This document shows positions 1 through 64,000 of a stretch of 64,000 nt of DNA, one piece after another. Under the pieces are notes generated by a model, which worked only from the letters and a program-made list of their open reading frames with translations, was not told where the DNA came from and did not search any database. Where the stretch lies: contig NZ_JANKBZ010000002.1 of assembly GCF_024623785.1 (NCBI RefSeq), positions 186,001 to 250,000 of the forward strand. The letters run 5' to 3'. Each line of letters opens with the position of its first letter. Position 1 is the stretch's first letter. Position numbers and translations under genes: made by a program. The stretch is from Archangium lipolyticum. GTDB taxonomy: Bacteria; Myxococcota; Myxococcia; Myxococcales; Myxococcaceae.

Positions 1-2533
1 GCCGCGTCCGCGCGTACTCGTCCTGGATCATCCCCATCACCCGCTCGCGGACGGCCCCATCCTCGACCAGGGCCGCGTACTCCCGCATCACCTCCACGTC
101 CGCCGAGAGGATCGTCGTACTGACGTTGGTGAACACATACTTGCTCGGGTACCAGTCCAGGGCCTGCTCCTTCAGCAGGGCGAAGGCCTCGGGCTGAGCG
201 CTCCGCAGGGCCTCCAGGGCACTGCCCACGCCATACCAGCCGGAGAGGAAGAAGCGGGCCTGGCTCCAGCTGAAGACCCAGGGGATGGCCCGCAGGTCCG
301 CCAGGGTGCGCTTGCCGGTGCGCCGCGCCGGGCGTGAGCCGATCTTGCTGGATTCGATGACATCGATGGGGGTCGCCTGGGCGAAGAAGCCAATGAAACC
401 CTCGCCCTGCACCAGCGCCTCGTAGGCGTGGCGGCTCGTCTCCGCCAACCCATCCATGAGGGGCTCGAGCGGGTGGGCCTTCCGCGCGCCATGCCGGGCC
501 AGGAGCGTGGCCTCGGTCGTGCCCGCCAGGAGCAGCTCCAGGTTGTACACGGCGCTGATGAGGTTGGCGTACTTCTGGGAGATCGTCTCTCCCTGCTCGG
601 TCATGCGCAGGTCGCCCTGGAACGAGGAGGGCGGCAGCGCGCTGAGGAAGCGGTGGGTGGGGCCAGCGCCACGGCTGATGGTGCCGCCTCGGCCATGGAA
701 GAAGCGGAGGCGGACCCCATTGCGCTGGCCCTCCGCGGCCAATGCTTCCTGCGCGCGGTAGAGGCCCCACTGGCTGGCCAGGATGCCGCCGTCCTTGTTG
801 CTGTCGCTGTAGCCGATCATCACCTGCTGCACCGGCTGCCCCTCGCCCGCAGCCTTCTTCTGCCAGGCCAGGCTGCGCTTCGTCAGCGGGTGCTCCAGGA
901 AGGAGGAGAGGATCTCCGGGCTGCGCTTCAGGTCGTCAATGGTCTCGAAGAGGGGCACCACCTGCAGGTGGCACACCAGTCCCTTGGGCGTGTGGACGAC
1001 GAGCCCGGCCTCGCGCGCCAGCAGGTAGACGACGAGCAGGTCCGACAGGCTGCGCGTCATGCTGACGATCAACGAGCCCAGTCCGGCGGGGCCATAGGCC
1101 TTCAGGTGTCCGGCCAGGACGCGGTAGCACTCCAGCACCGCGTCCGCATGGGGGCCGATGGACGCTCCCGTGAGCGCGAACGGGCGGGGCGAGGCCAGCT
1201 CCCGCTCGAGGAAGGCCAGACGCCGTGCCTCGTCCCAATCGACGAAGTCCGCCCCCTCCAGGCCGGCCGCGGCGAGCAGCTCCCCCACGGCCAGGTCGTG
1301 GAAGTGGCTGTTCTGCCGGATGTCCAGGGCCGCCAGATGGAAACCAAAGGTCCGCACCGTGCGCAGGAGGGGCTGCACCTCGCTCCCGGCCAGCCGGCCC
1401 GCGCCAATGGCTATCAGTGACTCGCGCAGCAGGTCCAGGTCCGCGGCCAGCTCGGAGGCCTCCCGGTAGCGGCCGGGCTCGTCCTCGAGCCGCGCGGCCT
1501 CGGTGCGGCTCATGTCCAGCGGCAGCCGCGCCACCATCAGGTTGAGGAACTGCCGCCAGGGCTCGTCCGGGTTGCGCTGGACGGCCCGCCGGCCACGTTC
1601 ACCCAGCGGCTCCGCCATCTCGGTGATACGGGCCGTGAGCGCGGGGGGCACGGGCTGCAGCCGGTTGGAGAGGCTCAGCCGGGCGCTCAAGCCGATCAGC
1701 CGTTGATGGAGCACCGCGAGCGCGTTGAGCCGCAGCTCGCCGAGCGTGTGGTGGGTCACCTGCGCGGTGACGAACGGGTGTCCGTCCCGATCTCCACCCA
1801 CCCAATCACCAAAGGACAGGCGTGGCAGGTTGCGTGGGTTCCTCAGCGGCTCGGGGTCGAAGCCCACCGCCTCCCAGGCCTGCTGCAGCCGCCGGTCCAG
1901 CATGGGCAGTGCCTCGGGGAAGACGTTGCGCAGGTAGTGGATGACATTGCGCAGCTCGGAGGCCACGTCTGGCTTCTCGAGGAAGATCTCCCCGGTACGC
2001 CACAGCAGCTCCAACACCCGCTTGCAGTCCTGGCGGATGGCCTGCTGCTCCAGCGGCGTCCACATCTGGTTCTCGCGCTTGACGAGCAGCAAGTAGAGGG
2101 CGCGTTGGTGCTCCAGCACGCTGGCACGCCTCGCCTCGGTGGGGTGGGCGGTGAGCACCGGTTCGACACGCACCTGGGGAAGCACCTCGGACAGCTGCCG
2201 CGCCTCCAGGCCCAGCTCCTTCACATGGCGCAGCACGTGGCCCCAAAGTCCTGGCTCGGCCGTCACTCCCTCGGTGGACTCGCGCACCCTGCGCTGCTGG
2301 GCAGCCGTGTTCTCCTCGGCCATGTTGAGCAGATGGAAGGCCATGGAGTACGCCTGAACCATGCGCGCGGGGAGGTGCGCCGGCGCGGCCCGCGCCCCGC
2401 CGCGACTGGGGAGGCTCCGGGCAACCTCCTGCTCGCCCAGCTCCTCGAGCACCTCCCGGAAGCAGTCGAGGAGGAAGTCCAGGTCGCGCTCCACTTTCCG
2501 CAGGTGGGCTGTCGAGGGGTCAGGGGTCTTCAT
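1..2533 (-). CDS. ppc: Phosphoenolpyruvate carboxylase, 3' end cut by window edge
   Basis: Carboxylates phosphoenolpyruvate to oxaloacetate in the cytoplasm, replenishing the TCA cycle. About 844 codons are visible; the family is usually 870-950 residues, so the last few dozen residues lie beyond the left edge. Both catalytic signatures are seen: VLTAHPTEARR with the catalytic His near residue 129, and FHGRGGTISRGAGP near residues 612-625. A QNSHFHD-type segment and a YSDSNKDGG segment lie between them, as the family requires. The ATG at 2533 is chosen because GGAGG sits about 9 nt upstream and the protein begins MKTPDPSTAHLRKVERDLDF. It is read away from the toxin-like operon, with a 143-bp gap and no sign of co-transcription. 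Confidence 0.97.
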   Translation of the reverse strand, partial: MKTPDPSTAHLRKVERDLDFLLDCFREVLEELGEQEVARSLPSRGGARAAPAHLPARMVQAYSMAFHLLNMAEENTAAQQRRVRESTEGVTAEPGLWGHVLRHVKELGLEARQLSEVLPQVRVEPVLTAHPTEARRASVLEHQRALYLLLVKRENQMWTPLEQQAIRQDCKRVLELLWRTGEIFLEKPDVASELRNVIHYLRNVFPEALPMLDRRLQQAWEAVGFDPEPLRNPRNLPRLSFGDWVGGDRDGHPFVTAQVTHHTLGELRLNALAVLHQRLIGLSARLSLSNRLQPVPPALTARITEMAEPLGERGRRAVQRNPDEPWRQFLNLMVARLPLDMSRTEAARLEDEPGRYREASELAADLDLLRESLIAIGAGRLAGSEVQPLLRTVRTFGFHLAALDIRQNSHFHDLAVGELLAAAGLEGADFVDWDEARRLAFLERELASPRPFALTGASIGPHADAVLECYRVLAGHLKAYGPAGLGSLIVSMTRSLSDLLVVYLLAREAGLVVHTPKGLVCHLQVVPLFETIDDLKRSPEILSSFLEHPLTKRSLAWQKKAAGEGQPVQQVMIGYSDSNKDGGILASQWGLYRAQEALAAEGQRNGVRLRFFHGRGGTISRGAGPTHRFLSALPPSSFQGDLRMTEQGETISQKYANLISAVYNLELLLAGTTEATLLARHGARKAHPLEPLMDGLAETSRHAYEALVQGEGFIGFFAQATPIDVIESSKIGSRPARRTGKRTLADLRAIPWVFSWSQARFFLSGWYGVGSALEALRSAQPEAFALLKEQALDWYPSKYVFTNVSTTILSADVEVMREYAALVEDGAVRERVMGMIQDEYARTR

Positions 2534-2676
2534 GGATTCGAGTCCTCCGGGTGCGACTCGAACATAGACACGGCCCCTGGACGGAGGAGGAAGATTCAGC
2601 GGGATGTGCGTACCCCGTGACGGGCCATGAGCCTCCTCTCGGATGCCGCCCCTGCCTCCCTGGAGGACGACCGGGC

Positions 2677-4209
2677 TCAGATGCTCAGATGCAGGGGGCG
2701 GGCAAGGCCCTCCCCACGACGGAGGAGCTCGATCACATCCGCTACATCGGCCCCCTCCGAGACGCGCAGGAACCGCGGGCCCGCCTCGTCGAGACGATGG
2801 GCGTCGTGCCGCAGATCCAGGCTCTCCACAGCCCCCGAGGGGAAGCGTGTGAGTGTGACCCGGTGGGAGGGTCCGATGTCCGCGGTCCACCAGGCATCCA
2901 GGGCCTCGGCGCATGAAGAAGAATCGCTGGAATCCAGCAACAGGCTCACCGTTGGAGGAGGCGTCGATGCCACGCCTTCCAGCAAGGGATGGATGGAGCT
3001 CAATGCCTCGCGTGTCGGCTCGGACAGTGGGTACGTCGGCTTGCCGACGAGCACCAACTTCCGCAGGCGCGAATGCGCCGCCACCTCGAAAAGACGCCGC
3101 AAGTGCACCGTCTCGAGCCTGGCGTGCATCGCCACGGTGACCGTATCGGGTTTGACCTCGTAGGGGGCTGGGCGTACAGCCCGTTTGGCCTCTTCGAGGA
3201 GCACGAGGGCCATGTGTGCATTTCCCATCTCCCAGGGAAGCAGGCCACCGGGGTGGCGCAGCCCTTCTGGAGTCGCGAGCAGCACTGGCTCGTCATGAGA
3301 ACCGTTGGCGGAACCCTCGATGGGCATCCAGTCCGCCATGTGTGAGTTGTCCAGAGCCGCCTGGGCAGGCTGGGGGATGTTCCGGAACGTATGCTCGAGG
3401 AGCCGTGCGTCGAGCAGCAACGTGGCGGCCGCGCAGACCGCCAGGACGGTTGGCCAGAGCACCACGGGACGCTGGGCTCGCGCGTCCATGAAAGCACGAG
3501 CCCCCAGCATGAGAGCGCCCAGCGCGGCTACGCCTGTGCCCACCACGTAGAGCCTGTGCGCCAGGAGCCACCCGGGCACCTGCTGTTCGATCAGCAGGAA
3601 ATCCGGACTGGACGTACGATTCGCGAGCATCGCGAAAGGATCGAGGGTCCACCACGCGTCGAGCATTGCCAGGAGGCAGGCACAGAGGGCAGAGGCGGCA
3701 ATCACGGCGGCTGTCTTCGGGTGCCAGCGACCGGGCCTCACCGGTTCGGGGCTCGACCTCCAGCGCTCGATGAACGTCTCCACCAGCAGCACCAGCACCG
3801 TGGCCGACATCAGACTGGCCGTATAGAGCACCGCGGTCAGTCGGGCACTTTGGAGCTCCGCGGAAAGAACCAGGAAGGGGTCCAATTTCGTACCAGACCC
3901 CAGGTTGTATGTATTCAAGATGCGCGTCCAGAGCCCGAGCCCGGTGCCGATCACCGCGAACCAGGGCGCACACCCCGCGAGAAGGATGGGAACGATGGGG
4001 ATTGCTCTCCCGGTTCCGAGCCGCGCCAGACATACGGCGAGGACGATGGCCCCCAGGAGTGCGCTCGACGAGACAGACCCCGTGATCAAGGGAAGGGCGT
4101 CCATGCAGCCCCCCTGGTACCAAGGAGCCGGTATCCGCCGTGAGGCGATGTAGAGCACCACGGGCAATGCCGCGTACAGCACGGGGCGCAGCTTTCCGAG
4201 CATGGTCAC
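2677..4209 (-). CDS. Polytopic membrane protein of unknown function, third gene of the candidate toxin operon
   Basis: A 510-aa protein with no family I recognise. The N-terminal 270 residues hold about six hydrophobic segments (for example around residues 8-22, 48-60, 72-92, 118-140, 165-185 and 225-260). The C-terminal 200 residues look soluble, with the short motif LVGKPTYPL and predicted mixed alpha/beta character. The track of starts allows GTG at 4209 or ATG at 4203; GTG is listed, but ATG two codons later is equally possible. It begins 18 bp after the stop of the 446-aa gene, so it is probably co-transcribed with the upstream lipoprotein and candidate immunity gene. It could protect a membrane or be an accessory factor; nothing in the sequence decides this. 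Confidence 0.75.
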   Translation of the reverse strand: MTMLGKLRPVLYAALPVVLYIASRRIPAPWYQGGCMDALPLITGSVSSSALLGAIVLAVCLARLGTGRAIPIVPILLAGCAPWFAVIGTGLGLWTRILNTYNLGSGTKLDPFLVLSAELQSARLTAVLYTASLMSATVLVLLVETFIERWRSSPEPVRPGRWHPKTAAVIAASALCACLLAMLDAWWTLDPFAMLANRTSSPDFLLIEQQVPGWLLAHRLYVVGTGVAALGALMLGARAFMDARAQRPVVLWPTVLAVCAAATLLLDARLLEHTFRNIPQPAQAALDNSHMADWMPIEGSANGSHDEPVLLATPEGLRHPGGLLPWEMGNAHMALVLLEEAKRAVRPAPYEVKPDTVTVAMHARLETVHLRRLFEVAAHSRLRKLVLVGKPTYPLSEPTREALSSIHPLLEGVASTPPPTVSLLLDSSDSSSCAEALDAWWTADIGPSHRVTLTRFPSGAVESLDLRHDAHRLDEAGPRFLRVSEGADVADVIELLRRGEGLARPLHLSI

Positions 4210-4227
4210 GTGCGGAGTCTACCACGG

Positions 4228-5568
4228 TCAGCCCCGGTGCCGCGCTGCCTCGCGGTAGAGCTGCGTCAGAGAGCAGTCCAACAGCGATTGGCACGAACGC
4301 ATGTAGTGCCAGGCCCGGGCAAAGGGAAACCAGACGCGAGTGCCCACGAGTACCTGTGTCTCCTCGAGCTTCTGGCGAGGTATCCACTGGCCACCCAGGT
4401 GACGCACCAGCACCTGGCCCAGGTACGCGCCAATGGCGGGCACCGCGTGCGCGTCGATGTTCTGCCGGTCGAAGACTCGCGGGAAGTCCTCGTGCCAGAA
4501 CTGGTAGTCGACATCCGTGAGTGACTCGGGGGTCGCCTCGAAGACGGAGGGCACCTTCGAGTGCAGCAGTGCCACCAGGTGCTCGGCCAGGAGGCTGTAA
4601 TGCTCCAGAGCGCGCCGCGGGTCCTGCACGTCGGACGGAAGGGCGGCGTCGGCGGGGCGCCACTCCTCGGGCTCGGGGGGGCTCCAGTCGTTGAGCTCGG
4701 CGATCTTCCGCTGGCGCTCGTGAATGGCGACGCTGTCCACCACGCGCGAGAGGAGCGGGGACACGTCCGGGTGGAAATGGGGCTCCACGGGGGCGAGTGT
4801 GGCACTGCGCTGGCGCAGGGTGCGCAGCACGGTGTCGAAGTCCAGGTCCGGACGGAGGTGGACGTGGGCACGGGCCTGGGCCTGGCGCGCCTCGTCGCTG
4901 GCGAAGTCCGCGGCGATGGGCCACGTCACCAGGAGGATGGAGCCGTTGGGGAGCGCCTCGACCCGGTGGGCCGGTGTGGACAACATGCGCTCGCGGCCGA
5001 CGGTCTCCACCAGCTTCGGCCCGAAGACGTTGAGCCAGAACACCTCGTAGATTTTGTCGAATCCGTCCTGAATGGAGGTCTGCATATCGCGGCCAAAGAG
5101 GGGCGAATCCGCCAACCCCCTATCCGCCACGCTGTGGGCTGCGGCATGCGTGACCGGGTAGCGAGCGGCCCAGGCACGCACCATGTCCACGAATTTTCTG
5201 CAGCGCTCCGCCTCCGCGAAGAAGGAGAGCGGCTTCACCTCGAGCAAGATGCGCAATTCAGGAGCGAGAGGTGGGAACGAGAGCGAGAGCGACATGTCTA
5301 GCGCGGGCCACTCCGTGCGATAGAACCAGAGCCCTGTGCTTCTTTCGCTGCGCCGCTCCTCAAGGGCCTTCCAGAAAGAGGGACGGGTGTATTTGCGTCG
5401 CCGCTTGCCGCTGACGACATCCGGCATCCAGTCGCTTGCGTGCTCTTTCAGCACCTCGAGAAAGGGCTCCAACTCGCTCTCCAGTGCAGCTTGCGGGTCG
5501 TAGGCACCCTCGAAGGTGAGAAGAAGACTGTCCTCCGGCTTCAAATCACGCAGGCCCAGCACCTTCAT
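4228..5568 (-). CDS. Candidate cytoplasmic immunity protein paired with the upstream lipoprotein toxin
   Basis: A 446-aa soluble protein without signal peptide or membrane segment. Its middle (about residues 90-260) has the layout of Imm52/DUF3396-type immunity proteins of myxobacteria: a strand-rich core with a conserved-looking VEALPNGSILLVTWP segment near residue 205. The C-terminal 130 residues form a second domain rich in aromatic residues (YQFWHEDF, AWHYMRSC). The ATG at 5568 overlaps the stop of the upstream lipoprotein gene by 4 bp (ATGA), so the two are translationally coupled, as is usual for toxin-immunity pairs. The immunity role is inferred mostly from this context. It could instead be a chaperone or adaptor for the lipoprotein. 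Confidence 0.55.
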   Translation of the reverse strand: MKVLGLRDLKPEDSLLLTFEGAYDPQAALESELEPFLEVLKEHASDWMPDVVSGKRRRKYTRPSFWKALEERRSERSTGLWFYRTEWPALDMSLSLSFPPLAPELRILLEVKPLSFFAEAERCRKFVDMVRAWAARYPVTHAAAHSVADRGLADSPLFGRDMQTSIQDGFDKIYEVFWLNVFGPKLVETVGRERMLSTPAHRVEALPNGSILLVTWPIAADFASDEARQAQARAHVHLRPDLDFDTVLRTLRQRSATLAPVEPHFHPDVSPLLSRVVDSVAIHERQRKIAELNDWSPPEPEEWRPADAALPSDVQDPRRALEHYSLLAEHLVALLHSKVPSVFEATPESLTDVDYQFWHEDFPRVFDRQNIDAHAVPAIGAYLGQVLVRHLGGQWIPRQKLEETQVLVGTRVWFPFARAWHYMRSCQSLLDCSLTQLYREAARHRG

Positions 5569-7784
5569 TGAAAGAACACCTCCACTCCCTTGACCTCCTT
5601 CTGGGTTTCTCGCACGGCTTCCTTCAGCGCATCTACATTCTTGGGGTTGAGTTGGCCACCCTCGTAGATGAGGCGGACTTTCGAGACTGGCACTTCGCTA
5701 GCCCCGCGGAGGAGGGGGTGGAGGGAGTCTCGGCGGATGTCCAGTGTCCCGCCATATTTTCGCAGCGCTTCACTCGCGTCCTCAATCATCTGAGCCTTCA
5801 ATGCTTCTCTCTCCGCGCTCGAGAGGTCGCGGCTTTTGAAGCTGTATGTCTCGACGCGAGGTGGCCGTCCGATGAGCTCGTCTTCTTCGATGATGAGCAC
5901 ATCCGCGTAGTGCAGGTTGGTACCCGGCTTTTTCACGCCCACGTATCTTTCAATGCGAGGCTTGTGGAAGGCCCCGAGGAAGCGGCGCTCTGCCCGAGGA
6001 AGTTTCGCGTCGGCTCGTAGCAACTCCACCATGAGGCGCTCGAAGGCCATTCCCCGGGCGAACCACCCCCGCATCAGCTCGTAGGGCGCCCAGCGCAGAG
6101 GCCCTTTGACTGCCGTGCCCTGTCTGACTTGTTCCAAGCGCTTCTCGTAGTAGGCGACGTACTCAGGCCAACGTGGATTGCTCTCGGCTCCGGGCGGCGG
6201 TGCCTCCACGGAGGGACGTTGCTTCTCCAGCACCGCCACGTTCCTGGGCAGACGCGGGCCCGTGGACTCGAACTCCACCAGCGCCAGTCTGGCCTCCACC
6301 ACCTCCCGGGTGAGGCCTGCCTGCTCGTCCACCAGCGAGGCCAGTCCTCCGGCGCGTTCCGTGACTCCGGCTCTCGTGAGGGCGGGACGCGCGGCGTCAT
6401 CCGCTCCGGTGGTCAGCTCACCAGGGCCCATGTCCGCCCCTCTCCTCGCCGCCGAGGAGCCCGTGGCTCCGGGCCTGGCCTTGGACATGAGCGCCTGCGC
6501 CCTGGCCACATTGCCCCGGGCCTCGCGTAGCGCCAGGACTGCGTCCACTCCCCCAACGGCCACGAAGCGGCCTACCTCCCGGCGGGCGCGTATGTTCCGG
6601 GCCAGCTCACGCAGACGGTCCACGCCCAACTGCGCCTCCAACTGCCGCGCCATCCCCTCGAGCACCCTCAACCGCAACTCCATTGCCTGGAGCCCGTTGA
6701 GTCGGTGCGCCCCGACACCCGTTGCACCTCGGGCCTCGGACAGGGCACGCAGGCCCTTGCCTCCGGCATAGAGGGTTCCCAGCAGCAACGCGGGTGTCAG
6801 CTCGCGCGTGGCCTGCTCGTAGTGGCCCTGAGAAAGAGAGTACGCCCCTTGGCCCGTGCCGGCCGCCAGATAATAGAAGCCCAGCGGCACGCCAAACGTC
6901 ATCGCGTCGAAGGTGCCCACCGCCACGTTGCCCGCGGAGAAGTGCCGCAGCGCCAGCGCCCGTTCCACCTCGTGCAGAGCTTGCTGGTACGGTGGCGGCA
7001 ACTGCGCCCGCCGCGCGGACAGCTCCGTGTACCGGGAGCCGTCGCTGCCCAGGCTGGTGGAGAGAGCGTCCCTGGCGGCGCGGCCCAGACCCCGCCGCAA
7101 GTCGGCGGCCCGCTCGGCCCGGTCCGGGTAGTCCGAGAGCGGCAGGCCCCGTGCGTCCAACTCCTCGCGCACGGCCGGCATGAGGGCCAGCGTCTGCCCC
7201 AGCTGTTTGTCCTGGGCCAGCAGCCGCGACACCTCGTCCACCTCGTCGTCGTAGGCCGAATGCAGCACGAAGAGGGCGAACACCTCGGCATGGAAGAGGC
7301 CGTAGCGCTCGGTGGCGCTGAGAAGGAAGGCGGCGCGCTTGCGCTGGAGGAGATGGGCGGCGTCCTCGCGCACGGGCCCCAGGGCACCCAGCCGCACCGC
7401 GCTCCAGTCATCCAGGGACGCTACCAACCGGGGCATGTCCACGCGCTGCTGCAAGGCGACGAACTCGGCGGGCGAGGTGCACGAGAGAAAGGGAGCGAGG
7501 AGCGCCTCCGCGCCGGAGGAGAAGTCAGGCCAGCCCCGGGGCACGGCCCGGCCTCCGCAGGTGAGAGGGGCCCAGGGGGCGGTTCCCCCACTGGCCACCT
7601 CGCGCAGGGCCGCCTCGTCCCAGCCTGGTCCTCGGGCGCTCCATCCGAGGTGCAGCCGCTCCTGCGCGTCCACCTCCATGAAGGAGACAGAGGTGGGCGT
7701 TGCCAGCGTGACACACCCCGTGGTGAACAGGACGGCCCCCAGCAGCAGCGCCGCCCATCTTCCTGGCCAGGCCTCAGCGTGCAT
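5565..7784 (-). CDS. Lipoprotein with C-terminal nuclease-like domain, candidate SitA-type polymorphic toxin
   Basis: A 739-aa protein starting with a signal peptide and lipobox-like FTTGC (Cys 24), so probably an outer-membrane lipoprotein. Residues 30-330 form the conserved-looking carrier part, including MTFGVPLGFYYLAAG and LYAGGKGLRALSEAR. I associate this layout with multi-copy myxobacterial lipoproteins that carry variable tails. Residues 560-739 form a distinct tail: YADVLIIEEDE followed by RVETYSFKSRDL is compatible with a PD-(D/E)XK nuclease core (Asp on one strand, Lys of SFK on the next), although the usual acidic residue before Lys is shifted. In Myxococcus, SitA lipoproteins are delivered to kin by outer-membrane exchange; assignment to that group is inference. 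It heads a three-gene operon with the candidate immunity gene overlapping its stop. Confidence 0.6.
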   Translation of the reverse strand: MHAEAWPGRWAALLLGAVLFTTGCVTLATPTSVSFMEVDAQERLHLGWSARGPGWDEAALREVASGGTAPWAPLTCGGRAVPRGWPDFSSGAEALLAPFLSCTSPAEFVALQQRVDMPRLVASLDDWSAVRLGALGPVREDAAHLLQRKRAAFLLSATERYGLFHAEVFALFVLHSAYDDEVDEVSRLLAQDKQLGQTLALMPAVREELDARGLPLSDYPDRAERAADLRRGLGRAARDALSTSLGSDGSRYTELSARRAQLPPPYQQALHEVERALALRHFSAGNVAVGTFDAMTFGVPLGFYYLAAGTGQGAYSLSQGHYEQATRELTPALLLGTLYAGGKGLRALSEARGATGVGAHRLNGLQAMELRLRVLEGMARQLEAQLGVDRLRELARNIRARREVGRFVAVGGVDAVLALREARGNVARAQALMSKARPGATGSSAARRGADMGPGELTTGADDAARPALTRAGVTERAGGLASLVDEQAGLTREVVEARLALVEFESTGPRLPRNVAVLEKQRPSVEAPPPGAESNPRWPEYVAYYEKRLEQVRQGTAVKGPLRWAPYELMRGWFARGMAFERLMVELLRADAKLPRAERRFLGAFHKPRIERYVGVKKPGTNLHYADVLIIEEDELIGRPPRVETYSFKSRDLSSAEREALKAQMIEDASEALRKYGGTLDIRRDSLHPLLRGASEVPVSKVRLIYEGGQLNPKNVDALKEAVRETQKEVKGVEVFFQ

Positions 7785-8122
7785 GGTCCATCTCCACCTC
7801 CTCGAAGGGGAAGGCCGGAGAGGTCCGTTGCTGCCCGGCTCCGTTGACGTTTCGCGCCGCTTCTCATCAGGCCATCACGCCCTCGTCAAGGTGGCGGTTC
7901 CCTGGCGCGCGATGGACGGTGTGATTCGAATTCTCCACCCGCGGCCCCCCCGAGACGTGACGAGGGCTGACAAGGTCGTTTTCAGGGCCCGCCGTCCGAT
8001 GTCTGGTTCCAGGTATTGCTCGCGTTGACAATCCCATACTGGAGGCCCTGCTCCGTTCACCAATCACTGCTCATGGGGTGGGTGGATCTGTCGCGGAGAC
8101 AGGCGTGTGTTACCGCCTATCC
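7785..8122. other. Divergent intergenic region, no gene seen
   Basis: These 338 bp separate the lipoprotein operon from the glycosyltransferase genes and must hold both promoters. A TTGACA stands at 8025-8030 on the plus strand, but no acceptable -10 follows at 16-18 bp. A TGG...TTGC pair near 8002-8017 has the wrong spacing (11 instead of 10) for sigma-54. I see no RNA gene or repeat. Confidence 0.5.
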
Positions 8123-9307
8123 ATGCGCGATCTCACCTCACCTCCTCCCTCCGTGCCCGCGCGCCTGAGCGCGCCCGGGAAGGTGCGTCGCGTGCTGATG
8201 ACAGCGGGCACCGCCAACGCTGGCGGCGTGTGGACCTACGCATTGGAGCTCAGCCGGGCCCTGGGCCGCCGGGGCGTGGCGGTGACACTGGCCACCCAGG
8301 GCGAGCCCCTCACCGCGGCTCAGTGGACCGAGGTCCACGCCGTGCCGGGGCTCTCCGTCGAGCAGAGCACCTGGAAGGAGGAAGGGACGGAGGACTGCTG
8401 GGAGGACGTGGCGGCGGCGGGGCGGTGGTTGCTGGAGCTGGAGTCGCGTCTCCGGCCGGATGCGGTGCACCTCAATGGTTATTGCCACGGCGCGCTGCCG
8501 TGGCGGCGCAGGCCGTTGGTGGTGGGCCATGGGTGCCCCCTCGCGTGGTCGGAGGCGGTGACGGGCGAGCCGGCCCTGGAGCGGGATGTGCGCCATCGCT
8601 GGGAGGTGACTCGGGGCCTGCGCGCCGCCGGTCACGTGGTCACCCCCACCGCCTCCATGCTGGAGGGACTGGAGCGCCACTACGGGCCGCTGCCCCGGGC
8701 CACCGTCATCCCCCATGCGCGCCGGTGCGAGGACTTCCTCCCCAGCTCCGTGCGCGAGCCCTTCATCCTCTCCACGGGCCGCCTGTGGGACGAGGCGAGA
8801 AACCTGGAGGTACTGGAGACGGTGGCTCCCAGGTTGGACTGGCCGGTGTTCGTCGCCGGCGACTGTCGGCATCCCGACGGAGGCGAGGTGCGCGCGCGCT
8901 ACGTGCGCTCCCTGGGGAAGCTGCCGCCGAAGGAGCTCGCCAGGTACATGGGCCGCGCCTCCATCTTCACGCTGCCCGCGCGCTACTCGCCCTTCGGCCT
9001 GCCCGTGTTGGAGGCCGCGCTCGCCGGGTGTGCGCTGGTGTTGGGAGACATCCCCTCCCTGCGCGAGGTGTGGGAGGGCGCGGCAGTCTTCGTTCCACCG
9101 GATGACATCGACGTGCTCGCGCGAGCGTTGAGCAGACTCGCTTCCGAGCCCGTTCTGCGCAACCGGATGTCAACCCTTGCACGGACGCGTGCGTTGGAGT
9201 TCTCCCCAGAGCGCATGGTGGATGCCTACCTTGCGGTCTACGCCGACCTGGACCGCGCGTCCGCGTTGGCGCCTCCCGCCCATCCCCAGCTGGCGCGGGC
9301 GACGTGA
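8123..9307 (+). CDS. Glycosyltransferase family 4 (GT-B fold)
   Basis: A 394-aa cytoplasmic enzyme that should transfer a sugar from a nucleotide donor to a glycan or lipid acceptor. The N-terminal half opens with a GT-B acceptor domain (TAGTANAGGVWTYALELSRAL around residues 27-47, with the glycine-rich turn). The C-terminal half has the donor-site signature PFGLPVLEAALAGCALVLGD, containing the E-x7-E-like pattern around residue 300. ATG 8123 (MRDLTSPPPS) is chosen over an in-frame ATG 45 bp upstream because the extra 15 residues look non-coding. No clear Shine-Dalgarno is visible. The next gene, 86 bp downstream, is another glycosyltransferase, so the two probably act in one exopolysaccharide or glycan pathway. 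Donor and acceptor cannot be read from sequence. Confidence 0.85.
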   Translation: MRDLTSPPPSVPARLSAPGKVRRVLMTAGTANAGGVWTYALELSRALGRRGVAVTLATQGEPLTAAQWTEVHAVPGLSVEQSTWKEEGTEDCWEDVAAAGRWLLELESRLRPDAVHLNGYCHGALPWRRRPLVVGHGCPLAWSEAVTGEPALERDVRHRWEVTRGLRAAGHVVTPTASMLEGLERHYGPLPRATVIPHARRCEDFLPSSVREPFILSTGRLWDEARNLEVLETVAPRLDWPVFVAGDCRHPDGGEVRARYVRSLGKLPPKELARYMGRASIFTLPARYSPFGLPVLEAALAGCALVLGDIPSLREVWEGAAVFVPPDDIDVLARALSRLASEPVLRNRMSTLARTRALEFSPERMVDAYLAVYADLDRASALAPPAHPQLARAT

Positions 9308-9393
9308 CCGGGACTTCTGAACGATGCGCATCCTCGAGGGAACTGGGCGTCGGGACCGGATGGCTGGGGCCGGTCGCAAGGAAAGGGTGAGTC

Positions 9394-10512
9394 ATGAGCA
9401 GCCACGGACTTCGGATCGCCTTCTTCGGCTCGAGCCTCGTCTCGGCCTGGTGGAACGGGGCGGCCATGTACTACCGGGGCATCCTCCGCGCGCTCCACGC
9501 GCGGGGTCACCGCGTCACCTTCTATGAGCCGGACCTGCCCGGTTCCCAGGGGCACCGCGACCTGCCGGCCGCTCCGGAGTGGGCGCGCGTGGTGGTGTAC
9601 CCCGTCGAGGGCACCGACGGGCTGGAGCGGTGTCTGGAGGAGGCCCGGGGCGCGGACGTGGTGGTGAAGGCCAGCGGCGTGGGCGTCTTCGACGAACTGC
9701 TGGAGGCGCGGGTGCTGGAGCTCAAGTCCGGCCACATCCAGGTCGTCTTCTGGGACCTGGACGCTCCGGTGACGCTGGAGCGGGTGACGCGCAACCCGGA
9801 AGACCCCTTCCGGGCGCTCATCCCGCGCTACGACCGCATCCTCACCCAGGGTGGGGGAGATCCGGTGGTGCTGGCCTACCGCGACCTCGGGGCCCGCGAC
9901 TGCATTCCCGTGTACAGCGCGGTGGATCCGGACGTGCACCACCCGGTGCCGCCGGACGTGCGCTTCGACTGTGACCTGGCCTTCCTGGACGAGCGGCTGC
10001 CGGACCTCGAGCGGCGCGTGGAGTCCTTCTTCCTGCGCGCGGCGGATCTGCTCCCCGACAAGCAATTCCTGCTCGGGGGCGATGGGTGGAGCGAGCGGCA
10101 GCGGCCCTCCAACATCCGGTACGTGGGCCACCTGGCCCCGGGGGAGCGCAACGTCGTGCGCAGCACGGCGCGCGCGGTGCTCGACGTGAGCCGGGACGGC
10201 ATGGCGCGCTTCGGTTTCTCGCCGGCCCCGCGTCTCTTCGAGGCCGCCAGCGCGGGGGCCTGCCTCATCACCGACGCGTGGGAGGGCATCGAGCTCTTCC
10301 TGGAGCCGGGCCGCGAGTGTCTGGTGGCGCAGGACGGTCTGGAGGTGGCCGAGGCGGTGCTGTGCCTCACGGATGACGGGGTGCGTGAGCTGGGGGCCGC
10401 GGCGCGCCGGCGCGTGCTGGCCGAGCACACGTACGCACACCGCGCGGTGCGGGTGGAGCAGGCCCTCGGTTACACGTCGCGCTCCAGCGCCATCCGGGAG
10501 TTCGTGGCCTGA
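9394..10512 (+). CDS. CgeB-like glycosyltransferase
   Basis: A 372-aa GT-B protein of the CgeB/DUF3880 type: an N-terminal domain starting RIAFFGSSLVSAWWNG, then a C-terminal glycosyltransferase domain with RLFEAASAGACLITD near residue 283 and an E-G-I-E-L-F segment that usually binds the nucleotide sugar. CgeB proteins glycosylate surface structures such as spore coats or are used in maturation of secreted glycans; the acceptor here is unknown. AAGGAAAGG lies 8 nt before the ATG. It follows the GT4 gene by 86 bp on the same strand and is followed by the candidate sigma-54 enhancer sites of the ECF sigma gene. Confidence 0.85.
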   Translation: MSSHGLRIAFFGSSLVSAWWNGAAMYYRGILRALHARGHRVTFYEPDLPGSQGHRDLPAAPEWARVVVYPVEGTDGLERCLEEARGADVVVKASGVGVFDELLEARVLELKSGHIQVVFWDLDAPVTLERVTRNPEDPFRALIPRYDRILTQGGGDPVVLAYRDLGARDCIPVYSAVDPDVHHPVPPDVRFDCDLAFLDERLPDLERRVESFFLRAADLLPDKQFLLGGDGWSERQRPSNIRYVGHLAPGERNVVRSTARAVLDVSRDGMARFGFSPAPRLFEAASAGACLITDAWEGIELFLEPGRECLVAQDGLEVAEAVLCLTDDGVRELGAAARRRVLAEHTYAHRAVRVEQALGYTSRSSAIREFVA

Positions 10513-10522
10513 CACGCGAATC

Positions 10523-10565
10523 GGCAGGATCTTGCCGGTAGATTCCTGCCAACGAAGGCCTTGCC
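10523..10565 (+). promoter_or_regulatory. Candidate enhancer (UAS) for sigma-54 activator, copy 1
   Basis: GGCAGGATCTTGCC at 10523-10536 is a near-perfect GGCA-N6-TGCC palindrome. A half-copy ending CTTGCC lies at 10552-10565, exactly 29 bp further on, and another TGCC at 10547-10550. The same two-site arrangement with 29-bp spacing occurs at 18483-18525 and 20390-20432, each upstream of a -24/-12 element. Here the first site is 79 bp upstream of the -24 element at 10615. Confidence 0.6.
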
Positions 10566-10614
10566 GCGGTGCGATGTCTGTCTTCTCCGAGTGGGGGCCC
10601 CTGCCCGGTGGGGC

Positions 10615-10630
10615 GGGCATGTCCATTGCT
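10615..10630 (+). promoter_or_regulatory. Sigma-54 (-24/-12) promoter of the ECF sigma gene
   Basis: GGGCATGTCCATTGCT: GG and GC are separated by exactly 10 nt, and the -12 box TTGCT is perfect. The -24 box has two mismatches to TGGCAC. Transcription should start near 10640, which favours the ATG at 10667 over the GTG at 10643. Confidence 0.65.
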
Positions 10631-10666
10631 TGACAGTGGTTCGTGCCATCGAACCTCGCTCAAGCA

Positions 10667-11245
10667 ATGCCTCTCCAAGAGAGGGAAGGCCGATTCCTTC
10701 TCCCCACGGGACTGGTGGAGGCCGAAGGGAAGAAGCGCGCCCTCTTTCTGGCGCTCTGGGAACAACACCGCGAGTACCTCCACGGGCTCTGCCGCAGACA
10801 CCTGGGCAGCGCCACGGAAGCGGAGGAGGCCATGAGCGAGCTGGCCATGAAGCTGTGGCGGAAGCTGCCCTGGCCGGAGGCCCTCATCCACCCCAAGGGG
10901 TGGCTGCGGCGGATGGCGCTCAACGTCTGCATCGATCTGCGGCGTGGCAGGCGCTCCGGGGACTGGCTCATGGAGCTGGAGGAGCTGGAGAACGAGGACG
11001 GGGCCCTCACCTCCTGTACGCGCACCCCCGAGCAGGTGCTCCTCGGGCGCGAGTTGTGGGGCGAGACCCGCGAGCACCTCCAGGCCCTGTCTCCCGGGCT
11101 GCGGCAGGTGGCGGAGCTCCACTTCGTGGAGGAGCTGCCCTACGCGGTGATCGCGGATCAGCTGGGCCTGAGCCAGGTCAACGTGCGCAAGCGCATCGAA
11201 CGGGCTCGCACCCAGCTCCGCCACGCGCGACTCGCGGCTCCGTGA
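10667..11245 (+). CDS. ECF-type RNA polymerase sigma factor
   Basis: A protein of 192 aa (from ATG 10667) with the sigma-70 region 2 helix set (FLALWEQHREYLHGLCRRHLG, then EAEEAMSELAMKLWRKL) and a C-terminal region 4 helix-turn-helix (AVIADQLGLSQVNVRKRIERA, about residues 155-178). It directs RNA polymerase to its own target promoters. No anti-sigma gene lies beside it. Instead a sigma-54 promoter and enhancer-like palindromes precede it and a sigma-54 activator gene follows 221 bp downstream, so its level is probably set by transcription rather than by sequestration. A GTG at 10643 would add eight residues but lies at the predicted transcription start. Targets are unknown. Confidence 0.85.
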   Translation: MPLQEREGRFLLPTGLVEAEGKKRALFLALWEQHREYLHGLCRRHLGSATEAEEAMSELAMKLWRKLPWPEALIHPKGWLRRMALNVCIDLRRGRRSGDWLMELEELENEDGALTSCTRTPEQVLLGRELWGETREHLQALSPGLRQVAELHFVEELPYAVIADQLGLSQVNVRKRIERARTQLRHARLAAP

Positions 11246-11466
11246 TTCTGGTGGCACGAGAATCTTCCAGGGCGTGTGTGGGAGGAACCAGCCGATCCGC
11301 GCAGCAGAGGCGCCGCGTGTGATCCAAATGGTCGAGTGTCCGAGCGACTCGAGGGGGAGCGAGCGTCAACGAGTCTGATCCTGAGCCAGGGCTGTCATGT
11401 CAGTCCGGGTTGTTACGGTAGGCCCTGTTGAATGAGTGACACTGAGCACCTTTGAAAATCCCTCCC

Positions 11467-12612
11467 ATGGACTCCCAGCATCAGGTCGACCGCAAAGCTC
11501 CGCGCGGCATCGCGAGAAGCGGCTCTCCTTCAGAGGGGCTCGCGGAGTCAGAGGTTGTCTCGAGCGGAACTGCTGGCCAGGCCGTGCCCGGCGGGAGCCA
11601 GCGTGAAGTGGGCGATGAGCAGGGGCTCGTCGCTGGCGTGAAGATGCGTGAGGCACTGGAGGCGGCCCGCTGTGTGGCGGACGCCCGTGTCCCGGTCGTC
11701 TTGCATGGGGAGACCGGCACCGGAAAGGAGGTGCTGGCGTGGTTCATCCACCAGCACAGCCCCCGGCGCGACAAGCGCATGACGCAGGTCAACTGCGGCG
11801 CCATTCCGAAGGAGCTCATCGAGAGCACCTTCTTCGGCCACGAGCGGGGCGCCTTCACCGGTGCCATCCAGCAGCAGAAGGGCGTCTTCGAAGACGCCGA
11901 TGGGAGCACGCTCTTCCTCGACGAGCTGGGCGAGCTTCCCCTGGCCGCCCAGGCCTCGCTGCTGCGCGTGCTCGAGACGGGGACCTTCTGCCGCGTCGGT
12001 TCGAGCCGGGAGATCGCCGTCGACGTGCGGCTCATCGCCGCCACGCACAAGCATCTCGAGTCCATGGTCGAGGCGGGCACCTTTCGCGCCGACCTCTACT
12101 ACCGCCTGAGCACCATCGTGGTGGAGATTCCCCCGCTGCGCGAGCGGCTGGATGAAATAGACCTCTTCGCGCGGCACTTCCTCGAGCTCGCCAACAAGTC
12201 CAATGGCCGGAGCGTCCAGGGGCTCGCTCCCGAGGCGCTCGCGCTGCTGCGGGCCTACCCCTGGCCGGGGAACGTGCGCGAGCTCAAGAACGCCATCGAG
12301 CGGGCCGTCGTGATGGCGCGGGGCACGATGATCTGCCCTGGAGATCTGCCGGAGCGCGTCCGGCTCTTCCAGGCGGGGAGCTCGCGGGAGCCCTCGCTGG
12401 GGTCGGGTCTGATGCCCGCGGTGACCCCGCCGCCCATCGCCAGGGGCGAGGGCGCCCGGGAGCGCCTCCAGCAGTACGAGGTGCAGCTCCTGAGCGAGGC
12501 GCTGGAGGGCGTTGGCTGGAACCGGACCGAGGCCGCGAAGCGGCTGGGCATTCCCGTGCGGACGCTGGCCTACCGGATGAAGGTGTTGGGGCTCAGCAAA
12601 CCCGGGCGGTGA
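11467..12612 (+). CDS. Sigma-54-dependent activator without sensory domain (AAA+ plus Fis-type HTH)
   Basis: A 381-aa enhancer-binding protein. After about 60 low-complexity residues comes a complete AAA+ sigma-54 interaction domain: Walker A GETGTGKE near residue 85, intact GAFTGA loop near 135, Walker B LFLDELGE near 153, and the R-fingers of PLRERLDEI. The C-terminal Fis helix-turn-helix is WNRTEAAKRLGIPVRTLAYRM. There is no receiver, GAF, PAS or FHA domain, so activity is probably controlled by its own amount or by a partner. Its position between three sigma-54 promoters that share the GGCA-N6-TGCC motif makes it the obvious regulator of the cassette. Its 3' end overlaps the convergent GT2 gene by 43 bp. 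ATG 11467 is preferred to TTG 11452. Confidence 0.93.
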   Translation: MDSQHQVDRKAPRGIARSGSPSEGLAESEVVSSGTAGQAVPGGSQREVGDEQGLVAGVKMREALEAARCVADARVPVVLHGETGTGKEVLAWFIHQHSPRRDKRMTQVNCGAIPKELIESTFFGHERGAFTGAIQQQKGVFEDADGSTLFLDELGELPLAAQASLLRVLETGTFCRVGSSREIAVDVRLIAATHKHLESMVEAGTFRADLYYRLSTIVVEIPPLRERLDEIDLFARHFLELANKSNGRSVQGLAPEALALLRAYPWPGNVRELKNAIERAVVMARGTMICPGDLPERVRLFQAGSSREPSLGSGLMPAVTPPPIARGEGARERLQQYEVQLLSEALEGVGWNRTEAAKRLGIPVRTLAYRMKVLGLSKPGR

Positions 12613-14054
12613 GGCCGGCCGTCGGCCAGCATCAACCGCTCCACCTCGGTGACGGGGATGGGGCGCCACCTCGAGCCCATGCGCGGCCTGGCGCTCGTGT
12701 TCTTCGTGTGCAGGTAGGCGACGTACTTGTCCCAGTGGGAGTGGGCGACGAGCTTCTTCGGCTCGGGGCCCTGGAGGAAGAGCACGTCCTCGCCGTGGCT
12801 CGTATCGGGGAACGGGTTCCGCCGCCAGAGCGAGCGGGTGTAGCAGAGCGTGCCGCCATGGACCCAGGGCCGCTCGTGCCGCGGGTACTCGTAGCGCCAG
12901 GCCTCCCGGCGCACCGGGTTGTAGAACAGGGGCCTGCTCAGCCCGCACACGTCCGCGAGCTCGCCGAGAAGGACGCGGGCCTGCAGCTCGATCCAGTCCG
13001 ACGCCATCCAGTCGTCGTCATCCCAGTGCAGGATGATTTCCCCGGTCGCGCGCTCGCAGGCCAGGTTGCGCTTGTGGCCGATGGAGCTCCGTCTCCCTTC
13101 GCGCAGGTAGTGGATGCGGGCGTCGTCCGGAATCAGCTCCTCCACGGGACGCGAGCCATCGTCCACGATGATGAGCTCGGTGTCGGGATGGCCCTGCCGC
13201 AGGAAGTGCCGGATCGCCCGGGGCACGAACTCTTCCCGGTCGAAGGTCGGCATGATGCACGAGACCCGGGAGCGCGCCGGGGGGCTCACGGCCACGTCCG
13301 GGGTGGAGGGCCGGTTGCGCTGCGCGAGGTAGAACGCCCGGTCCGCTCCGAGGCTCGCGGGCTCCAGCACCTTCCACCACTCCCCGGGGTCCAGGAGGTG
13401 ACCGGGTGCGAACCGCCAGGTGTTGCGCCCGTGGCGCACGTAGAGGAAGAGGTCCCTCGCGGAGAGCCTGGCGAGGCGGGCCCCTCGTTGCATGGCCGCG
13501 ACCAGGAAGTCCGCGTCCTCGCGGAGATTGGCCGGAGGGTAGCGCACGCCCTCCCGCCAGAGGTCGCGGCGGTAGACGAGTGTGCCGCCAATCACGTCCT
13601 TCAGGAACATGCGCGCGTGGAGCCGGGGGCTGCACGCCCAGAAGTTCCAGGCGTCGAGCTCGAAGACCAGCGCCCCCTGGAGCGCCGTGATGTCGGCGGT
13701 CCCCTCGAGCAGGGGCGCGAGCTGGCGGCTCAGGCGCTGGGGGCCGTACCAGTCGTCATCGTCCCACTGCGCGATGATGCCGCCCCGCGCCAGGGCCACG
13801 CCGGCATTGCGCTTCTCGCCAAGAGACAGGCCGCGCGGGACGCGCTCCACGCGGATGCCGGCTCCCTCCGGGAGGGTGGGAGGCAGGTCTCCCTCCTCCT
13901 CATGAATGATGATGAGCTCCTTCCGCGCGACGTCCTGCGCCAGGAAGTAGCGGATGGACTGCTCGACGAAGCGCGCCCGCCGGGAGGTGATCATCACGCA
14001 GCTCACCAGCGGGGGTTCATCCTCCATGCGGGGGCACGAGGGTGTCGCGTCCAT
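12570..14054 (-). CDS. Tandem two-domain family 2 glycosyltransferase
   Basis: A 494-aa protein with two complete GT-A (GT2) domains in series. The first (about residues 15-240) has VSCVMITSRRARFVEQSIRY and the metal-binding WDDDDW near 97. The second (about 268-470) has VSCIMPTFDREEFVPRAIRH and another WDDDDW near 345. Both keep the DxD-type acidic cluster, so both could be catalytic. The ATG at 14054 follows the tail-collar gene's stop with a single base between, so the gene is translationally coupled to the cassette at 14056-18345 and is its last member. It may glycosylate one of the cassette products; that is inference from position. Its 3' end overlaps the sigma-54 activator gene tail to tail. 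Confidence 0.88.
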   Translation of the reverse strand: MDATPSCPRMEDEPPLVSCVMITSRRARFVEQSIRYFLAQDVARKELIIIHEEEGDLPPTLPEGAGIRVERVPRGLSLGEKRNAGVALARGGIIAQWDDDDWYGPQRLSRQLAPLLEGTADITALQGALVFELDAWNFWACSPRLHARMFLKDVIGGTLVYRRDLWREGVRYPPANLREDADFLVAAMQRGARLARLSARDLFLYVRHGRNTWRFAPGHLLDPGEWWKVLEPASLGADRAFYLAQRNRPSTPDVAVSPPARSRVSCIMPTFDREEFVPRAIRHFLRQGHPDTELIIVDDGSRPVEELIPDDARIHYLREGRRSSIGHKRNLACERATGEIILHWDDDDWMASDWIELQARVLLGELADVCGLSRPLFYNPVRREAWRYEYPRHERPWVHGGTLCYTRSLWRRNPFPDTSHGEDVLFLQGPEPKKLVAHSHWDKYVAYLHTKNTSARPRMGSRWRPIPVTEVERLMLADGRPHRPGLLSPNTFIR

Positions 14055-14055
14055 C

Positions 14056-14682
14056 TCACACCCTGACGAAGTTCGTGAACCGGATGATGAAGTACATGGC
14101 GATGTTCATGGGGCGCGTCTCGGCCGGGGAGGTGAAGAGCGGCTGCTGGGAGCCCGGCTCCTGGACGACGCTGTCCGTGGGCGCCGTCACGGTCTCGACG
14201 AGACTGGCCGCTTCCGCCGTGGGGCCCGCCCCGGCGGGACTGGCCACGGGCTTCGTGTAGTCGTGCTCGTGGAGCTGCAGCGCGCAGTCCTGGAGGGAGC
14301 CGACGCCGGGGGCGGTGTCTCCGTTGGTCAGCTTCCGCGTGCCGGCATCGGGATCCTTCCCGGAGCCCGAGTCGACTCCGCGCAGGAAGTAGCCGCGCAG
14401 GTCGGGGAGCAGGAAGGTGTCTCCGCTCGAGGTCTTCGAGTAGAGGTAGCCGATCGCCGCGAACAGCTCGGGGTACTCGGAGACCTTCAGCTCGCGCCCG
14501 TCGCAGACCAGCCAGCCCTGTCTCCACAGGAGCGTGGCGTGCTCCGGAGGGTCTCCCCCCGTATCCCCGGGGAAGGGCACCACGGCCCCGGCGAAGGACA
14601 CCACGCTCCCCACCGGCAGGCCCGGGACCGCCAGGGGCATGGGGCCGGGAATGGGGGGAATCGGCGGACGGGGAGGACGCAT
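14056..14682 (-). CDS. Phage tail-collar domain protein
   Basis: A 208-aa protein with the tail-collar fold (as in PF07484, also found in microcystin-dependent-type proteins). After a Pro-rich start, GSVVSFAG (residues 25-32) opens the domain. GWLVCDGRELKVSEYPELFAAIG and FLLPDLRGYFLRGVDSG follow, and the C-terminus MNIAMYFIIRFTN is the typical closing strand. Such domains trimerise at the tip of tail fibres. No other tail gene (sheath, tube, baseplate, spike) is nearby, so this is probably a surface or secreted fibre-like protein rather than part of a prophage. It is flanked by 1-bp gaps to the 976-aa gene upstream and the GT2 gene downstream, which implies coupled translation. Confidence 0.88.
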   Translation of the reverse strand: MRPPRPPIPPIPGPMPLAVPGLPVGSVVSFAGAVVPFPGDTGGDPPEHATLLWRQGWLVCDGRELKVSEYPELFAAIGYLYSKTSSGDTFLLPDLRGYFLRGVDSGSGKDPDAGTRKLTNGDTAPGVGSLQDCALQLHEHDYTKPVASPAGAGPTAEAASLVETVTAPTDSVVQEPGSQQPLFTSPAETRPMNIAMYFIIRFTNFVRV

Positions 14683-14683
14683 G

Positions 14684-17614
14684 TCATGGCTCCTTGTTCG
14701 AGGAGCCCTGAATCTGCCTGGATGCGTGGGTGGGCTCGAGCCTCCGCAGCCCCTCGATGGGGAACTCCTGGAGGACGGTGATGGTGGTCGGGACGGTGAA
14801 CTCCCAGGGCTCGCTCATGGGGCGCACCTCGCTCGCACCCGGGCCGAGCTTCTTGAGCTCGTTGGCGAGCGCGAGGTCGGACTCGTGCACCGCCACCCGA
14901 TCCGCGCGTCCTTCCCAGAGCATCCCCGAGGCGAGGAAGAACAGGACGGAGAGGGCCTCGGGCGGTGTGACGGGGATGAGCAGGCGCGCGTAGGCGGCCT
15001 CGAGGAAGTCGAGGAAGCGCTCGTCTCCCGCGGACATCAGCGCGGTCCGGGTGCGCCGTGCCCCTCGTCCCCGGGGGGACATGATGAAGCTGTAGCTGCT
15101 CTCGTCCCACTCGAAGGCCCGCTCGAAGAACTGGAGGTAGCGGGGATAGGCGATGTCCAGCTCGCTCGGGACACCTGGCGGTGGGGAGCCGCCGGGCTCG
15201 CCGACGTGCTCCTGGAGGGTCTGGAACAGGAGATCGAACGACTTGCGCTTGAGCTCCTTGCGCTCGGTGGTGCGGTAGTTCTGGCGCGGGTGGGGCGCCT
15301 CCTCGGGGGGCATGCCACCGCGAGGCAGCCCCTCGTAGGCGGAGAGCTGCGCGGCGTAGGACTGGTGGATGGCGCGGAACGTCTCCAGGCGCCACTCGTC
15401 CATCAGCCCGCGGCTCGGAGCCGCCTCCAGCTCCACCGTGAGCTGGGCGGGCTCGAGGTCCACCGGTGGCGAGGCGAGCGGCCCGGAGGTGATGAGGAGC
15501 ACCTGCACCGTCCCCTCGTCCTGGTTCATCTTCACCGTCACCAGGTCGGTGGAGGTGGCCTGGAGGGAGACGCGGGCCTGTCCGACGAGCCCCTCGAGCT
15601 GGAACGGGTCCTGGCCCGGCGGCAGCACGTAGCCGACCCGGGCCGTGGTGGCCTGGTACCCCTTGGGCAGCGAGAGCGCGAGCACCTGCCCGCTCCGGAC
15701 GAGCCCCGTCACCACGTGCCTCGGGTCCGGAGGCATGCGCAGGTCCTCGCTCGGGTAGCGCGCGGCCAGCATCGGGAAGCCCAGGGGAGTGATGTCCTCG
15801 AAGGACTCGATGCCGAGCGCCGCGGGGGGCACGGGAGGCGTCGAGTTGCCGGGGAGATCATCCTCCTCGGCGAGGTAGTGCTCGGCGGGCGAGGGGACGA
15901 GGAACTCCAGCACCATGCGGTTGCCGTAGTTGACCACGCAGGCGCGGTGGACCTCGTTGAGCCAGCGGTAGACGCCGTGGCGGCCGTGGGCATTGCCCGT
16001 GTTGTCGAGGACGCTGGTGGTGGCCTCCACGCTCTCGCGGGTGGTGCTGGTGCGCCGGGCCTCCAGCACCTGGAGGGTGATGCGCTCGCTGGCCTTCTCG
16101 AGGACGCTCTTGGCGAAGCGCTGCAGGTCGCTGCGCCCCGGGCCTCCGCTGCCCGGCGCGGTCTCGACGCTCCAGCTTCCGTTCAGCGTGGCGGTGGTGG
16201 GCGGGCCATAGTTGGTGCTGAAGTCGTTGTACGAGGTCTTCTCGAGGATGTCCGCGACGGTGCTCTTCACCTCGCTCGTCAGGGAGGTCGACCCGCCGAG
16301 CGCCTCGCGTCCGTTGGTGTTCTCGTCGGAGAGGAGCCGGGTGGAGGTCTGCGTCTCCTGGCTCGTCTTGCGGCGCACCGACTCGCGCCGCTCGCCGGCC
16401 ATGAGGCTCTCCACGTAGGCCAGGTCGCCCAGCGCGTAGCCGACGAGCTCCTGCCGCACCATCTGCAGGTCCCCGATGGCGTAGGCGATGATGCGCGAGC
16501 CCTCCCGGGGCGGGCTCTCCACGGGCGAGGCAGCCGCGGGCGGGAGGGGAAAGAGCCGGGCGGGCAGGACGGGCGAGGCGTTGGCGAGGGCGTCCAGCTC
16601 CCGCCGCGTTGGCGTCTGGGGTTGCTCGAGGAGCCAGCGCAGCAGGTGGTCCACCAGGAGGTACTTCGCCAGTGTGTCGCGCAGGTGCGGCTGGTAGCCG
16701 AGCTCGATGACGAGGGCGAAGTAGCTCTGCCAGAGGTTGACCAGGACCGGGGTGTAGGCCGCGGAGTCGAGCTGAGCGCGCAGTTGCTCGGGCGTCGTCT
16801 TCAGCAGCTTCCAGAGGAGGGCCATCGTCTCCGCGGGGGGCAGCTCGCGCGCGGCGTGGAGCAGCTCGGCGAGCGCCGGGTACATGTCGAAAGGAGCGCC
16901 GAGCTCCCCTGGCCTCGACACGAAGGTGGAGCCAACACCGCCCTCGATGTACGAGACGGCGAGCCGTTCCATGCGCTCTCGCGCGTCCACGCCGCCCTGG
17001 TCGCGGATGGCGCACAGCTGGATGAGGAACTCGCCAGAGGGCGGCTGATCCAGCGGGTAGGGGTAGCGGACGAAGTGGAGCGCCAGCTCCGAGGAGGAGG
17101 GCTCCGGCCACGTGCGCATGTACACGTAGGGGAAGAGCTCTCCGCCGCGCGTGGCTGGCGTGATGATGACGGCGGGGGGCTCCTCGGAGGGAGCCGGGGA
17201 GGGGGGCGGCGGAGGAGGCGGTGGTGGGTCGGGCCACGACGGCGTCGGAGCCGGGCTCGTGAACTCGACCATCCCACCGGCGTACTGGCGGACCTCATGG
17301 GAGAAGCCGTAGTCGAGCTCCTCGGCCCAGACGAGCCACACACGGCCGTCGTGCTGGCAGCGCAACTTCCCAATGACCTTGAGCCCACAGGGAAAGGAGG
17401 TCTCGAAGGCGATGACGTCCGGTGGCTCCCCACTCTCGCGCTCGTAGGCGGGTTGGACGGGCTGGCCCCGGGAGGAGGGCTGAAGCGTCATCTTCCACGA
17501 CGCGAGCTGCCTGTCCGGGCCTATGGTGAACTCGAAGATGAAGCCGAGACGCCAGCGGCGCCTCTCGAGGTCGGACACCTCGAGGTGGAAGTGCTTGGGA
17601 GGGATGGACCGCAT
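14684..17614 (-). CDS. Large cassette protein of unknown function (976 aa)
   Basis: I do not recognise a named family. From the start: a strand-rich N-domain (1-115), a Pro-rich linker (121-147), a long helical region, then a Ser/Thr- and charge-rich stretch (about 400-540) with GERRESVRRKTSQETQTST and SERITLQVLEARRTSTTRES. Next comes VYRWLNEVHRACVVNYGNR followed by MVLEFLVPSPAE, and last two more globular parts. The NYGNR...EF.VP pattern resembles one I associate with other very large uncharacterised bacterial proteins. No signal peptide or membrane helix is seen. ATG 17614 is chosen because AGGAG lies 7 nt upstream; an open frame continues to 18232 but its translation is the shadow of the preceding gene. 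It sits 104 bp after the 208-aa gene and 1 bp before the tail-collar gene. Confidence 0.8.
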   Translation of the reverse strand: MRSIPPKHFHLEVSDLERRRWRLGFIFEFTIGPDRQLASWKMTLQPSSRGQPVQPAYERESGEPPDVIAFETSFPCGLKVIGKLRCQHDGRVWLVWAEELDYGFSHEVRQYAGGMVEFTSPAPTPSWPDPPPPPPPPPSPAPSEEPPAVIITPATRGGELFPYVYMRTWPEPSSSELALHFVRYPYPLDQPPSGEFLIQLCAIRDQGGVDARERMERLAVSYIEGGVGSTFVSRPGELGAPFDMYPALAELLHAARELPPAETMALLWKLLKTTPEQLRAQLDSAAYTPVLVNLWQSYFALVIELGYQPHLRDTLAKYLLVDHLLRWLLEQPQTPTRRELDALANASPVLPARLFPLPPAAASPVESPPREGSRIIAYAIGDLQMVRQELVGYALGDLAYVESLMAGERRESVRRKTSQETQTSTRLLSDENTNGREALGGSTSLTSEVKSTVADILEKTSYNDFSTNYGPPTTATLNGSWSVETAPGSGGPGRSDLQRFAKSVLEKASERITLQVLEARRTSTTRESVEATTSVLDNTGNAHGRHGVYRWLNEVHRACVVNYGNRMVLEFLVPSPAEHYLAEEDDLPGNSTPPVPPAALGIESFEDITPLGFPMLAARYPSEDLRMPPDPRHVVTGLVRSGQVLALSLPKGYQATTARVGYVLPPGQDPFQLEGLVGQARVSLQATSTDLVTVKMNQDEGTVQVLLITSGPLASPPVDLEPAQLTVELEAAPSRGLMDEWRLETFRAIHQSYAAQLSAYEGLPRGGMPPEEAPHPRQNYRTTERKELKRKSFDLLFQTLQEHVGEPGGSPPPGVPSELDIAYPRYLQFFERAFEWDESSYSFIMSPRGRGARRTRTALMSAGDERFLDFLEAAYARLLIPVTPPEALSVLFFLASGMLWEGRADRVAVHESDLALANELKKLGPGASEVRPMSEPWEFTVPTTITVLQEFPIEGLRRLEPTHASRQIQGSSNKEP

Positions 17615-17718
17615 ACGTGGCTCCTGGAATCTCCTGGCGCCCGGAGGCGGAGCGCCAAGGGGGCGAGCGCACCTGGGATGGCGGGGGCGCTCACCCCCTG
17701 GCGGTGCACGGCGACGGA

Positions 17719-18345
17719 CTACAACCGCGTCACGTTCTGGAGCGTGAAGTGGAACGGCGTGGAGCCGGTGCCGGGGCCACCGCCCGACATCACGATGTCC
17801 GCGCTCTTGATGCCCAGCAGCGAAATCTCCGTGTTGATGTCGGAGATGATCGCCGAGTCCATCACCTTGCCCTGCTGAATCTGCGAGGCCACGCCGATGA
17901 AGATGGTCGGCTTGAACTTGAACACGGCCTTCTGGCCCGGCGCGATGGAGGTCTTGGTGGCGAGCAGCAGGTTGTCGCGGAAGACGTTGGCGTCGATGGC
18001 GCCCTGGGGAAGGGCGTTGCGCACCTGAACCTCCTCGGGGCTGGTGGCCGGCGAGGTGGAGAGCTGGAGCTCGTTGCCGGAGGAGGTGAGCGACATGTCC
18101 CAGAGCTCGCCGGGGGACGCGTCGAAGGTCGGGGTGAAGTTGTTCCAGCTGTCGTTGGCGGACACGTCCAGCGCCAGCGAGTACGTGAACGGGTGGTAGT
18201 TGCCGCGCCCGAGGTTCTGGATCACCCGCCACGCGATGGACAGCTCGTCGAAGTCCGTCGCCACGTTCTTCTGGAAGATGACGATCTGCGAGTTGTTCTT
18301 GTCATTGGACTGGTTGTAGAGCTTGAGGTTGACGACCTGCGGCAT
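17719..18345 (-). CDS. 208-aa cassette protein of unknown function, first gene of a sigma-54 operon
   Basis: An Asn/Ser-rich, probably all-beta protein (MPQVVNLKLYNQSNDKNNSQ at the start; GAIDANVFRDNLLLATKTS and AVFKFKPTIFIGVASQIQQG later; FHFTLQNVTRL at the end). It has no signal peptide, Cys or membrane segment, and the composition suits a structural or extracellular protein exported by an unknown route. AGGAG stands 7 nt before the ATG, and a near-perfect sigma-54 promoter lies at 18399-18414. The gene is the most promoter-proximal member of a four-gene run (this gene, 976 aa, tail collar, GT2). I do not recognise a function. Confidence 0.8.
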   Translation of the reverse strand: MPQVVNLKLYNQSNDKNNSQIVIFQKNVATDFDELSIAWRVIQNLGRGNYHPFTYSLALDVSANDSWNNFTPTFDASPGELWDMSLTSSGNELQLSTSPATSPEEVQVRNALPQGAIDANVFRDNLLLATKTSIAPGQKAVFKFKPTIFIGVASQIQQGKVMDSAIISDINTEISLLGIKSADIVMSGGGPGTGSTPFHFTLQNVTRL

Positions 18346-18398
18346 GTGTTGCTCCTGGTTGGCGTGCCCGAGGGGTCGGGCTCGTTGTTCTGGTATTT

Positions 18399-18414
18399 AG
18401 CAATCGTGGTGCCA
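18399..18414 (-). promoter_or_regulatory. Sigma-54 (-24/-12) promoter of the 208-aa/976-aa/tail-collar/GT2 operon
   Basis: On the minus strand the sequence is TGGCACCACGATTGCT: perfect TGGCAC, perfect TTGCT, and exactly 10 nt between GG and GC. Transcription should start near 18388, about 43 nt before the ATG at 18345. Confidence 0.85.
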
Positions 18415-18482
18415 GGGGCCCGCTCGGGTGGCTTCCACTGGGATGAGAGGGATTGACGTTCGAGCCGGAGCAAGGAGTGGCT

Positions 18483-18525
18483 GGCAATGAATTGCTCGCG
18501 GCTGGGAGGATGGCAGGATCCTGCC
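18483..18525 (-). promoter_or_regulatory. Candidate enhancer (UAS) for sigma-54 activator, copy 2
   Basis: GGCAGGATCCTGCC at 18512-18525 is a perfect 14-bp palindrome, and a weaker copy, GGCAATGAATTGCT, lies at 18483-18496, exactly 29 bp away. Both sit 70-112 bp upstream of the -24 box at 18414, the usual position for enhancer sites. Compare 10523-10565 and 20390-20446. Confidence 0.65.
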
Positions 18526-18530
18526 GGGGC

Positions 18531-20306
18531 TCAGCCGACCACCTTCGGGAGGATCGGCTTCTGCTGCATCGGGAGGTACACCTCGAACGCCGAGCAGAGC
18601 GCCATCTCCTCCGCGTTGATGAGCCACTGGATCATCTTCGCCTTGTCATCGGCCGCGCCGAGGAGAGCCGTGCTCTGCTTGCGGATGGACGCCGCGAGCA
18701 TCAGCTCCTTGCCTTGGTACTTCTTCTGGAAGGCCTCGGCCTCCTGCCGCGTATAGGCCCCGCGTGGGTAGCTGAACTTCTTCCCGATCTCCTCCACCAG
18801 GTCGGCGGAGACGTCCATGTCCCCCTGTGAGTCATAGGAGAAGTCGGGATCCTGCGGATGGAACTTCGCGAGCGTCGTGGAGAAGAAGTCCCGGTACCCG
18901 TCCAGGAGGCCCTGCGCGAGCTGGAGCACCTGCTGCTCCGTCCAGGTGCGCAGCTTCACCAGCGCATCGTCGAAGCCGTGGGTGATGACCGAGTGCGCGG
19001 CGATCCGCACCAGGTGCGGGGGCGGGTAGCTGCCACCACTGTTCTCGTGCAGCAGGAGGTAGTGACGGCTCCTCCTCTCGGCGGCCAGGATGCCCCCTTT
19101 GTTGTCCTGGTAGATGGACGGGTACTGATTGCCGAGCGTCCCCTCGACGTAGCCGTTGTGCCAGTAGGTATCCCCGATGTCGCGCAGGATGATCGACTTG
19201 AGGCGCGTGAGCTTGTTCTGGTCGAAGACGAGGAGGAAGTTCTGGGCATTGGCCGACTCGTGGATCAGCCCGTACTCGAGGAACAGCTTCGCCTTGGCCC
19301 TTCCGACGGGTCTGGCGAAGTTGGTCACCCAGAACGCGAAGTCCTCCTGGACGTCATCGCTCTGCGAGAACACCTTCTCACTGTACGGCACGCAGAGCCC
19401 GGGGAGGTAGACCTCGCCGTCGCGCATGCAGGAGAGATCTCTCACCTGGAACCCATCGTAATCGTCGCTATCGACGATGGGCGCCGTGACCGTCAGGAGC
19501 TCGAGCTGCGTGCGGAAGGTGTCATCGACGAAGTTGTTCTCGTCCGGCTTTCGCAGTGCCTCCACCCGCTTGATGATGGTGGAGCGGGTGATCGCCAGCG
19601 AGCTGTTGACCTCGAGCCGGTTCTTCCCGGCGGGTGCCTCGAACTTGCTGCCGACGTAGGACACGCCCGTCTTGATGGAGTAGAGCCTCGACGCGACGTT
19701 GTCTCCATTCGCCTGCTGGCCATTGGCGCTGGTGAACTTGCCGAGGTCCGGTCCGATGATGGTGTAGAAGCGGTTGTTGTTGGGGGCGGGGTCGGTCCAC
19801 TCGTCTTGATTCACACACGCCTGGTTGATGTTGGCGGTGGGACTGCGCTGGTTCTCCCACTTCGGATCCTGCTGTGGCTGGGGGTCCCCATTGGGCACGA
19901 GCGCCAGGGAGCTGCGCGAGGCCGTGCTCCAGCGGCGCATCTTCCAGAACGCATCCGTTTTGATCTTCACCCGGGTGCCGTCCACGAGGTTGGGAGAGAG
20001 GCTCGAGCCCAGCTCGCTGTCTCCCGAGTTGAAGGGGAAGCGCACGCGCAGGTACCCCTCCTGTGTGGGTTCGGGCAGGAAGAACGCGAGGAGCCACGGG
20101 TGGTCGTCCTTCAACCCGTCGATCATCTGGACCTCGAAGGTCCCGCGCTCCCGCTCCTCGGCCTCCCAGAGGATGAACTGCTTCTCGGCGTCCGGCTTGG
20201 TGTAGGTCGGGTCATTCGCCAGACATTCGTAGGCGCACCAGTCCAACCCCGCCGACGTGCGTAGCTGAGGCAACAATTGCTCGATGTCATCCAGTGTGAT
20301 GGGCAT
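18531..20306 (-). CDS. 591-aa cassette protein of unknown function with a siderophore-synthetase-like segment
   Basis: A large soluble protein with no family I can name with confidence. The segment at about residues 370-410, LFLEYGLIHESANAQNFLLV followed after a short loop by SIILRDIGDT, resembles the E-x-H-G-Q-N...LRD motif in the C-terminal domain of IucA/IucC-type siderophore synthetases, but Asn replaces the conserved His and the N-terminal synthetase motifs are not seen. It could be a remote relative with a lost activity, or chance. ATG 20306 (MPITLDDIEQ) is chosen because AAGGAG lies 9 nt upstream; the longer open frame to 20417 would overlap the promoter. It has its own sigma-54 promoter and lies 185 bp upstream of the 208-aa gene. 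Confidence 0.8.
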   Translation of the reverse strand: MPITLDDIEQLLPQLRTSAGLDWCAYECLANDPTYTKPDAEKQFILWEAEERERGTFEVQMIDGLKDDHPWLLAFFLPEPTQEGYLRVRFPFNSGDSELGSSLSPNLVDGTRVKIKTDAFWKMRRWSTASRSSLALVPNGDPQPQQDPKWENQRSPTANINQACVNQDEWTDPAPNNNRFYTIIGPDLGKFTSANGQQANGDNVASRLYSIKTGVSYVGSKFEAPAGKNRLEVNSSLAITRSTIIKRVEALRKPDENNFVDDTFRTQLELLTVTAPIVDSDDYDGFQVRDLSCMRDGEVYLPGLCVPYSEKVFSQSDDVQEDFAFWVTNFARPVGRAKAKLFLEYGLIHESANAQNFLLVFDQNKLTRLKSIILRDIGDTYWHNGYVEGTLGNQYPSIYQDNKGGILAAERRSRHYLLLHENSGGSYPPPHLVRIAAHSVITHGFDDALVKLRTWTEQQVLQLAQGLLDGYRDFFSTTLAKFHPQDPDFSYDSQGDMDVSADLVEEIGKKFSYPRGAYTRQEAEAFQKKYQGKELMLAASIRKQSTALLGAADDKAKMIQWLINAEEMALCSAFEVYLPMQQKPILPKVVG

Positions 20307-20339
20307 GTCCGTGGGCTCCTTGTGGGTGCCCCTGCGGAC

Positions 20340-20355
20340 AGCAACGCCCGTACCA
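20340..20355 (-). promoter_or_regulatory. Sigma-54 (-24/-12) promoter of the 591-aa gene
   Basis: On the minus strand the sequence is TGGTACGGGCGTTGCT: one mismatch to TGGCAC, perfect TTGCT, and GG to GC spacing of exactly 10 nt. The predicted start is near 20329, just before the Shine-Dalgarno and ATG at 20306. Confidence 0.75.
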
Positions 20356-20389
20356 GCCGCGGACCCCGGGAGGCGGAGTCGCCGCGGAC

Positions 20390-20446
20390 GGCAACATCTT
20401 GCCTCTTCCCCGGCCACGGGCCATCTCTTGCCCGCCAGTTCTTGCC
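20390..20446 (-). promoter_or_regulatory. Candidate enhancer (UAS) for sigma-54 activator, copy 3
   Basis: GGCAACATCTTGCC at 20390-20403 and GGCCATCTCTTGCC at 20419-20432 are 29 bp apart, and a third CTTGCC half lies at 20441-20446. The arrangement matches the sites at 10523 and 18483. The sites start 35 bp upstream of the -24 box. Confidence 0.6.
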
Positions 20447-20480
20447 CGGCCTCTCCGCTCTCGAGCCCGGTGGGCCGGAC

Positions 20481-22538
20481 TCAGTTCGTGGCCTCGGTGG
20501 GCGCCACGATGTGCTCGCCGCGGGCGTGCTGGTTCGCGTGGCGCGCGGAGAGGAACCGGCGCACGAGCGCGCGCGTCAGCAGCCCGTGGGTCTGGCTCCC
20601 CGGAGGTCCCTGCACGGGCAGGGCGTCCACGTCCTCCAGGTCCATCAGGTGGAGCGCCTGGGCCAGGTCCGTGTCCGGCGTGAGCAGGGGCACCTTGCGC
20701 GCGACATCGCTGGCGACGAGCGCCGGGTGCAGGGCCTCGTCGCGCCAGATCTCCCGGAACTGGTCCACCTGGACGATGCCGTACAGCTTCCCGTCTCCAT
20801 CGAGCACGGGCAGCACGCCGCTCTCGGTGGTGAGCACCTGGTCCATCAGGGGGCGCAGGTGCATGTCGGCTGGCACGGGCTCCATCTCGCGCATCAACGC
20901 GCGCACCGGGGTGGTGGCCAGCAGCTCCGCGTCCGTCTGCACCTTGGGCGCCTTGCGCTCGGAGAGGTAGTGGCAGAGCGCCGAGGCGATGGTGCACGTC
21001 ACCATGAGCGGCAGGATGATGGCGTGATTGCCGCTCAGCTCGTAGAGCATCATCATCCCGGTGAGGGGCCCACGGGTGAGCGCGGCCATGGCTCCGCCCA
21101 TGCCCACCATGGCGTAGGCGCCGCTGGGCCCGGTGCCGTGGGGGAAGAAGTAGTGCACCAGGGTGCCGAAGGCGCCGCCGGCCATGGCGCCCATCACCGC
21201 CGAGGGGAAGAAGGTGCCGCCCGAGCCGCCCGAGCCCAGGGTGATGGCGGTGGCCACCAGCTTCACCCCGCACGCGGTGACGAGGAAGATGAAGCTCAAC
21301 TGCCCGATGGCGGCCAGGTTGATGTAGTCGTGCCCGCTGCCCCACACGGTGGGGCTGAGGAAGGCGAGCACGCCCGCGCACAACCCGCCGAGGGCCGCGC
21401 GCTGCGGCAGCGGGCGCCGCCCCAGCCACGCCGACAGCTTCCCTTCCACCCGCCCGCCGAAGAAGTCCTCCGTGTGGTGCAGCAGCCGCACGAAGGCGTA
21501 CGCGATGAGCCCGCAGATGAGCCCCAGCCCCGCGTAGAAGATGACCTCGCCGCCGCTCACCAGCTGGTAGCCGAGCCGGTTGATCATCGGCGCCGCCCCC
21601 ATGGTGCCCCGGCTCACCAGCGTGCCCGCCACGCTGGCGAGGATGATGGGCGAGAAGACCTTCAGCTCGAACTCGCGCAGGATGATCTCCATCGCGAAGA
21701 CGGCTCCGGCGATGGGGGCGTTGAAGGAGGCGGAGATGCCCGCGCCCGCGCCGCACGCCAGCAGGATGGCCAGCTCGCGCCGGGAGAAGCCCAGGGTGTG
21801 GCCCACGGTTCCGGCGAAGGCCGCGCCTCCATAGACGATGGGGCCCTCGCGCCCGGCCGAGCCTCCACTGCCGATGGTGATGGCGCTGGCGATCAGCTTG
21901 AGCAGGCCCCGCTCTCCGGACAGCTCCTGGTTGCTCTTCACCGCGCGCACCACCTCGGGCACGCCGTGGCCATGGATGTCCGGGTAGTCGCGCAGCAGCC
22001 GTCCCACCACCAGGCCACCCAGCGGCGGGGCCACGAGGAAGAGCCACCAGGGCAGGTGGGGCAGGGTCTCGGTGAGGCTGTGGGCGTGGCCCAGGGCACG
22101 GTTGAGCGCGGTGAGCGCCACCAGCGGGTAGTAGAGGGCGAGCGCGCCCAGCACCAGCAGGGCCAGCAGGCGCAGCCGGCGTTTCACCTCGTCACGGGGG
22201 CCGCCGGGCTCGATGACGCGCGCGAGCAGCAGCGCGCCCAGGGCCAGCGGGGCGCCGGTGATGGCGTGCTCGAGGTGCCAGTTCGTCCGGGCCAGCGCGT
22301 CCCACACGTTGGCCAGTGGGTGCGAGCCCGCGTGCCGCGGGTTGCCGATGCGCGCGATGCTGAAGGAGATGCCGCTCACCACCCCGATGAGGTTGGAGAA
22401 GATGCCCGCCGCCAGCCCGCTGTAGAGGCCCACCACCGCCCCGGCCACCGGGAGTACCGAGGGGCCTGGGAGGTGGATCCGATTGAAGGCTTGTAGGGAG
22501 ACCTGCACCAGGCGCCGAAGCGGGGGCTCGCCACTCAT
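20481..22538 (-). CDS. CLC-family chloride channel/antiporter with C-terminal CBS pair
   Basis: An inner-membrane protein of about 685 aa that moves chloride, probably by channel or Cl-/H+ exchange. The CLC signatures are present: GSGGSAGREGP (about residues 215-225, with the gating Glu) and GAGAGISASFNAPIAG shortly after, plus GSGGSGGTFFPS in the second half. About ten to eleven hydrophobic segments are followed by two CBS modules (residues 535-680: ALMREMEPVPADMHLRPLMD and VPLLTPDTDLAQALHLMDLE), which in this family sense nucleotides. ATG 22538 is listed; a TTG at 22577 would add 13 residues. AGGAGG lies about 18 nt before the ATG, longer than usual, so the start is uncertain. Confidence 0.93.
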   Translation of the reverse strand: MSGEPPLRRLVQVSLQAFNRIHLPGPSVLPVAGAVVGLYSGLAAGIFSNLIGVVSGISFSIARIGNPRHAGSHPLANVWDALARTNWHLEHAITGAPLALGALLLARVIEPGGPRDEVKRRLRLLALLVLGALALYYPLVALTALNRALGHAHSLTETLPHLPWWLFLVAPPLGGLVVGRLLRDYPDIHGHGVPEVVRAVKSNQELSGERGLLKLIASAITIGSGGSAGREGPIVYGGAAFAGTVGHTLGFSRRELAILLACGAGAGISASFNAPIAGAVFAMEIILREFELKVFSPIILASVAGTLVSRGTMGAAPMINRLGYQLVSGGEVIFYAGLGLICGLIAYAFVRLLHHTEDFFGGRVEGKLSAWLGRRPLPQRAALGGLCAGVLAFLSPTVWGSGHDYINLAAIGQLSFIFLVTACGVKLVATAITLGSGGSGGTFFPSAVMGAMAGGAFGTLVHYFFPHGTGPSGAYAMVGMGGAMAALTRGPLTGMMMLYELSGNHAIILPLMVTCTIASALCHYLSERKAPKVQTDAELLATTPVRALMREMEPVPADMHLRPLMDQVLTTESGVLPVLDGDGKLYGIVQVDQFREIWRDEALHPALVASDVARKVPLLTPDTDLAQALHLMDLEDVDALPVQGPPGSQTHGLLTRALVRRFLSARHANQHARGEHIVAPTEATN

Positions 22539-22596
22539 TGGAGCCCATACTAAGCGCCTCCTGCCTTGGGGTTTCAAGGCCTCCGTGGCAGGCAGG

Positions 22597-23364
22597 TCAG
22601 GGGGCGTGATTCTGGTTGGGGAGGCGGGCTCGCACCAGCAGGGCGAGGACTCCCAGCAGCAGCCAGGGCCCCACGTGCGAGGCCGCCAGGTGCCGCGCGC
22701 TCCCGTCCGGACAGTGCACGTGCAGCAGCAGCAGGCCCACCGCTCCGGCGGAGAGTCCCGCGGCCACCGACCGGGCCGGGTGGTAGGCCGAGCGCCGCAG
22801 CATCACCAGGGCCGCCACCAGCGGTAGCGCCGACAGCAGCAGGTGCATCCGCATGCACCCGATGCTCCCCGCGAGGAAGCCCTTCACCGCGAGTCCCGAG
22901 CCGCCCAGCACCACCGACAGCGCCACCACCGCCGCGCTCGTCCCCACCAGGCCCCAGGCCACCCGCCGCGCCGGCGCCAGCGCCACCACCGCTCCTCCCA
23001 CCATCATCAGCAGCAGGAGCGCGGCCAGCCCCGCCACCACCCAGGAGGCGGCCGTGTTGAGGAACAGGCCCACCCGGCTGAGCCCCAGGGCTCCGAGCAC
23101 CGTCACCCCTCCGTACACGCCCACCAGCACCAGCACCTCGTGCCACCAGGGGGTCGCCCTGGGATGGGCCTTCAGCTCCTCCAGGACCTGGGTACGTGTC
23201 GACTCCAGCGCCGGAGCCGCCGGGGTGGGGGGCGGCATGCCCTCCAACGCGCCGAAGCCCTCCTGTAGCGCGCGGCACTCGGCGCACGTGCTCACATGGG
23301 CGGCCAGCTCCGGCGGAAGCGGCTGCCCCAGGCTGTCCAGGACGCGTGTGCACTCGGGGGTCAT
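22597..23364 (-). CDS. Membrane anti-sigma factor (zinc-finger plus NrsF/DUF1109-like domain)
   Basis: A 255-aa protein that should hold the adjacent ECF sigma factor inactive at the inner membrane. The N-terminus has the anti-sigma zinc-binding pattern (Cys5, then HVSTCAEC at about residues 23-30). The rest has six hydrophobic segments with a CMRMHLLLSALPLVAA segment and VHCPDGSARHLAASHVGPWL, the layout of NrsF/DUF1109 proteins such as the CarR-type regulators of myxobacteria. Its ATG overlaps the sigma gene's stop by 4 bp, so the two are made together. The releasing signal cannot be read from the sequence. Confidence 0.85.
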   Translation of the reverse strand: MTPECTRVLDSLGQPLPPELAAHVSTCAECRALQEGFGALEGMPPPTPAAPALESTRTQVLEELKAHPRATPWWHEVLVLVGVYGGVTVLGALGLSRVGLFLNTAASWVVAGLAALLLLMMVGGAVVALAPARRVAWGLVGTSAAVVALSVVLGGSGLAVKGFLAGSIGCMRMHLLLSALPLVAALVMLRRSAYHPARSVAAGLSAGAVGLLLLHVHCPDGSARHLAASHVGPWLLLGVLALLVRARLPNQNHAP

Positions 23365-23981
23365 CCGCTCGTCTCCTCGCGCAGGGCGGTCAGCAGCTCG
23401 CGCAGCCGCGCGTAGCCCCGGTGGGCCCGCACCTTCACCGCCGACTCCGTCAGTCCCATCGACTCGGCGATCTCCGCGAAGCTCATCCCCTCGAAGCGGT
23501 GCAGGACGATGGGGACGCGCTGGCCCTCGGGCAGCTCCGCCAGGGCCCGCTGCACCGTGCGCTCGAGCCCCGCGTCACGGGGGGCCGGCTCCTCCACGGG
23601 CACGCTGGCCGGCAGCTCGCCTTCTTCCGTCAGGTCCTCGGGCCGCTTGCGCCGCTGCCAGTCCCGGGCCGCGTTGGTGGCGATGGCGTACAGCCACGGC
23701 TTCACCCGCGAGCCCTCCTGGAAGCGCCCTCGCGCCCTCACCAGGGACAGGAACGTCTGCTGGGACAGGTCCTCCGCCGCGGCGGTGCTGCCCGTCAGCC
23801 GCGCCAGGTAGCCGTGGATCGGCCTCGCGTAGCGCTGGAAGAGGGCATCGAAGGCCCGTGCGTCGCCCTGGGAGAACCGCGTCATCAATACCTCGTCCGA
23901 CTCACCGGCGGCCGGAAGGGGCGCCGGTTCATCAGCGGTACGCGCGGGGGCGGTAACGGGTTTCAACGGAGGGGGTGGCAC
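23361..23981 (-). CDS. ECF RNA polymerase sigma factor with cognate anti-sigma downstream
   Basis: A 206-aa sigma factor. Region 2 is ARAFDALFQRYARPIHGYLA...AEDLSQQTFLSLVRARGRF (about residues 40-88), with VKPWLYAIATNAARDWQRRK after it. Region 4 is LPEGQRVPIVLHRFEGMSFA followed by ESMGLTESAVKVRAHRGYAR (about 148-190). The DLSQQTFL helix is typical of ECF factors related to CarQ. It is co-transcribed with the anti-sigma gene through a 4-bp overlap, so it is likely autoregulated. The N-terminal 30 residues are Pro/Ala-rich, and the real start may be the internal ATG near residue 33. Confidence 0.92.
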   Translation of the reverse strand: MPPPPLKPVTAPARTADEPAPLPAAGESDEVLMTRFSQGDARAFDALFQRYARPIHGYLARLTGSTAAAEDLSQQTFLSLVRARGRFQEGSRVKPWLYAIATNAARDWQRRKRPEDLTEEGELPASVPVEEPAPRDAGLERTVQRALAELPEGQRVPIVLHRFEGMSFAEIAESMGLTESAVKVRAHRGYARLRELLTALREETSG

Positions 23982-24048
23982 GGGTTCGTCCGGGGAAGGG
24001 GAACTCTACTCCACCCTGGATGCTTCCCGGCCACCCCGGTGACGACGA

Positions 24049-25080
<1,032 letters not shown>

Positions 25081-25162
25081 GGGGGCCTCGGGCTGGAAGC
25101 AGACCGAGCGGGAAGTTGCTCAGCCTCGCCCCGCATCAACACCCCCCCATGTCATGGCAGTG

Positions 25163-26632
25163 TCAGGCGGACGCGGATTTCTGGAGCCCCATCAACCACT
25201 GCTCGAAATCCAGGTGGCCGTGCAGAGGAGCGAGGTCCTCGTCGGAGGCCGCGTAGTCGGCATCCTGGAAGCCGAGCGAGGTGGCGCGATGCAGCATGCG
25301 CATTGCGTCATCCTTGTGACGCGCCCGGGCATGGGCGCACGCCGCGTCGTAGGCCAGGCGGGCGACGGGCGCGTGGGTGAGGCCCTCCTCGGCGATGCGA
25401 GCCGCCTCCGAGTAGGCCCCCCGGATGAAGAGGGTCCGCCCGGCGCAGGTGAAGGCCGCCTCCGGGTCCACGCCCGGCAACCGCAGCGCGTGCTGCACGC
25501 GGCCGGCGCGGATGAGCGCGCCCGCGTACTCGTGCAGGACGGTCCTGTCCCGCGTCTCCTGCCAGGCCAGCTCCCACAGGGAGAGCGCTCGGAGCTCGTC
25601 ACCCAGCAGGGAGAAGGCCGCGGCCAGGGCGTGGGTCTCCACCGGACGGCGATGCACCTGGGAGAAGTGGTCCAGCGCCGTGCGGCCCTGTCCATTCTTG
25701 AGGGCCACCCAGCCCAGCAGGTGGTGGGCGCGCGAGGCCAGGTCCGGGGTGCAGTCCTCCGCGTCCAGCACGGAGAGGCCGTGCTGGCGCGCCTCGTCCA
25801 GCCGTCCCTGGGCCAGGGCCACCTGGGCCTGTTGCAGCTCCCGCACCAGCGGCTCCGGCGCCACGCCCGAGGACACCTTGAGCTCTCCTCGCGAGGTGGC
25901 CATCAACAGCCGCAGCGCCTGGTATCCATAGATACCGAAGAGGAGGCCGAGCACGGGGGCCGGCTGGACCACGGCGAAGGCCACCACCGCGACGCACACC
26001 ACGAGGGCCAGCAGCTGCGCCCCCATGAAGCCCGTCTTCCCGAGGAGCCGGGTGGCCAGGGTGCTCACGATGGTGCCGCCATCCAATGTAGGGACGGGGA
26101 TGAGGTTGAAGAGCGTCCAGAAGAGGTTGGCCACGAAGAACCAGGCGAGCAGGAAGCGCGGCACCTGGGCGTCCGGGGACAGCCCGTATTGCCGCAGGAG
26201 CAGCGCCGCCAGGCCCAGCGCCAGCCCGGACAGGGGCCCCGCCGCGGTGATGAGCACCAGCCTGTTCCAGGGGATGGGGGCGGAGGCGTTGGGCCGGGTG
26301 GCGCCGCCCAGCCAGACCAGCTCGATGCTCGGCCGGTAGCCGAACACCCGGAGCGCCAGCGCGTGGCCCGCCTCATGGACGAGCGCCGACACGAAGATGA
26401 TGAACATCCACGAGAGGGCGACCCACATCGCCGTACGGCCATAGTCGGGGCCAGGGGACTGGAGCTGGTGGTAGGGCCAGACGGTCGGGTCCAGCATCCA
26501 GGTGCTCGGATCCAACGTTCTCGGGTCCAGCGCCGGCATGTCCCGCACCATCAGGACGCCCAGCAGGGCGGAGAAGAGCAGGTGCGAGAGGTGGACGTCG
26601 ACGGGGATGCCCCCGAGCCGGAAGCGCAGCAT
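25163..26632 (-). CDS. Site-2-protease-like M50 metalloprotease with TPR-type C-terminal half
   Basis: A 489-aa membrane protein. The zinc site HEAGH (about residues 84-88) and the second motif NLIPVPTLDGG (about 175-185) identify an M50 intramembrane protease, expected to cut a substrate within or near the membrane. After four to six membrane segments, residues 265-489 form a helical repeat region (RELQQAQVALAQGRLDEARQ, then ALDHFSQVHRRPVETHALAA, then ARIAEEGLTHAPVARLAYDA) resembling TPRs, probably for substrate or partner binding. ATG 26632 (MLRFRLGGIPVDVHLSHLLF) is preferred over an upstream in-frame start at 26734, which would overlap dusB. The substrate is unknown. Confidence 0.88.
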   Translation of the reverse strand: MLRFRLGGIPVDVHLSHLLFSALLGVLMVRDMPALDPRTLDPSTWMLDPTVWPYHQLQSPGPDYGRTAMWVALSWMFIIFVSALVHEAGHALALRVFGYRPSIELVWLGGATRPNASAPIPWNRLVLITAAGPLSGLALGLAALLLRQYGLSPDAQVPRFLLAWFFVANLFWTLFNLIPVPTLDGGTIVSTLATRLLGKTGFMGAQLLALVVCVAVVAFAVVQPAPVLGLLFGIYGYQALRLLMATSRGELKVSSGVAPEPLVRELQQAQVALAQGRLDEARQHGLSVLDAEDCTPDLASRAHHLLGWVALKNGQGRTALDHFSQVHRRPVETHALAAAFSLLGDELRALSLWELAWQETRDRTVLHEYAGALIRAGRVQHALRLPGVDPEAAFTCAGRTLFIRGAYSEAARIAEEGLTHAPVARLAYDAACAHARARHKDDAMRMLHRATSLGFQDADYAASDEDLAPLHGHLDFEQWLMGLQKSASA

Positions 26633-26723
26633 GGGGCCGACCTTAACCAAAGGAGGGCGGGCGCGCAGGCCATCGCCCATGCCCTGGAACAATCCCTCTA
26701 ATCCGCTAGGTTCCCCCGCCTCC

Positions 26724-27737
26724 ATGCTTCGCATCGGTCCCTACACGCTGCCCAACCCCTTCATCCTCGCCCCCATGGCCGGGGTGAGCGAGCGGCCCTT
26801 CCGCGTCATCGCCTTCCGCATGGGGGCCGCGCTCTGCCCCACCGAGCTGGTGAGCTCCCAGGGCCTCATGCGCACCAACCAGCGCACCCTCAAGTACCTG
26901 CGCTTCGATCCCGAGGTGGAGCGGCCCTACTGCCTCCAGATTTTCGGTGGGGACCCGGAGTCCATGGCGCGCGCCGCCGTCATCGGCAAGCAGTACGGGG
27001 CGCAGATGATCGACATCAACATGGGCTGCCCGGTGAAGAAGGTGACCAAGAACGGCGCCGGCAGCGCCCTGCTGTGCGAGCCGGACCGGGGCGCGGCCCT
27101 CGTGCGGGAGATCCACGCGGCCACCGGTCTGCCCGTCACCTGTAAAATCCGCTCGGGCTGGGACGAGCACACCCGCAACTACCTCCAGGTGGCCGGGAAG
27201 CTCTTCGAGGCCGGCTGCGCCGCGCTCGCCATCCACCCGCGCACCCGCGCCCAGGGCTACTCGGGCAAGGCGGACTGGAGCGTCATCGCCGACCTCAAGC
27301 GTCACTTCCCGGACAGGCCCATCATCGGCAACGGCGACGTGAAGACGCCCGCCGACGCGCGCCGGATGCTGGAGACCACCGGGTGCGACTTCGTGATGAT
27401 CGGCCGCGGCGCGCTGGGCAACCCGTGGATCTTCCGCGAGCTGCACGGGGGTCCGCCCCCCACTCCAGAGGAGCGCTGCGAGCTGGTGCTCGAGCACCTC
27501 GCCGCGCACATGGAGTTCGTGGGCGATGCGCTCGGCGCGGTGCGCTCCTTCCGCAAGCACCTGGCCTGGTACGCCCACGGCCTGCGCGGGGCCGCCACCT
27601 TCCGCTCCGAGGTCAACCTGCTCGACTCCCCCGAGGCGGTGCGCGACTCGGTGCGGCGCTTCTTCGTCTCCGCCGGGTTCGACCCGAATGCCCCGGAGGA
27701 GGAGCAGGATGTCGACTACCGCGCGGCGCTCGGCTGA
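26724..27737 (+). CDS. dusB: tRNA-dihydrouridine synthase
   Basis: A 337-aa FMN enzyme that reduces uridine to dihydrouridine in tRNA D-loops. It begins with the flavin-binding LAPMAGVSERPFRVIAFRMG and has the catalytic cysteine in DINMGCPVKKVTKNGAGSAL (about residues 98-117). The phosphate-binding PIIGNGDVKTPADARRML and VMIGRGALGNPWIFRE follow. Length and motif order fit DusB. ATG 26724 is the natural start (MLRIGPYTLPNPF). No Shine-Dalgarno is visible and the M50 gene starts divergently only 91 bp away, so both promoters share this gap. Its 3' end overlaps the convergent GH1 gene by 22 bp. Confidence 0.95.
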   Translation: MLRIGPYTLPNPFILAPMAGVSERPFRVIAFRMGAALCPTELVSSQGLMRTNQRTLKYLRFDPEVERPYCLQIFGGDPESMARAAVIGKQYGAQMIDINMGCPVKKVTKNGAGSALLCEPDRGAALVREIHAATGLPVTCKIRSGWDEHTRNYLQVAGKLFEAGCAALAIHPRTRAQGYSGKADWSVIADLKRHFPDRPIIGNGDVKTPADARRMLETTGCDFVMIGRGALGNPWIFRELHGGPPPTPEERCELVLEHLAAHMEFVGDALGAVRSFRKHLAWYAHGLRGAATFRSEVNLLDSPEAVRDSVRRFFVSAGFDPNAPEEEQDVDYRAALG

Positions 27738-29065
27738 GCCACGGCGGGTGGGGGTGGGGCCTCGGGGCCGGAGAGCACGGCCTCGGGTGGGACGAGCCGC
27801 CGGGTGGTGGCGATCTCCTTGAAGTAGCGGCAGGCCGGAGTGGGGCGGCGCTCCAGGGTCTCGAAGTCGACGTGGTAGAGGCCGAAGCGCGGCCCCCAGC
27901 CCTCCAGCCACTCGAAGTTGTCCAGGAGGCTCCAATAGAGGTAGCCGCGCACGTCCAGGCCCCGGGCCCGCGCGGCGAGCACCTGTTGCAGGTGGGTGTG
28001 GACGTAGGCGGGCCTCCGCTGCCCGTCGCGGTCGTCGACGCCGTTCTCCGTCACCCAGATGGGCAGCCCGTAGCGCCCGAGCTCGCCGAGAATCTGGCCG
28101 AAGCCCTCGGGCCACAGCTCCCAGCCGATGTCGGTGAGGCCCCGGCCCCGCGTGTCCCGGTACTTGAAGTCGATGAAGGGGGGGCGCGGGATGAAGCGCA
28201 GGTGGGCGCGGGTGTAATAGTTCATCCCGATGAACTCGCACGAGTCGCGCGCGCCGGGGACGTCCACCCGGGTGGAGCCGATGCCAGGCATGTTCACCCG
28301 GAGCCGGCCGGACACCAGGGCCTCGTGGAAGGCGTGGTTGTAGGCCTGGGCACCCAGACGTGCGAGCGCCCGGTCCAGCGGGTGCCACCACCGGTCTGGC
28401 GCGAAGGCCAGCATGTTCTGCGAGATGCCCAGCTCCACCCGGCCGAGCACCGCGAGCAGCTCCTCGCGCGCGGCCACGTGGGCACGCACCAGGTTCTCCA
28501 TGGCGGCCATCGTCTTCGGTCCGTCCGCGATTCCGGGGGGAATGAGGCCCTGGAGGTAGCCGCCCAGCAGCAGCACCATGGGCTCGTTCAGGGAGATGAC
28601 GAGTGCATCCAACCCCTTGAGAAGAGGGGCGCAGGCACGCACGTAGGCGCGGAAGGCCTCCACGCTCCCGGGCCGGTGCCAGGGCGTGTCGCGGTGGAAC
28701 CAGGTGGGGTGGGTGAAGTGGTGCAGCGTCACCACGGGGCGCAGGCCGCGCGCCTTCATCCGCAGCAGCCGCTCGCGGTAGGCCTCGAGCACCGCGCCGT
28801 CCACGCGCCCTCGCTCCGGCTCGATGCGCGCCCACTCGAGCGACATGCGGAAGGCGGTGGCCCCCACGTCCAGCGCCAGGCCGTAGTCCTCCTCGTAGCG
28901 GTTCCAGTGGTCCACCGCCCGGGCGCAGCGCATGTGCGGGTCCTTCAGCTTCCCCGCGCGCTCCCACTCGGCCCAGTCGTTCTCGATGCCACCCTCCACC
29001 TGGTACGCGGCCGTGGCCACCCCGAAGGTGAAGTCCGGCGGGAAGGTCGTCTCGTGAGCACTCAT
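27716..29065 (-). CDS. Glycoside hydrolase family 1, beta-glucosidase type
   Basis: A 449-aa retaining beta-glycosidase. It starts FPPDFTFGVATAAYQVEGGI, the family signature, and has the acid/base Glu in SLNEPMVLL (about residue 157) and the nucleophile Glu in WVTENGVDD (about 345). YLYWSLLDNFEWLEGW near 385 forms the aglycone side. There is no signal peptide, so it acts in the cytoplasm on small glucosides. ATG 29065 (MSAHETTFPP) is chosen; the frame extends 13 codons further without good coding character. The last 22 bp overlap dusB on the other strand. Confidence 0.95.
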   Translation of the reverse strand: MSAHETTFPPDFTFGVATAAYQVEGGIENDWAEWERAGKLKDPHMRCARAVDHWNRYEEDYGLALDVGATAFRMSLEWARIEPERGRVDGAVLEAYRERLLRMKARGLRPVVTLHHFTHPTWFHRDTPWHRPGSVEAFRAYVRACAPLLKGLDALVISLNEPMVLLLGGYLQGLIPPGIADGPKTMAAMENLVRAHVAAREELLAVLGRVELGISQNMLAFAPDRWWHPLDRALARLGAQAYNHAFHEALVSGRLRVNMPGIGSTRVDVPGARDSCEFIGMNYYTRAHLRFIPRPPFIDFKYRDTRGRGLTDIGWELWPEGFGQILGELGRYGLPIWVTENGVDDRDGQRRPAYVHTHLQQVLAARARGLDVRGYLYWSLLDNFEWLEGWGPRFGLYHVDFETLERRPTPACRYFKEIATTRRLVPPEAVLSGPEAPPPPAVAQPSAAR

Positions 29066-29429
29066 CGCGGGCGCGCAAGGTAGGCGCTGAGGTGGCGCGC
29101 GCAAAGCGCTCCGTGCGTGTGCCGGGCGGGTGTCGAGTGCGCGCGAGCCGACAATCGCGCCCGCATCCGAACGGTGGAAACGCGGCGGAGGCCGGAAAAT
29201 CGGCCTCCGCGCATGGTGGTCAGGTGGCTGCTGAGGTGCGAGTGGGGTGCGTTTTCGCGGTGCCGAACGCGCGCGATGCCGAAAAATCGGCGCGCCACGC
29301 GTTGCACTACATCACCATGCGTTGACACACTGGCACGGCATCTCTACCATTCATGACAAGCACTCCTCATGCGAGTGCAGGCCCCACTCGGATGGAGTGG
29401 TGGTGGAGTCGAACCAACGGAGGCTTTAG
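29066..29429. other. Intergenic region upstream of the histone-like gene
   Basis: These 364 bp contain no gene I can support. The right part is AT-richer than its surroundings and carries the sigma-70 type promoter listed at 29322-29350, leaving a leader of about 75 nt before the histone-like gene. The part next to the GH1 start shows nothing recognisable. Confidence 0.6.
29322..29350 (+). promoter_or_regulatory. Sigma-70 type promoter of the histone-like gene
   Basis: TTGACA at 29322-29327 is a perfect -35 box, followed after exactly 17 bp by TACCAT (29345-29350), a four-of-six -10 box. It reads toward the abundant-protein gene at 29430. Confidence 0.7.
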
Positions 29430-29630
29430 ATGGCCGCGAAGAAGAAGACCGCGAAGAAGGCCGCGACGAAGAAGACCGCTGCGAAGAAGACCACCCGCAA
29501 GGCCGCTGCTCCTCGGACGGCGAAGAAGGCCACGGCGAAGAAGGCCGCTGGCAAGAAGACCGCCGCCAAGAAGACCAGCCGTCGCAAGAGCGCGGCGAAG
29601 ACCTCCGAGGCCGCCCCCACCGAGGGCTAG
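29430..29630 (+). CDS. Histone H1-like lysine/alanine-rich DNA-binding protein
   Basis: A 66-aa protein made almost only of Ala, Lys and Thr in repeated AAKK-type units (for example KKTAKKAATKKTAAKKTTRK), like the C-terminal tail of eukaryotic H1 and the chlamydial Hc1/Hc2 proteins. Such proteins bind DNA non-specifically and compact the nucleoid. GGAGG lies 8 nt before the ATG, a strong promoter precedes it, and a strong terminator follows at 29659-29699, so it is expressed alone and probably highly. A short acidic tail (EAAPTEG) ends the protein. Confidence 0.9.
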   Translation: MAAKKKTAKKAATKKTAAKKTTRKAAAPRTAKKATAKKAAGKKTAAKKTSRRKSAAKTSEAAPTEG

Positions 29631-29658
29631 ACGTAAGCCTGGAACTTCGAGCAGTTTG

Positions 29659-29699
29659 AACGGCTCGGCGGACTTCCGCCGGGCCGTTTTCTTTTTTTC
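29659..29699 (+). terminator. Rho-independent terminator of the histone-like gene
   Basis: AACGGCTCGGCGG and CCGCCGGGCCGTT form a 13-bp stem with one mismatch around a 4-nt loop, followed by TTTTCTTTTTTT. It ends 15 bp before the next gene's GTG. Confidence 0.9.
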
Positions 29700-29714
29700 G
29701 TCCAGGAGGACAGC

Positions 29715-31175
29715 GTGTCTCTGCGTCCCTCGGAGTTGGAGCAGGTGGTGGCGGAGGTGGGCTCGCGGCTGGCGGGCGCGGTGGTGCAGAAGGCCTGGTG
29801 CCCGTTGCCGCGCCTCGCCTACCTGGAGATGCGGGTGCCCGGGAGATCCTTCCTCCTGTGCCTGTGCGCGGAGGGGGAACTCGCCCGGCTCTCGGTGGCC
29901 GAGGAGCGCTTCCCCACGCCCGGAGAGCCGGCGCCCTTCCAGCGCTGGCTGCGGCAGGAACTGGTGGGCCTGAAGCTGGCCGGCGCCTCGTGGGCGGAGG
30001 CGGAGCGCGTGGTGGCTCTGGACTTCCAGAGCGAGGACACCCGGCGGCGGCTGGTGCTGGAGCTGGGCGCGCCGGGGGGGCTCCTGCTGCTGACGGAGAA
30101 CGGCCGGGTGCTGATGCTCTCCGGCGAGGGGCTGGCGCAGCGGCGATCGCTGCACCCGGGGGCGCAGTGGGCGCCGCCGGAGCCGCTACCCGCCGAAGCG
30201 CTCCTCCGGGCGAAGGCCGCTCCCTCGCGCCTCTCGCCCCTTCCCAGCGACTTCGCTCCCTACGCGGAGGCCGCCGAGCGCGTCCTGGGACCGAAGGACA
30301 AGACGAGCCGCGCGGAGGCCATCCGCCGGAGGCTGGCGCTGCCGTACCGGGCACGCCTCAAGCGCTCGGGGCGCACGCTGGAGAAGGTGCGCGCGGAGGC
30401 GGCGCGGGGCCCGGAGGCCGAGAAGCACCGGCAGCTGGGCGAGCTGCTCACCCAGAACCTCTACCGCCTGAAGCGGGGCGCCACCGAGGTGACGCTCACC
30501 GCGTACACCGAGTCGGGCATGGAGGAGGTTCAGGTGAAGCTGGACCCGAAGCGGACGCCGAAGGAGGAGGCGGACTGGCACTTCCACCAGTACCGGCGCC
30601 TGCTGAGGGGTGTGGAGCACGCGAGGCAGCGCGAGGCGGAGCTGGCGCGGGAGGTGGGGCACGCGGAGGCGGCGCTGAAGCAGCTCGAGGCGTTGGACGA
30701 GGCCTCGCTGCTGGCGCAGGCGGAGGTGCTGCACCTGGCGGCCGGAGAGGAGGGCCCGCCGGAGGCCCGGCCCTTCAAGGAGTACGTGGGGCATGGGGGC
30801 CACCGCATCTGGGTGGGGAAGGGGGGCGAGGACAACGACACGCTCACCTTCAAGGTGGCGAGGCCCTACCACCTGTGGCTGCACGCGCGGGGGCTGCCGG
30901 GCAGCCATGTGGTGGTTCCCCTGGAGAAGGGCGCGGAGGTGGCGCAGGAGGTGCTATTGGACGCGGCGCACCTGGCGCTGCACCACTCGGGAGCCAAGGG
31001 CGAGCCGCGCGGCGAGGTGAGCTGGGTGCCGGTGAAGTTCGTGAAGAAGGTGAAGGGTGGGGCGCACGGCCAGGTGCTCTACACCCGGGAGAAGACGCTG
31101 GTGGTGCGCGTGGAGCCGGAGCGGTTGGAGCGGCTGTTGAAGACGCGTGGGGGCGAGGCGCCGCCCGGCACATGA
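29715..31175 (+). CDS. NFACT (RqcH/FbpA-like) RNA-binding protein
   Basis: A 486-aa protein of the NEMF/RqcH/FbpA group. The NFACT-N domain (1-170) begins LEQVVAEVGSRLAGAVVQKA, a coiled-coil region occupies about residues 200-350, and the NFACT-R domain follows with YHLWLHARGLPGSHVVVPLE (about 393-412). In bacteria such proteins bind stalled 50S-peptidyl-tRNA complexes and can add alanine tails. At 486 aa it is shorter than Bacillus RqcH (about 570), and whether the tailing residues are kept cannot be judged by eye. GTG 29715 has AGGAGG 7 nt upstream. Its stop overlaps the next gene's ATG (ATGA). Confidence 0.88.
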   Translation: MSLRPSELEQVVAEVGSRLAGAVVQKAWCPLPRLAYLEMRVPGRSFLLCLCAEGELARLSVAEERFPTPGEPAPFQRWLRQELVGLKLAGASWAEAERVVALDFQSEDTRRRLVLELGAPGGLLLLTENGRVLMLSGEGLAQRRSLHPGAQWAPPEPLPAEALLRAKAAPSRLSPLPSDFAPYAEAAERVLGPKDKTSRAEAIRRRLALPYRARLKRSGRTLEKVRAEAARGPEAEKHRQLGELLTQNLYRLKRGATEVTLTAYTESGMEEVQVKLDPKRTPKEEADWHFHQYRRLLRGVEHARQREAELAREVGHAEAALKQLEALDEASLLAQAEVLHLAAGEEGPPEARPFKEYVGHGGHRIWVGKGGEDNDTLTFKVARPYHLWLHARGLPGSHVVVPLEKGAEVAQEVLLDAAHLALHHSGAKGEPRGEVSWVPVKFVKKVKGGAHGQVLYTREKTLVVRVEPERLERLLKTRGGEAPPGT

Positions 31176-31735
31176 GTGGACCGTCCCCCCAGGGCCCGGT
31201 GTGTGCCCGCTGTCCGGTGGTGCTGGGCACCTCGTGCTGCGAGGTGAAGGAGGGCGAGCACCTGGCCACCCTCACCCGGGCGGACGCGGAGCGCATCGCC
31301 GAGCACACGGGGCTCGCGCCCCGGCGCTTCCTGGCCGAGGAGTACCTCACCGAGGGAGAAGCGGCGGACTACGAGGCGCGCCGTCCTCTATACCGTGGTT
31401 ACTTCCGCCGGAGCCCGGTGCGGCTGACGCTGGCCACACGCGCGGGGGCGTGCGTCTTCCACGAGAAGGGCCGGGGGTGTGGCCTGCCCGCGGACGTGCG
31501 GCCGGTGGCCTGCCGGCTCTACCCCTTCGAGCGCTGGCCCGACGGGAACTGGAGCGTGCAGATGGGACGTTACGGTGACCTGGCCGAGGCCCGGGCGGGC
31601 GGAGGGGCGTGTCTCGCGGTGGAGGAGTCCGAGGGGATGGAGGAGGTGCTGGTGGCCTTCGGGACGAACCGGGAGACGGTGGAGCGGCTCGGGGATCAGC
31701 TGGCGGAGGAGGCGAGGGCTCACGGTCGGGGTTGA
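31172..31735 (+). CDS. YkgJ-family cysteine-cluster protein
   Basis: A 187-aa protein with the CxxCxGxCC-like N-terminus (CARCPVVLGTSCCEV, residues 12-26) and later CVFHEKGRGCGLPADVRPVA with CRLYPF, the pattern of YkgJ-type proteins that bind zinc or an Fe-S cluster. The biochemical role of the family is not established. The ATG overlaps the NFACT gene's stop by 4 bp, so it is made from the same transcript. It may serve translation quality control, but only position suggests so. Confidence 0.85.
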   Translation: MSGPSPQGPVCARCPVVLGTSCCEVKEGEHLATLTRADAERIAEHTGLAPRRFLAEEYLTEGEAADYEARRPLYRGYFRRSPVRLTLATRAGACVFHEKGRGCGLPADVRPVACRLYPFERWPDGNWSVQMGRYGDLAEARAGGGACLAVEESEGMEEVLVAFGTNRETVERLGDQLAEEARAHGRG

Positions 31736-31810
31736 CGGGCAGACGGTGGGCAGGCGAGCGGGTTCCGCCGGCCTTGAGTCCCCCGGGCTGGCGGGTACGA
31801 TGCCCCCCGC

Positions 31811-32701
31811 GTGCCGTCCCTTCCGTCACATCAGCTCTACCTGTTCCCTCGCGCGCCCACTCGCGAGGGTGCTGCCTCCCTGCCCGTGCGCAGCCGGGTG
31901 CCGGAGTCCTCCAACCGCCTGTCCACCGCCCTCCGTGAGGAGGAGGTACCGGTCGCGGAGAACTTCCACCAGGATGCCGCCGCGCGGGACATGCACTCCC
32001 ACGTCTCGGTGGCGACCCGGGAGGAGCTGTGGGCCCGCGCCGAGGCGCTCGCCTTCCGGCTGTCGGCGGAGCTCCGGCTGCCGGTTCGTCTGGCGGTGAC
32101 GGACAACCGCTCCACCATGGTGTCCTTCCGGCGCAGCGCCAACGTGCTGCAGCTGCGGTTGCACCACATGTTCCTCGACGCGCCGGAGCCGGTGGTGCGC
32201 GCGGTGGCGGACTACGCGGGGCGGGGGAACCGCCTGGCGGGCGGAGTGCTGGACGACTACATCCGGGGCCAGCAGCCGCGCATCCGCCAGGAGCGCCACG
32301 CGGCGGAGGCGGACCTCGAGCCCCGGGGCCGCTGCTTCGACCTGCAGGTCCTCTTCGATCAGATCAACCGCATCTACTTTCAGGGGGGCATCCAGGCGCG
32401 CATCGGCTGGGGCCGCATGCCTCCCCGGCGGCGGCGCAAGTCCATTCGTTTGGGGGTCTACGATCACCAGACGAGGGAGATCCGCATCCACCCCGGGTTG
32501 GACAGGCCGGAAGTTCCTTCCTACTTCGTGGAGTTCATCATCTTTCACGAGATGCTCCACCAGCTCTTCCCCAGCTCGAATGGCAACGGCCGCCGTGTGC
32601 ACCACCCGAGGGCATTCCGAGACCGGGAGAAGGCCTTTCCGCTCTACGCTGCCGCACTGCGTTGGGAGCGCGAGAACCTGAACCTGTTGCTGCGAGGCTG
32701 A
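31811..32701 (+). CDS. SprT-like zinc metallopeptidase domain protein
   Basis: A 296-aa protein. Residues 175-285 form a SprT/WSS1-like zinc domain: FDQINRIYFQGGIQARIGWG, then FIIFHEMLHQLFP with the HExxH site (about residues 244-248), then a third zinc ligand candidate in VHHPRAFRDREKAFP. No zinc ribbon is seen at the end. The N-terminal 60 residues are not conserved-looking; GTG 31811 is the listed start, but a later start such as the Met near residue 61 (MHSHVSVATREEL) is possible. SprT-like proteases can act on DNA-protein crosslinks; the substrate here is unknown. It stands alone between the YkgJ gene and pyk. Confidence 0.8.
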   Translation: MPSLPSHQLYLFPRAPTREGAASLPVRSRVPESSNRLSTALREEEVPVAENFHQDAAARDMHSHVSVATREELWARAEALAFRLSAELRLPVRLAVTDNRSTMVSFRRSANVLQLRLHHMFLDAPEPVVRAVADYAGRGNRLAGGVLDDYIRGQQPRIRQERHAAEADLEPRGRCFDLQVLFDQINRIYFQGGIQARIGWGRMPPRRRRKSIRLGVYDHQTREIRIHPGLDRPEVPSYFVEFIIFHEMLHQLFPSSNGNGRRVHHPRAFRDREKAFPLYAAALRWERENLNLLLRG

Positions 32702-32801
32702 GTTCGGCCCGCTGCCCGCTGCTTTACCAATTTACCGATCGACGGCCTCGTGCGGACGTTGCTTGACCCTGCGCGTGCCTCGACCCAATTCTCCTTTGCC
32801 C

Positions 32802-34232
<1,431 letters not shown>

Positions 34233-34247
34233 GGAACAGGAGGAAAA

Positions 34248-34342
34248 CCCTCACCCCGACCCTCTCCCAGAGGGAGAGGGCCAGACCTGGTTCCTGACTG
34301 TGTAGGTCCCCTCTCCCTCTGGGAGAGGGCTAGGGTGAGGGT
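34248..34342. repeat. REP-like long inverted repeat between pyk and the HD-GYP gene
   Basis: Arms at 34248-34280 and 34309-34342 begin CCCTCACCCC and end GGGTGAGGG, with CCCTCTCCC and GGGAGAGGG inside each arm. The element fills most of the 121-bp gap between convergent genes. Similar CCCTCACCCT...CTCTCCC repeats are dispersed in many GC-rich proteobacteria, and here it could act as a two-way terminator. Confidence 0.8.
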
Positions 34343-34353
34343 CTACCGCGCTC

Positions 34354-35871
34354 CTACCCGCGGAAGTCCGGCAGGGCGCGCTTGGGAATCTCGGCCTCGA
34401 CGAAGATGCGGTACAGCTCGACATCGAGCTGGCCGCTCAGCGCCTCGCGCTTGAGGATGTCGAGCGCGAGCTGATGCGGCACGGCCTTCTTGTAGGGCCG
34501 ATCGCTGGCGGTGAGCGCGTCGTAGATATCCGCGATGGACATCATCCGGGACTGCACGGGGATGGTGGGCTCGGGGATGGCGCGGGGGTATCCAGTGCCG
34601 TCGAGCTTCTCGTGGTGGGCGTAGGCGATCTCCGGGACACGACGGAGGGTGCGCGTCCACGGAATCTGGGAGAGGAAGCGGTAGGTGTGCTCGACGTGGC
34701 TCTCGATCTCCCGGCGCTCCTCCTCGGAGAGGGTGCCCTTGGCGATGGAGAGGGATTGAATCTCCCGGTCGAGCAGCAGGGGGCGCTCCTGGTCGAAGGA
34801 GTCCTGGAAGCGCAGATGCCGCAGCTCGTGGAGCCGTTCGAAGTTCCCCTGGGCGAGCACGGTGGGGCGGTTGCAGGTGAGGACGAACTCCAGCACCTCG
34901 TCGAGCTGCTTGAGCTCCCGGGCGAGCCGCTCGTCCTCCTCGGCGTCGATCTCCGCCAGGTGGTGGGTGCCGCGCAGCTTCGCGGCGGCGAGGCGGCGGC
35001 GGTAGCTCTGGAGCTGCAGGTCCTTGCGAGCCAGCTGGAAGCGGGCGCGGAGTCCCTCCATCTCATGGGGGTAGAGCTTCTCGGCCTTGACGAGCACGGG
35101 CTCGCGGACGCCCACCTTGCCGAAGTCGTGCAGGAGCGAGGCGTAGCGCAGCTCCTGCATCTCGGTGGCGCTGAAGCGGGTGTGGGCGTACAGGCCGGTG
35201 TGCACGTGCTCGAGGGCGCGGGCCATGGCCACGGTGAGGTCGGCCACGCGGCCGGAGTGACCGGCGGTGGAGGGATCTCTCGACTCGATGGCCACCACGG
35301 AGGCGGAGACGAAGCCCTCGAAGAGCTTGTTGATCTCCTCGTGGAGGAGGGCGTTCTCGATGGCGCCGGCGGCCTGGGCGCCCAGGGCGAGGAGCAGCTC
35401 CTCGTCCTCGGAGTCGAAGGGGTTTCCGCTCAGCTTGTTGAGGGCCTGGATGACGCCGGTGACATCGCCGTTGGCGTCGCGCATGGGGACGCACAGGACG
35501 CTCTGGGTGCGGTAGCCGCTGAGGGTGTCGAAGGTGCGGTTGAAGCGCTCGTCGGCGTAGGCGTCCGGGAGGTTGATGACCTCACCGGTCTGGGCGACCT
35601 GTCCGGCGATGCCGCTGCCCACGGGGAGACGGATCTCACTCTTGGAGCCCTGGGCCACCTTGCTCCACAGCTCGTTGCGCTCGCGGTCGAGGACGAAGAG
35701 GGAGCAGCGGTCCGCCTCCACCACCTTGCTGGCCTCGTAGAGGATGAGGGGCAGCAGCAGGTCCAGGTCGCGCTCGGCGCTCATGGCCTTGGTGACGTCC
35801 AGGATGGACGTGAGCTTCTTGAGGCGCCGGTTGAGGTCTGGAGGTTCGGACAGCTGGGTCTGTGGAAGCAC
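34354..35871 (-). CDS. GAF plus HD-GYP domain protein, probable c-di-GMP phosphodiesterase or relative
   Basis: A protein of about 505 aa. The GAF domain (about residues 20-175) contains EADRCSLFVLDRERNELWSK and VGSGIAGQVAQTGEVINLPD. The HD-GYP domain follows with GHSGRVADL, LLHDFGKVGVREPVL, and the signature HHEKLDGTGYP near residue 415, then DIYDALTASDRPYKKA. A helical insertion of about 120 residues separates the HD and GYP halves. The metal ligands look intact, so hydrolysis of c-di-GMP is plausible. The start is uncertain: GTG 35871 has GGAG 9 nt upstream, but GTG 35925 and TTG 36012 are in frame. rpe starts divergently at 36058. Confidence 0.85.
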   Translation of the reverse strand: MLPQTQLSEPPDLNRRLKKLTSILDVTKAMSAERDLDLLLPLILYEASKVVEADRCSLFVLDRERNELWSKVAQGSKSEIRLPVGSGIAGQVAQTGEVINLPDAYADERFNRTFDTLSGYRTQSVLCVPMRDANGDVTGVIQALNKLSGNPFDSEDEELLLALGAQAAGAIENALLHEEINKLFEGFVSASVVAIESRDPSTAGHSGRVADLTVAMARALEHVHTGLYAHTRFSATEMQELRYASLLHDFGKVGVREPVLVKAEKLYPHEMEGLRARFQLARKDLQLQSYRRRLAAAKLRGTHHLAEIDAEEDERLARELKQLDEVLEFVLTCNRPTVLAQGNFERLHELRHLRFQDSFDQERPLLLDREIQSLSIAKGTLSEEERREIESHVEHTYRFLSQIPWTRTLRRVPEIAYAHHEKLDGTGYPRAIPEPTIPVQSRMMSIADIYDALTASDRPYKKAVPHQLALDILKREALSGQLDVELYRIFVEAEIPKRALPDFRG

Positions 35872-36057
35872 CGGGAGTGGCTCCGTCGATGTACGGCGCA
35901 CGGCTGGGAGGCATCTTCTTAGCACGGGAGGTGGAGGCGCCGCCCCCAGGGGGGTCCACGGAGACCGCGTCCATGGACAGGACGACAGTCGGGAAGCCCG
36001 CCTTGCGCTCAATCAGGCGGTACCACCCCCGGGCGGAAGTGGGTATGAAGCGGCCCC

Positions 36058-36711
36058 ATGAATCGCCGCGTGCTCGTCTCTCCGTCGCTGCTGTCCTCTG
36101 ATTTCGGCCGGTTGTCCGAGGAGGTGCGGGCCGTGGAGGCCGCTGGGGCGGATTGGATCCACGTGGACGTGATGGACGGGCGTTTCGTGCCCAACATCAC
36201 GCTGGGTCCGGTGGTGGTGCAGGCGATCAGACGCTCGGCTACCCGGCCGCTGGACGTGCACCTGATGATCGTCGAGCCCGAGAAGTACGTGGACGCGTTC
36301 GCGGAGGCGGGGGCGGACATCCTCACGGTGCACGTGGAGGCGTGTACGCACCTGCACCGGGTGCTGCAGCAGATCCGCCACGCGGGGGCGAAGCCGGCGG
36401 TGGTGCTCAACCCGGCCACGCCGCTGTCGGCGGTGGAGGAGGTGTTGGACGAGGTGGAGATGGTGCTGCTGATGAGCGTGAACCCCGGCTTCGGGGGTCA
36501 GGTCTTCATCGAGCGGACGGTGGACAGGGTGCGCCGGCTGCGCGCCATGATGGATGCGCGGGGGCTGTCCACGGACATCCAGGTGGACGGGGGCATCAAC
36601 GCCGAGACGGCCCGGCGGGTGGTGGAAGCCGGGGCCACGGTGCTGGTGGCGGGCTCGTACGTGTTCGGCTCGAAGGACTACGCGGCGGCCATCCGCTCGC
36701 TGCGCCCCTGA
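36058..36711 (+). CDS. rpe: Ribulose-phosphate 3-epimerase
   Basis: A 217-aa TIM-barrel enzyme that interconverts ribulose-5-P and xylulose-5-P in the pentose phosphate pathway. The family blocks are complete: [17 protein letters not shown] at the start, [17 protein letters not shown] (metal and catalytic Asp near residue 40), [27 protein letters not shown], and [12 protein letters not shown] with the second catalytic Asp. Length is standard. ATG 36058 is the only sensible start; no Shine-Dalgarno is obvious. Confidence 0.97.
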
Positions 36712-36718
36712 CACACCG

Positions 36719-37102
36719 TCAGGCGTCGAGGAGTTCCTTCACCCCGGCCATGCGAGCCACCCGGGTCATGAAGGTGTGGTCGAAGGGCTTCACCTCGTAG
36801 GCATCGGCGCCGAGCTCGAAGCAGACGTGGCGGGTGAACTGGTCCTCCACGCCACTGAGGATGATGACCTTGCAGTCGCGCGTCTCGGGGTCCTGCTTGA
36901 GGCGGGCGAGCAGGTCGCGTCCATCCTGGCTCTGGTGGATGTCGAGGATGATGACGGCTGGCCGGTGCTTCCGAGCCAGCTCGAGGACCTTCTGGGACGT
37001 GGTGTCCGCCACCGAGGCGAGGCCGGAACGGCGGGCCTCCCGGGTGAGCGCGGACACGACGAGCGGCTCATCATCGGAGATGAGGACGACCGGAGAGAGC
37101 AT
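36719..37102 (-). CDS. Stand-alone response-regulator receiver protein
   Basis: A 127-aa single-domain receiver (CheY-like). The acidic pair is in LISDDEPLVV (about residues 7-10), the phospho-acceptor Asp in VIILDIHQS (about 56), the Ser/Thr switch is replaced by ILSGVED (Ser), and the Lys in YEVKPFDHT (about 104). It has no output domain, so it must act on a partner protein. ATG 37102 is preferred over 37186 because the family begins directly with the first strand. No kinase gene is adjacent. A perfect inverted repeat lies 85 bp upstream. Confidence 0.9.
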   Translation of the reverse strand: MLSPVVLISDDEPLVVSALTREARRSGLASVADTTSQKVLELARKHRPAVIILDIHQSQDGRDLLARLKQDPETRDCKVIILSGVEDQFTRHVCFELGADAYEVKPFDHTFMTRVARMAGVKELLDA

Positions 37103-37186
37103 GGGACCCCGGGGGTGGCTGAGCTGGGTGTTCGATGGGAGTCCAAGCAAGCAGTGTTCCTGATGGGTACCTCTCGGAAAATGCAT

Positions 37187-37206
37187 GGGTTACAGGCATG
37201 TAACCC
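37187..37206. promoter_or_regulatory. Inverted repeat GGGTTACA-N4-TGTAACCC upstream of the receiver gene
   Basis: Perfect 8-bp arms around GGCA, 85 bp before the ATG at 37102. It could be an operator or a weak hairpin; no run of T follows. Confidence 0.35.
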
Positions 37207-37280
37207 GGGTTTTCCAGGCCTCCTGGGTCATGGAGGACCCGGGGGAGGAGGCCGAGGAATGAAAAGATGATCCAGGGACG

Positions 37281-37309
37281 TTGACTAGGCCGGACGGCTC
37301 TTGTACATG
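37281..37309 (+). promoter_or_regulatory. Possible promoter of tRNA-Pro
   Basis: TTGACT at 37281-37286 and TACATG at 37304-37309 are 17 bp apart and lead into the tRNA gene 47 bp further on. The -10 match is weak. Confidence 0.4.
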
Positions 37310-37356
37310 ACCGCCCACTTCGACGGCCCGAGAGCAGTTCCGGCGAAGGGACATAT

Positions 37357-37433
37357 CGGGGAGTGGCTCAGCCTGGTAGAGCACTTGGTTCGGGACCAAG
37401 GGGTCGCAGGTTCAAATCCTGTCTCCCCGACCA
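37357..37433 (+). tRNA. tRNA-Pro, anticodon CGG
   Basis: A 77-nt cloverleaf with encoded CCA. The acceptor stem CGGGGAG pairs with CTCCCCG, the anticodon arm CTTGG-TTCGGGA-CCAAG gives anticodon CGG (Pro, codon CCG), and the T-arm contains GGTTCAAATCC. The last 50 bases (37384-37433) are repeated at 46786-46835 and 58501-58550, so this gene is the integration target of a mobile element family. Confidence 0.96.
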
Positions 37434-37820
37434 TCAGAAGGGCGCGGAATCCTTGGAGAAATCCTCGGGTCCGCGCCCTTCGTCTTTCCGGGGCCAGGAG
37501 GCCAGCGGCAAACGAGCAGTGCGCTGCACGGTGGCCAGCGGGACTCCTGCCTCGAGCAGCAGGGTGGCCGTGGTGTGCCGCAGGTCGTGGAAGCGCAGCG
37601 GGCGAGGGAGCGCCCGTGGCCACGGCTTCATGCCGCGGCGGGGGCAGGGCTCGGGCACCCCGTGACGCTTCCTCGCCCTGTAGCCGCAGCCCTTGCGCCG
37701 ACAGACGGGGTTGTAGCCCTCCACCAGCGCATCCCGGTGTAGACGGCCGTGGCGAACCCATGGCTCATGCTGCACCTCCCATGAGGGACAACTCGCGAGG
37801 TCGTGCCTCCATTCAGGCAA
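37434..37820 (-). pseudogene. Remnant of a tyrosine-recombinase integrase
   Basis: The minus-strand frame ends right against the tRNA. It contains VEGYNPVCRRKGCGYRARKR, a Cys-rich insert I associate with myxobacterial integrases, then LRFHDLRHTTATLLLEAGVP, which is box II (HxxR) of tyrosine recombinases. The following half with the catalytic Tyr (usually about 35 residues further on) is missing; after ATVQR the reading becomes unlike an integrase. The N-terminal catalytic Arg box is also absent. Only about 128 codons remain of an expected 350-450, so it is dead. Its position fits an element that inserted into the tRNA. Confidence 0.8.
37437..37487 (+). terminator. Terminator-like hairpin after tRNA-Pro
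   Basis: AAGGGCGCGGA at 37438-37448 pairs perfectly with TCCGCGCCCTT at 37470-37480, followed by CGTCTTTCC. It lies within the integrase remnant and probably ends the tRNA transcript. Confidence 0.6.
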
Positions 37821-37936
37821 TGGCCGACACGAGACATTGAACCGATGCCTGCCAGTGTGTTCGCGACTCGACCGCTACAATCGACCTGCCTGGTCGAGGC
37901 TCACGGAAACGCCGTTGCACAGAAGGGACGCGACAC

Positions 37937-38788
37937 ATGGAGACGATAGCGTTGATCCTCACCCTCTTGGTGCCAGCCGTGGTGTTGGCGCAAACGCCGA
38001 CGACGGGCTATGCGCCCGTAAACGGCCTGAAGATGTATTACGAAATTCACGGCAAGGGTGACCCTATCGTCCTGCTGCACGGTTCATTCATGACCATCAC
38101 GAACAACTGGACGGGCATGATGCCGCAGCTTGCAAAAAGCCGGCGAGTCATCGCCGTCGAGATGCAAGGGCATGGTCGCACCGCCGATATCAATCGCGAT
38201 TTCAGTTATGAGAATCTCGCCGACGACGTAGCGGCCCTGCTCGACTACCTGAAAATCGAACGAGCGGACGTGCTGGGGTACAGCATGGGTGGTGGCGTCG
38301 CCATGCAGGTTGCGATCCGCCATCCGGAAAAAGTCAGGAAAGTGGTCAGCGTCTCGGCTGTCTTCCGCCACGATGGCTGGGTGAAAGAAGCCCTCGATGC
38401 GTTCCCCAAGATGGAAGCCGGAATGTTCAAGGGTTCGCCGCTCGAGACCGAGTACAAGAAGTTGAGTCCCACACCGGACAAATTCGGCACGTTCGTAAAG
38501 CGCGTCATTCAGATGGATATCAAGCCATACGACTTCGGCGCCGGGAAACTCAAAGCCACGAAAGCGCCGATGCTCTTCATCCACGGCGATGCCGATGGCG
38601 TGCGGCTCGACCACATCTCGGAAATGTTCCGTTTGAAAGGCGACGAGATTTTTGGCGACATGCGGCCGCGCTCGGATTCGAGGCTCGCGATCCTGCCCAA
38701 CACGACACACGTCACGTTGATGGAAAAAGCGGATGTCATTGTCCCCATGGTCAACGATTTCTTGAACGCCCAGCCGCAAAAGAAATAA
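37937..38788 (+). CDS. Exported alpha/beta hydrolase
   Basis: A 283-aa serine hydrolase with an N-terminal signal peptide ([19 protein letters not shown]). The oxyanion loop is IVLLHGSF, the nucleophile Ser is in [10 protein letters not shown] (about residue 116), the Asp is in FIHGDADGV (about 215), and the His is in NTTHVTLM (about 255). The triad is complete, so it should be an active esterase or lipase-like enzyme in the periplasm; substrate unknown. Codon use is less GC-biased than in neighbouring genes (many A/T third positions), which suggests recent transfer, in keeping with its place between tRNA-derived repeats. No operon partner. Confidence 0.88.
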
Positions 38789-39135
38789 GCCAGAGGCCCA
38801 CCCAGGCGGCAGGCAGCAGGGGCGTGGGCTTGCAGGTGACTGTGGGTGCTTGACGCTGATGACGGTGAAGGCCGCGGCCTCTGGCATGGAGCGGGTTCGG
38901 GCACCGCTATGACATGCGTGACCCCAGGGGAGGCGCAGGCGCGTGCCAACCCTGGCACGTTCCCCTCCGCCCTCGAGCGCCTTCCCGGAGCGCCTCGCGC
39001 GCAACTCCCTGGAATCAGGGCGCATTCCCCCTGCTAGGGCTCCTGGCACCTCGCTTGCCCTGGGGTGTTCCCGTCCGCAGCGGCGAGTGCCGATGCGTGG
39101 CAACCCGTACACCCCATGCTGTCTCCAGAGGAATC
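38789..39135. other. Intergenic region, nothing recognised
   Basis: These 347 bp between the hydrolase and the GON-domain lipoprotein are open in several frames but show no family similarity, RNA gene or convincing promoter. GC rises back to the window average in this stretch. Confidence 0.4.
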
Positions 39136-40794
39136 ATGAAGAACCTCGACGCTACTGCTTTGTCCAACGATGTCTCGAACACTCTCCAGCCCGTCCGCCA
39201 CACGGGTGCTTCCCGTGCTCCCCTGGGAATGCTCCTGCTGGGCGTCGCGCTCTCGACGGGCTGCGGAGAGCCCGGTACCGCGCTCCAGGCCCGGCCCGCG
39301 GACGCAAAGGGGCAGGGGCTCACCTCGCTCGCGGCCACCTGCCAGGAGATTCGAACCGCCGACCCCACGGCCATCGATGGCGAGTACACCCTCTACGTCG
39401 GGGGCGATGCGAAGAAGCCCTGGACGGCGTGGTGCCACGACATGGCCGGCACACCCCGGGAGTACCTCTCGCTCCCGAGCGGGACCAATTACTCGCAATA
39501 CACCGCGGGCGGCTACGCCACGGGCACGAGCGTGCGCACGGATTACGCGAAGGTGCGCATCGATCCCGTCACCCTGCGGGTCTCCGTCGCCGATCAGACC
39601 TTCGCCCAGTCCACCGGCTCGTTGGATCACGGCGGAACGCTCGTCACCTCCATGCCCTACGGCGTGGCCATGTCCTGCGATAGCACGGCCTCGGGCATGG
39701 CCAGCATCGACCTGAGCGGCACGCCCTTCGCGGTCGCCCCCAATGACTTCTCGCTCGGCGGCAACAGCCCGGCCGGCACCACCACCTCCAGCGCCGACGG
39801 GCGCGTGGTGAGCCTGACGGGCGGCGGCTACTGCGGTTGGAACAGCTGGGCTCCCGCCTACAACCCCTTCAACCAGACGGGGGGAGACCCGCTCCACCTC
39901 GAGTACCGCGACGCTCCCGTCTGCAAGGGCCAGACGGCCCCGGGCGCCCACTGGCAGCAGTACACCTACGATAGCCTCTCCCTCGACGTGGACACGTCGA
40001 GCTGCGGTTTCTCCGAGACCCCGCTGTACTTCGCGTCCATCGGTGGCACCGGCTACCACTGGCAGACCACCGGTGCGACCTCCATCATCTCGCCGACGGC
40101 CACGGGCTTCCGCGTCATCGTCCGCTCCCCGAGCAGCGTGACGCCCGCGTTCGCGAGCCAGTTCGGCTGGCACCTCAACTGGGAGGCCATGCCGAACAGC
40201 GTCCGGCAGCCTTCGCTCTGCACCGGGCAGACGGCGCCGGGGGCCACGAGCTGGCAGCAGTACGGCTCGGATGGCCTCTACCTCGACGTGGACACGACGG
40301 CCTGTGGCTACTCCGCCGCGCCCCTGTACTTCACGTCCCTGGGCGGGTTGGACAATCACTGGAAGACCACGGGCGCGACCTCCATCTACCTGCCCACGGC
40401 GACCGGCTTCCGCGTCTACGTCTGGTACAGGGGCAACTCCCTCACCCCCGCGCTCGCGAACCAGCTCGGCTGGTACCTCAACTGGAGGGCCCAGCCGGAC
40501 GGCCTCCGGCAGTCCTGGAACTGCACCGGGCGGACCACGCAGGGGTCCACCAACTGGCAGCAGTACTTGTCGGACACTCTCTACGTCGACGTGAGCACCT
40601 CGGGCTGCGCGGCCACGGGGGAGCCGGTCACCTCCATCGGAGGCACGAGCGAGCAATGGGGGCTGATGGGTGCGACCTCCATCTACTCGCCGACGCCGAC
40701 GGGCTTCCGCATCTACGTCCGCTACCCGGGCAGCAACCTCACGCCCTCCCTGGCGAACGAGCGCGGCTGGCACCTCAACTGGAACCGGCGGTAG
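39136..40794 (+). CDS. Putative lipoprotein with GON domain and three tandem repeats
   Basis: A 552-aa exported protein. A hydrophobic stretch near residues 30-43 ends in ALSTGC, a lipobox-like site. Residues 65-260 resemble the GON domain of ADAMTS proteins ([20 protein letters not shown] at the start, PWTAWCHDM after it, and [17 protein letters not shown] near the end). Three repeats of about 85 residues follow, each with TAPGA.WQQY.SD.LYLDVDT, C-G, a central HW.TTGATSI, PTATGFR and LGW.LNW. Each repeat has two Cys and may bind carbohydrate or a surface ligand; no named family is certain. AGAGG precedes the ATG 39136 by 7 nt. GON domains are metazoan-type but also occur in myxobacteria. Confidence 0.75.
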
Positions 40795-40800
40795 CGCGCT

Positions 40801-41532
40801 TCATGGGGCGCCTCGCGGCACCTGCTCCCCGGGCGTGAAGACGAGCCCGTCCAGTACGCCATAGGCGTAGAGCGCCGCGAAGGCATACGCCCCCACCAGG
40901 TAGGAGACGTTGAGCCCCCGAGCCGTCACCGCGTCCTCGGGGGTGTATTTGCCGTCGGGGCCTCGCAGCGCCAGCGCCGCGCCGAGCGAGGCCGCCGACA
41001 CGACGAAGGTGGTGCCCTGCGTCACCGCCAGCACGGTGCCCTTCGTGTTCCTCTGGTGCACGAAGTGGCCCACGCCAAAGGGCACCAGGTACCAGCCTCG
41101 CGAGGGCTCGGGGCGTGGCTGGAGCGCCAGCTTCACCTCCGAGGGCGGGGGGGGCTCCCGAGGCACGAGCACGGGGCGGCGGCGCTGCTCGGCCTTCGCG
41201 GAGATGCTCGCCGCGTCCTGGGTGCGCACCCGCTCCACGAAGGCGCTGAAGTCCGGTGGATACAGCAGGGGATCCAGCTTCGCACCGGGGCTCGCCGCGA
41301 GTCCCTCCACCACTTCGCGCTCCGCCCGGCCCGGATCCTCCTGGGCGTGGTACGTGGCGGCCAGCAGCAGGTGGGCCTCGGCCTCCTCGGCGGCGTCGCT
41401 CAGCCGCAGGGGGTAGAGGAGCGCTTCCAGCTCGGCGCGGGCCTTCGCCAGCTCTCCGGTCTGGTACGCCTCGCGAGCGGGCTCCAGCGCCGGCGAGGAC
41501 GACAGCATCAGCGCCACCACGAGCTCCATCAT
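40801..41532 (-). CDS. Exported protein of unknown function, coupled to the kinase gene
   Basis: A 243-aa protein with a short signal-like start (MMELVVALMLSSSPALEPAR), a TPR-like helical pair (REAYQTGELAKARAELEALL and EAEAHLLLAATYHAQEDPGR), a Pro-rich linker (about residues 120-145), and two hydrophobic segments near the end. It overlaps the stop of the Ser/Thr kinase gene by 4 bp and probably works with it. Small TPR-membrane proteins of this sort often follow PEGA-domain kinases in myxobacteria; the role is unknown. Confidence 0.7.
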   Translation of the reverse strand: MMELVVALMLSSSPALEPAREAYQTGELAKARAELEALLYPLRLSDAAEEAEAHLLLAATYHAQEDPGRAEREVVEGLAASPGAKLDPLLYPPDFSAFVERVRTQDAASISAKAEQRRRPVLVPREPPPPSEVKLALQPRPEPSRGWYLVPFGVGHFVHQRNTKGTVLAVTQGTTFVVSAASLGAALALRGPDGKYTPEDAVTARGLNVSYLVGAYAFAALYAYGVLDGLVFTPGEQVPRGAP

Positions 41533-43349
41533 GGCGAGCTCCTCAACACCACCTCGGTCCTTGCTCCCGCCTCCACGTTCACCTCGCGCCGCAAGAAGCC
41601 TCCTCCCTGGACCCGCGCCGAGAACACGTGCCTTCCGTGCTGCACCATCACCGGTCCTGGCAGGGGCGCCACGCCCAGCTGGGTCCCATCGACGAAGACC
41701 GGCGAGCCCTCGAGCGCGACGATGCGCACCTCGGCTTTGCTCACCCGCAGGGTGATGTCGCGCGACACCACTTCGCCCGGGGCCACCTGGAGGACCTCCA
41801 CGAGGGGCTCACACATCGGGTTGTCGAAGCGCAGCCGGTGCGTGCCCGGCGACAGGCGCACCTCACGCACGCGGGGCGTGTAGCCCCGGCTCTGCCCGTC
41901 CACGAACACCTCGGCCCAGGGGCGCGCCACCACGTGCAACGTCGCGGGCTCCCGGGACTCGGGCACCTGAGACTCGGGCGTCTGGGGCCGCGGCGCAGGC
42001 GCTTCGGCGACGGGACGCGGCTCCTCCGGAGGTGGATTGTTGGGCCGGGGAGGGGGCTCCGTCCGCTTCGACGGGACATGGCGGAGGGCAGGCTTCGTGG
42101 CCACCGGCGCGGACGTCTTGGGGGCGGGCTCGGGAACGGGCTTCGACTCGGGAACCGGCTGCGATGGAGGCGCCGCGGAGGGCGCGCTCGCCGGAAGGAC
42201 GGGAGCCGTCGCCACGGGCTCCGGTGCTCCCGGGTGTCGCGCCCAGGCCCAGACGCCCAGGGCCACGAGAAGGGCCGCCAGCACGGTGCCTCCCACGAGG
42301 GCCTTCGTGCGATGCGCCGGCGGACGTGCGCGCAGCAACTCGCGCACCTCGGTGGAGTCCGGACGGAGCAACAGCGCGGCATTGAGCAGCTTCGCGGCCC
42401 GTGCCCCCTGTCCCCTGGCGAGCAACGCGCCGCCTTCCTCGAGCAACCGTTGGAAGTGGAGGTCGCGCCACCTCGCGGTCTCCGCCTCCGGCTCCTGGAA
42501 GAAGCGCCGGGAGACCTCGGCGGGAGAGCCGGCGATGCGGCCCACCACGTCCTCCAGGAGCGCGGCCAGCTCAGCGCCGTCCTTCGGCCGATCCCTCACG
42601 TCCCGGGCGAGGCAGCGGGCCACCAGCTCGCTCAGCGGCTCGGGCGTGCCGGGCACCACCTCCCCGAGCCGCGGTGCGTCCCGCGTCATCACCGCGGTCA
42701 CCAGCTGCGCGCTGCCCTTGCCCGCGTGCGGTGTCGTCCCGGCGCACAACTCGAAGACGAGCACGCCCAGCGCGTAGACGTCCGAAGCGGGGGAGAAGGC
42801 GCCCGTATCCAGGCGCTCGGGGGCCGTGTACGCGAGCGAACCGGTGACGGTACCGGTGCTCGTCAGGCGCTCGTCGTCCGCCAGCGCGGCGAGGCCGAAG
42901 TCCGCCAGCTTCAACGTCCCGCTCCGGGACACGAGCACGTTGTCCGGCTTCACGTCCCGGTGCACCACGCCGTGCGCGTGGGCCTCACCCAGCGCCTGCG
43001 CCAGCGTCCAGCCCAGCACGGCCGCCACCATGGGCGGCACGGGCGCGAGCCGCCGGGCCAGCGCGCGCAGGTCCTCGCCCTGCACCCACTCGCACACCAG
43101 GAAGGGCCCACGGCGGGCGTCCTCTCCGAAGTCGTGAATCTCCAGCACGTGGGGGTGCTTGATGGAGGCGGCCAGCTCGGCCTCACGGCGGAAGCGCTCG
43201 GCGCGGCGCCCATCCTCGCTCGGATGCATCACCTTGACCGCCACCCGGCGCGCCAGCCGTGTGTCCCGGGCCAGGAAGACCGTGGCCATGCCGCCTCGTC
43301 CCAGTTCCTGCTCCAACTGGTAGCGGCCGGCCAGCAATTCGTCCGTCAT
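41529..43349 (-). CDS. Transmembrane Ser/Thr protein kinase with C-terminal PEGA-like domains
   Basis: A 606-aa Hanks-type kinase. The cytoplasmic kinase domain (1-265) has the P-loop GRGGMATVFLA, catalytic Lys39, HRDVKPDN with Asp132, and DFG Asp150, so it should be active. After a membrane helix (about residues 345-365) comes a Pro-rich spacer (370-460) and two PEGA-type beta repeats (WAEVFVDGQSRGYTPRVREV and GSPVFVDGTQLGVAPLPGPV). PEGA regions are thought to contact the envelope. The downstream 243-aa gene overlaps it by 4 bp. The ligand is unknown. Confidence 0.93.
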   Translation of the reverse strand: MTDELLAGRYQLEQELGRGGMATVFLARDTRLARRVAVKVMHPSEDGRRAERFRREAELAASIKHPHVLEIHDFGEDARRGPFLVCEWVQGEDLRALARRLAPVPPMVAAVLGWTLAQALGEAHAHGVVHRDVKPDNVLVSRSGTLKLADFGLAALADDERLTSTGTVTGSLAYTAPERLDTGAFSPASDVYALGVLVFELCAGTTPHAGKGSAQLVTAVMTRDAPRLGEVVPGTPEPLSELVARCLARDVRDRPKDGAELAALLEDVVGRIAGSPAEVSRRFFQEPEAETARWRDLHFQRLLEEGGALLARGQGARAAKLLNAALLLRPDSTEVRELLRARPPAHRTKALVGGTVLAALLVALGVWAWARHPGAPEPVATAPVLPASAPSAAPPSQPVPESKPVPEPAPKTSAPVATKPALRHVPSKRTEPPPRPNNPPPEEPRPVAEAPAPRPQTPESQVPESREPATLHVVARPWAEVFVDGQSRGYTPRVREVRLSPGTHRLRFDNPMCEPLVEVLQVAPGEVVSRDITLRVSKAEVRIVALEGSPVFVDGTQLGVAPLPGPVMVQHGRHVFSARVQGGGFLRREVNVEAGARTEVVLRSSP

Positions 43350-43397
43350 CGCCGCCCATCCTAGGGAGCCCCTCCTACCCGGGCAATCACTCCGGCG

Positions 43398-43934
43398 TCA
43401 CGGCAGGTGACAGACGCGCCCCGGCCTGCCCGGTACTTTCTCGCACACCCCCGGTGCGGCTCCGGGGCACTCGGCGTCGGCGCTACACGGTTGATGGCAT
43501 CGCTTCTCGCCACTGCTGCCCGAGGGCACGCAGACGCTACAGCGGCCGCATTCGGTGGAGCTGTTACAGAAGACGCCGATCTTCGTGGGAGGCCCTTCGG
43601 TGCAGGCCTCGACGCACTCGTAATCCGGAGCGCACTGGTAGCCGAGCCGGCAGGGGCCCCCCACGCAGTCCAGGGAGCAAAGGCCGTCCTGGCAGAAGGC
43701 CGCGTAGGAGCACGTGCCGTAGCCGCTACACGGTTGGGTGACCCGGGGGCCCGGCTCACAGTGGTTGTTCCGGCTGGCATCGCCGCAGCGCTGTCCTTCC
43801 GGACACTCCTGGTCCTTCACGCACGCCAGCGGCCCCGCATCGGGGTTGTCCTGCTCGCGGACCTCGATGTCGAGGGGGCATCCCAGCACGGTCACCAGGG
43901 CGAGCGGCGCGAGGAGTCGGACGAGTCGGTGCAT
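43398..43934 (-). CDS. Cysteine-rich lipoprotein
   Basis: A 178-aa exported protein with a lipobox (LVTVLGC, Cys 19) and more than twenty Cys in spaced pairs (CVKDQECPEGQRC, CSGYGTCSYAAFC, CRLGYQCAPDYEC, CNSSTECGRC). The pattern resembles EGF- or Dickkopf-like small disulfide modules that are frequent in myxobacterial surface lipoproteins. No enzyme motif is present. It lies between the kinase and the FHA-type sigma-54 activator on the same strand, with gaps of 48 bp on both sides. Confidence 0.8.
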   Translation of the reverse strand: MHRLVRLLAPLALVTVLGCPLDIEVREQDNPDAGPLACVKDQECPEGQRCGDASRNNHCEPGPRVTQPCSGYGTCSYAAFCQDGLCSLDCVGGPCRLGYQCAPDYECVEACTEGPPTKIGVFCNSSTECGRCSVCVPSGSSGEKRCHQPCSADAECPGAAPGVCEKVPGRPGRVCHLP

Positions 43935-43982
43935 GCGGAGCTCAGCAATACTCCAGGCCGCGCACGAAAGGACAGGGCTCGC

Positions 43983-45719
43983 TCAGGACTCCTCGCCGAG
44001 GTAGCGGAAGATCGACCGTAGCCCGATGCCGAGCGCCTGCGCCGCGTCCTTCTTGCTGCCGCCGCTCCGGGCGATGGCCTCGCGCACGTAGCGCTGCACG
44101 AAGGCCTCGCGTGCCTCCTCCAGCGGCACCAGCGGTGCCGAGTCCGCGCCCAGCTCCAGGTCCTCGGGGCCGATGAGCTCTCCGGTGGCGAGGATCGCCG
44201 CGCGCCGCACCCGGGACACCAGCTCGCGCACGTTGCCGGGGAAGGGATGGCCGCGCAGGGCCTCCGTGGCCTTCTGGGTGAAGCCCTTCGCGCGCCCGCC
44301 CTCGCGGCTCAGCACGTGGTGGGCGATGAGCAGCACGTCGTCACCGCGCTCGCGCAGGGGCGGCACCTCCACGCGAACCTCGTCCAGGCGGTAGAGCAGA
44401 TCTCCCCGGAAGCGGCCCTCCTCCACCAGGATCTTGAGGGGACGGTGCGTGGCCGAGACCACGCGCATGTCCACCTTGCGCGGATGGTTCTCCCCCAGCC
44501 GGGTCACCTCGCGCTCCTGCACCACACGCAACAGGCGGGACTGGAGCGGCAGCGGCATGTCGCCGATCTCATCCAGGAAGAGCGTGCCGCCATCCGCGGC
44601 CTCCACGAGTCCGGGCCGGTCCGTCCCCGCCCCCGAGAAGGCGCCCTTCACGTGGCCGAACAGCTCCCGCTCGATGAGCGACTCGGGGAGGGCCGCGCAG
44701 TTGATGGCCACCAGCCGCCCGCGCCGTCCACTGCGCCGGTGCAGCGCTCGCGCCACCTCCTCCTTGCCGGTGCCCGTCTCGCCCTGGATGAGCACGTGGA
44801 GCGAGGTGGGCCCCAGCCGTTCCACCTGCCGGTACAGCGCGCGCATGGCGTGCGACTCACCGATGAGCCCCTCGAAGGTGGCCGCTTCGATGCGCTGGGT
44901 GAGGCTCTCCACTCGTGTGCGCAGCTCCCGCAGCTCGCTCGAGGTGGCCAGCAGCAGCGCCGCGAGCGAGGTCAGGGCCATGGCCTCTTCCAGTTCCCGA
45001 GGCGAGAACGGCGGGCGGCCCGTGTGGCGTCCGAGGTACACGACGGACAGCGGCGCCGTGCCTCCGCGCAGGGGCAGCACCAGGGCGGAGGTGAGGCGCA
45101 GGGCGACGACACTGGGGGCGCCGGCCAGCGCCGCGTCCGAGGCCACGTCCGCCACGAGCACGGGAGCACCCGAGGCCACCACCTGGTTGACCAGGCTGTC
45201 CACCACCGCCGCCTCGGGCACGGGCCCGGTGGAACACAGCACCTGGCGCCGCGGCTGCTCCACCGACACGAGGAAGCCCACGTCCGCGTCCGCCACTTCC
45301 GCGAGCCCGCGCATGGCCACCTCCAGGAGCTCCACGGTGGGCCGCTGGACCATCAGCCGCGAGGCGAAGCCCGTGAGCACCGCCAGCAGCCGCCCGCCCG
45401 GGGCCACCTCCGGCGAGGAGCCCGCGACGGCCGGGGCCGCTTCGGAGGAGAGCAGGGTGAGGGTGACGCGCCCCACGGAGAAGGACTCTCCCGGAGCAAT
45501 CGGTGCCAGCTCCACGCGCTTGTTGCGCACGCGCACCTCGCAGCCCCTGGCCGTGGCGGACACCGTCCAGCCTCGCGCGTCCTGGAAGAGCAGCGCATGG
45601 CTGGGCTTCACCCCCGGCTCCCGGAGGACGACGTCGCAAGCGGAGTCGGAGCCCACGGACACCACCGGTTTCTCCAGGGGAACGTGGCGGCCATCGGGGA
45701 GGACGAGCAGGAGCGGCAT
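43983..45719 (-). CDS. Sigma-54-dependent activator with FHA and GAF domains
   Basis: A 578-aa enhancer-binding protein. An N-terminal FHA domain (about 14-75: VVSVGSDSACDVVLREPGVK then SHALLF) binds phospho-threonine and so can link to Ser/Thr kinases such as the one at 41529-43349. A GAF-like domain (about 110-270) follows, then the AAA+ domain with GETGTGKEEV, the sigma-54 loop as GAFSGA instead of GAFTGA, and FLDEIGDMPL. The C-terminal Fis HTH is GGSKKDAAQALGIGLRSIFR. The Ser in the loop is a known natural variant. Target promoters are not visible here. Confidence 0.93.
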   Translation of the reverse strand: MPLLLVLPDGRHVPLEKPVVSVGSDSACDVVLREPGVKPSHALLFQDARGWTVSATARGCEVRVRNKRVELAPIAPGESFSVGRVTLTLLSSEAAPAVAGSSPEVAPGGRLLAVLTGFASRLMVQRPTVELLEVAMRGLAEVADADVGFLVSVEQPRRQVLCSTGPVPEAAVVDSLVNQVVASGAPVLVADVASDAALAGAPSVVALRLTSALVLPLRGGTAPLSVVYLGRHTGRPPFSPRELEEAMALTSLAALLLATSSELRELRTRVESLTQRIEAATFEGLIGESHAMRALYRQVERLGPTSLHVLIQGETGTGKEEVARALHRRSGRRGRLVAINCAALPESLIERELFGHVKGAFSGAGTDRPGLVEAADGGTLFLDEIGDMPLPLQSRLLRVVQEREVTRLGENHPRKVDMRVVSATHRPLKILVEEGRFRGDLLYRLDEVRVEVPPLRERGDDVLLIAHHVLSREGGRAKGFTQKATEALRGHPFPGNVRELVSRVRRAAILATGELIGPEDLELGADSAPLVPLEEAREAFVQRYVREAIARSGGSKKDAAQALGIGLRSIFRYLGEES

Positions 45720-45783
45720 GAGTGTCTGGAAATCCTACAGGTCCTTCGTTCTAAGTTGATGGGCTTGCTTCGAGGAGGGCCTC

Positions 45784-46524
45784 ATGGATCGCCGCGCCAT
45801 TCACATCTCTGTCGGTCTCATCATCTGCACGCTGATCGCCTCGGTGACCTGGGCGTGGGTCCGACTGCATCGCTCGACGACCATTGACGTGCGCGGCTCG
45901 GCCAAGCGACGCATCTCCTCGGACCTTGTGCAGTGGGCCGCGGTCGTGGGCGCCAAGGACAACACCCGGGTTGGCGCCTACACCACGCTGGCCAAGGACG
46001 TCGAGCGGACCCGGCAGTTCCTCGAGAGTCAGGGCGTGCCCGCCGAGCAGATTCGCATCTCGTCCACCGACGTGCAGGAGTTGGTGCGCGAAGAGACCCT
46101 TCAAGAAGGCTCGAAGCTCATCCAGAAGCAGGTGTTCGACGGGTGGCACGCGCAGCAGCGCATCGAGATCGTCTCCACCGATGTGCCGCGCATCGAGCGG
46201 CTCGCGCGCGAGGCCACGCAGCTACTGGAGAAGGGCATCACCATCACGTCGGAGTCACCTCGGTATCACTACACCAAGGTGTCCGATCTCAAGATCGAGA
46301 TGCTGGCCGAGGCTTCACGCGACGCGCGCCTGCGCGCGGAGCGGATGCTGGAGGCAGCCGGCGGAAGGGCCACCGTCGGGCGTGTGGAGGGGATCAGCAC
46401 CGGCGTCATCAACATCAACGCCGCCAACTCCACCGAGACCTCGTGGGAGGGGAACTACGACACGAGCTCGTTCGAGAAGGACCTCATCACCACCGTGCGT
46501 GTCCTGTTCGAGGTGAACAATTAG
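45784..46524 (+). CDS. SIMPL-domain (DUF541) protein
   Basis: A 246-aa protein with a single N-terminal membrane helix (about residues 7-25) and a periplasmic SIMPL domain: TTIDVRGSAKRRISSDLVQW, then EQIRISSTDVQELV, and later EASRDARLRAERMLEAAGGR near the end. SIMPL/DUF541 proteins are thought to bind partners in the envelope; no reaction is known. GAGGAGGG lies 8 nt before the ATG, and the gene is divergent from the FHA activator with 64 bp between them. It is the last gene before the tRNA-derived repeat. Confidence 0.85.
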   Translation: MDRRAIHISVGLIICTLIASVTWAWVRLHRSTTIDVRGSAKRRISSDLVQWAAVVGAKDNTRVGAYTTLAKDVERTRQFLESQGVPAEQIRISSTDVQELVREETLQEGSKLIQKQVFDGWHAQQRIEIVSTDVPRIERLAREATQLLEKGITITSESPRYHYTKVSDLKIEMLAEASRDARLRAERMLEAAGGRATVGRVEGISTGVININAANSTETSWEGNYDTSSFEKDLITTVRVLFEVNN

Positions 46525-46653
46525 GCATACTTGATAGGGTGGTGCGATGGCAGCCTACTGTTGGGGTGGGTTGTCAAGGAGAAACATACGCCATGTTTTC
46601 GGGTGGGTGACGCTGGGCAGTGTTGCCACGGGTGGCGGCACCGGGATAGGGCG

Positions 46654-46849
46654 CAGCAGCAAGATAGCAGCAAAATCCTTGGTGCCCTCGCGTACGGGAT
46701 GAGATGGCTGGACAGGTCCGGCTTCAGAAACCCGAGTATTTACAAAGGGTTGTGAACCATTGGTAACCCCTAGACGCTCCCCGGCCTTGATTTGGGACCA
46801 AGGGGTCGCAGGTTCAAATCCAGTCTCCCCGACCATCAAAAGCCCTGGA
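46654..46849 (+). repeat. 196-bp direct repeat, copy 1 (element right end plus att)
   Basis: It aligns without gaps to 58369-58564 (offset 11715), with about 25 differences in 196 by my count (about 87% identity). It starts CAGCAGCAA, contains AGCAGCAAAATCCTTGGTGC and the 50-bp tRNA-derived segment, and ends AAAAGCCCTGGA. It probably represents one arm of an attP region. Confidence 0.85.
46786..46835 (+). other. Attachment site: second copy of the tRNA-Pro 3' end
   Basis: 47 of 50 bases match 37384-37433, including the whole T-arm and CCA. The 5' half of the tRNA is absent, so it is not a functional tRNA. The differences fall in the anticodon arm and at one T-arm base. Confidence 0.9.
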
Positions 46850-46894
46850 GTTTCGCGGACTTCCGCTGAAACTCCAGGGCTTTTGTTTTTCCCC
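46838..46894 (+). terminator. Strong terminator after the second attachment site
   Basis: AAAAGCCCTGGAGTTTC (46838-46854) and GAAACTCCAGGGCTTTT (46868-46884) form a perfect 17-bp stem followed by GTTTTT. It insulates the reverse-transcriptase gene from upstream reading. Confidence 0.92.
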
Positions 46895-46997
46895 GGAGCT
46901 CTCCCGCGGCGAACCCGCATCCCCCAGGGCGTTTTCTTGAGGCTCTGGAGCCTCGCTCTATGATCGGCCCTTTCGAGGTCCTCCTGGGAGGGGGTGC

Positions 46998-49900
46998 ATG
47001 TCGAGCGAGCTTGCTTTCCTGGTCCAGCATCCCTTGGTCCTGCAAGCGGCTTGGCTACGAGTTCAGGACTGGTACCGCCAGATGTGGTCACCCGAGTCTG
47101 ATCTCGCCCAATGGCGCCTGGAACCCGAGCGCCATCTCGCCGAGTTGGGAAAGTTGCTCGCCAGCGGCGACTACGCACCGGAGCCCTTTCCACTCCTGCC
47201 TCATCCGAAGCCCGGGGGCAGGTTGCGGCATTACTGCCTGCCGTCCGTGCGTGATCAGGTGGCCTTCGCCGTACTGGGCTGCCTCCTCGCTCCCCTCATC
47301 GAGGGGGCGATCCCCAACTTCTCGCTGGGAAACAGGACTTATCGTCGTGCGGCCCGTAGGTGGCGCTCCGTCAGCGAAGTGGCGAACTACCATAAGTTCG
47401 ATGCGCCGGAGGACGCACCGGGGGAAGGGAAGCGCAAGGTCTGGGACAGCCTGCCGTTCTCTCTTGCCGATACGCGGATGTACCAGCCCTATCGGCGAGC
47501 CCATGGCCTCTTCCGGCGCATCATCCACTGGAGCGCGGCGGCGCTCACAAAGTCCAAGATCAACGAGGGGCGGGCCACGGATCGAGCGCTGCGGCCATCG
47601 GACTATCCGTGGAACCACGTCTCGCCCTTCACCAACCGCAAGTGGTGGACGGGTCGGTCATCAGGAGGGAGACGCGGCTATTGGGCCCGGTTGGATCTCC
47701 AGCTCGCCTTCCCCTCCGCGAGCCTGGAGTTCCTGGATCTCCAGCTCAAGGAGATTCTGTCGGATCGCCTCCAGCAGGAGATCGAGTCCAGCAGCCGCGC
47801 TGCATGGATCTCCCGCTTCGGGAGGATCTCCCGGGACGATGCCTTGAAGGAGTACCCGGAGGAGATCCGGGAGCAACTCAAGAAGCCGGAGATCCGGGAG
47901 TGCCTTCGCAAGACGCTCATCACGTGGCTCTCCCAGGTGCGCTACGAGCCACTGCCCTCGGATCCCCAGGCGCAGGGTCTCTCCGACCTCTGGCGTCCAC
48001 CTCATTCGGATCAGCGGCTGCCGTTGGGCACGGGCCAGGAGCATCCAGGAATCCCGACTGGCCTAGCCATCTCGGGCCTGCTGCTGAATGCATACCTAAA
48101 CCGCTTCGACCAGCGGATGTTGCGTGCGGCCTTGATGGGCCGGGACAATGGGCGGCCCTTCGCGGTGTTCAGGTTCGTGGACGACATCGTGTTGCTGGCT
48201 CCCAGCCGCTACATCCTGGCCGGCGCCATTGACGAGGCCTGGCGCGGGCTCGCGGGGGCGGACTCAAGTCTCGCCACGCGCGTCTCCTCGGAGATTCCCA
48301 GCAACCTCCGGGTGAATTGGGAGAAGGTGGGGCCCGATTCCCTCGCGAAGTTGTTGTCGAAGTACCTCGGGGCCTCCTGGTATGGCGCCAGGGACGAGGA
48401 GAAATGCGAAGGCTGTAGCCTCATCGTTCCTCCGCCCCTCGAATCCAAGCGAACGCGCTCTGCACCTCCGTCCTTCCAGGAATGGATGCGCGCGCAGCGG
48501 AAGAAGGCGAAGAAGCGCGAGGAGGCGAGGGCAGCTGGAATCGCGAGCCCAGACGAACAGGAGGCTGACACCTTCAGTCCTCTCTTCCGGCAGCTCAGAC
48601 TCGATGCGGTCCGTAAGAATCGTCTGGGGCCCTTCGTCACCTATCTTGTCGAGCGATTGAGCGCGCTGGGCAACGATGGGCTCGCCAACCGGTTTGGAGC
48701 GGGTGCCAGGAACCGCCTCATCGATCTTCACGAGCTGTGCCGGTTCGATTTAAATGACGAGGAGGTCAAGACGGAGACGCGGTTGTCCTTCGCGGCCAAT
48801 CAGCTCGCCAGGGCGTGGCTGGATGAGGAGAGCATCGAGGGAGACCGGCTCCAATTGAAGGAAATCCGGCAGTCGGTCCGCCACGCGGTGCAGAATGCTC
48901 CCGCGAAGTTCCAGCTGTGGCGCAGTGTCATTCGTGTGGCGTTGCGCCGCCCCATCGGTGGAAAAGATGGCGCCGCCGCCGATGCGGATCGAGCTGATGC
49001 CCGTAAATGGCTGCGGGGGATGTTGTCGCTCATCTCGAACGAGAAGGTCGCCGAAGGTGGTGTGACGAACCTCGAGCGCTTCCCCGAGGTTCGCTCGTTG
49101 TCCATCTGCTGGCGCAATACTCCCGGGATTGAGTTCTCCGAGCAGGAGCTCGCCACGCGTCAACGTGAGGTCGTACGGCTCTACTACTCCTTTCTCCGGG
49201 CCGCCTTCTGGCGATACGTGGCGGAGGAGTTGTTGTACCTCTGGCGCGTCAAGTCCTTTGATGAGAACGCTGAAGGATTTGAGGCCGCTCCGGCCTGGAG
49301 TTCGCAGTCCTGGTTGTTCCGGGCCCTGCCCGAGCAGGAGCTCTCCCACGCCCTGGAGTGGCTGGCCCGGCTGGATGACTGGGTGCTCATCCGCCGTGAG
49401 CGGCAGGAGCCGTCCCAACGCAGTGAGGGGCAGGAGATGCCCCAATTGGGTTGGTGGGAGCTGGATGCGATGGTCCTCGCCACCCTCTCCGCGCTGCCGA
49501 GACGCAAGCTGCTGGAGTTGAGGAAGCCGCCCAGGGGCAAGGCACCGGGAGCTTCGGAGGTGCCCCTTCTCGCTCTCGCTCTGCCCAATGTCGCCGGAGT
49601 CTTTCGTGGGAACCTCTTGGTCCACGGGCTGCTCAATGTGGGGAAGCGTCTCCTTCCGACGAAGGAGTTCTCTCCGCTTGCGCGGCTGCTGCCCCTGCTC
49701 GCGTTGTCAGGAGTGGAGCCGGGAGACGAGAAGGCTCTTGTGGATTTGCTTCGCCGGGACGCCGCACTGCGAGCGGATCCGCTGGGTCTTCACGAGGTGC
49801 TCAAGAACCTCGGGTTGGAGCTGGACCTCCCTGCTGCCTGCCTCAAGGAGTGGGGGAAGGAGGCGCGTGAGCAGGTGAAGAGCCTGCGCTCGGTCCAGGA

Positions 49901-51809
49901 GCCGTCTTCCGAGCTGTTCGAGGTGTACCGGCGCTACAGGTTGACATTCCGGCATGCGCTGCGAAGGCTTCCCGCGCTTCCTGGCGCTCGCAGGAGAGAG
50001 ACGCTGCACCGTCTGCTCTGGGGGGACCTCTGGCAGGTGAAACGTCTTTCCAAGGCTCGGATTCAACCGGAAGTAGCGCCTCGCCTCGGTCTGCCCACCC
50101 GGGTGGCGCTGAAGCTGTTCCTGGATGCGATCACGCCCCTGTCCGAACCGCTACACGCTGCGGATGAAACCCGCTTCCACCCACCCGTGTGGGTCATCCA
50201 GCCAGAGGCCTCCGGGTTCCTGGCCTGGGGACGGCATCGGCAACTGCTGGGCGGGGCGGCCCCTTCCTCCGTGAAGACCCCGCGAACCGCCAGGCCCTGG
50301 GTGGAAGTCTCCGACGACGAGACCGCCTGGGAGGTGCTGCCCAACCCCGTGCTGTTCTGGCCGCGGGCACATGGGTTTCGCATGAGCCGTCTGGGGTATC
50401 AGCTCTGGTGTCACACGCTGCTGTTCATGACCGCGTGTGATGGCCATGAGAGCATGCTCGATACGCTCGCCCGACGGGGGGCAACACCGAGCGCCATCAA
50501 CGAGAATTGGAAGATCCGCAACCGGCTCCACCTGCCGGAGGAGTTCTGGACGATCCTCGATCAGATCATCCGTCAAGCGCTCCTCAGCCCCAAGAGGTAC
50601 CGGGAGCGGGAGCTCAGCCTCGTCTCGGAGCTCAAACTCCAGATCCAACGGCTGCTCAAGACGCGGCTCTCCGTTGACGATTTCTTCTGGGAGCGCGTCG
50701 ATGTCGTCCTGAATGACCACGACGCCCAGGAGGCCCCTCGGCACGTCTCCCGGTTCTCGCTGAACAAGCCCAGCCGCCCACCGCGACAGATGAAGCTTCG
50801 CGCCGAGGGCTTGGAGGAAGATCTCTGCGTTCGGATGGGCCAGCTCGCCGCGACCTATTCCCCGAAGGCCTACTGCCAGCGATTTCCCCGCAGCGTCCCA
50901 CGCGAGGAGATCCAGGCCATCATGCGCGAGGTCAATACCGCCATGAGTGCGCCGAGTTCGGCCCCCACGAATAGCACTCCCGAGAACCCGGCCCCCCGGC
51001 TGCGGACTCCGGAGCTGGTGATTCTGCCGGAGGCGATCGTTCCGCCTGGCGAGCTTCGGGAACTGGAACGCCTCGTCGCCCTGGAGCGGCGGGCTGTGCT
51101 CTGTGGAGAGATGTTCAAGCCGGTTCCGCCCGTGTCTCCGACGCGGCGCCATGACGCGAGCCCTCGCTGGCTCGTTAACGAGGCCTGCCTCCTCTTTCCC
51201 GTCATGGTCTCGGGAGATGGGGGCCTGCCACTCGTCCGCCGGTTCACCATCCGCAAGCCCATGCCCACCCATGTCGAGTTCGGTCTGGCCACGGCGCTCT
51301 CCGAGCGGAAGGAGGCTCGTGGCCGGAAGGGCACGGAATGGAAGGTGCTCGCGGGCCAGCGGTGGTACCGCTTCGTCAACCACCGGTGGGGTGATTTCAC
51401 GGTGGCCATCTGCTCGGATTTGATCGATCCAAGCCCCTGGTGGTCCCTGCGCTCCCAGGTCCTTCATATCTTCATGTGCGCCTACAACACGGACGTCGAC
51501 CTGTTTGACTCGATGAGCTGGGTGCGTGCGTACGAGAACTACTGTAATCTCGTGTCCGTGAACCACGGTGAGCCCGGAGGTTCCTTCGCCTGGACTCCCG
51601 GGCGCAGTCATTCCCGTGAGCTGGCGAAGCTTCGAGGCTCGGGGCTCTTCCTGCTCGCGGACGTCCTCATTCCCGTCAAGGACCTGCACGAGGCACAACT
51701 CCACGGAACGGAGTGGGCCCGGGACGCGGCGGTGAAGCATTGGTCTGAAACGAAAGAGATCAAGAATCGCTTCAAGGCACCTCCACCCACCTTCCCATCG
51801 CGGAAGTGA
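46998..51809 (+). CDS. Reverse transcriptase-nitrilase fusion, DRT type 1 (UG1)-like antiphage protein
   Basis: A 1603-aa protein. The RT domain spans about residues 60-460: KPGGRLRHYCLPSVRDQVAF, motif A RLDLQLAFPS (Asp233), motif B GIPTGLAISGLLLNAY (351-366), and the catalytic motif C FRFVDDIVLLA (Asp395, Asp396). A long helical middle (about 480-1300) has no recognisable domain. The C-terminus (about 1335-1560) is a nitrilase fold with the full triad: Glu1345 in VILPEAIVP, Lys1420 in FTIRKPMPT, Cys1472 in VAICSDLIDP. RT-nitrilase fusions of the UG1 group (DRT type 1) protect against phages. At 1603 aa it is longer than the roughly 1200-aa members I recall, and another nitrilase-bearing UG group is possible. 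GGGAGGGGG precedes ATG 46998. Confidence 0.9.
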   Translation: MSSELAFLVQHPLVLQAAWLRVQDWYRQMWSPESDLAQWRLEPERHLAELGKLLASGDYAPEPFPLLPHPKPGGRLRHYCLPSVRDQVAFAVLGCLLAPLIEGAIPNFSLGNRTYRRAARRWRSVSEVANYHKFDAPEDAPGEGKRKVWDSLPFSLADTRMYQPYRRAHGLFRRIIHWSAAALTKSKINEGRATDRALRPSDYPWNHVSPFTNRKWWTGRSSGGRRGYWARLDLQLAFPSASLEFLDLQLKEILSDRLQQEIESSSRAAWISRFGRISRDDALKEYPEEIREQLKKPEIRECLRKTLITWLSQVRYEPLPSDPQAQGLSDLWRPPHSDQRLPLGTGQEHPGIPTGLAISGLLLNAYLNRFDQRMLRAALMGRDNGRPFAVFRFVDDIVLLAPSRYILAGAIDEAWRGLAGADSSLATRVSSEIPSNLRVNWEKVGPDSLAKLLSKYLGASWYGARDEEKCEGCSLIVPPPLESKRTRSAPPSFQEWMRAQRKKAKKREEARAAGIASPDEQEADTFSPLFRQLRLDAVRKNRLGPFVTYLVERLSALGNDGLANRFGAGARNRLIDLHELCRFDLNDEEVKTETRLSFAANQLARAWLDEESIEGDRLQLKEIRQSVRHAVQNAPAKFQLWRSVIRVALRRPIGGKDGAAADADRADARKWLRGMLSLISNEKVAEGGVTNLERFPEVRSLSICWRNTPGIEFSEQELATRQREVVRLYYSFLRAAFWRYVAEELLYLWRVKSFDENAEGFEAAPAWSSQSWLFRALPEQELSHALEWLARLDDWVLIRRERQEPSQRSEGQEMPQLGWWELDAMVLATLSALPRRKLLELRKPPRGKAPGASEVPLLALALPNVAGVFRGNLLVHGLLNVGKRLLPTKEFSPLARLLPLLALSGVEPGDEKALVDLLRRDAALRADPLGLHEVLKNLGLELDLPAACLKEWGKEAREQVKSLRSVQEPSSELFEVYRRYRLTFRHALRRLPALPGARRRETLHRLLWGDLWQVKRLSKARIQPEVAPRLGLPTRVALKLFLDAITPLSEPLHAADETRFHPPVWVIQPEASGFLAWGRHRQLLGGAAPSSVKTPRTARPWVEVSDDETAWEVLPNPVLFWPRAHGFRMSRLGYQLWCHTLLFMTACDGHESMLDTLARRGATPSAINENWKIRNRLHLPEEFWTILDQIIRQALLSPKRYRERELSLVSELKLQIQRLLKTRLSVDDFFWERVDVVLNDHDAQEAPRHVSRFSLNKPSRPPRQMKLRAEGLEEDLCVRMGQLAATYSPKAYCQRFPRSVPREEIQAIMREVNTAMSAPSSAPTNSTPENPAPRLRTPELVILPEAIVPPGELRELERLVALERRAVLCGEMFKPVPPVSPTRRHDASPRWLVNEACLLFPVMVSGDGGLPLVRRFTIRKPMPTHVEFGLATALSERKEARGRKGTEWKVLAGQRWYRFVNHRWGDFTVAICSDLIDPSPWWSLRSQVLHIFMCAYNTDVDLFDSMSWVRAYENYCNLVSVNHGEPGGSFAWTPGRSHSRELAKLRGSGLFLLADVLIPVKDLHEAQLHGTEWARDAAVKHWSETKEIKNRFKAPPPTFPSRK

Positions 51810-52104
51810 GGTGGAGGGTTCACGGCGGGCGCGGTCCTCAGGCTGGCGCCTCGGGTCGAGAGCCCATACGGGCTTGCCCCGGTCATGATTCGGGGCAGGC
51901 TCACCCTGCGCGTACGCGCGCGCGCTGAATTGCCCTCATGTTCGAGGCGATGAGACCCGCGAGCAGACGCGTTTCTCTCTACCCCAGGTTTCGACAGGGC
52001 AAGGGAGCGCGGCTGGGTGCCCGACCAAGCATGCGATTCGCGCCAGCCGTTTCTCGTACTCAGTCAGGAAGCGCAGTTCGAGGGGAATCCGCTCGAAGAA
52101 CGTC
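51810..52104. other. Convergent intergenic region with falling GC
   Basis: These 295 bp lie between the stop of the RT-nitrilase gene and the stop of the winged-helix gene. A 66-codon minus-strand frame at 51936-52136 has no recognisable similarity and overlaps the winged-helix gene's end. No clear hairpin with T-run is seen. GC drops here compared with the flanks, continuing into the next gene. Confidence 0.4.
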
Positions 52105-54039
52105 TCACCCCAGCGGATTATGCTTAGCATGAGCATCTCCTGAGCCGTTCACTTGGGGCACGAGATCTTGGGCCTTCCCGAAGCTCGCACAGATGTCGAG
52201 GATGGTTAAACCCCCGGACCAATAGTTGTTCATGGATGCCTGTTTCAGCCAGCGGAACTCTTCTTCATCCTCCTTTTGCTCGCGCGCCTGGATGTATTGT
52301 TTGACGTCGGCGGCAAGCCCGGGGTGTTGGAGTAGGGGTGAACGGTCTGTTGCTCGTATCCGTGACAACAACCAGTGGCATTGCGTGAAGTGCCTCATCG
52401 TTAGCTGACGGAAGCTTTCACTCAAGCTCGACCAATGGTTATACGCACGTGCCAATTCCACCATAATTGGGTGGGTCGCACTTAACAATTTTGTGTCATG
52501 AAGGCTGCGCAATCTGGATTGAACGAGTTCGTGTACGTCACTTCTCTTGGCCCACAACCAATCCACGAGTTCCGTTGATGCTCTGTACGTGGGTGAGTCA
52601 GGTACATTCTTGAAAGCGTCCCGTACCCATATCTCCAATGTGCGGCAGAGCGCGCGCTCGAAAGTCATGAGAGAGATGTAGAGCAGTGTCTCGTGCTTTA
52701 ACTCATCGGTTGTTTCCGTGATCCGCCGGGTCAGCATGGGAGACGCGGATACAGTAGTTGATGGATGTTGGGTGAGCCGTTCCCAGGTCCGGACTCCTGT
52801 ATCCACGTCACCGTCGATAAATGAAGCCCGTCCTCTCCAATGGAGCGCCAATGGTTCCTCCCATCGGGATAGGAGTTTGTTGGCCTGCTCGATAAGTCTC
52901 TCGCGCATGACGGTCTCTCTCCGCGAAGAGGGCAATCCTCCTGCGATGGTGACAGCGCATGGCGCCCAGAGCAGGGCGTCCCAGGAGCGTGGCTCCAGCT
53001 TGTCTCCGATGGAGGTCAGAGCGGATGCTAGGTCGTTATGGTTCGATACATCCGAAAAATGGATGATGCACCTGAGGAGTTCCTTCCGATTGGAATCCTG
53101 CTCGGGCCAGGCAGGTGCGAGCGCCTGCCATGCCGCCAGATTTTCTTGTGGCGCCGCATCACCCAAGGGGAATCGCCTCAAGAGACGCGCGAAAGAGAGA
53201 TCTCCCTGGGACCAGGTTTTTTTCTCGCCAAGGAGATCCCGGCTCACGAGGAGCAGCGCCGCCCCATGCAAATGCCACAGGGGACGGGTGTCCAAGCGTT
53301 GCTCCCAGCTACGTCTTGAGATTGCTTCCAGCAGTTCCTGCTCCACCAGCCGCCGCTCTGCCTCTGCCCAGCTGCTTGGGTGGGATTGGTTCCTGGGCGT
53401 CTCCAAGAGCTCGTCCTCTGCGGTGAGCCCCAATCTTTGGCAGAGGGTCTCTCCGCGAGGAGATAAAGAATAAAAAGCCGTCTCCGCGTTACCGCGGGCG
53501 GGTAGCGTACGGCGCAGCAGGAGTTGCTGCGAGTACAGCTCATCCAACACCTGTCCCACGCGAACCGCGCTCGGCCGGGAGCTGGCTCTCATGGCCTCAT
53601 GAACCTCGCTGCGGCGCATGTATTGCTGGTGCTTCAGGAATACGCGCAGTATCTCTCGCTGTGTTGGAGACCTCTCCCTGTTGTCGAGCTCCATCTCCGT
53701 CGTGGCTCGCGTCATCGCGCGCTCACCGAGTTTCAAGAATTGCCAGACGGAATGGATATCGAATGCGGCCTCCTGCGTGGGAGGAGCATTGGGTGGTAGG
53801 TGCCGCTCGGCAAAACCGAGCAAGGAGGCCAGCGCCCCCAGTACGACCCGGACGTGTTGCAGGTCCCCGAGTGCCACCCGATTCCAGACATCAGAGACCA
53901 GCGCCCAAAGGTACGTCCGATACGTATGGGGGTCCGAACTGTCACCCTGTTCCAGATTCTCCAGCGCGCCTCGGAGTTGTTCGACGAGCGTTGGGAGATC
54001 CTCAGAGGGCTGAGGGTAAAAATGTTGGATGTGCCCCAT
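52105..54039 (-). CDS. Winged-helix protein of unknown function, partner of the stand-alone nitrilase
   Basis: A 644-aa protein. Residues 124-205 form a MarR/PadR-like winged helix (SPTQREILRVFLKHQQYMRR, then VGQVLDELYSQQLLLRR and an aromatic wing TAFYSLSPRGETL). The rest is all-helical, with repeated Trp and Leu-rich segments that may be TPR/HEAT-like. No catalytic motif is seen. Base composition is clearly lower in GC than its neighbours, so it is acquired DNA. ATG 54039 has AAGGATAAGG just upstream. However, GTG/ATG at 54153/54150 would overlap the nitrilase stop (TGATG) and give 38 more residues, so translational coupling is possible. Probable sensor or regulator of the nitrilase; the function is unproven. 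Confidence 0.75.
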   Translation of the reverse strand: MGHIQHFYPQPSEDLPTLVEQLRGALENLEQGDSSDPHTYRTYLWALVSDVWNRVALGDLQHVRVVLGALASLLGFAERHLPPNAPPTQEAAFDIHSVWQFLKLGERAMTRATTEMELDNRERSPTQREILRVFLKHQQYMRRSEVHEAMRASSRPSAVRVGQVLDELYSQQLLLRRTLPARGNAETAFYSLSPRGETLCQRLGLTAEDELLETPRNQSHPSSWAEAERRLVEQELLEAISRRSWEQRLDTRPLWHLHGAALLLVSRDLLGEKKTWSQGDLSFARLLRRFPLGDAAPQENLAAWQALAPAWPEQDSNRKELLRCIIHFSDVSNHNDLASALTSIGDKLEPRSWDALLWAPCAVTIAGGLPSSRRETVMRERLIEQANKLLSRWEEPLALHWRGRASFIDGDVDTGVRTWERLTQHPSTTVSASPMLTRRITETTDELKHETLLYISLMTFERALCRTLEIWVRDAFKNVPDSPTYRASTELVDWLWAKRSDVHELVQSRLRSLHDTKLLSATHPIMVELARAYNHWSSLSESFRQLTMRHFTQCHWLLSRIRATDRSPLLQHPGLAADVKQYIQAREQKEDEEEFRWLKQASMNNYWSGGLTILDICASFGKAQDLVPQVNGSGDAHAKHNPLG

Positions 54040-54149
54040 GGCCTTATCCTTTCTGTACTCTTTCTCTACGCTAGAATGATGTGGATTTTCCGGCAAGTCG
54101 CTATTGGCCGCAGAGTCGGCGGCAGGCGGTCGCTCCCTCGGAGGGCCCA

Positions 54150-55670
54150 TCACCGCAGGGCCGCCGTCCAGTGCGCCCCCACATCGATGACCATGCTGCC
54201 GTGCCCGGTGAGAAAGGCCCCGCGGTGCCGGGGCCCCATGGGAAGCCAGTCGTCGCGGTCCAGGTCGTGATAGCGCAGGAAGTCCTCACCATGGCGCCAC
54301 TGGAAGCGCGTGGGCAGCTCGCCGCCCGCCACCTCGGGAAGGGCCAGGTACGCGAAGGCCCGATCCTCGCTCGACCTGGGACCGAGGATGCTCGCCGCGT
54401 TGACGAAGAAGGTGGACCCTCCCAGACGCAGGAGGGTGCGCGCGAAATCGTGGAACTCCTTCGTCTTCCTCGTCATCGCGCTGATCAAGACGAACGAGGG
54501 ACGCAGGTCCAGAATCAGCTCGCGGTAGTCGGGGTCGAGTACGTCCGCGCAGATGGCCCACACGATGCGGCCAAGGTTGGTGCAGAGGAAGGGGGACCTC
54601 GTGGCGTGGAGGATTCCCTCGCGGATCTCCGGCGGCAGCTTCATGGCCGGATGGGAGAAGACGTCCGGGCGGCGCCGGACCTGCTCCGCTGTCACCCTGT
54701 ACAGGCCCCCCTTGCGCACCGTCATGAGCGTCCTGCCGGAGCCGTCGAGCAGCTCGCCCTGGTTGGACGGCAGCCGCTGCGCGCCGTGGCACCACGCGTG
54801 GCCGCTGCCGGCGAAGACACCAAGCAGCCCCCGGGGACGGCACTGCTGGAGTTCACGGCGAAGGCCGTCGCGCAGCACCGGGGGCACCATCAGCTCCGGG
54901 AGCAAGGCGAGGTCCACCGGGTAGAGCGGGAGCTCCTCGCGCACGAGCGTTCTCATGCGCGCGAGGAGCTCCTCCTGATCCTTCACGGGCATGTCGCGGT
55001 GAGCCGTGAAGAACTGGCCGTCCTCGGTGAGCGTGAACTGGGGGGCGGCTGTCCCGGCCAGGGGAACGAGCGCAATCCGGAATTGCCCGTTGCTCAGGCG
55101 GAACCCCGGGGCCTCGCGGAGAGCGAGGTCCGACTGGCGCTCGGGCAGGTAGTAGCGGCCCGTGCGGGGATGGGAGAGGGCGATACCGTGGAGCACGCGG
55201 TCCATCGGCTGCGGCGGGTAGATGTGCGGCGGGTTGTCACGTGCCTGGCGGCGCCTGTCCTGTAACTCCGCCCAGAAGGAGTACGGCTCCCTCCAGCAGT
55301 GGACCCGGCCGGAAATGACGACTTCATCGCCGTCCTTGAGCGGCTCGAGGTCGACAAAGGGAGGCAGCTCCGTGTCCTCCCCCCAGCGCGCGATGAACTC
55401 GGCCAGGACCCACACCGTGTGTTCTAGGAAGGAGTAGAGTTCGGCGGCGGACTTCCCGCTCAGCTTCTGGCAGGCCTGCACCACGGCGGAGTTGGGGATG
55501 AAGACCGGCTTCACCTCCGCCTGCGCCTCTGGGTACCGCTCGTGCAGGGCCTGGAGGACCGCAGTGCACGCACAGTACAGCGCCACCAGCCCGTGCAGAG
55601 TGTTCACCTGCGGGCTGGTGGCCAGTTTGCCGAGGACGCGCGCGGCTCCCTCGAATAATTGTCGACTCAT
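54150..55670 (-). CDS. Stand-alone nitrilase-fold (C-N hydrolase) protein of the defence segment
   Basis: A 506-aa protein. The first 120 residues are helical and Cys-containing (ALYCACTAVLQALHERYPEA), then a beta-rich linker, then a nitrilase core (about 195-480) with an intact triad: Glu259 in LALLPELMVP, Lys320 in MTVRKGGLY, Cys374 in WAICADVLDPDY. The Cys motif IC-A/S-D-V/L-x-DP closely resembles that of the RT-fused nitrilase 3 kb away (ICSDLIDP), more than typical amidases do. AGGAGGGCGG stands just before ATG 55670. It is the first gene of a minus-strand pair with the winged-helix gene. A metabolic amidase is the alternative, but the 190-residue N-terminal extension argues against it. 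Confidence 0.82.
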   Translation of the reverse strand: MSRQLFEGAARVLGKLATSPQVNTLHGLVALYCACTAVLQALHERYPEAQAEVKPVFIPNSAVVQACQKLSGKSAAELYSFLEHTVWVLAEFIARWGEDTELPPFVDLEPLKDGDEVVISGRVHCWREPYSFWAELQDRRRQARDNPPHIYPPQPMDRVLHGIALSHPRTGRYYLPERQSDLALREAPGFRLSNGQFRIALVPLAGTAAPQFTLTEDGQFFTAHRDMPVKDQEELLARMRTLVREELPLYPVDLALLPELMVPPVLRDGLRRELQQCRPRGLLGVFAGSGHAWCHGAQRLPSNQGELLDGSGRTLMTVRKGGLYRVTAEQVRRRPDVFSHPAMKLPPEIREGILHATRSPFLCTNLGRIVWAICADVLDPDYRELILDLRPSFVLISAMTRKTKEFHDFARTLLRLGGSTFFVNAASILGPRSSEDRAFAYLALPEVAGGELPTRFQWRHGEDFLRYHDLDRDDWLPMGPRHRGAFLTGHGSMVIDVGAHWTAALR

Positions 55671-55981
55671 GGCTCCGCCCTCCTGGCCAGGGGGAAGAAG
55701 TAGATGCGGCCCTGCCGAGTCCCACAGGGACCTACATGGACCTGCCCGAAAACTGGTCTCCGAAGAAGCCTTTTCCTTACCCTTCCCTTTCTGTTAGGCA
55801 TGCACTCGCTGGAATGGCAAGTAGGGGCTAGGTCGAAGAATTCGGTTTCGGACCCAGGGCAGGGGCCTTGGGTAGCTGGCGGGGGCGCATTCAAGCCTGC
55901 TCGGCGGCTCAGCGGGCCTCCGAGCGTCATGGTACCAGGGCCTCATCGCTCACTCCGGACCTACCTCTATAGGGGAGCGCA
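55671..55981. other. Divergent promoter region between nitrilase and patatin genes
   Basis: These 311 bp hold both promoters. A pyrimidine-rich AT-richer stretch (55765-55800) is the only low-GC part. No good -35/-10 or -24/-12 pair could be picked by eye. GGGGAGCG precedes the patatin ATG. Confidence 0.4.
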
Positions 55982-58234
55982 ATGCACGATACCGGGATGG
56001 ACCATGGTTGTGCCCGGCCGGTGGACCGGAGCCAGCTGAATACGTGCCCCGAGCAGAAGTGCGACCTCATCATGAAGGGCGGCGTGACGAGCGGAGTGGT
56101 CTACCCTCCCGCCATCCTGAAGCTGGCGCAGCGGTACCGCTTCCACGCGATTGGGGGGGCCTCCGCAGGTTCCATCGCTGCCGCTGCGGCCGCCGCGGCG
56201 GAGTATGGGCGGCAGACTGTGGCTGGGAAGGCACCTAGTGGGACGTCCCACGGCTTCATCCGGCTCGCGGAGCTGAATGATGAGCTGGCGTCGCCGGGCT
56301 TCGTGCGACGACTCTTCGAGCCCTCTTCGACATGCAGGCCTCTCTTCAACGCCATCCTGGCCTGGCAGGCCTGGGGGGCGAAGGATCGCAAGCGGGCCCT
56401 CAAGAAGGAGGAGCGCAGGTGGCAGAAGGCACAGCCGCGGAGCACGGCGCAGGACACGGCGAACCCGCCGGAGACGGAGCCCCCGGGGACGGAGCCGCAG
56501 GATGGAGCGCAGGCGCCTGGCGGGGGACAGGGCGTGCTCGGCTTCATACGGACTGTGGCGAGGCTCAACCTCGTCTGCCTGAAGTCGGTGCCGGTCTGGT
56601 ACATCCTGGGCGCGCTGGTGGGGTTGCTCGTGGGGGCGCTGCTGCTGGGGGGCAGCTTCGCTTGGCTCCTGAGGTGCTCTCAGGCGGCAACTGGCTGGTC
56701 CTGCGTGCTCGGTTGGGTCGGAGTCGTGTTGATGCTCGTGCTCTGGGGGGGGAGCCTCCTGCTGGGAGGGCTCCTCGCGAGCGGATTGGTCTTCAAGCGC
56801 ATCGTCGCCGCGCTGAATGACAAGGACGCGCACAAATTCGGCATCTGCCCGGGGAGCCGTGGCGCTGGTGCGCCCCTGGACCCGAGCAAGCCGCTGGTGT
56901 TGACGGACTGGCTGTATGTGCGCCTCAACGAACTGGCGGGTCGTGGGCCCGGGGACGCGCCCATCACGGTGAGTGACCTGAAGAAACTGAAGGACCTGAA
57001 GACTCCGGAGGAACAGAAGGTCCATGGCATCCACTTCAAGCTGGTGACGAGCAACCTCACGCTGGGCCAGCCCTACACGCTGCCCATGAGCCGCGGCAGC
57101 CGCTCGTTCTTCTTCAAGAAGAGCGAGATGGATCGGCTCTTCCCGAAGCCGGTCGTCGACGCGCTGGTGGCCTGGGGCAAGAAGAACCAGCCGGAGAAGT
57201 CCATCCGTATCCGTAAGGAGGACGAGGAGGAGTTCTTCCGCTTCCCCATGGGCGAGGACATCCCGCTGGTGGTGGCCACGCGGCTGAGCCTCAGCTTCCC
57301 GGTGCTGCTGAGCGCGGTGCGGCTCTACTCGGTGAAGCACGAGAAGTACCGGAAGCAGGGGGGAGTGCCCCAGACCATCAATTTGGCGACGGACCTCGAG
57401 GAACACTGGCTGAGTGACGGTGGCATCACCAGCAACTTCCCCATCCACGTCTTTGATGCCTGGGTGCCGCAGCACCCGACGTTCGGCATCACCCTCTACG
57501 ACTCGCCTTTGACCAAGGTGCTGGAGCAGCGCGAGGGGCACAAGCGTGAGAAGAACCCGCATGACGCCGTGTTACTGCCCTATCCCCATGACTTTGATAA
57601 GGCGCGGCCCCAGCGCACGGCCATCCAGGACACGCTGGGCTTCCTTCGCGCCGTCTTCGAGACGGCACAGAGTTACCGGGACAACGCGCAGGCGGGAATG
57701 CCCAGCTACCGCGAGCGCATCCTCCAGCTCTTCTTGGACGAGCACGAGGGCGGTCTCAACCTGGACATGGACAAGGACGTCATCCAGCACATCCAGGCCA
57801 AGGGGCAATGCGCGGCGCAGGAGTTGCTGGAGCGCTACGAGAACACGGACAGCGTCCACTTCTCCGAGCACCGCTGGGTGCGGATGCACGTGCTGATGGC
57901 GGAGTTGGAGCTCCAGCTCTTCGAGGTCCGCAAGCTGTTTCCTGGCGACACGTGGAAGGAGGAGCTGCGGGCGCGCTTTGACTCGCTCTTCAAGGAGCAG
58001 GTTGGCGCGCAGGCCCGGGAGGGTGGTTCGTGGTACAGGAACAAGGATCAGAAATGGTGTGATGAGGCCCGGAAGCGCCTGGATGCGCTGCTGGAGCTTG
58101 TCGATGAGTGGGACGAGTGCCAGCAGGCGTGGATGGGGGAGTACACGCCCACCGCGAACGAGGATCCGCGATTCTTCTTCGCCGCGCACCCACCCAGGCC
58201 CCAGGGCGTCCTCAAGGTCATTCCGAACCTGTGA
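55982..58234 (+). CDS. Patatin-like phospholipase with an internal membrane hairpin
   Basis: A 750-aa protein. The patatin lipase core is split. The oxyanion loop MKGGVTSGVVYPPAI (31-45) and nucleophile motif GGASAGS (Ser61) are at the start, and the catalytic Asp lies in LSDGGITSNFPIHVFD (Asp479), so the Ser-Asp dyad is complete. Between them are a charged stretch (130-180) and two to three hydrophobic segments (about 205-232 and 240-270), which would anchor it in the inner membrane. A helical C-domain (520-750) follows. Patatins are common killers of the host membrane in defence systems such as CBASS, but no nucleotide cyclase is beside it here. It could also be a self-contained toxin or a lipid-remodelling enzyme. 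ATG 55982 has GGGGAGCG upstream. Confidence 0.85.
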   Translation: MHDTGMDHGCARPVDRSQLNTCPEQKCDLIMKGGVTSGVVYPPAILKLAQRYRFHAIGGASAGSIAAAAAAAAEYGRQTVAGKAPSGTSHGFIRLAELNDELASPGFVRRLFEPSSTCRPLFNAILAWQAWGAKDRKRALKKEERRWQKAQPRSTAQDTANPPETEPPGTEPQDGAQAPGGGQGVLGFIRTVARLNLVCLKSVPVWYILGALVGLLVGALLLGGSFAWLLRCSQAATGWSCVLGWVGVVLMLVLWGGSLLLGGLLASGLVFKRIVAALNDKDAHKFGICPGSRGAGAPLDPSKPLVLTDWLYVRLNELAGRGPGDAPITVSDLKKLKDLKTPEEQKVHGIHFKLVTSNLTLGQPYTLPMSRGSRSFFFKKSEMDRLFPKPVVDALVAWGKKNQPEKSIRIRKEDEEEFFRFPMGEDIPLVVATRLSLSFPVLLSAVRLYSVKHEKYRKQGGVPQTINLATDLEEHWLSDGGITSNFPIHVFDAWVPQHPTFGITLYDSPLTKVLEQREGHKREKNPHDAVLLPYPHDFDKARPQRTAIQDTLGFLRAVFETAQSYRDNAQAGMPSYRERILQLFLDEHEGGLNLDMDKDVIQHIQAKGQCAAQELLERYENTDSVHFSEHRWVRMHVLMAELELQLFEVRKLFPGDTWKEELRARFDSLFKEQVGAQAREGGSWYRNKDQKWCDEARKRLDALLELVDEWDECQQAWMGEYTPTANEDPRFFFAAHPPRPQGVLKVIPNL

Positions 58235-58368
58235 GGGTGCAAGAGGGCTGCGCTCACTCCCGCCAACCGGCTTGCCGCGCGCAATCACGTGAGGTGCGCA
58301 TCCAGTAACTCACGAGTGTAAGCCGCAGCGAGAGGGAGACTCGCTGCCCGGGAAGCGCTCCATCGAGT

Positions 58369-58564
58369 CAGCAGCAAACTAGCAGCAAAATCCTTGGTGC
58401 CCTCGTGTACGAGCTGGGACGGCTGGACAGGCCCGGCTTTAGAAACCCGAATATTTACGTAGGCTTGTGAACCGCTGATAACCGCTGGATGCTCCCCTGC
58501 CTTGGTTCGGGACCAAGGGGTCGCAGGTTCAAATCCTGTCTCTCCGACCATTAAAAGCCCTGGA
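58369..58564 (+). repeat. 196-bp direct repeat, copy 2 (element right end plus att)
   Basis: Gap-free partner of 46654-46849. Together they bracket the RT-nitrilase, winged-helix, nitrilase and patatin genes. After AAAAGCCCTGGA the two copies diverge at once; only copy 1 keeps the terminator hairpin. Confidence 0.85.
58501..58550 (+). other. Attachment site: third copy of the tRNA-Pro 3' end
   Basis: 49 of 50 bases match 37384-37433 (one C to T in the acceptor stem). It is closer to the intact tRNA than the copy at 46786, so it may come from the more recent integration event. Confidence 0.9.
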
Positions 58565-58573
58565 TGACAGTCC

Positions 58574-59083
58574 TCAATGTTTCTGGGCCGGGGCTCCTTG
58601 GGCCGGCTTGGCCGACGATATCCCAGGACTGGCAGACAGCTCCATCTCCGTCAGCGGCCTCGCCGGAACGTCCGGCCTGGGCAGGTCCACGAGCACCTGC
58701 GAGTACAGCGCCAATCCCTCGTCCTGGGAGATCTGACCGAGAGCGAGCCGCAGTTCGAGGGTCTCGAGCTTCTTGCCCGCCTGATGGGCCTTCTCGATGG
58801 ACTCGAAGGAGCCCGAGGAGCGGACGAGGTTGAGACACGTGGCGGAGATCGCCGAACAGATGGCCGCCAACACGCAAAGGGTCTTCCAGACAGGGCCGGC
58901 CGACGGGCCGAACGCCTGAGCGAGAGTAACCCCACTGACGACCAGGACTGTTGCGAGCGCGCTGCAGACGATGCTGATGGTGTTGCGGCGGGCGGTACGC
59001 CGCTCGACGCCCCGAGCGTATGCCTCGAGCTCCTCACGCTTCCGTTGGACCCGCTTGTGCAGGACATGAGCCGCGTCCAGCAT
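58574..59083 (-). CDS. SLATT-like two-helix membrane protein
   Basis: A 169-aa protein: a basic helical start (HKRVQRKREELEAYARGVER), two membrane helices (about residues 36-60 and 66-88), and a helical cytoplasmic tail (KKLETLELRLALGQISQDEG). This is the layout of SLATT/DUF4231-type proteins, which often act as membrane effectors in nucleotide-signalling defence systems; the match is by layout only. AAGGAAGGA lies 6 nt before ATG 59083. Its stop codon is only 9 bp from the direct-repeat end, so it is either the first chromosomal gene beyond the element or the tail of another insertion. Confidence 0.65.
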   Translation of the reverse strand: MLDAAHVLHKRVQRKREELEAYARGVERRTARRNTISIVCSALATVLVVSGVTLAQAFGPSAGPVWKTLCVLAAICSAISATCLNLVRSSGSFESIEKAHQAGKKLETLELRLALGQISQDEGLALYSQVLVDLPRPDVPARPLTEMELSASPGISSAKPAQGAPAQKH

Positions 59084-59215
59084 GATTCCTTCCTTTTTCC
59101 AGGAGAAAAACGGTGCATTTCACCGTGTGCATCTCGTGGAGGGAGTCGGGTTCCGCCGGATGTGATCCGCGCTGACCTGGTGCTCCATCGGCCTCCTGCC
59201 TGCTGGCTTGGGGGG

Positions 59216-59974
59216 TCACGGACCGTGGGCTGGGATGTAGTGGTGCAGCGCGAAGGCCGCGCCCTGCGGGTCCTCGCACTGCGCGACACGGCCGCCACCG
59301 GGAACCTCCATCGGCCCGTTGGCCACCACGCCCCCGAGCGAGCGCGTCTTCTCGAGTGCCGCATCGAGGTCCTCCACGGAAAGGTAGAAGAGCCAGTGGG
59401 TGTGGACACCGGGAATGCGCGCCATGTTGGCCATGGCGCCCATGTCTCGCTCCCCGCCCGCCCGCGTGAACATCTGGTACGGGCCTACCGGGGGCGGCAT
59501 CTGCAGGGTCTTGGACTCCTTCCAACCGAACAGCTCGGCGTAGCTGGACCAGGCGCGCTCCCGGTCCGTCGTGTAGAGCTCATGCCAGACGATGGCCTCG
59601 GGCCTCCGTGCCTGGCCGCCGGAGCTCACGGCGAACACAGCGCCCTGGGCGTCCTTGAGCGTGGCAATGCTCTCACCCTCGGCCGTCCGCTGCACCGGGC
59701 CCAGCTGCTGTCCTCCGAGCGCCACCACGCGCCGCGCCGACGCCTCGACGTCCTCCACGCTGATGTGGCCGAGCCAGTGCGCCGGGGCTCCCTGGGCCCG
59801 CGCCCGCTCCGGCAAGGCCACGAGCGCACCCACGCGCTGCTCGCCCGCGAAGAAGGCCCGGGCGTCTCCCGAGCGCTGGACCCGCCATCCGACGACGGCG
59901 GCGTAGAACGCCTCCGCCTTCTCCAGGTCCGTGGTCCTCAGGTCGTATGACACGAACGCTCCGACTGTCACCAT
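59216..59974 (-). CDS. Two-domain VOC-family protein (glyoxalase/bleomycin-resistance fold)
   Basis: A 252-aa protein of two VOC modules, residues 1-125 (AFVSYDLRTTDLEKAEAFYA... HWLGHISVEDVEASARRV) and 130-252 (VWHELYTTDRERAWSSYAEL... HWLFYLSVEDLDAALEKT). Metal-ligand candidates (His and Glu) occur in both. Such tandem VOC proteins include dioxygenase-like and resistance proteins; the substrate is unknown. ATG 59974 (MVTVGAFVSYDL) with GAGGAAACG upstream is chosen over an earlier frame start at 60025. Confidence 0.88.
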   Translation of the reverse strand: MVTVGAFVSYDLRTTDLEKAEAFYAAVVGWRVQRSGDARAFFAGEQRVGALVALPERARAQGAPAHWLGHISVEDVEASARRVVALGGQQLGPVQRTAEGESIATLKDAQGAVFAVSSGGQARRPEAIVWHELYTTDRERAWSSYAELFGWKESKTLQMPPPVGPYQMFTRAGGERDMGAMANMARIPGVHTHWLFYLSVEDLDAALEKTRSLGGVVANGPMEVPGGGRVAQCEDPQGAAFALHHYIPAHGP

Positions 59975-60171
59975 CGTTTCCTCCTCTGATCGAGTTGTGC
60001 GCCACCTCATACCCGCCGCGGACACCAGCCAGGGTTGCTGGAGTGAGTGACCTGGTCGGGCAGGAGCATCGCCACTGTCACCGTGCCGTGGCGTGGGTGT
60101 AACACAGCCTTCAAAGGTGCCTGTCTATCCTCGCGCCGGTTTCTTCACCCCAGACCGTATTCGAGGACGAC

Positions 60172-62403
60172 GTGGACGAGCGCGTAGACATTTCCAAGCG
60201 GGGCCAGGATCCGGACGACATCGGTTCCAACGACTCGGGTAACCCGACCTTCGACTCGGTGTTGCATGCCCGCCTGAGCCGTCGCTCCATCCTGCGCGGC
60301 GGTGTGGGCACCGCGGCCCTGGCCCTCTTCGGTGGTCTGCCCCTGGTGGGCTGCGGCGAGGAAGGGGATGGCGGTGATGGTGGTGACGGTGACGGGCGCC
60401 CGCGCGAAACGCTGCTGGCCTTCAGCGCGGTCGCCAAGAGCCTGAACGACACAGTGACCGTGCCCGCGGGCTACACCGCCTCGGTGCTCTACCGCATGGG
60501 CGATCCGATCGCCCCGGGTGTCGCGGCCTACAAGAATGATGGCTCGGATGGCGACTACGAGAAGCGCGCTGGCGACCACCACGATGGCATGGAGTACTTC
60601 GGACTGAACGCGGCCGGTACGGCGCGCGATCCGAACGGCTCCGAGCGCGGCCTGCTCGCGATGAACCACGAGGCCATGTCCGACGAGGGCGGCCGCGTCA
60701 TCTTCATGCACCCCGCCGGCGGCAGCCCGAACAACGCCCGCGTCGCCGCCGAGGCGGACAAGGAAGTCGCCGCGCATGGCATCTCCATCGTGGAGGTGCG
60801 CAAGGTCAATGGCCGGTTCCAGTATGTGCAGGACTCGGCCTACAACCGCCGCATCACGCCGCTCACCCCGGTGGAGATCTCCGGCCCCGCGCGTGGCCAC
60901 GCGCTGATGCGGACCCGGTACTCGACCAGTGGCGTCGCCACGCGCGGCACCATCAACAACTGCGGTACCGGCTACACGCCCTGGGGCACGCTGCTCTCCG
61001 GTGAGGAGAACTGGGCCAACTACTTCGCCCGTGGTGCCAGCGATGACGCGGCTCGCGGCGACAAGAGCGTCGTGTCCCTGCGCCGCTACGGCAAGAACCA
61101 GGGCTCGACCAGCCGCCACGGCTGGGAGACAGCCGGTGCCGACGACAAGTACGCCCGCTGGAACATCAGCCAGCTCGGCGCGACCGCGCTCGACGACTAC
61201 CGCAACGAGATGAACACCTACGGCTACATCGTCGAGGTGGATCCGTACGGCAACACCACGCCGGTGAAGAAGCGCACGGCACTCGGCCGCTTCGCGCATG
61301 AGAGCGCCGCGTTCTCGAAGCTCGCGGCCGGCAAGCCGTTCGCGGTGTACATGGGCGACGACTCGCGCGGCGAGTACATGTACAAGTTCGTCACCAACGC
61401 CAGCTGGGACGCCGCCGATGCCAACGCCACCGACCGCATCGCCGTCGGTGACAAGTATCTCGACAACGGCAAGCTCTACGTCGCCCGGTTCAACCCGGAC
61501 GGCACCGGTGAGTGGATCGAGCTGAACATCGCCGACACGCGGATCGCCACGTATGCCGCCTACTCGTTCGCTGATCAGGGCGACGTGCTGGTGAACGCCC
61601 GTCTCGCGGCGGATGCGGTCGGTGCGACCAGGATGGACCGCCCCGAGTGGTGCGCCACGCATCCCACCACCGGCGAGGTCTATTTCACGCTCACCAACAA
61701 CAGCAACCGCAAGGTGGACGTGACGAGCTCGTCGCAGATGGTGGTCGACCCGGCCAATCCTCGCGCCTACGTCGACGTGCTCAACGGGAAGGAGGTCTCT
61801 CCGGGCAACCACAACGGCCACATCATCCGTATCCGGGAGAACGAGGGCGCGGCGACCGCCAGTGCCTTCGCGTGGGACGTGTACCTCTTCGGGTCGGAGG
61901 CGAACGCCGATGGCGCTCGCGTCAACCTGTCGAGCCTGACGGCCGACCAGGACTTCTCCAGCCCCGACGGCCTGTGGTTCAGCAAGGCCACCGGCATCTG
62001 CTGGATCCAGACCGACGACGGCGCCTATACCGATGTGACCAACTGCATGATGCTCGCGGCCCTGCCGGGTCAGGTCGGTGATGGAGGCAAGACCACGCTG
62101 ACCTACACGAAGGCCGACGGCTCCACGCTCAACGTCGACACCTTCGTCGGCAAGAAGCCCACGGCCGAGACGCTGAAGCGCTTCCTGGTCGGGCCGGTCG
62201 GCTGCGAGCTCACCGGTTGCGCGGAGACGCCGGACGGCAAGACGCTCTTCGTCAACATTCAGCACCCGGGTGAGAGCACCACCCTGGCCAACGTGACCAA
62301 CCCGGACAAGTTCACCAGCCACTGGCCGGACGGCGGCTCGGCGCGTCCGCGTTCGTCCACCCTGGTCATCACCAAGGACGACGGCGGCCGGATCGGCTCC
62401 TGA
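60172..62403 (+). CDS. PhoX-family (DUF839) exported alkaline phosphatase-like protein
   Basis: A 743-aa protein with a Tat signal (SRRSILRGG at about 36-44, then a hydrophobic stretch ending in a Cys, GLPLVGC). The PhoX/DUF839 beta-propeller follows, with DHHDGMEYFGL and LLAMNHEAMSDEGG, TPWGTLLSGEENWANYF, and HPTTGEVYFTLTNNS, and DNA coding for RPEWCATHP. PhoX enzymes use Ca and Fe to release phosphate from esters in the periplasm. Here a glycine/aspartate-rich linker (EEGDGGDGGDGDG) follows the Cys, so it may be a lipoprotein. GTG 60172 has GAGGAC 6 nt upstream. A strong hairpin follows the stop. Confidence 0.9.
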   Translation: MDERVDISKRGQDPDDIGSNDSGNPTFDSVLHARLSRRSILRGGVGTAALALFGGLPLVGCGEEGDGGDGGDGDGRPRETLLAFSAVAKSLNDTVTVPAGYTASVLYRMGDPIAPGVAAYKNDGSDGDYEKRAGDHHDGMEYFGLNAAGTARDPNGSERGLLAMNHEAMSDEGGRVIFMHPAGGSPNNARVAAEADKEVAAHGISIVEVRKVNGRFQYVQDSAYNRRITPLTPVEISGPARGHALMRTRYSTSGVATRGTINNCGTGYTPWGTLLSGEENWANYFARGASDDAARGDKSVVSLRRYGKNQGSTSRHGWETAGADDKYARWNISQLGATALDDYRNEMNTYGYIVEVDPYGNTTPVKKRTALGRFAHESAAFSKLAAGKPFAVYMGDDSRGEYMYKFVTNASWDAADANATDRIAVGDKYLDNGKLYVARFNPDGTGEWIELNIADTRIATYAAYSFADQGDVLVNARLAADAVGATRMDRPEWCATHPTTGEVYFTLTNNSNRKVDVTSSSQMVVDPANPRAYVDVLNGKEVSPGNHNGHIIRIRENEGAATASAFAWDVYLFGSEANADGARVNLSSLTADQDFSSPDGLWFSKATGICWIQTDDGAYTDVTNCMMLAALPGQVGDGGKTTLTYTKADGSTLNVDTFVGKKPTAETLKRFLVGPVGCELTGCAETPDGKTLFVNIQHPGESTTLANVTNPDKFTSHWPDGGSARPRSSTLVITKDDGGRIGS

Positions 62404-62413
62404 GCTCCTGGCG

Positions 62414-62442
62414 CGAGCGTCCCGGTGGGTCCGGGACGCTCG
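62414..62442. terminator. Two-way terminator between phoX-like and SDR genes
   Basis: CGAGCGTCCCGG and CCGGGACGCTCG form a perfect 12-bp stem with a 5-nt loop in the 42-bp gap between convergent genes. No long T-run follows, as is common at this GC content. Confidence 0.7.
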
Positions 62443-62445
62443 TCC

Positions 62446-63126
62446 TCACCAGGCGATGCGCTCGCCCCGGAAGCCGAAGAAGCTCCCGCTGTCCTCCGGG
62501 GTGAGCCGGTCGATGAGGCTGAGCAGACCCGCGACCGACTCGGCCACGGGGGTCGGCGCGTCCGTGCCCCCCATGTCGGTCTGGACCCAGCCCGGGCTGA
62601 GCACCACGGTGACGATGCCCTCGCCCCGCAGGTCCTGGGCCAGCGAGCGCGACGCCATGTTCAGCGCGGCCTTGGACATGCGGTAGCCATAGGCGCCACC
62701 CGTGGTGTTGTCGTGGATGGAGCCCAGCCCCGAGCTGATGTTGGCGATCTTCGCGCCCCGGGCGCGGCGAAGCATCGGCAGCAGCGCGCGGGTGACCCGC
62801 AGCGGGCCGAGCGCGTTCACCTCGAATGTCCGGGCCGCGTCTTCCAACTGATCGAGATCGTCCGGCCTGTTCCTCATGCCGGCGTTGTTGATGAGCAGGT
62901 CCACGGGCCCGTTCACCGAGTCCGCGAACGCGCGCACGCTCGTCTCGAGCGCCACGTCGCAGGCGCTGATCCGGAGCCGTCCGCCGGAAGGCTCCACCAG
63001 GGCGGCGAGCTCGCCCGCGCTCTCTGGCGTCCGGACTCCCGCATGAACGGAGTCGCCCCGGGCGAGATACTGGCGCACGAGCTCGAGACCAATGCCGCGG
63101 TTGGCTCCCGTGATGACGATCTTCAT
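62446..63126 (-). CDS. Short-chain dehydrogenase/reductase
   Basis: A 226-aa NAD(P)-dependent oxidoreductase. The cofactor motif TGANRGIG (residues 6-13), the structural NNAG (about 85-88), the Ser of ISSGLGSI (about 130), and YRMSK (Tyr and Lys about 146-150) make a complete classical SDR. The substrate is unknown. ATG 63126 starts the Rossmann fold at once (MKIVITGANRGIG). It lies 50 bp downstream of the LysR gene on the same strand and may be its target. Confidence 0.93.
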   Translation of the reverse strand: MKIVITGANRGIGLELVRQYLARGDSVHAGVRTPESAGELAALVEPSGGRLRISACDVALETSVRAFADSVNGPVDLLINNAGMRNRPDDLDQLEDAARTFEVNALGPLRVTRALLPMLRRARGAKIANISSGLGSIHDNTTGGAYGYRMSKAALNMASRSLAQDLRGEGIVTVVLSPGWVQTDMGGTDAPTPVAESVAGLLSLIDRLTPEDSGSFFGFRGERIAW

Positions 63127-63176
63127 GGCGGCGAGCCTACTGCAAGGGCGTGAGGGATGGACGGGGTTACGCCCGC

Positions 63177-64000
63177 TCATTTCCCCACGCGGGTGCTCGG
63201 CTGCCAGCGCTCGCGCAGGAAGTCGACGAACGCGCTCACCTTGGGCGACAGGTGCCGGCCGCCCGGGTAGACCGCGTGCACGGGCGTGCCGGGAGAGTTC
63301 CAGCCGGGCAGGACGCGCTGGAGCCGCCCGGAAGCGAGGTCCTCCGCGCAGGAGGGGGCGCTCAGCATCGTCACCCCGGAGCCCGCGAGCGCGGCCTGGT
63401 GCAGCATGTCGAAGTCGTTCACCGCCATCCGCGCGCGTACCGGCACCGTGATGGACCGGGCTCCCGACCGCAGCTCCCAGGTGCTGCCCTCCCGCCCTCC
63501 ACTGAAGACGAGGCAATCGTGCTGCTCGAGGTCCGCGGGCTTCCGGGGCAGGCCGCGCTCCTTCACGTAGGTGGGTGAGGCCACCACCACCCGTTCGATG
63601 TCGCCGAGCCGGCGGGCCATGAGCGTCGAGTCGGCGAGCACCCCGGCGCGCACCGCCACGTCGAACCCCTCGGCCACCAGGTCCACCCGGCGGTCGGTGC
63701 AGAGCATCTCGAGCCTCACCTCGGGGTAGCGGGTGAGGAACTCCGCCGCCAGGGGTCCGAGCACCGGGAAGTTGAGCGGGGCCGTCACGCGCAGCAGCCC
63801 GTGGGGCGCGGACTGCATGCGGGTGACGACCTGCTCGGCCTGCTCGGCCTCGGCGACCACGCGCGCGGCGTGCTCGAAGTAGGCGCGTCCCACCTCGGTG
63901 AGGCGCAGCTTGCGCGTGGTGCGCTGCAGCAGCTGCGCGCCCACCCGCGCCTCCAGCTCGGACACCTTCCGGCTCACGGTGGACTTGGGCATCCGCAGCG
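63177..64000 (-). CDS. LysR-family transcriptional regulator, 5' end cut by window edge
   Basis: The visible part, about 274 codons, begins in the recognition helix (MPKSTVSRKVSELEARVGAQ) and continues through RTTRKLRLTEVGRAYFEHAA, then the substrate-binding domain (LRVTAPLNFPVLGPLAAEFL onward). The first 25-30 residues of the helix-turn-helix lie beyond the right edge, so internal Met 63992 is not the start. LysR proteins of this close-knit type usually regulate a neighbouring gene, here probably the SDR or a divergent gene outside the window. Confidence 0.93.
   Translation of the reverse strand, partial: LRMPKSTVSRKVSELEARVGAQLLQRTTRKLRLTEVGRAYFEHAARVVAEAEQAEQVVTRMQSAPHGLLRVTAPLNFPVLGPLAAEFLTRYPEVRLEMLCTDRRVDLVAEGFDVAVRAGVLADSTLMARRLGDIERVVVASPTYVKERGLPRKPADLEQHDCLVFSGGREGSTWELRSGARSITVPVRARMAVNDFDMLHQAALAGSGVTMLSAPSCAEDLASGRLQRVLPGWNSPGTPVHAVYPGGRHLSPKVSAFVDFLRERWQPSTRVGK

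Follow-up and report, generated by a model that had tools for sequence, protein, structure and literature searches.

A nitrilase gene and its partner on a tRNA-Pro-linked island of Archangium lipolyticum: a candidate two-gene defence module

Can a nitrilase serve bacterial immunity as a free-standing protein, with a partner other than a reverse transcriptase (RT)? The question is raised by two adjacent genes of Archangium lipolyticum (genome G000, 12.6 Mb; contig C2), which lie in the window, that is, the whole stretch of 64,000 nucleotides analysed here, and encode a divergent nitrilase (P0001) and a 644-aa protein (P0002). In the defence system DRT1, a nitrilase domain is the abortive effector, which the RT, together with its DNA adducts, holds in a dormant state (PMC13275509); according to the same 2026 paper, nitrilases are uncommon in anti-phage defence and the substrate is unknown (PMC13275509). 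A preliminary description of the window had proposed the pair, taken as a nitrilase and a winged-helix protein with helical repeats, as an undescribed defence module.

The gene pair and its two proteins

The two genes are long, coding-like open reading frames and the sole minus-strand genes between the RT and the patatin genes (Table 1). The pair is convergent to the RT gene, as described before, and in addition divergent from the patatin gene, which lies 311 bp from the nitrilase gene. The TGATG overlap proposed between the two genes is present in the DNA, but a 110-base gap is the likelier arrangement, because a GGA stands seven bases before the ATG at 54039, the start that yields the 644-aa protein; this start is preferred, with an in-frame ATG at 54150 or GTG at 54153 as possible alternatives. 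A search of the surrounding sequence revealed neither a sigma-70-like promoter nor a terminator. The patatin-like phospholipase may act as another effector within the island.

Table 1. Positions of the gene pair and surrounding features, counted from the first letter of the window
Feature	Position	Strand	Basis
P0001, nitrilase-superfamily protein, 506 aa	54150..55670	-	ORF and profile matches
P0002, partner, 644 aa	52105..54039	-	ORF
TGATG, in which the nitrilase stop overlaps an upstream ATG in frame with the second ORF; coupling possible	54148..54152	-	sequence
RT, DRT-like, 1603 aa, C-terminal nitrilase domain at residues ~1290-1599	46998..51809	+	PADLOC
Patatin-like phospholipase, 750 aa, with hydrophobic stretch	55982..58234	+	Patatin 8.6e-11
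Left 196-bp direct repeat, tRNA-Pro 3' end copy at 46794-46838	46654..46849	+	
Right 196-bp direct repeat, tRNA-Pro 3' end copy at 58501-58551	58369..58564	+	
tRNA-Pro(CGG), integration site	37357..37433	+	
Integrase C-terminal remnant beside tRNA-Pro	37434..37820	-	Phage_integrase 1.3e-05, just below the Pfam gathering score

The assignment of P0001 to the nitrilases is upheld by its match to a profile of relatives with conserved Glu, Lys and Cys (hhalign probability 97% against the other module nitrilases; profile score of 46 bits, where none of 3000 shuffles exceeded 5.5) and by a weak match to the PADLOC model RTasNitrilase (E=0.0037), and it has no match in Pfam, NCBIfam or PHROGs. The protein is built of an N-terminal extension of ~200 aa and a nitrilase part at about residues 190-430. 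PEL, H-K-F and C-K-D motifs are common to the nitrilases of three related loci (G093, G116 and G044, see below), in which Glu255, Lys314 and Cys359 (P0005 numbering) are invariant; among the candidate catalytic residues of P0001, Glu259 and Cys374 are conserved, and Lys320 is tentative because it lies one column off the Lys of the relatives. In the AlphaFold model, the order of strands and helices fits the alpha-beta-beta-alpha fold, but the pLDDT is 34.6. None of the module nitrilases reaches the CN_hydrolase cut-off, as they are too divergent. Their best library matches, all weak, are mostly RT-associated nitrilases: that of G093 matches the PADLOC model RT_UG5-nitrilase at 1.5e-5, and that of G116 matches no RT-associated nitrilase model. 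P0001 was not matched in plasmids, nor were the module nitrilases in phages and IMG/VR.

The winged helix ascribed to P0002 did not gain significant profile support. A candidate winged helix lies at residues ~124-205, and the best Pfam matches of this stretch, neither significant, are MAGE (E=0.076) and Penicillinase_R (E=0.13), two families that both contain winged-helix folds. The winged-helix profile of the relatives falls on P0002 in a sensible register (residues 141-204), with a score like that of shuffled sequence, as 537 of 3000 shuffles equalled or beat it, and homology to the partner proteins of the other loci is undetectable (hhalign probability 0.4%). The AlphaFold model is nearly all helix with a mean pLDDT of 40, so that the presence of TPR or HEAT repeats cannot be judged from it. 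The winged helix and the helical repeats of P0002 are thus plausible but hypothetical. At the sensitivities used, searches of 193 Myxococcota genomes, plasmids, phages and IMG/VR yielded no homologue of the protein, and no significant match in Pfam, NCBIfam or PHROGs marks it as a known regulator.

The foreign composition attributed to the second gene was confirmed, with a third-position GC of 0.66 compared with ~0.9 in host genes. The nitrilase gene of the window stands at 0.89, whereas the two genes of each complete pair in the other loci agree within 0.04. We infer that P0002 may correspond to the winged-helix partner, either evolving fast or swapped for another version; a swap would account for both its unalignable sequence and the mismatch in third-position GC, which make the window pair the least typical of all.

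Recurrence of the gene order and its mobile setting

Nitrilase profile searches of 195 genomes of the phylum led to six loci (the window, G093, G116, G139, G044 and G106), and when 314 genomes from another phylum were likewise searched for the nitrilase, G739 (35% GC) was the single match. The 215 genomes scanned near G300 belong to small-genome lineages and were uninformative. All six free-standing nitrilases, that of the window included, are followed by a separate gene on the same strand, which encodes a winged-helix protein in the other five. In G093, a 70 bp gap separates the nitrilase gene from that of a 386-aa winged-helix protein; in G139, a truncated nitrilase gene precedes an intact winged-helix gene; and in G739, the nitrilase gene overlaps a gene for a 309-aa winged-helix protein, after which a third gene (L086:853-1536) encodes a small helical protein without family match. 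The order in G116 and in G044, the latter from another family of the phylum, is identical, namely nitrilase, winged helix and phosphoribosyltransferase (PRTase); in G044, these genes show a gap of 38 bp and an overlap of 4 bp. The nitrilase of G106 is fused to an alpha/beta hydrolase and has no winged-helix gene.

The partners in G093, G116 and G044 have HTH_20/MarR-type Pfam matches, that in G139 belongs to the same alignable winged-helix family, and that in G739 scores 10.9 bits on the winged-helix profile, compared with 3.9 for the best shuffle, in addition to a weak Rrf2 match. When the 195 genomes were searched separately with the winged-helix profile, the best non-seed match was the G044 partner, beside its nitrilase, and a PRTase motif scan of genome contigs returned the G044 locus alone. 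Neither the winged helix nor the PRTase had a match in IMG/VR; an Aeromonas match to P0006 was dismissed as an ordinary MarR gene. As the G739 match lies in another phylum, the link between nitrilase and winged helix spans at least two phyla, and this observation holds, with the small counts of a rare module (six loci; ~3% of Myxococcota genomes). The co-occurrence that had been expected is therefore found for the nitrilase, which stands with a winged-helix partner in five other loci, but homology of P0002 to those partners is not demonstrable from sequence.

Wider relatives of the nitrilase lack a winged-helix gene, being fused either to the alpha/beta hydrolase of G106 or to NUDIX domains on actinobacterial plasmids of Rhodococcus, Mycolicibacterium and Streptomyces (L006-L009). 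The NUDIX fusions resemble the module in their nitrilase domains (27-36% identical) and differ from it in that a single fused gene takes the place of the pair; they indicate that the winged-helix partner is not used by every member of the family. ABC1-kinase genes (beside several of the fusions), HAD genes and metal-ATPase genes occur in their neighbourhood.

A mobile or defence island setting was found for the module, on a count of six loci that carries no formal enrichment statistic. The expectation that homologous pairs would lie near tRNA or defence genes held for several of the five further loci. Within 6 kb of the G739 pair are a retron II-A (RT 1.9e-107, NDT 1.7e-81) and a PDC-S15 FRG protein (1.3e-44). 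The G044 pair comes after a tyrosine integrase gene and a DUF4238 gene and before multiubiquitin/Prok-E2 and ThiF-JAB genes of an E1/E2-ubiquitin-like cluster, and the G139 pair adjoins a tRNA-Gly gene and an integrase fragment. In the window, the two 196-bp repeats are 87% identical and enclose the RT gene, the pair and the patatin gene, and no other gene. Successive cargo segments bounded by repeated tRNA 3' ends of 39-57 bp are seen in the window (37357-58564) and in two further genomes at the same tRNA-Pro, G143 (L061-L063), with serial copies ~13, 19 and 47 kb downstream, and G177 (L064), with a further copy 8 kb downstream; these serial copies point to this tRNA-Pro as an integration hotspot in the genus. 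On the left flank, homology to sister genomes ends at 45720, and the block concerned sits elsewhere in those genomes; the insertion was read from the repeats instead of from an empty site. This kinase/sigma-54 activator block (40814-45720), conserved in the sister genomes at another place, indicates that the region to the right of the tRNA-Pro was rearranged.

The mismatch between the two window genes also bears on whether they belong together at all. They might be unrelated neighbours, the nitrilase having lost its partner and the 644-aa frame having arrived separately, which would agree with the third-position GC values of 0.89 and 0.66, with the 110-base gap and with the lack of detectable homology of P0002 to the other partners. 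However, strand, order and close spacing are those of the five other loci, and a weak, in-register winged-helix fit follows an N-terminal helical region, so that we consider a chance neighbourhood unlikely.

Relation to RT-nitrilases and other systems

The RT of the window, which itself carries a nitrilase domain, matches RTasNitrilase (1.9e-29), RT_UG5-nitrilase (8.3e-19) and RT_UG6 (1.1e-17) in PADLOC and probably represents a class 3 UG/Abi RT not yet classified; about 880 aa separate its RT and C-terminal nitrilase domains, and the 195 genomes of the phylum hold no other match to it at E<=1e-30. As a DRT-like RT stands convergent to the pair, all of the segment might form a single, larger DRT-like locus with the RT-nitrilase, and perhaps the patatin, in which the pair would supply accessory subunits. 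The nitrilase domain of the RT, and the presence of just these four genes between one pair of 196-bp repeats, are in line with such a system. Yet P0001 has no RT domain, and the RT gene, being on the opposite strand and convergent, lies outside its operon. Moreover, a DRT-type RT is near none of the five other loci (none was seen within several kb on either side of G093, G116 and G044), and the retron II-A of G739, ~4 kb from the pair and on the opposite strand, has its own NDT effector. The nitrilase domain of the RT is also only distantly related to the module nitrilases (2.2 bits), by which P0001 as a plain copy of that domain was rejected as well. A DRT-like assembly that includes the pair is, in our judgement, unlikely.

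The pair might otherwise be a toxin-antitoxin or addiction unit that maintains the element instead of defending against phages, and two linked genes in a mobile context, with a partner of DNA-binding type in the relatives, are what such a unit would present. Both proteins exceed the typical toxin-antitoxin size, however, and to our knowledge no nitrilase acts as the toxin of such a system; pure addiction thus appears improbable, and addiction and defence are not mutually exclusive functions. An ordinary catabolic or detoxifying nitrilase or amidase with a local MarR-like regulator on a genomic island would fit the nitrilase fold, the MarR/ArsR-type winged helix of the relatives and the metabolic or stress plasmid islands of some wider relatives, but it is improbable given the divergence below the CN_hydrolase cut-off, the weak best matches mostly to RT-associated nitrilases, partners of 309-644 aa compared with regulators of ~150 aa, the absence of adjacent transporter or catabolic genes, and the occurrence in ~3% of Myxococcota genomes, several with retron, E1/E2 or integrase neighbours.

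The closest described parallels each share a part of the module. With DRT1 and the class 3 UG/Abi RT-nitrilases (UG1, UG5 and UG6), it has in common a nitrilase-superfamily domain with the Glu/Lys/Cys pattern, and RTasNitrilase and RT_UG5-nitrilase are the best, weak matches of several module nitrilases. In contrast to these proteins, the module nitrilase is free-standing, has the ~200-aa N-terminal extension and is encoded with a winged-helix gene in an operon without an RT. In retron III-A, a winged-helix protein and a PRTase are encoded under an RT (PMC12548924), and the winged-helix protein followed by a PRTase in G116 and G044 is the domain pair of those effector genes; the difference is that a nitrilase takes the place of the RT, which no module operon contains, and that the window has no PRTase. 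In P4-like satellites, a UG5 RT with a nitrilase domain is encoded with a transmembrane effector (PMC9122126), likewise a defence gene with a nitrilase in a mobile hotspot, but there nitrilase and RT form one fusion protein and the partner is transmembrane. The partner proteins of the relatives resemble MarR/ArsR-type regulators in the winged-helix domain, which in the module lies inside proteins of 309-399 aa; no family matches the helical N-terminal region or the C-terminal region of these proteins. The module winged-helix proteins have weak matches to CRISPR-type HTH models alone in PADLOC, and the module PRTases have no meaningful model score there. The earlier statement that no described system has this combination is in agreement with the PADLOC 2023 models and with the open-licence papers searched, in which no system joining a nitrilase to a winged helix, a PRTase or a defence island was found, an absence that is not proof.

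Proposed function and meaning

Since the order of nitrilase and winged helix recurs in five other genomes, twice beside anti-phage genes, sequence evidence makes the pair a good candidate for a bacterial immune system that has not been described. The proposal of a two-gene defence module is accordingly supported in part, by recurrence and by the mobile and defence context, but not in the winged-helix identity of the window's own second protein. On balance, we favour a horizontally moving two-gene conflict module, most likely antiviral, in which the nitrilase would be the effector and its partner a regulator or sensor.

How such a module might act can be outlined from the roles that we infer for its parts. 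Upon infection, the nitrilase may hydrolyse a C-N bond of an essential small molecule, or make a toxic product, and the cell would then stop, which would amount to abortive infection. The downstream protein, with its predicted N-terminal helical region, winged helix and variable C-terminal region, may repress the operon, keep the nitrilase inactive, or both, until the phage is sensed and release follows. The PRTase would be an optional third component in some genomes. More tentatively, nitrilase effectors may confer immunity without an RT in at least two phyla, with the winged-helix protein, sometimes together with a PRTase, possibly acting as the gatekeeper that the RT is in DRT1.

So far, descriptions of nitrilase effectors in immunity have been confined essentially to those within RT proteins. 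A free-standing nitrilase in a small operon would make the effector purifiable and a search for its substrate possible without an RT, and a winged-helix partner would add another control principle for nitrilase effectors.
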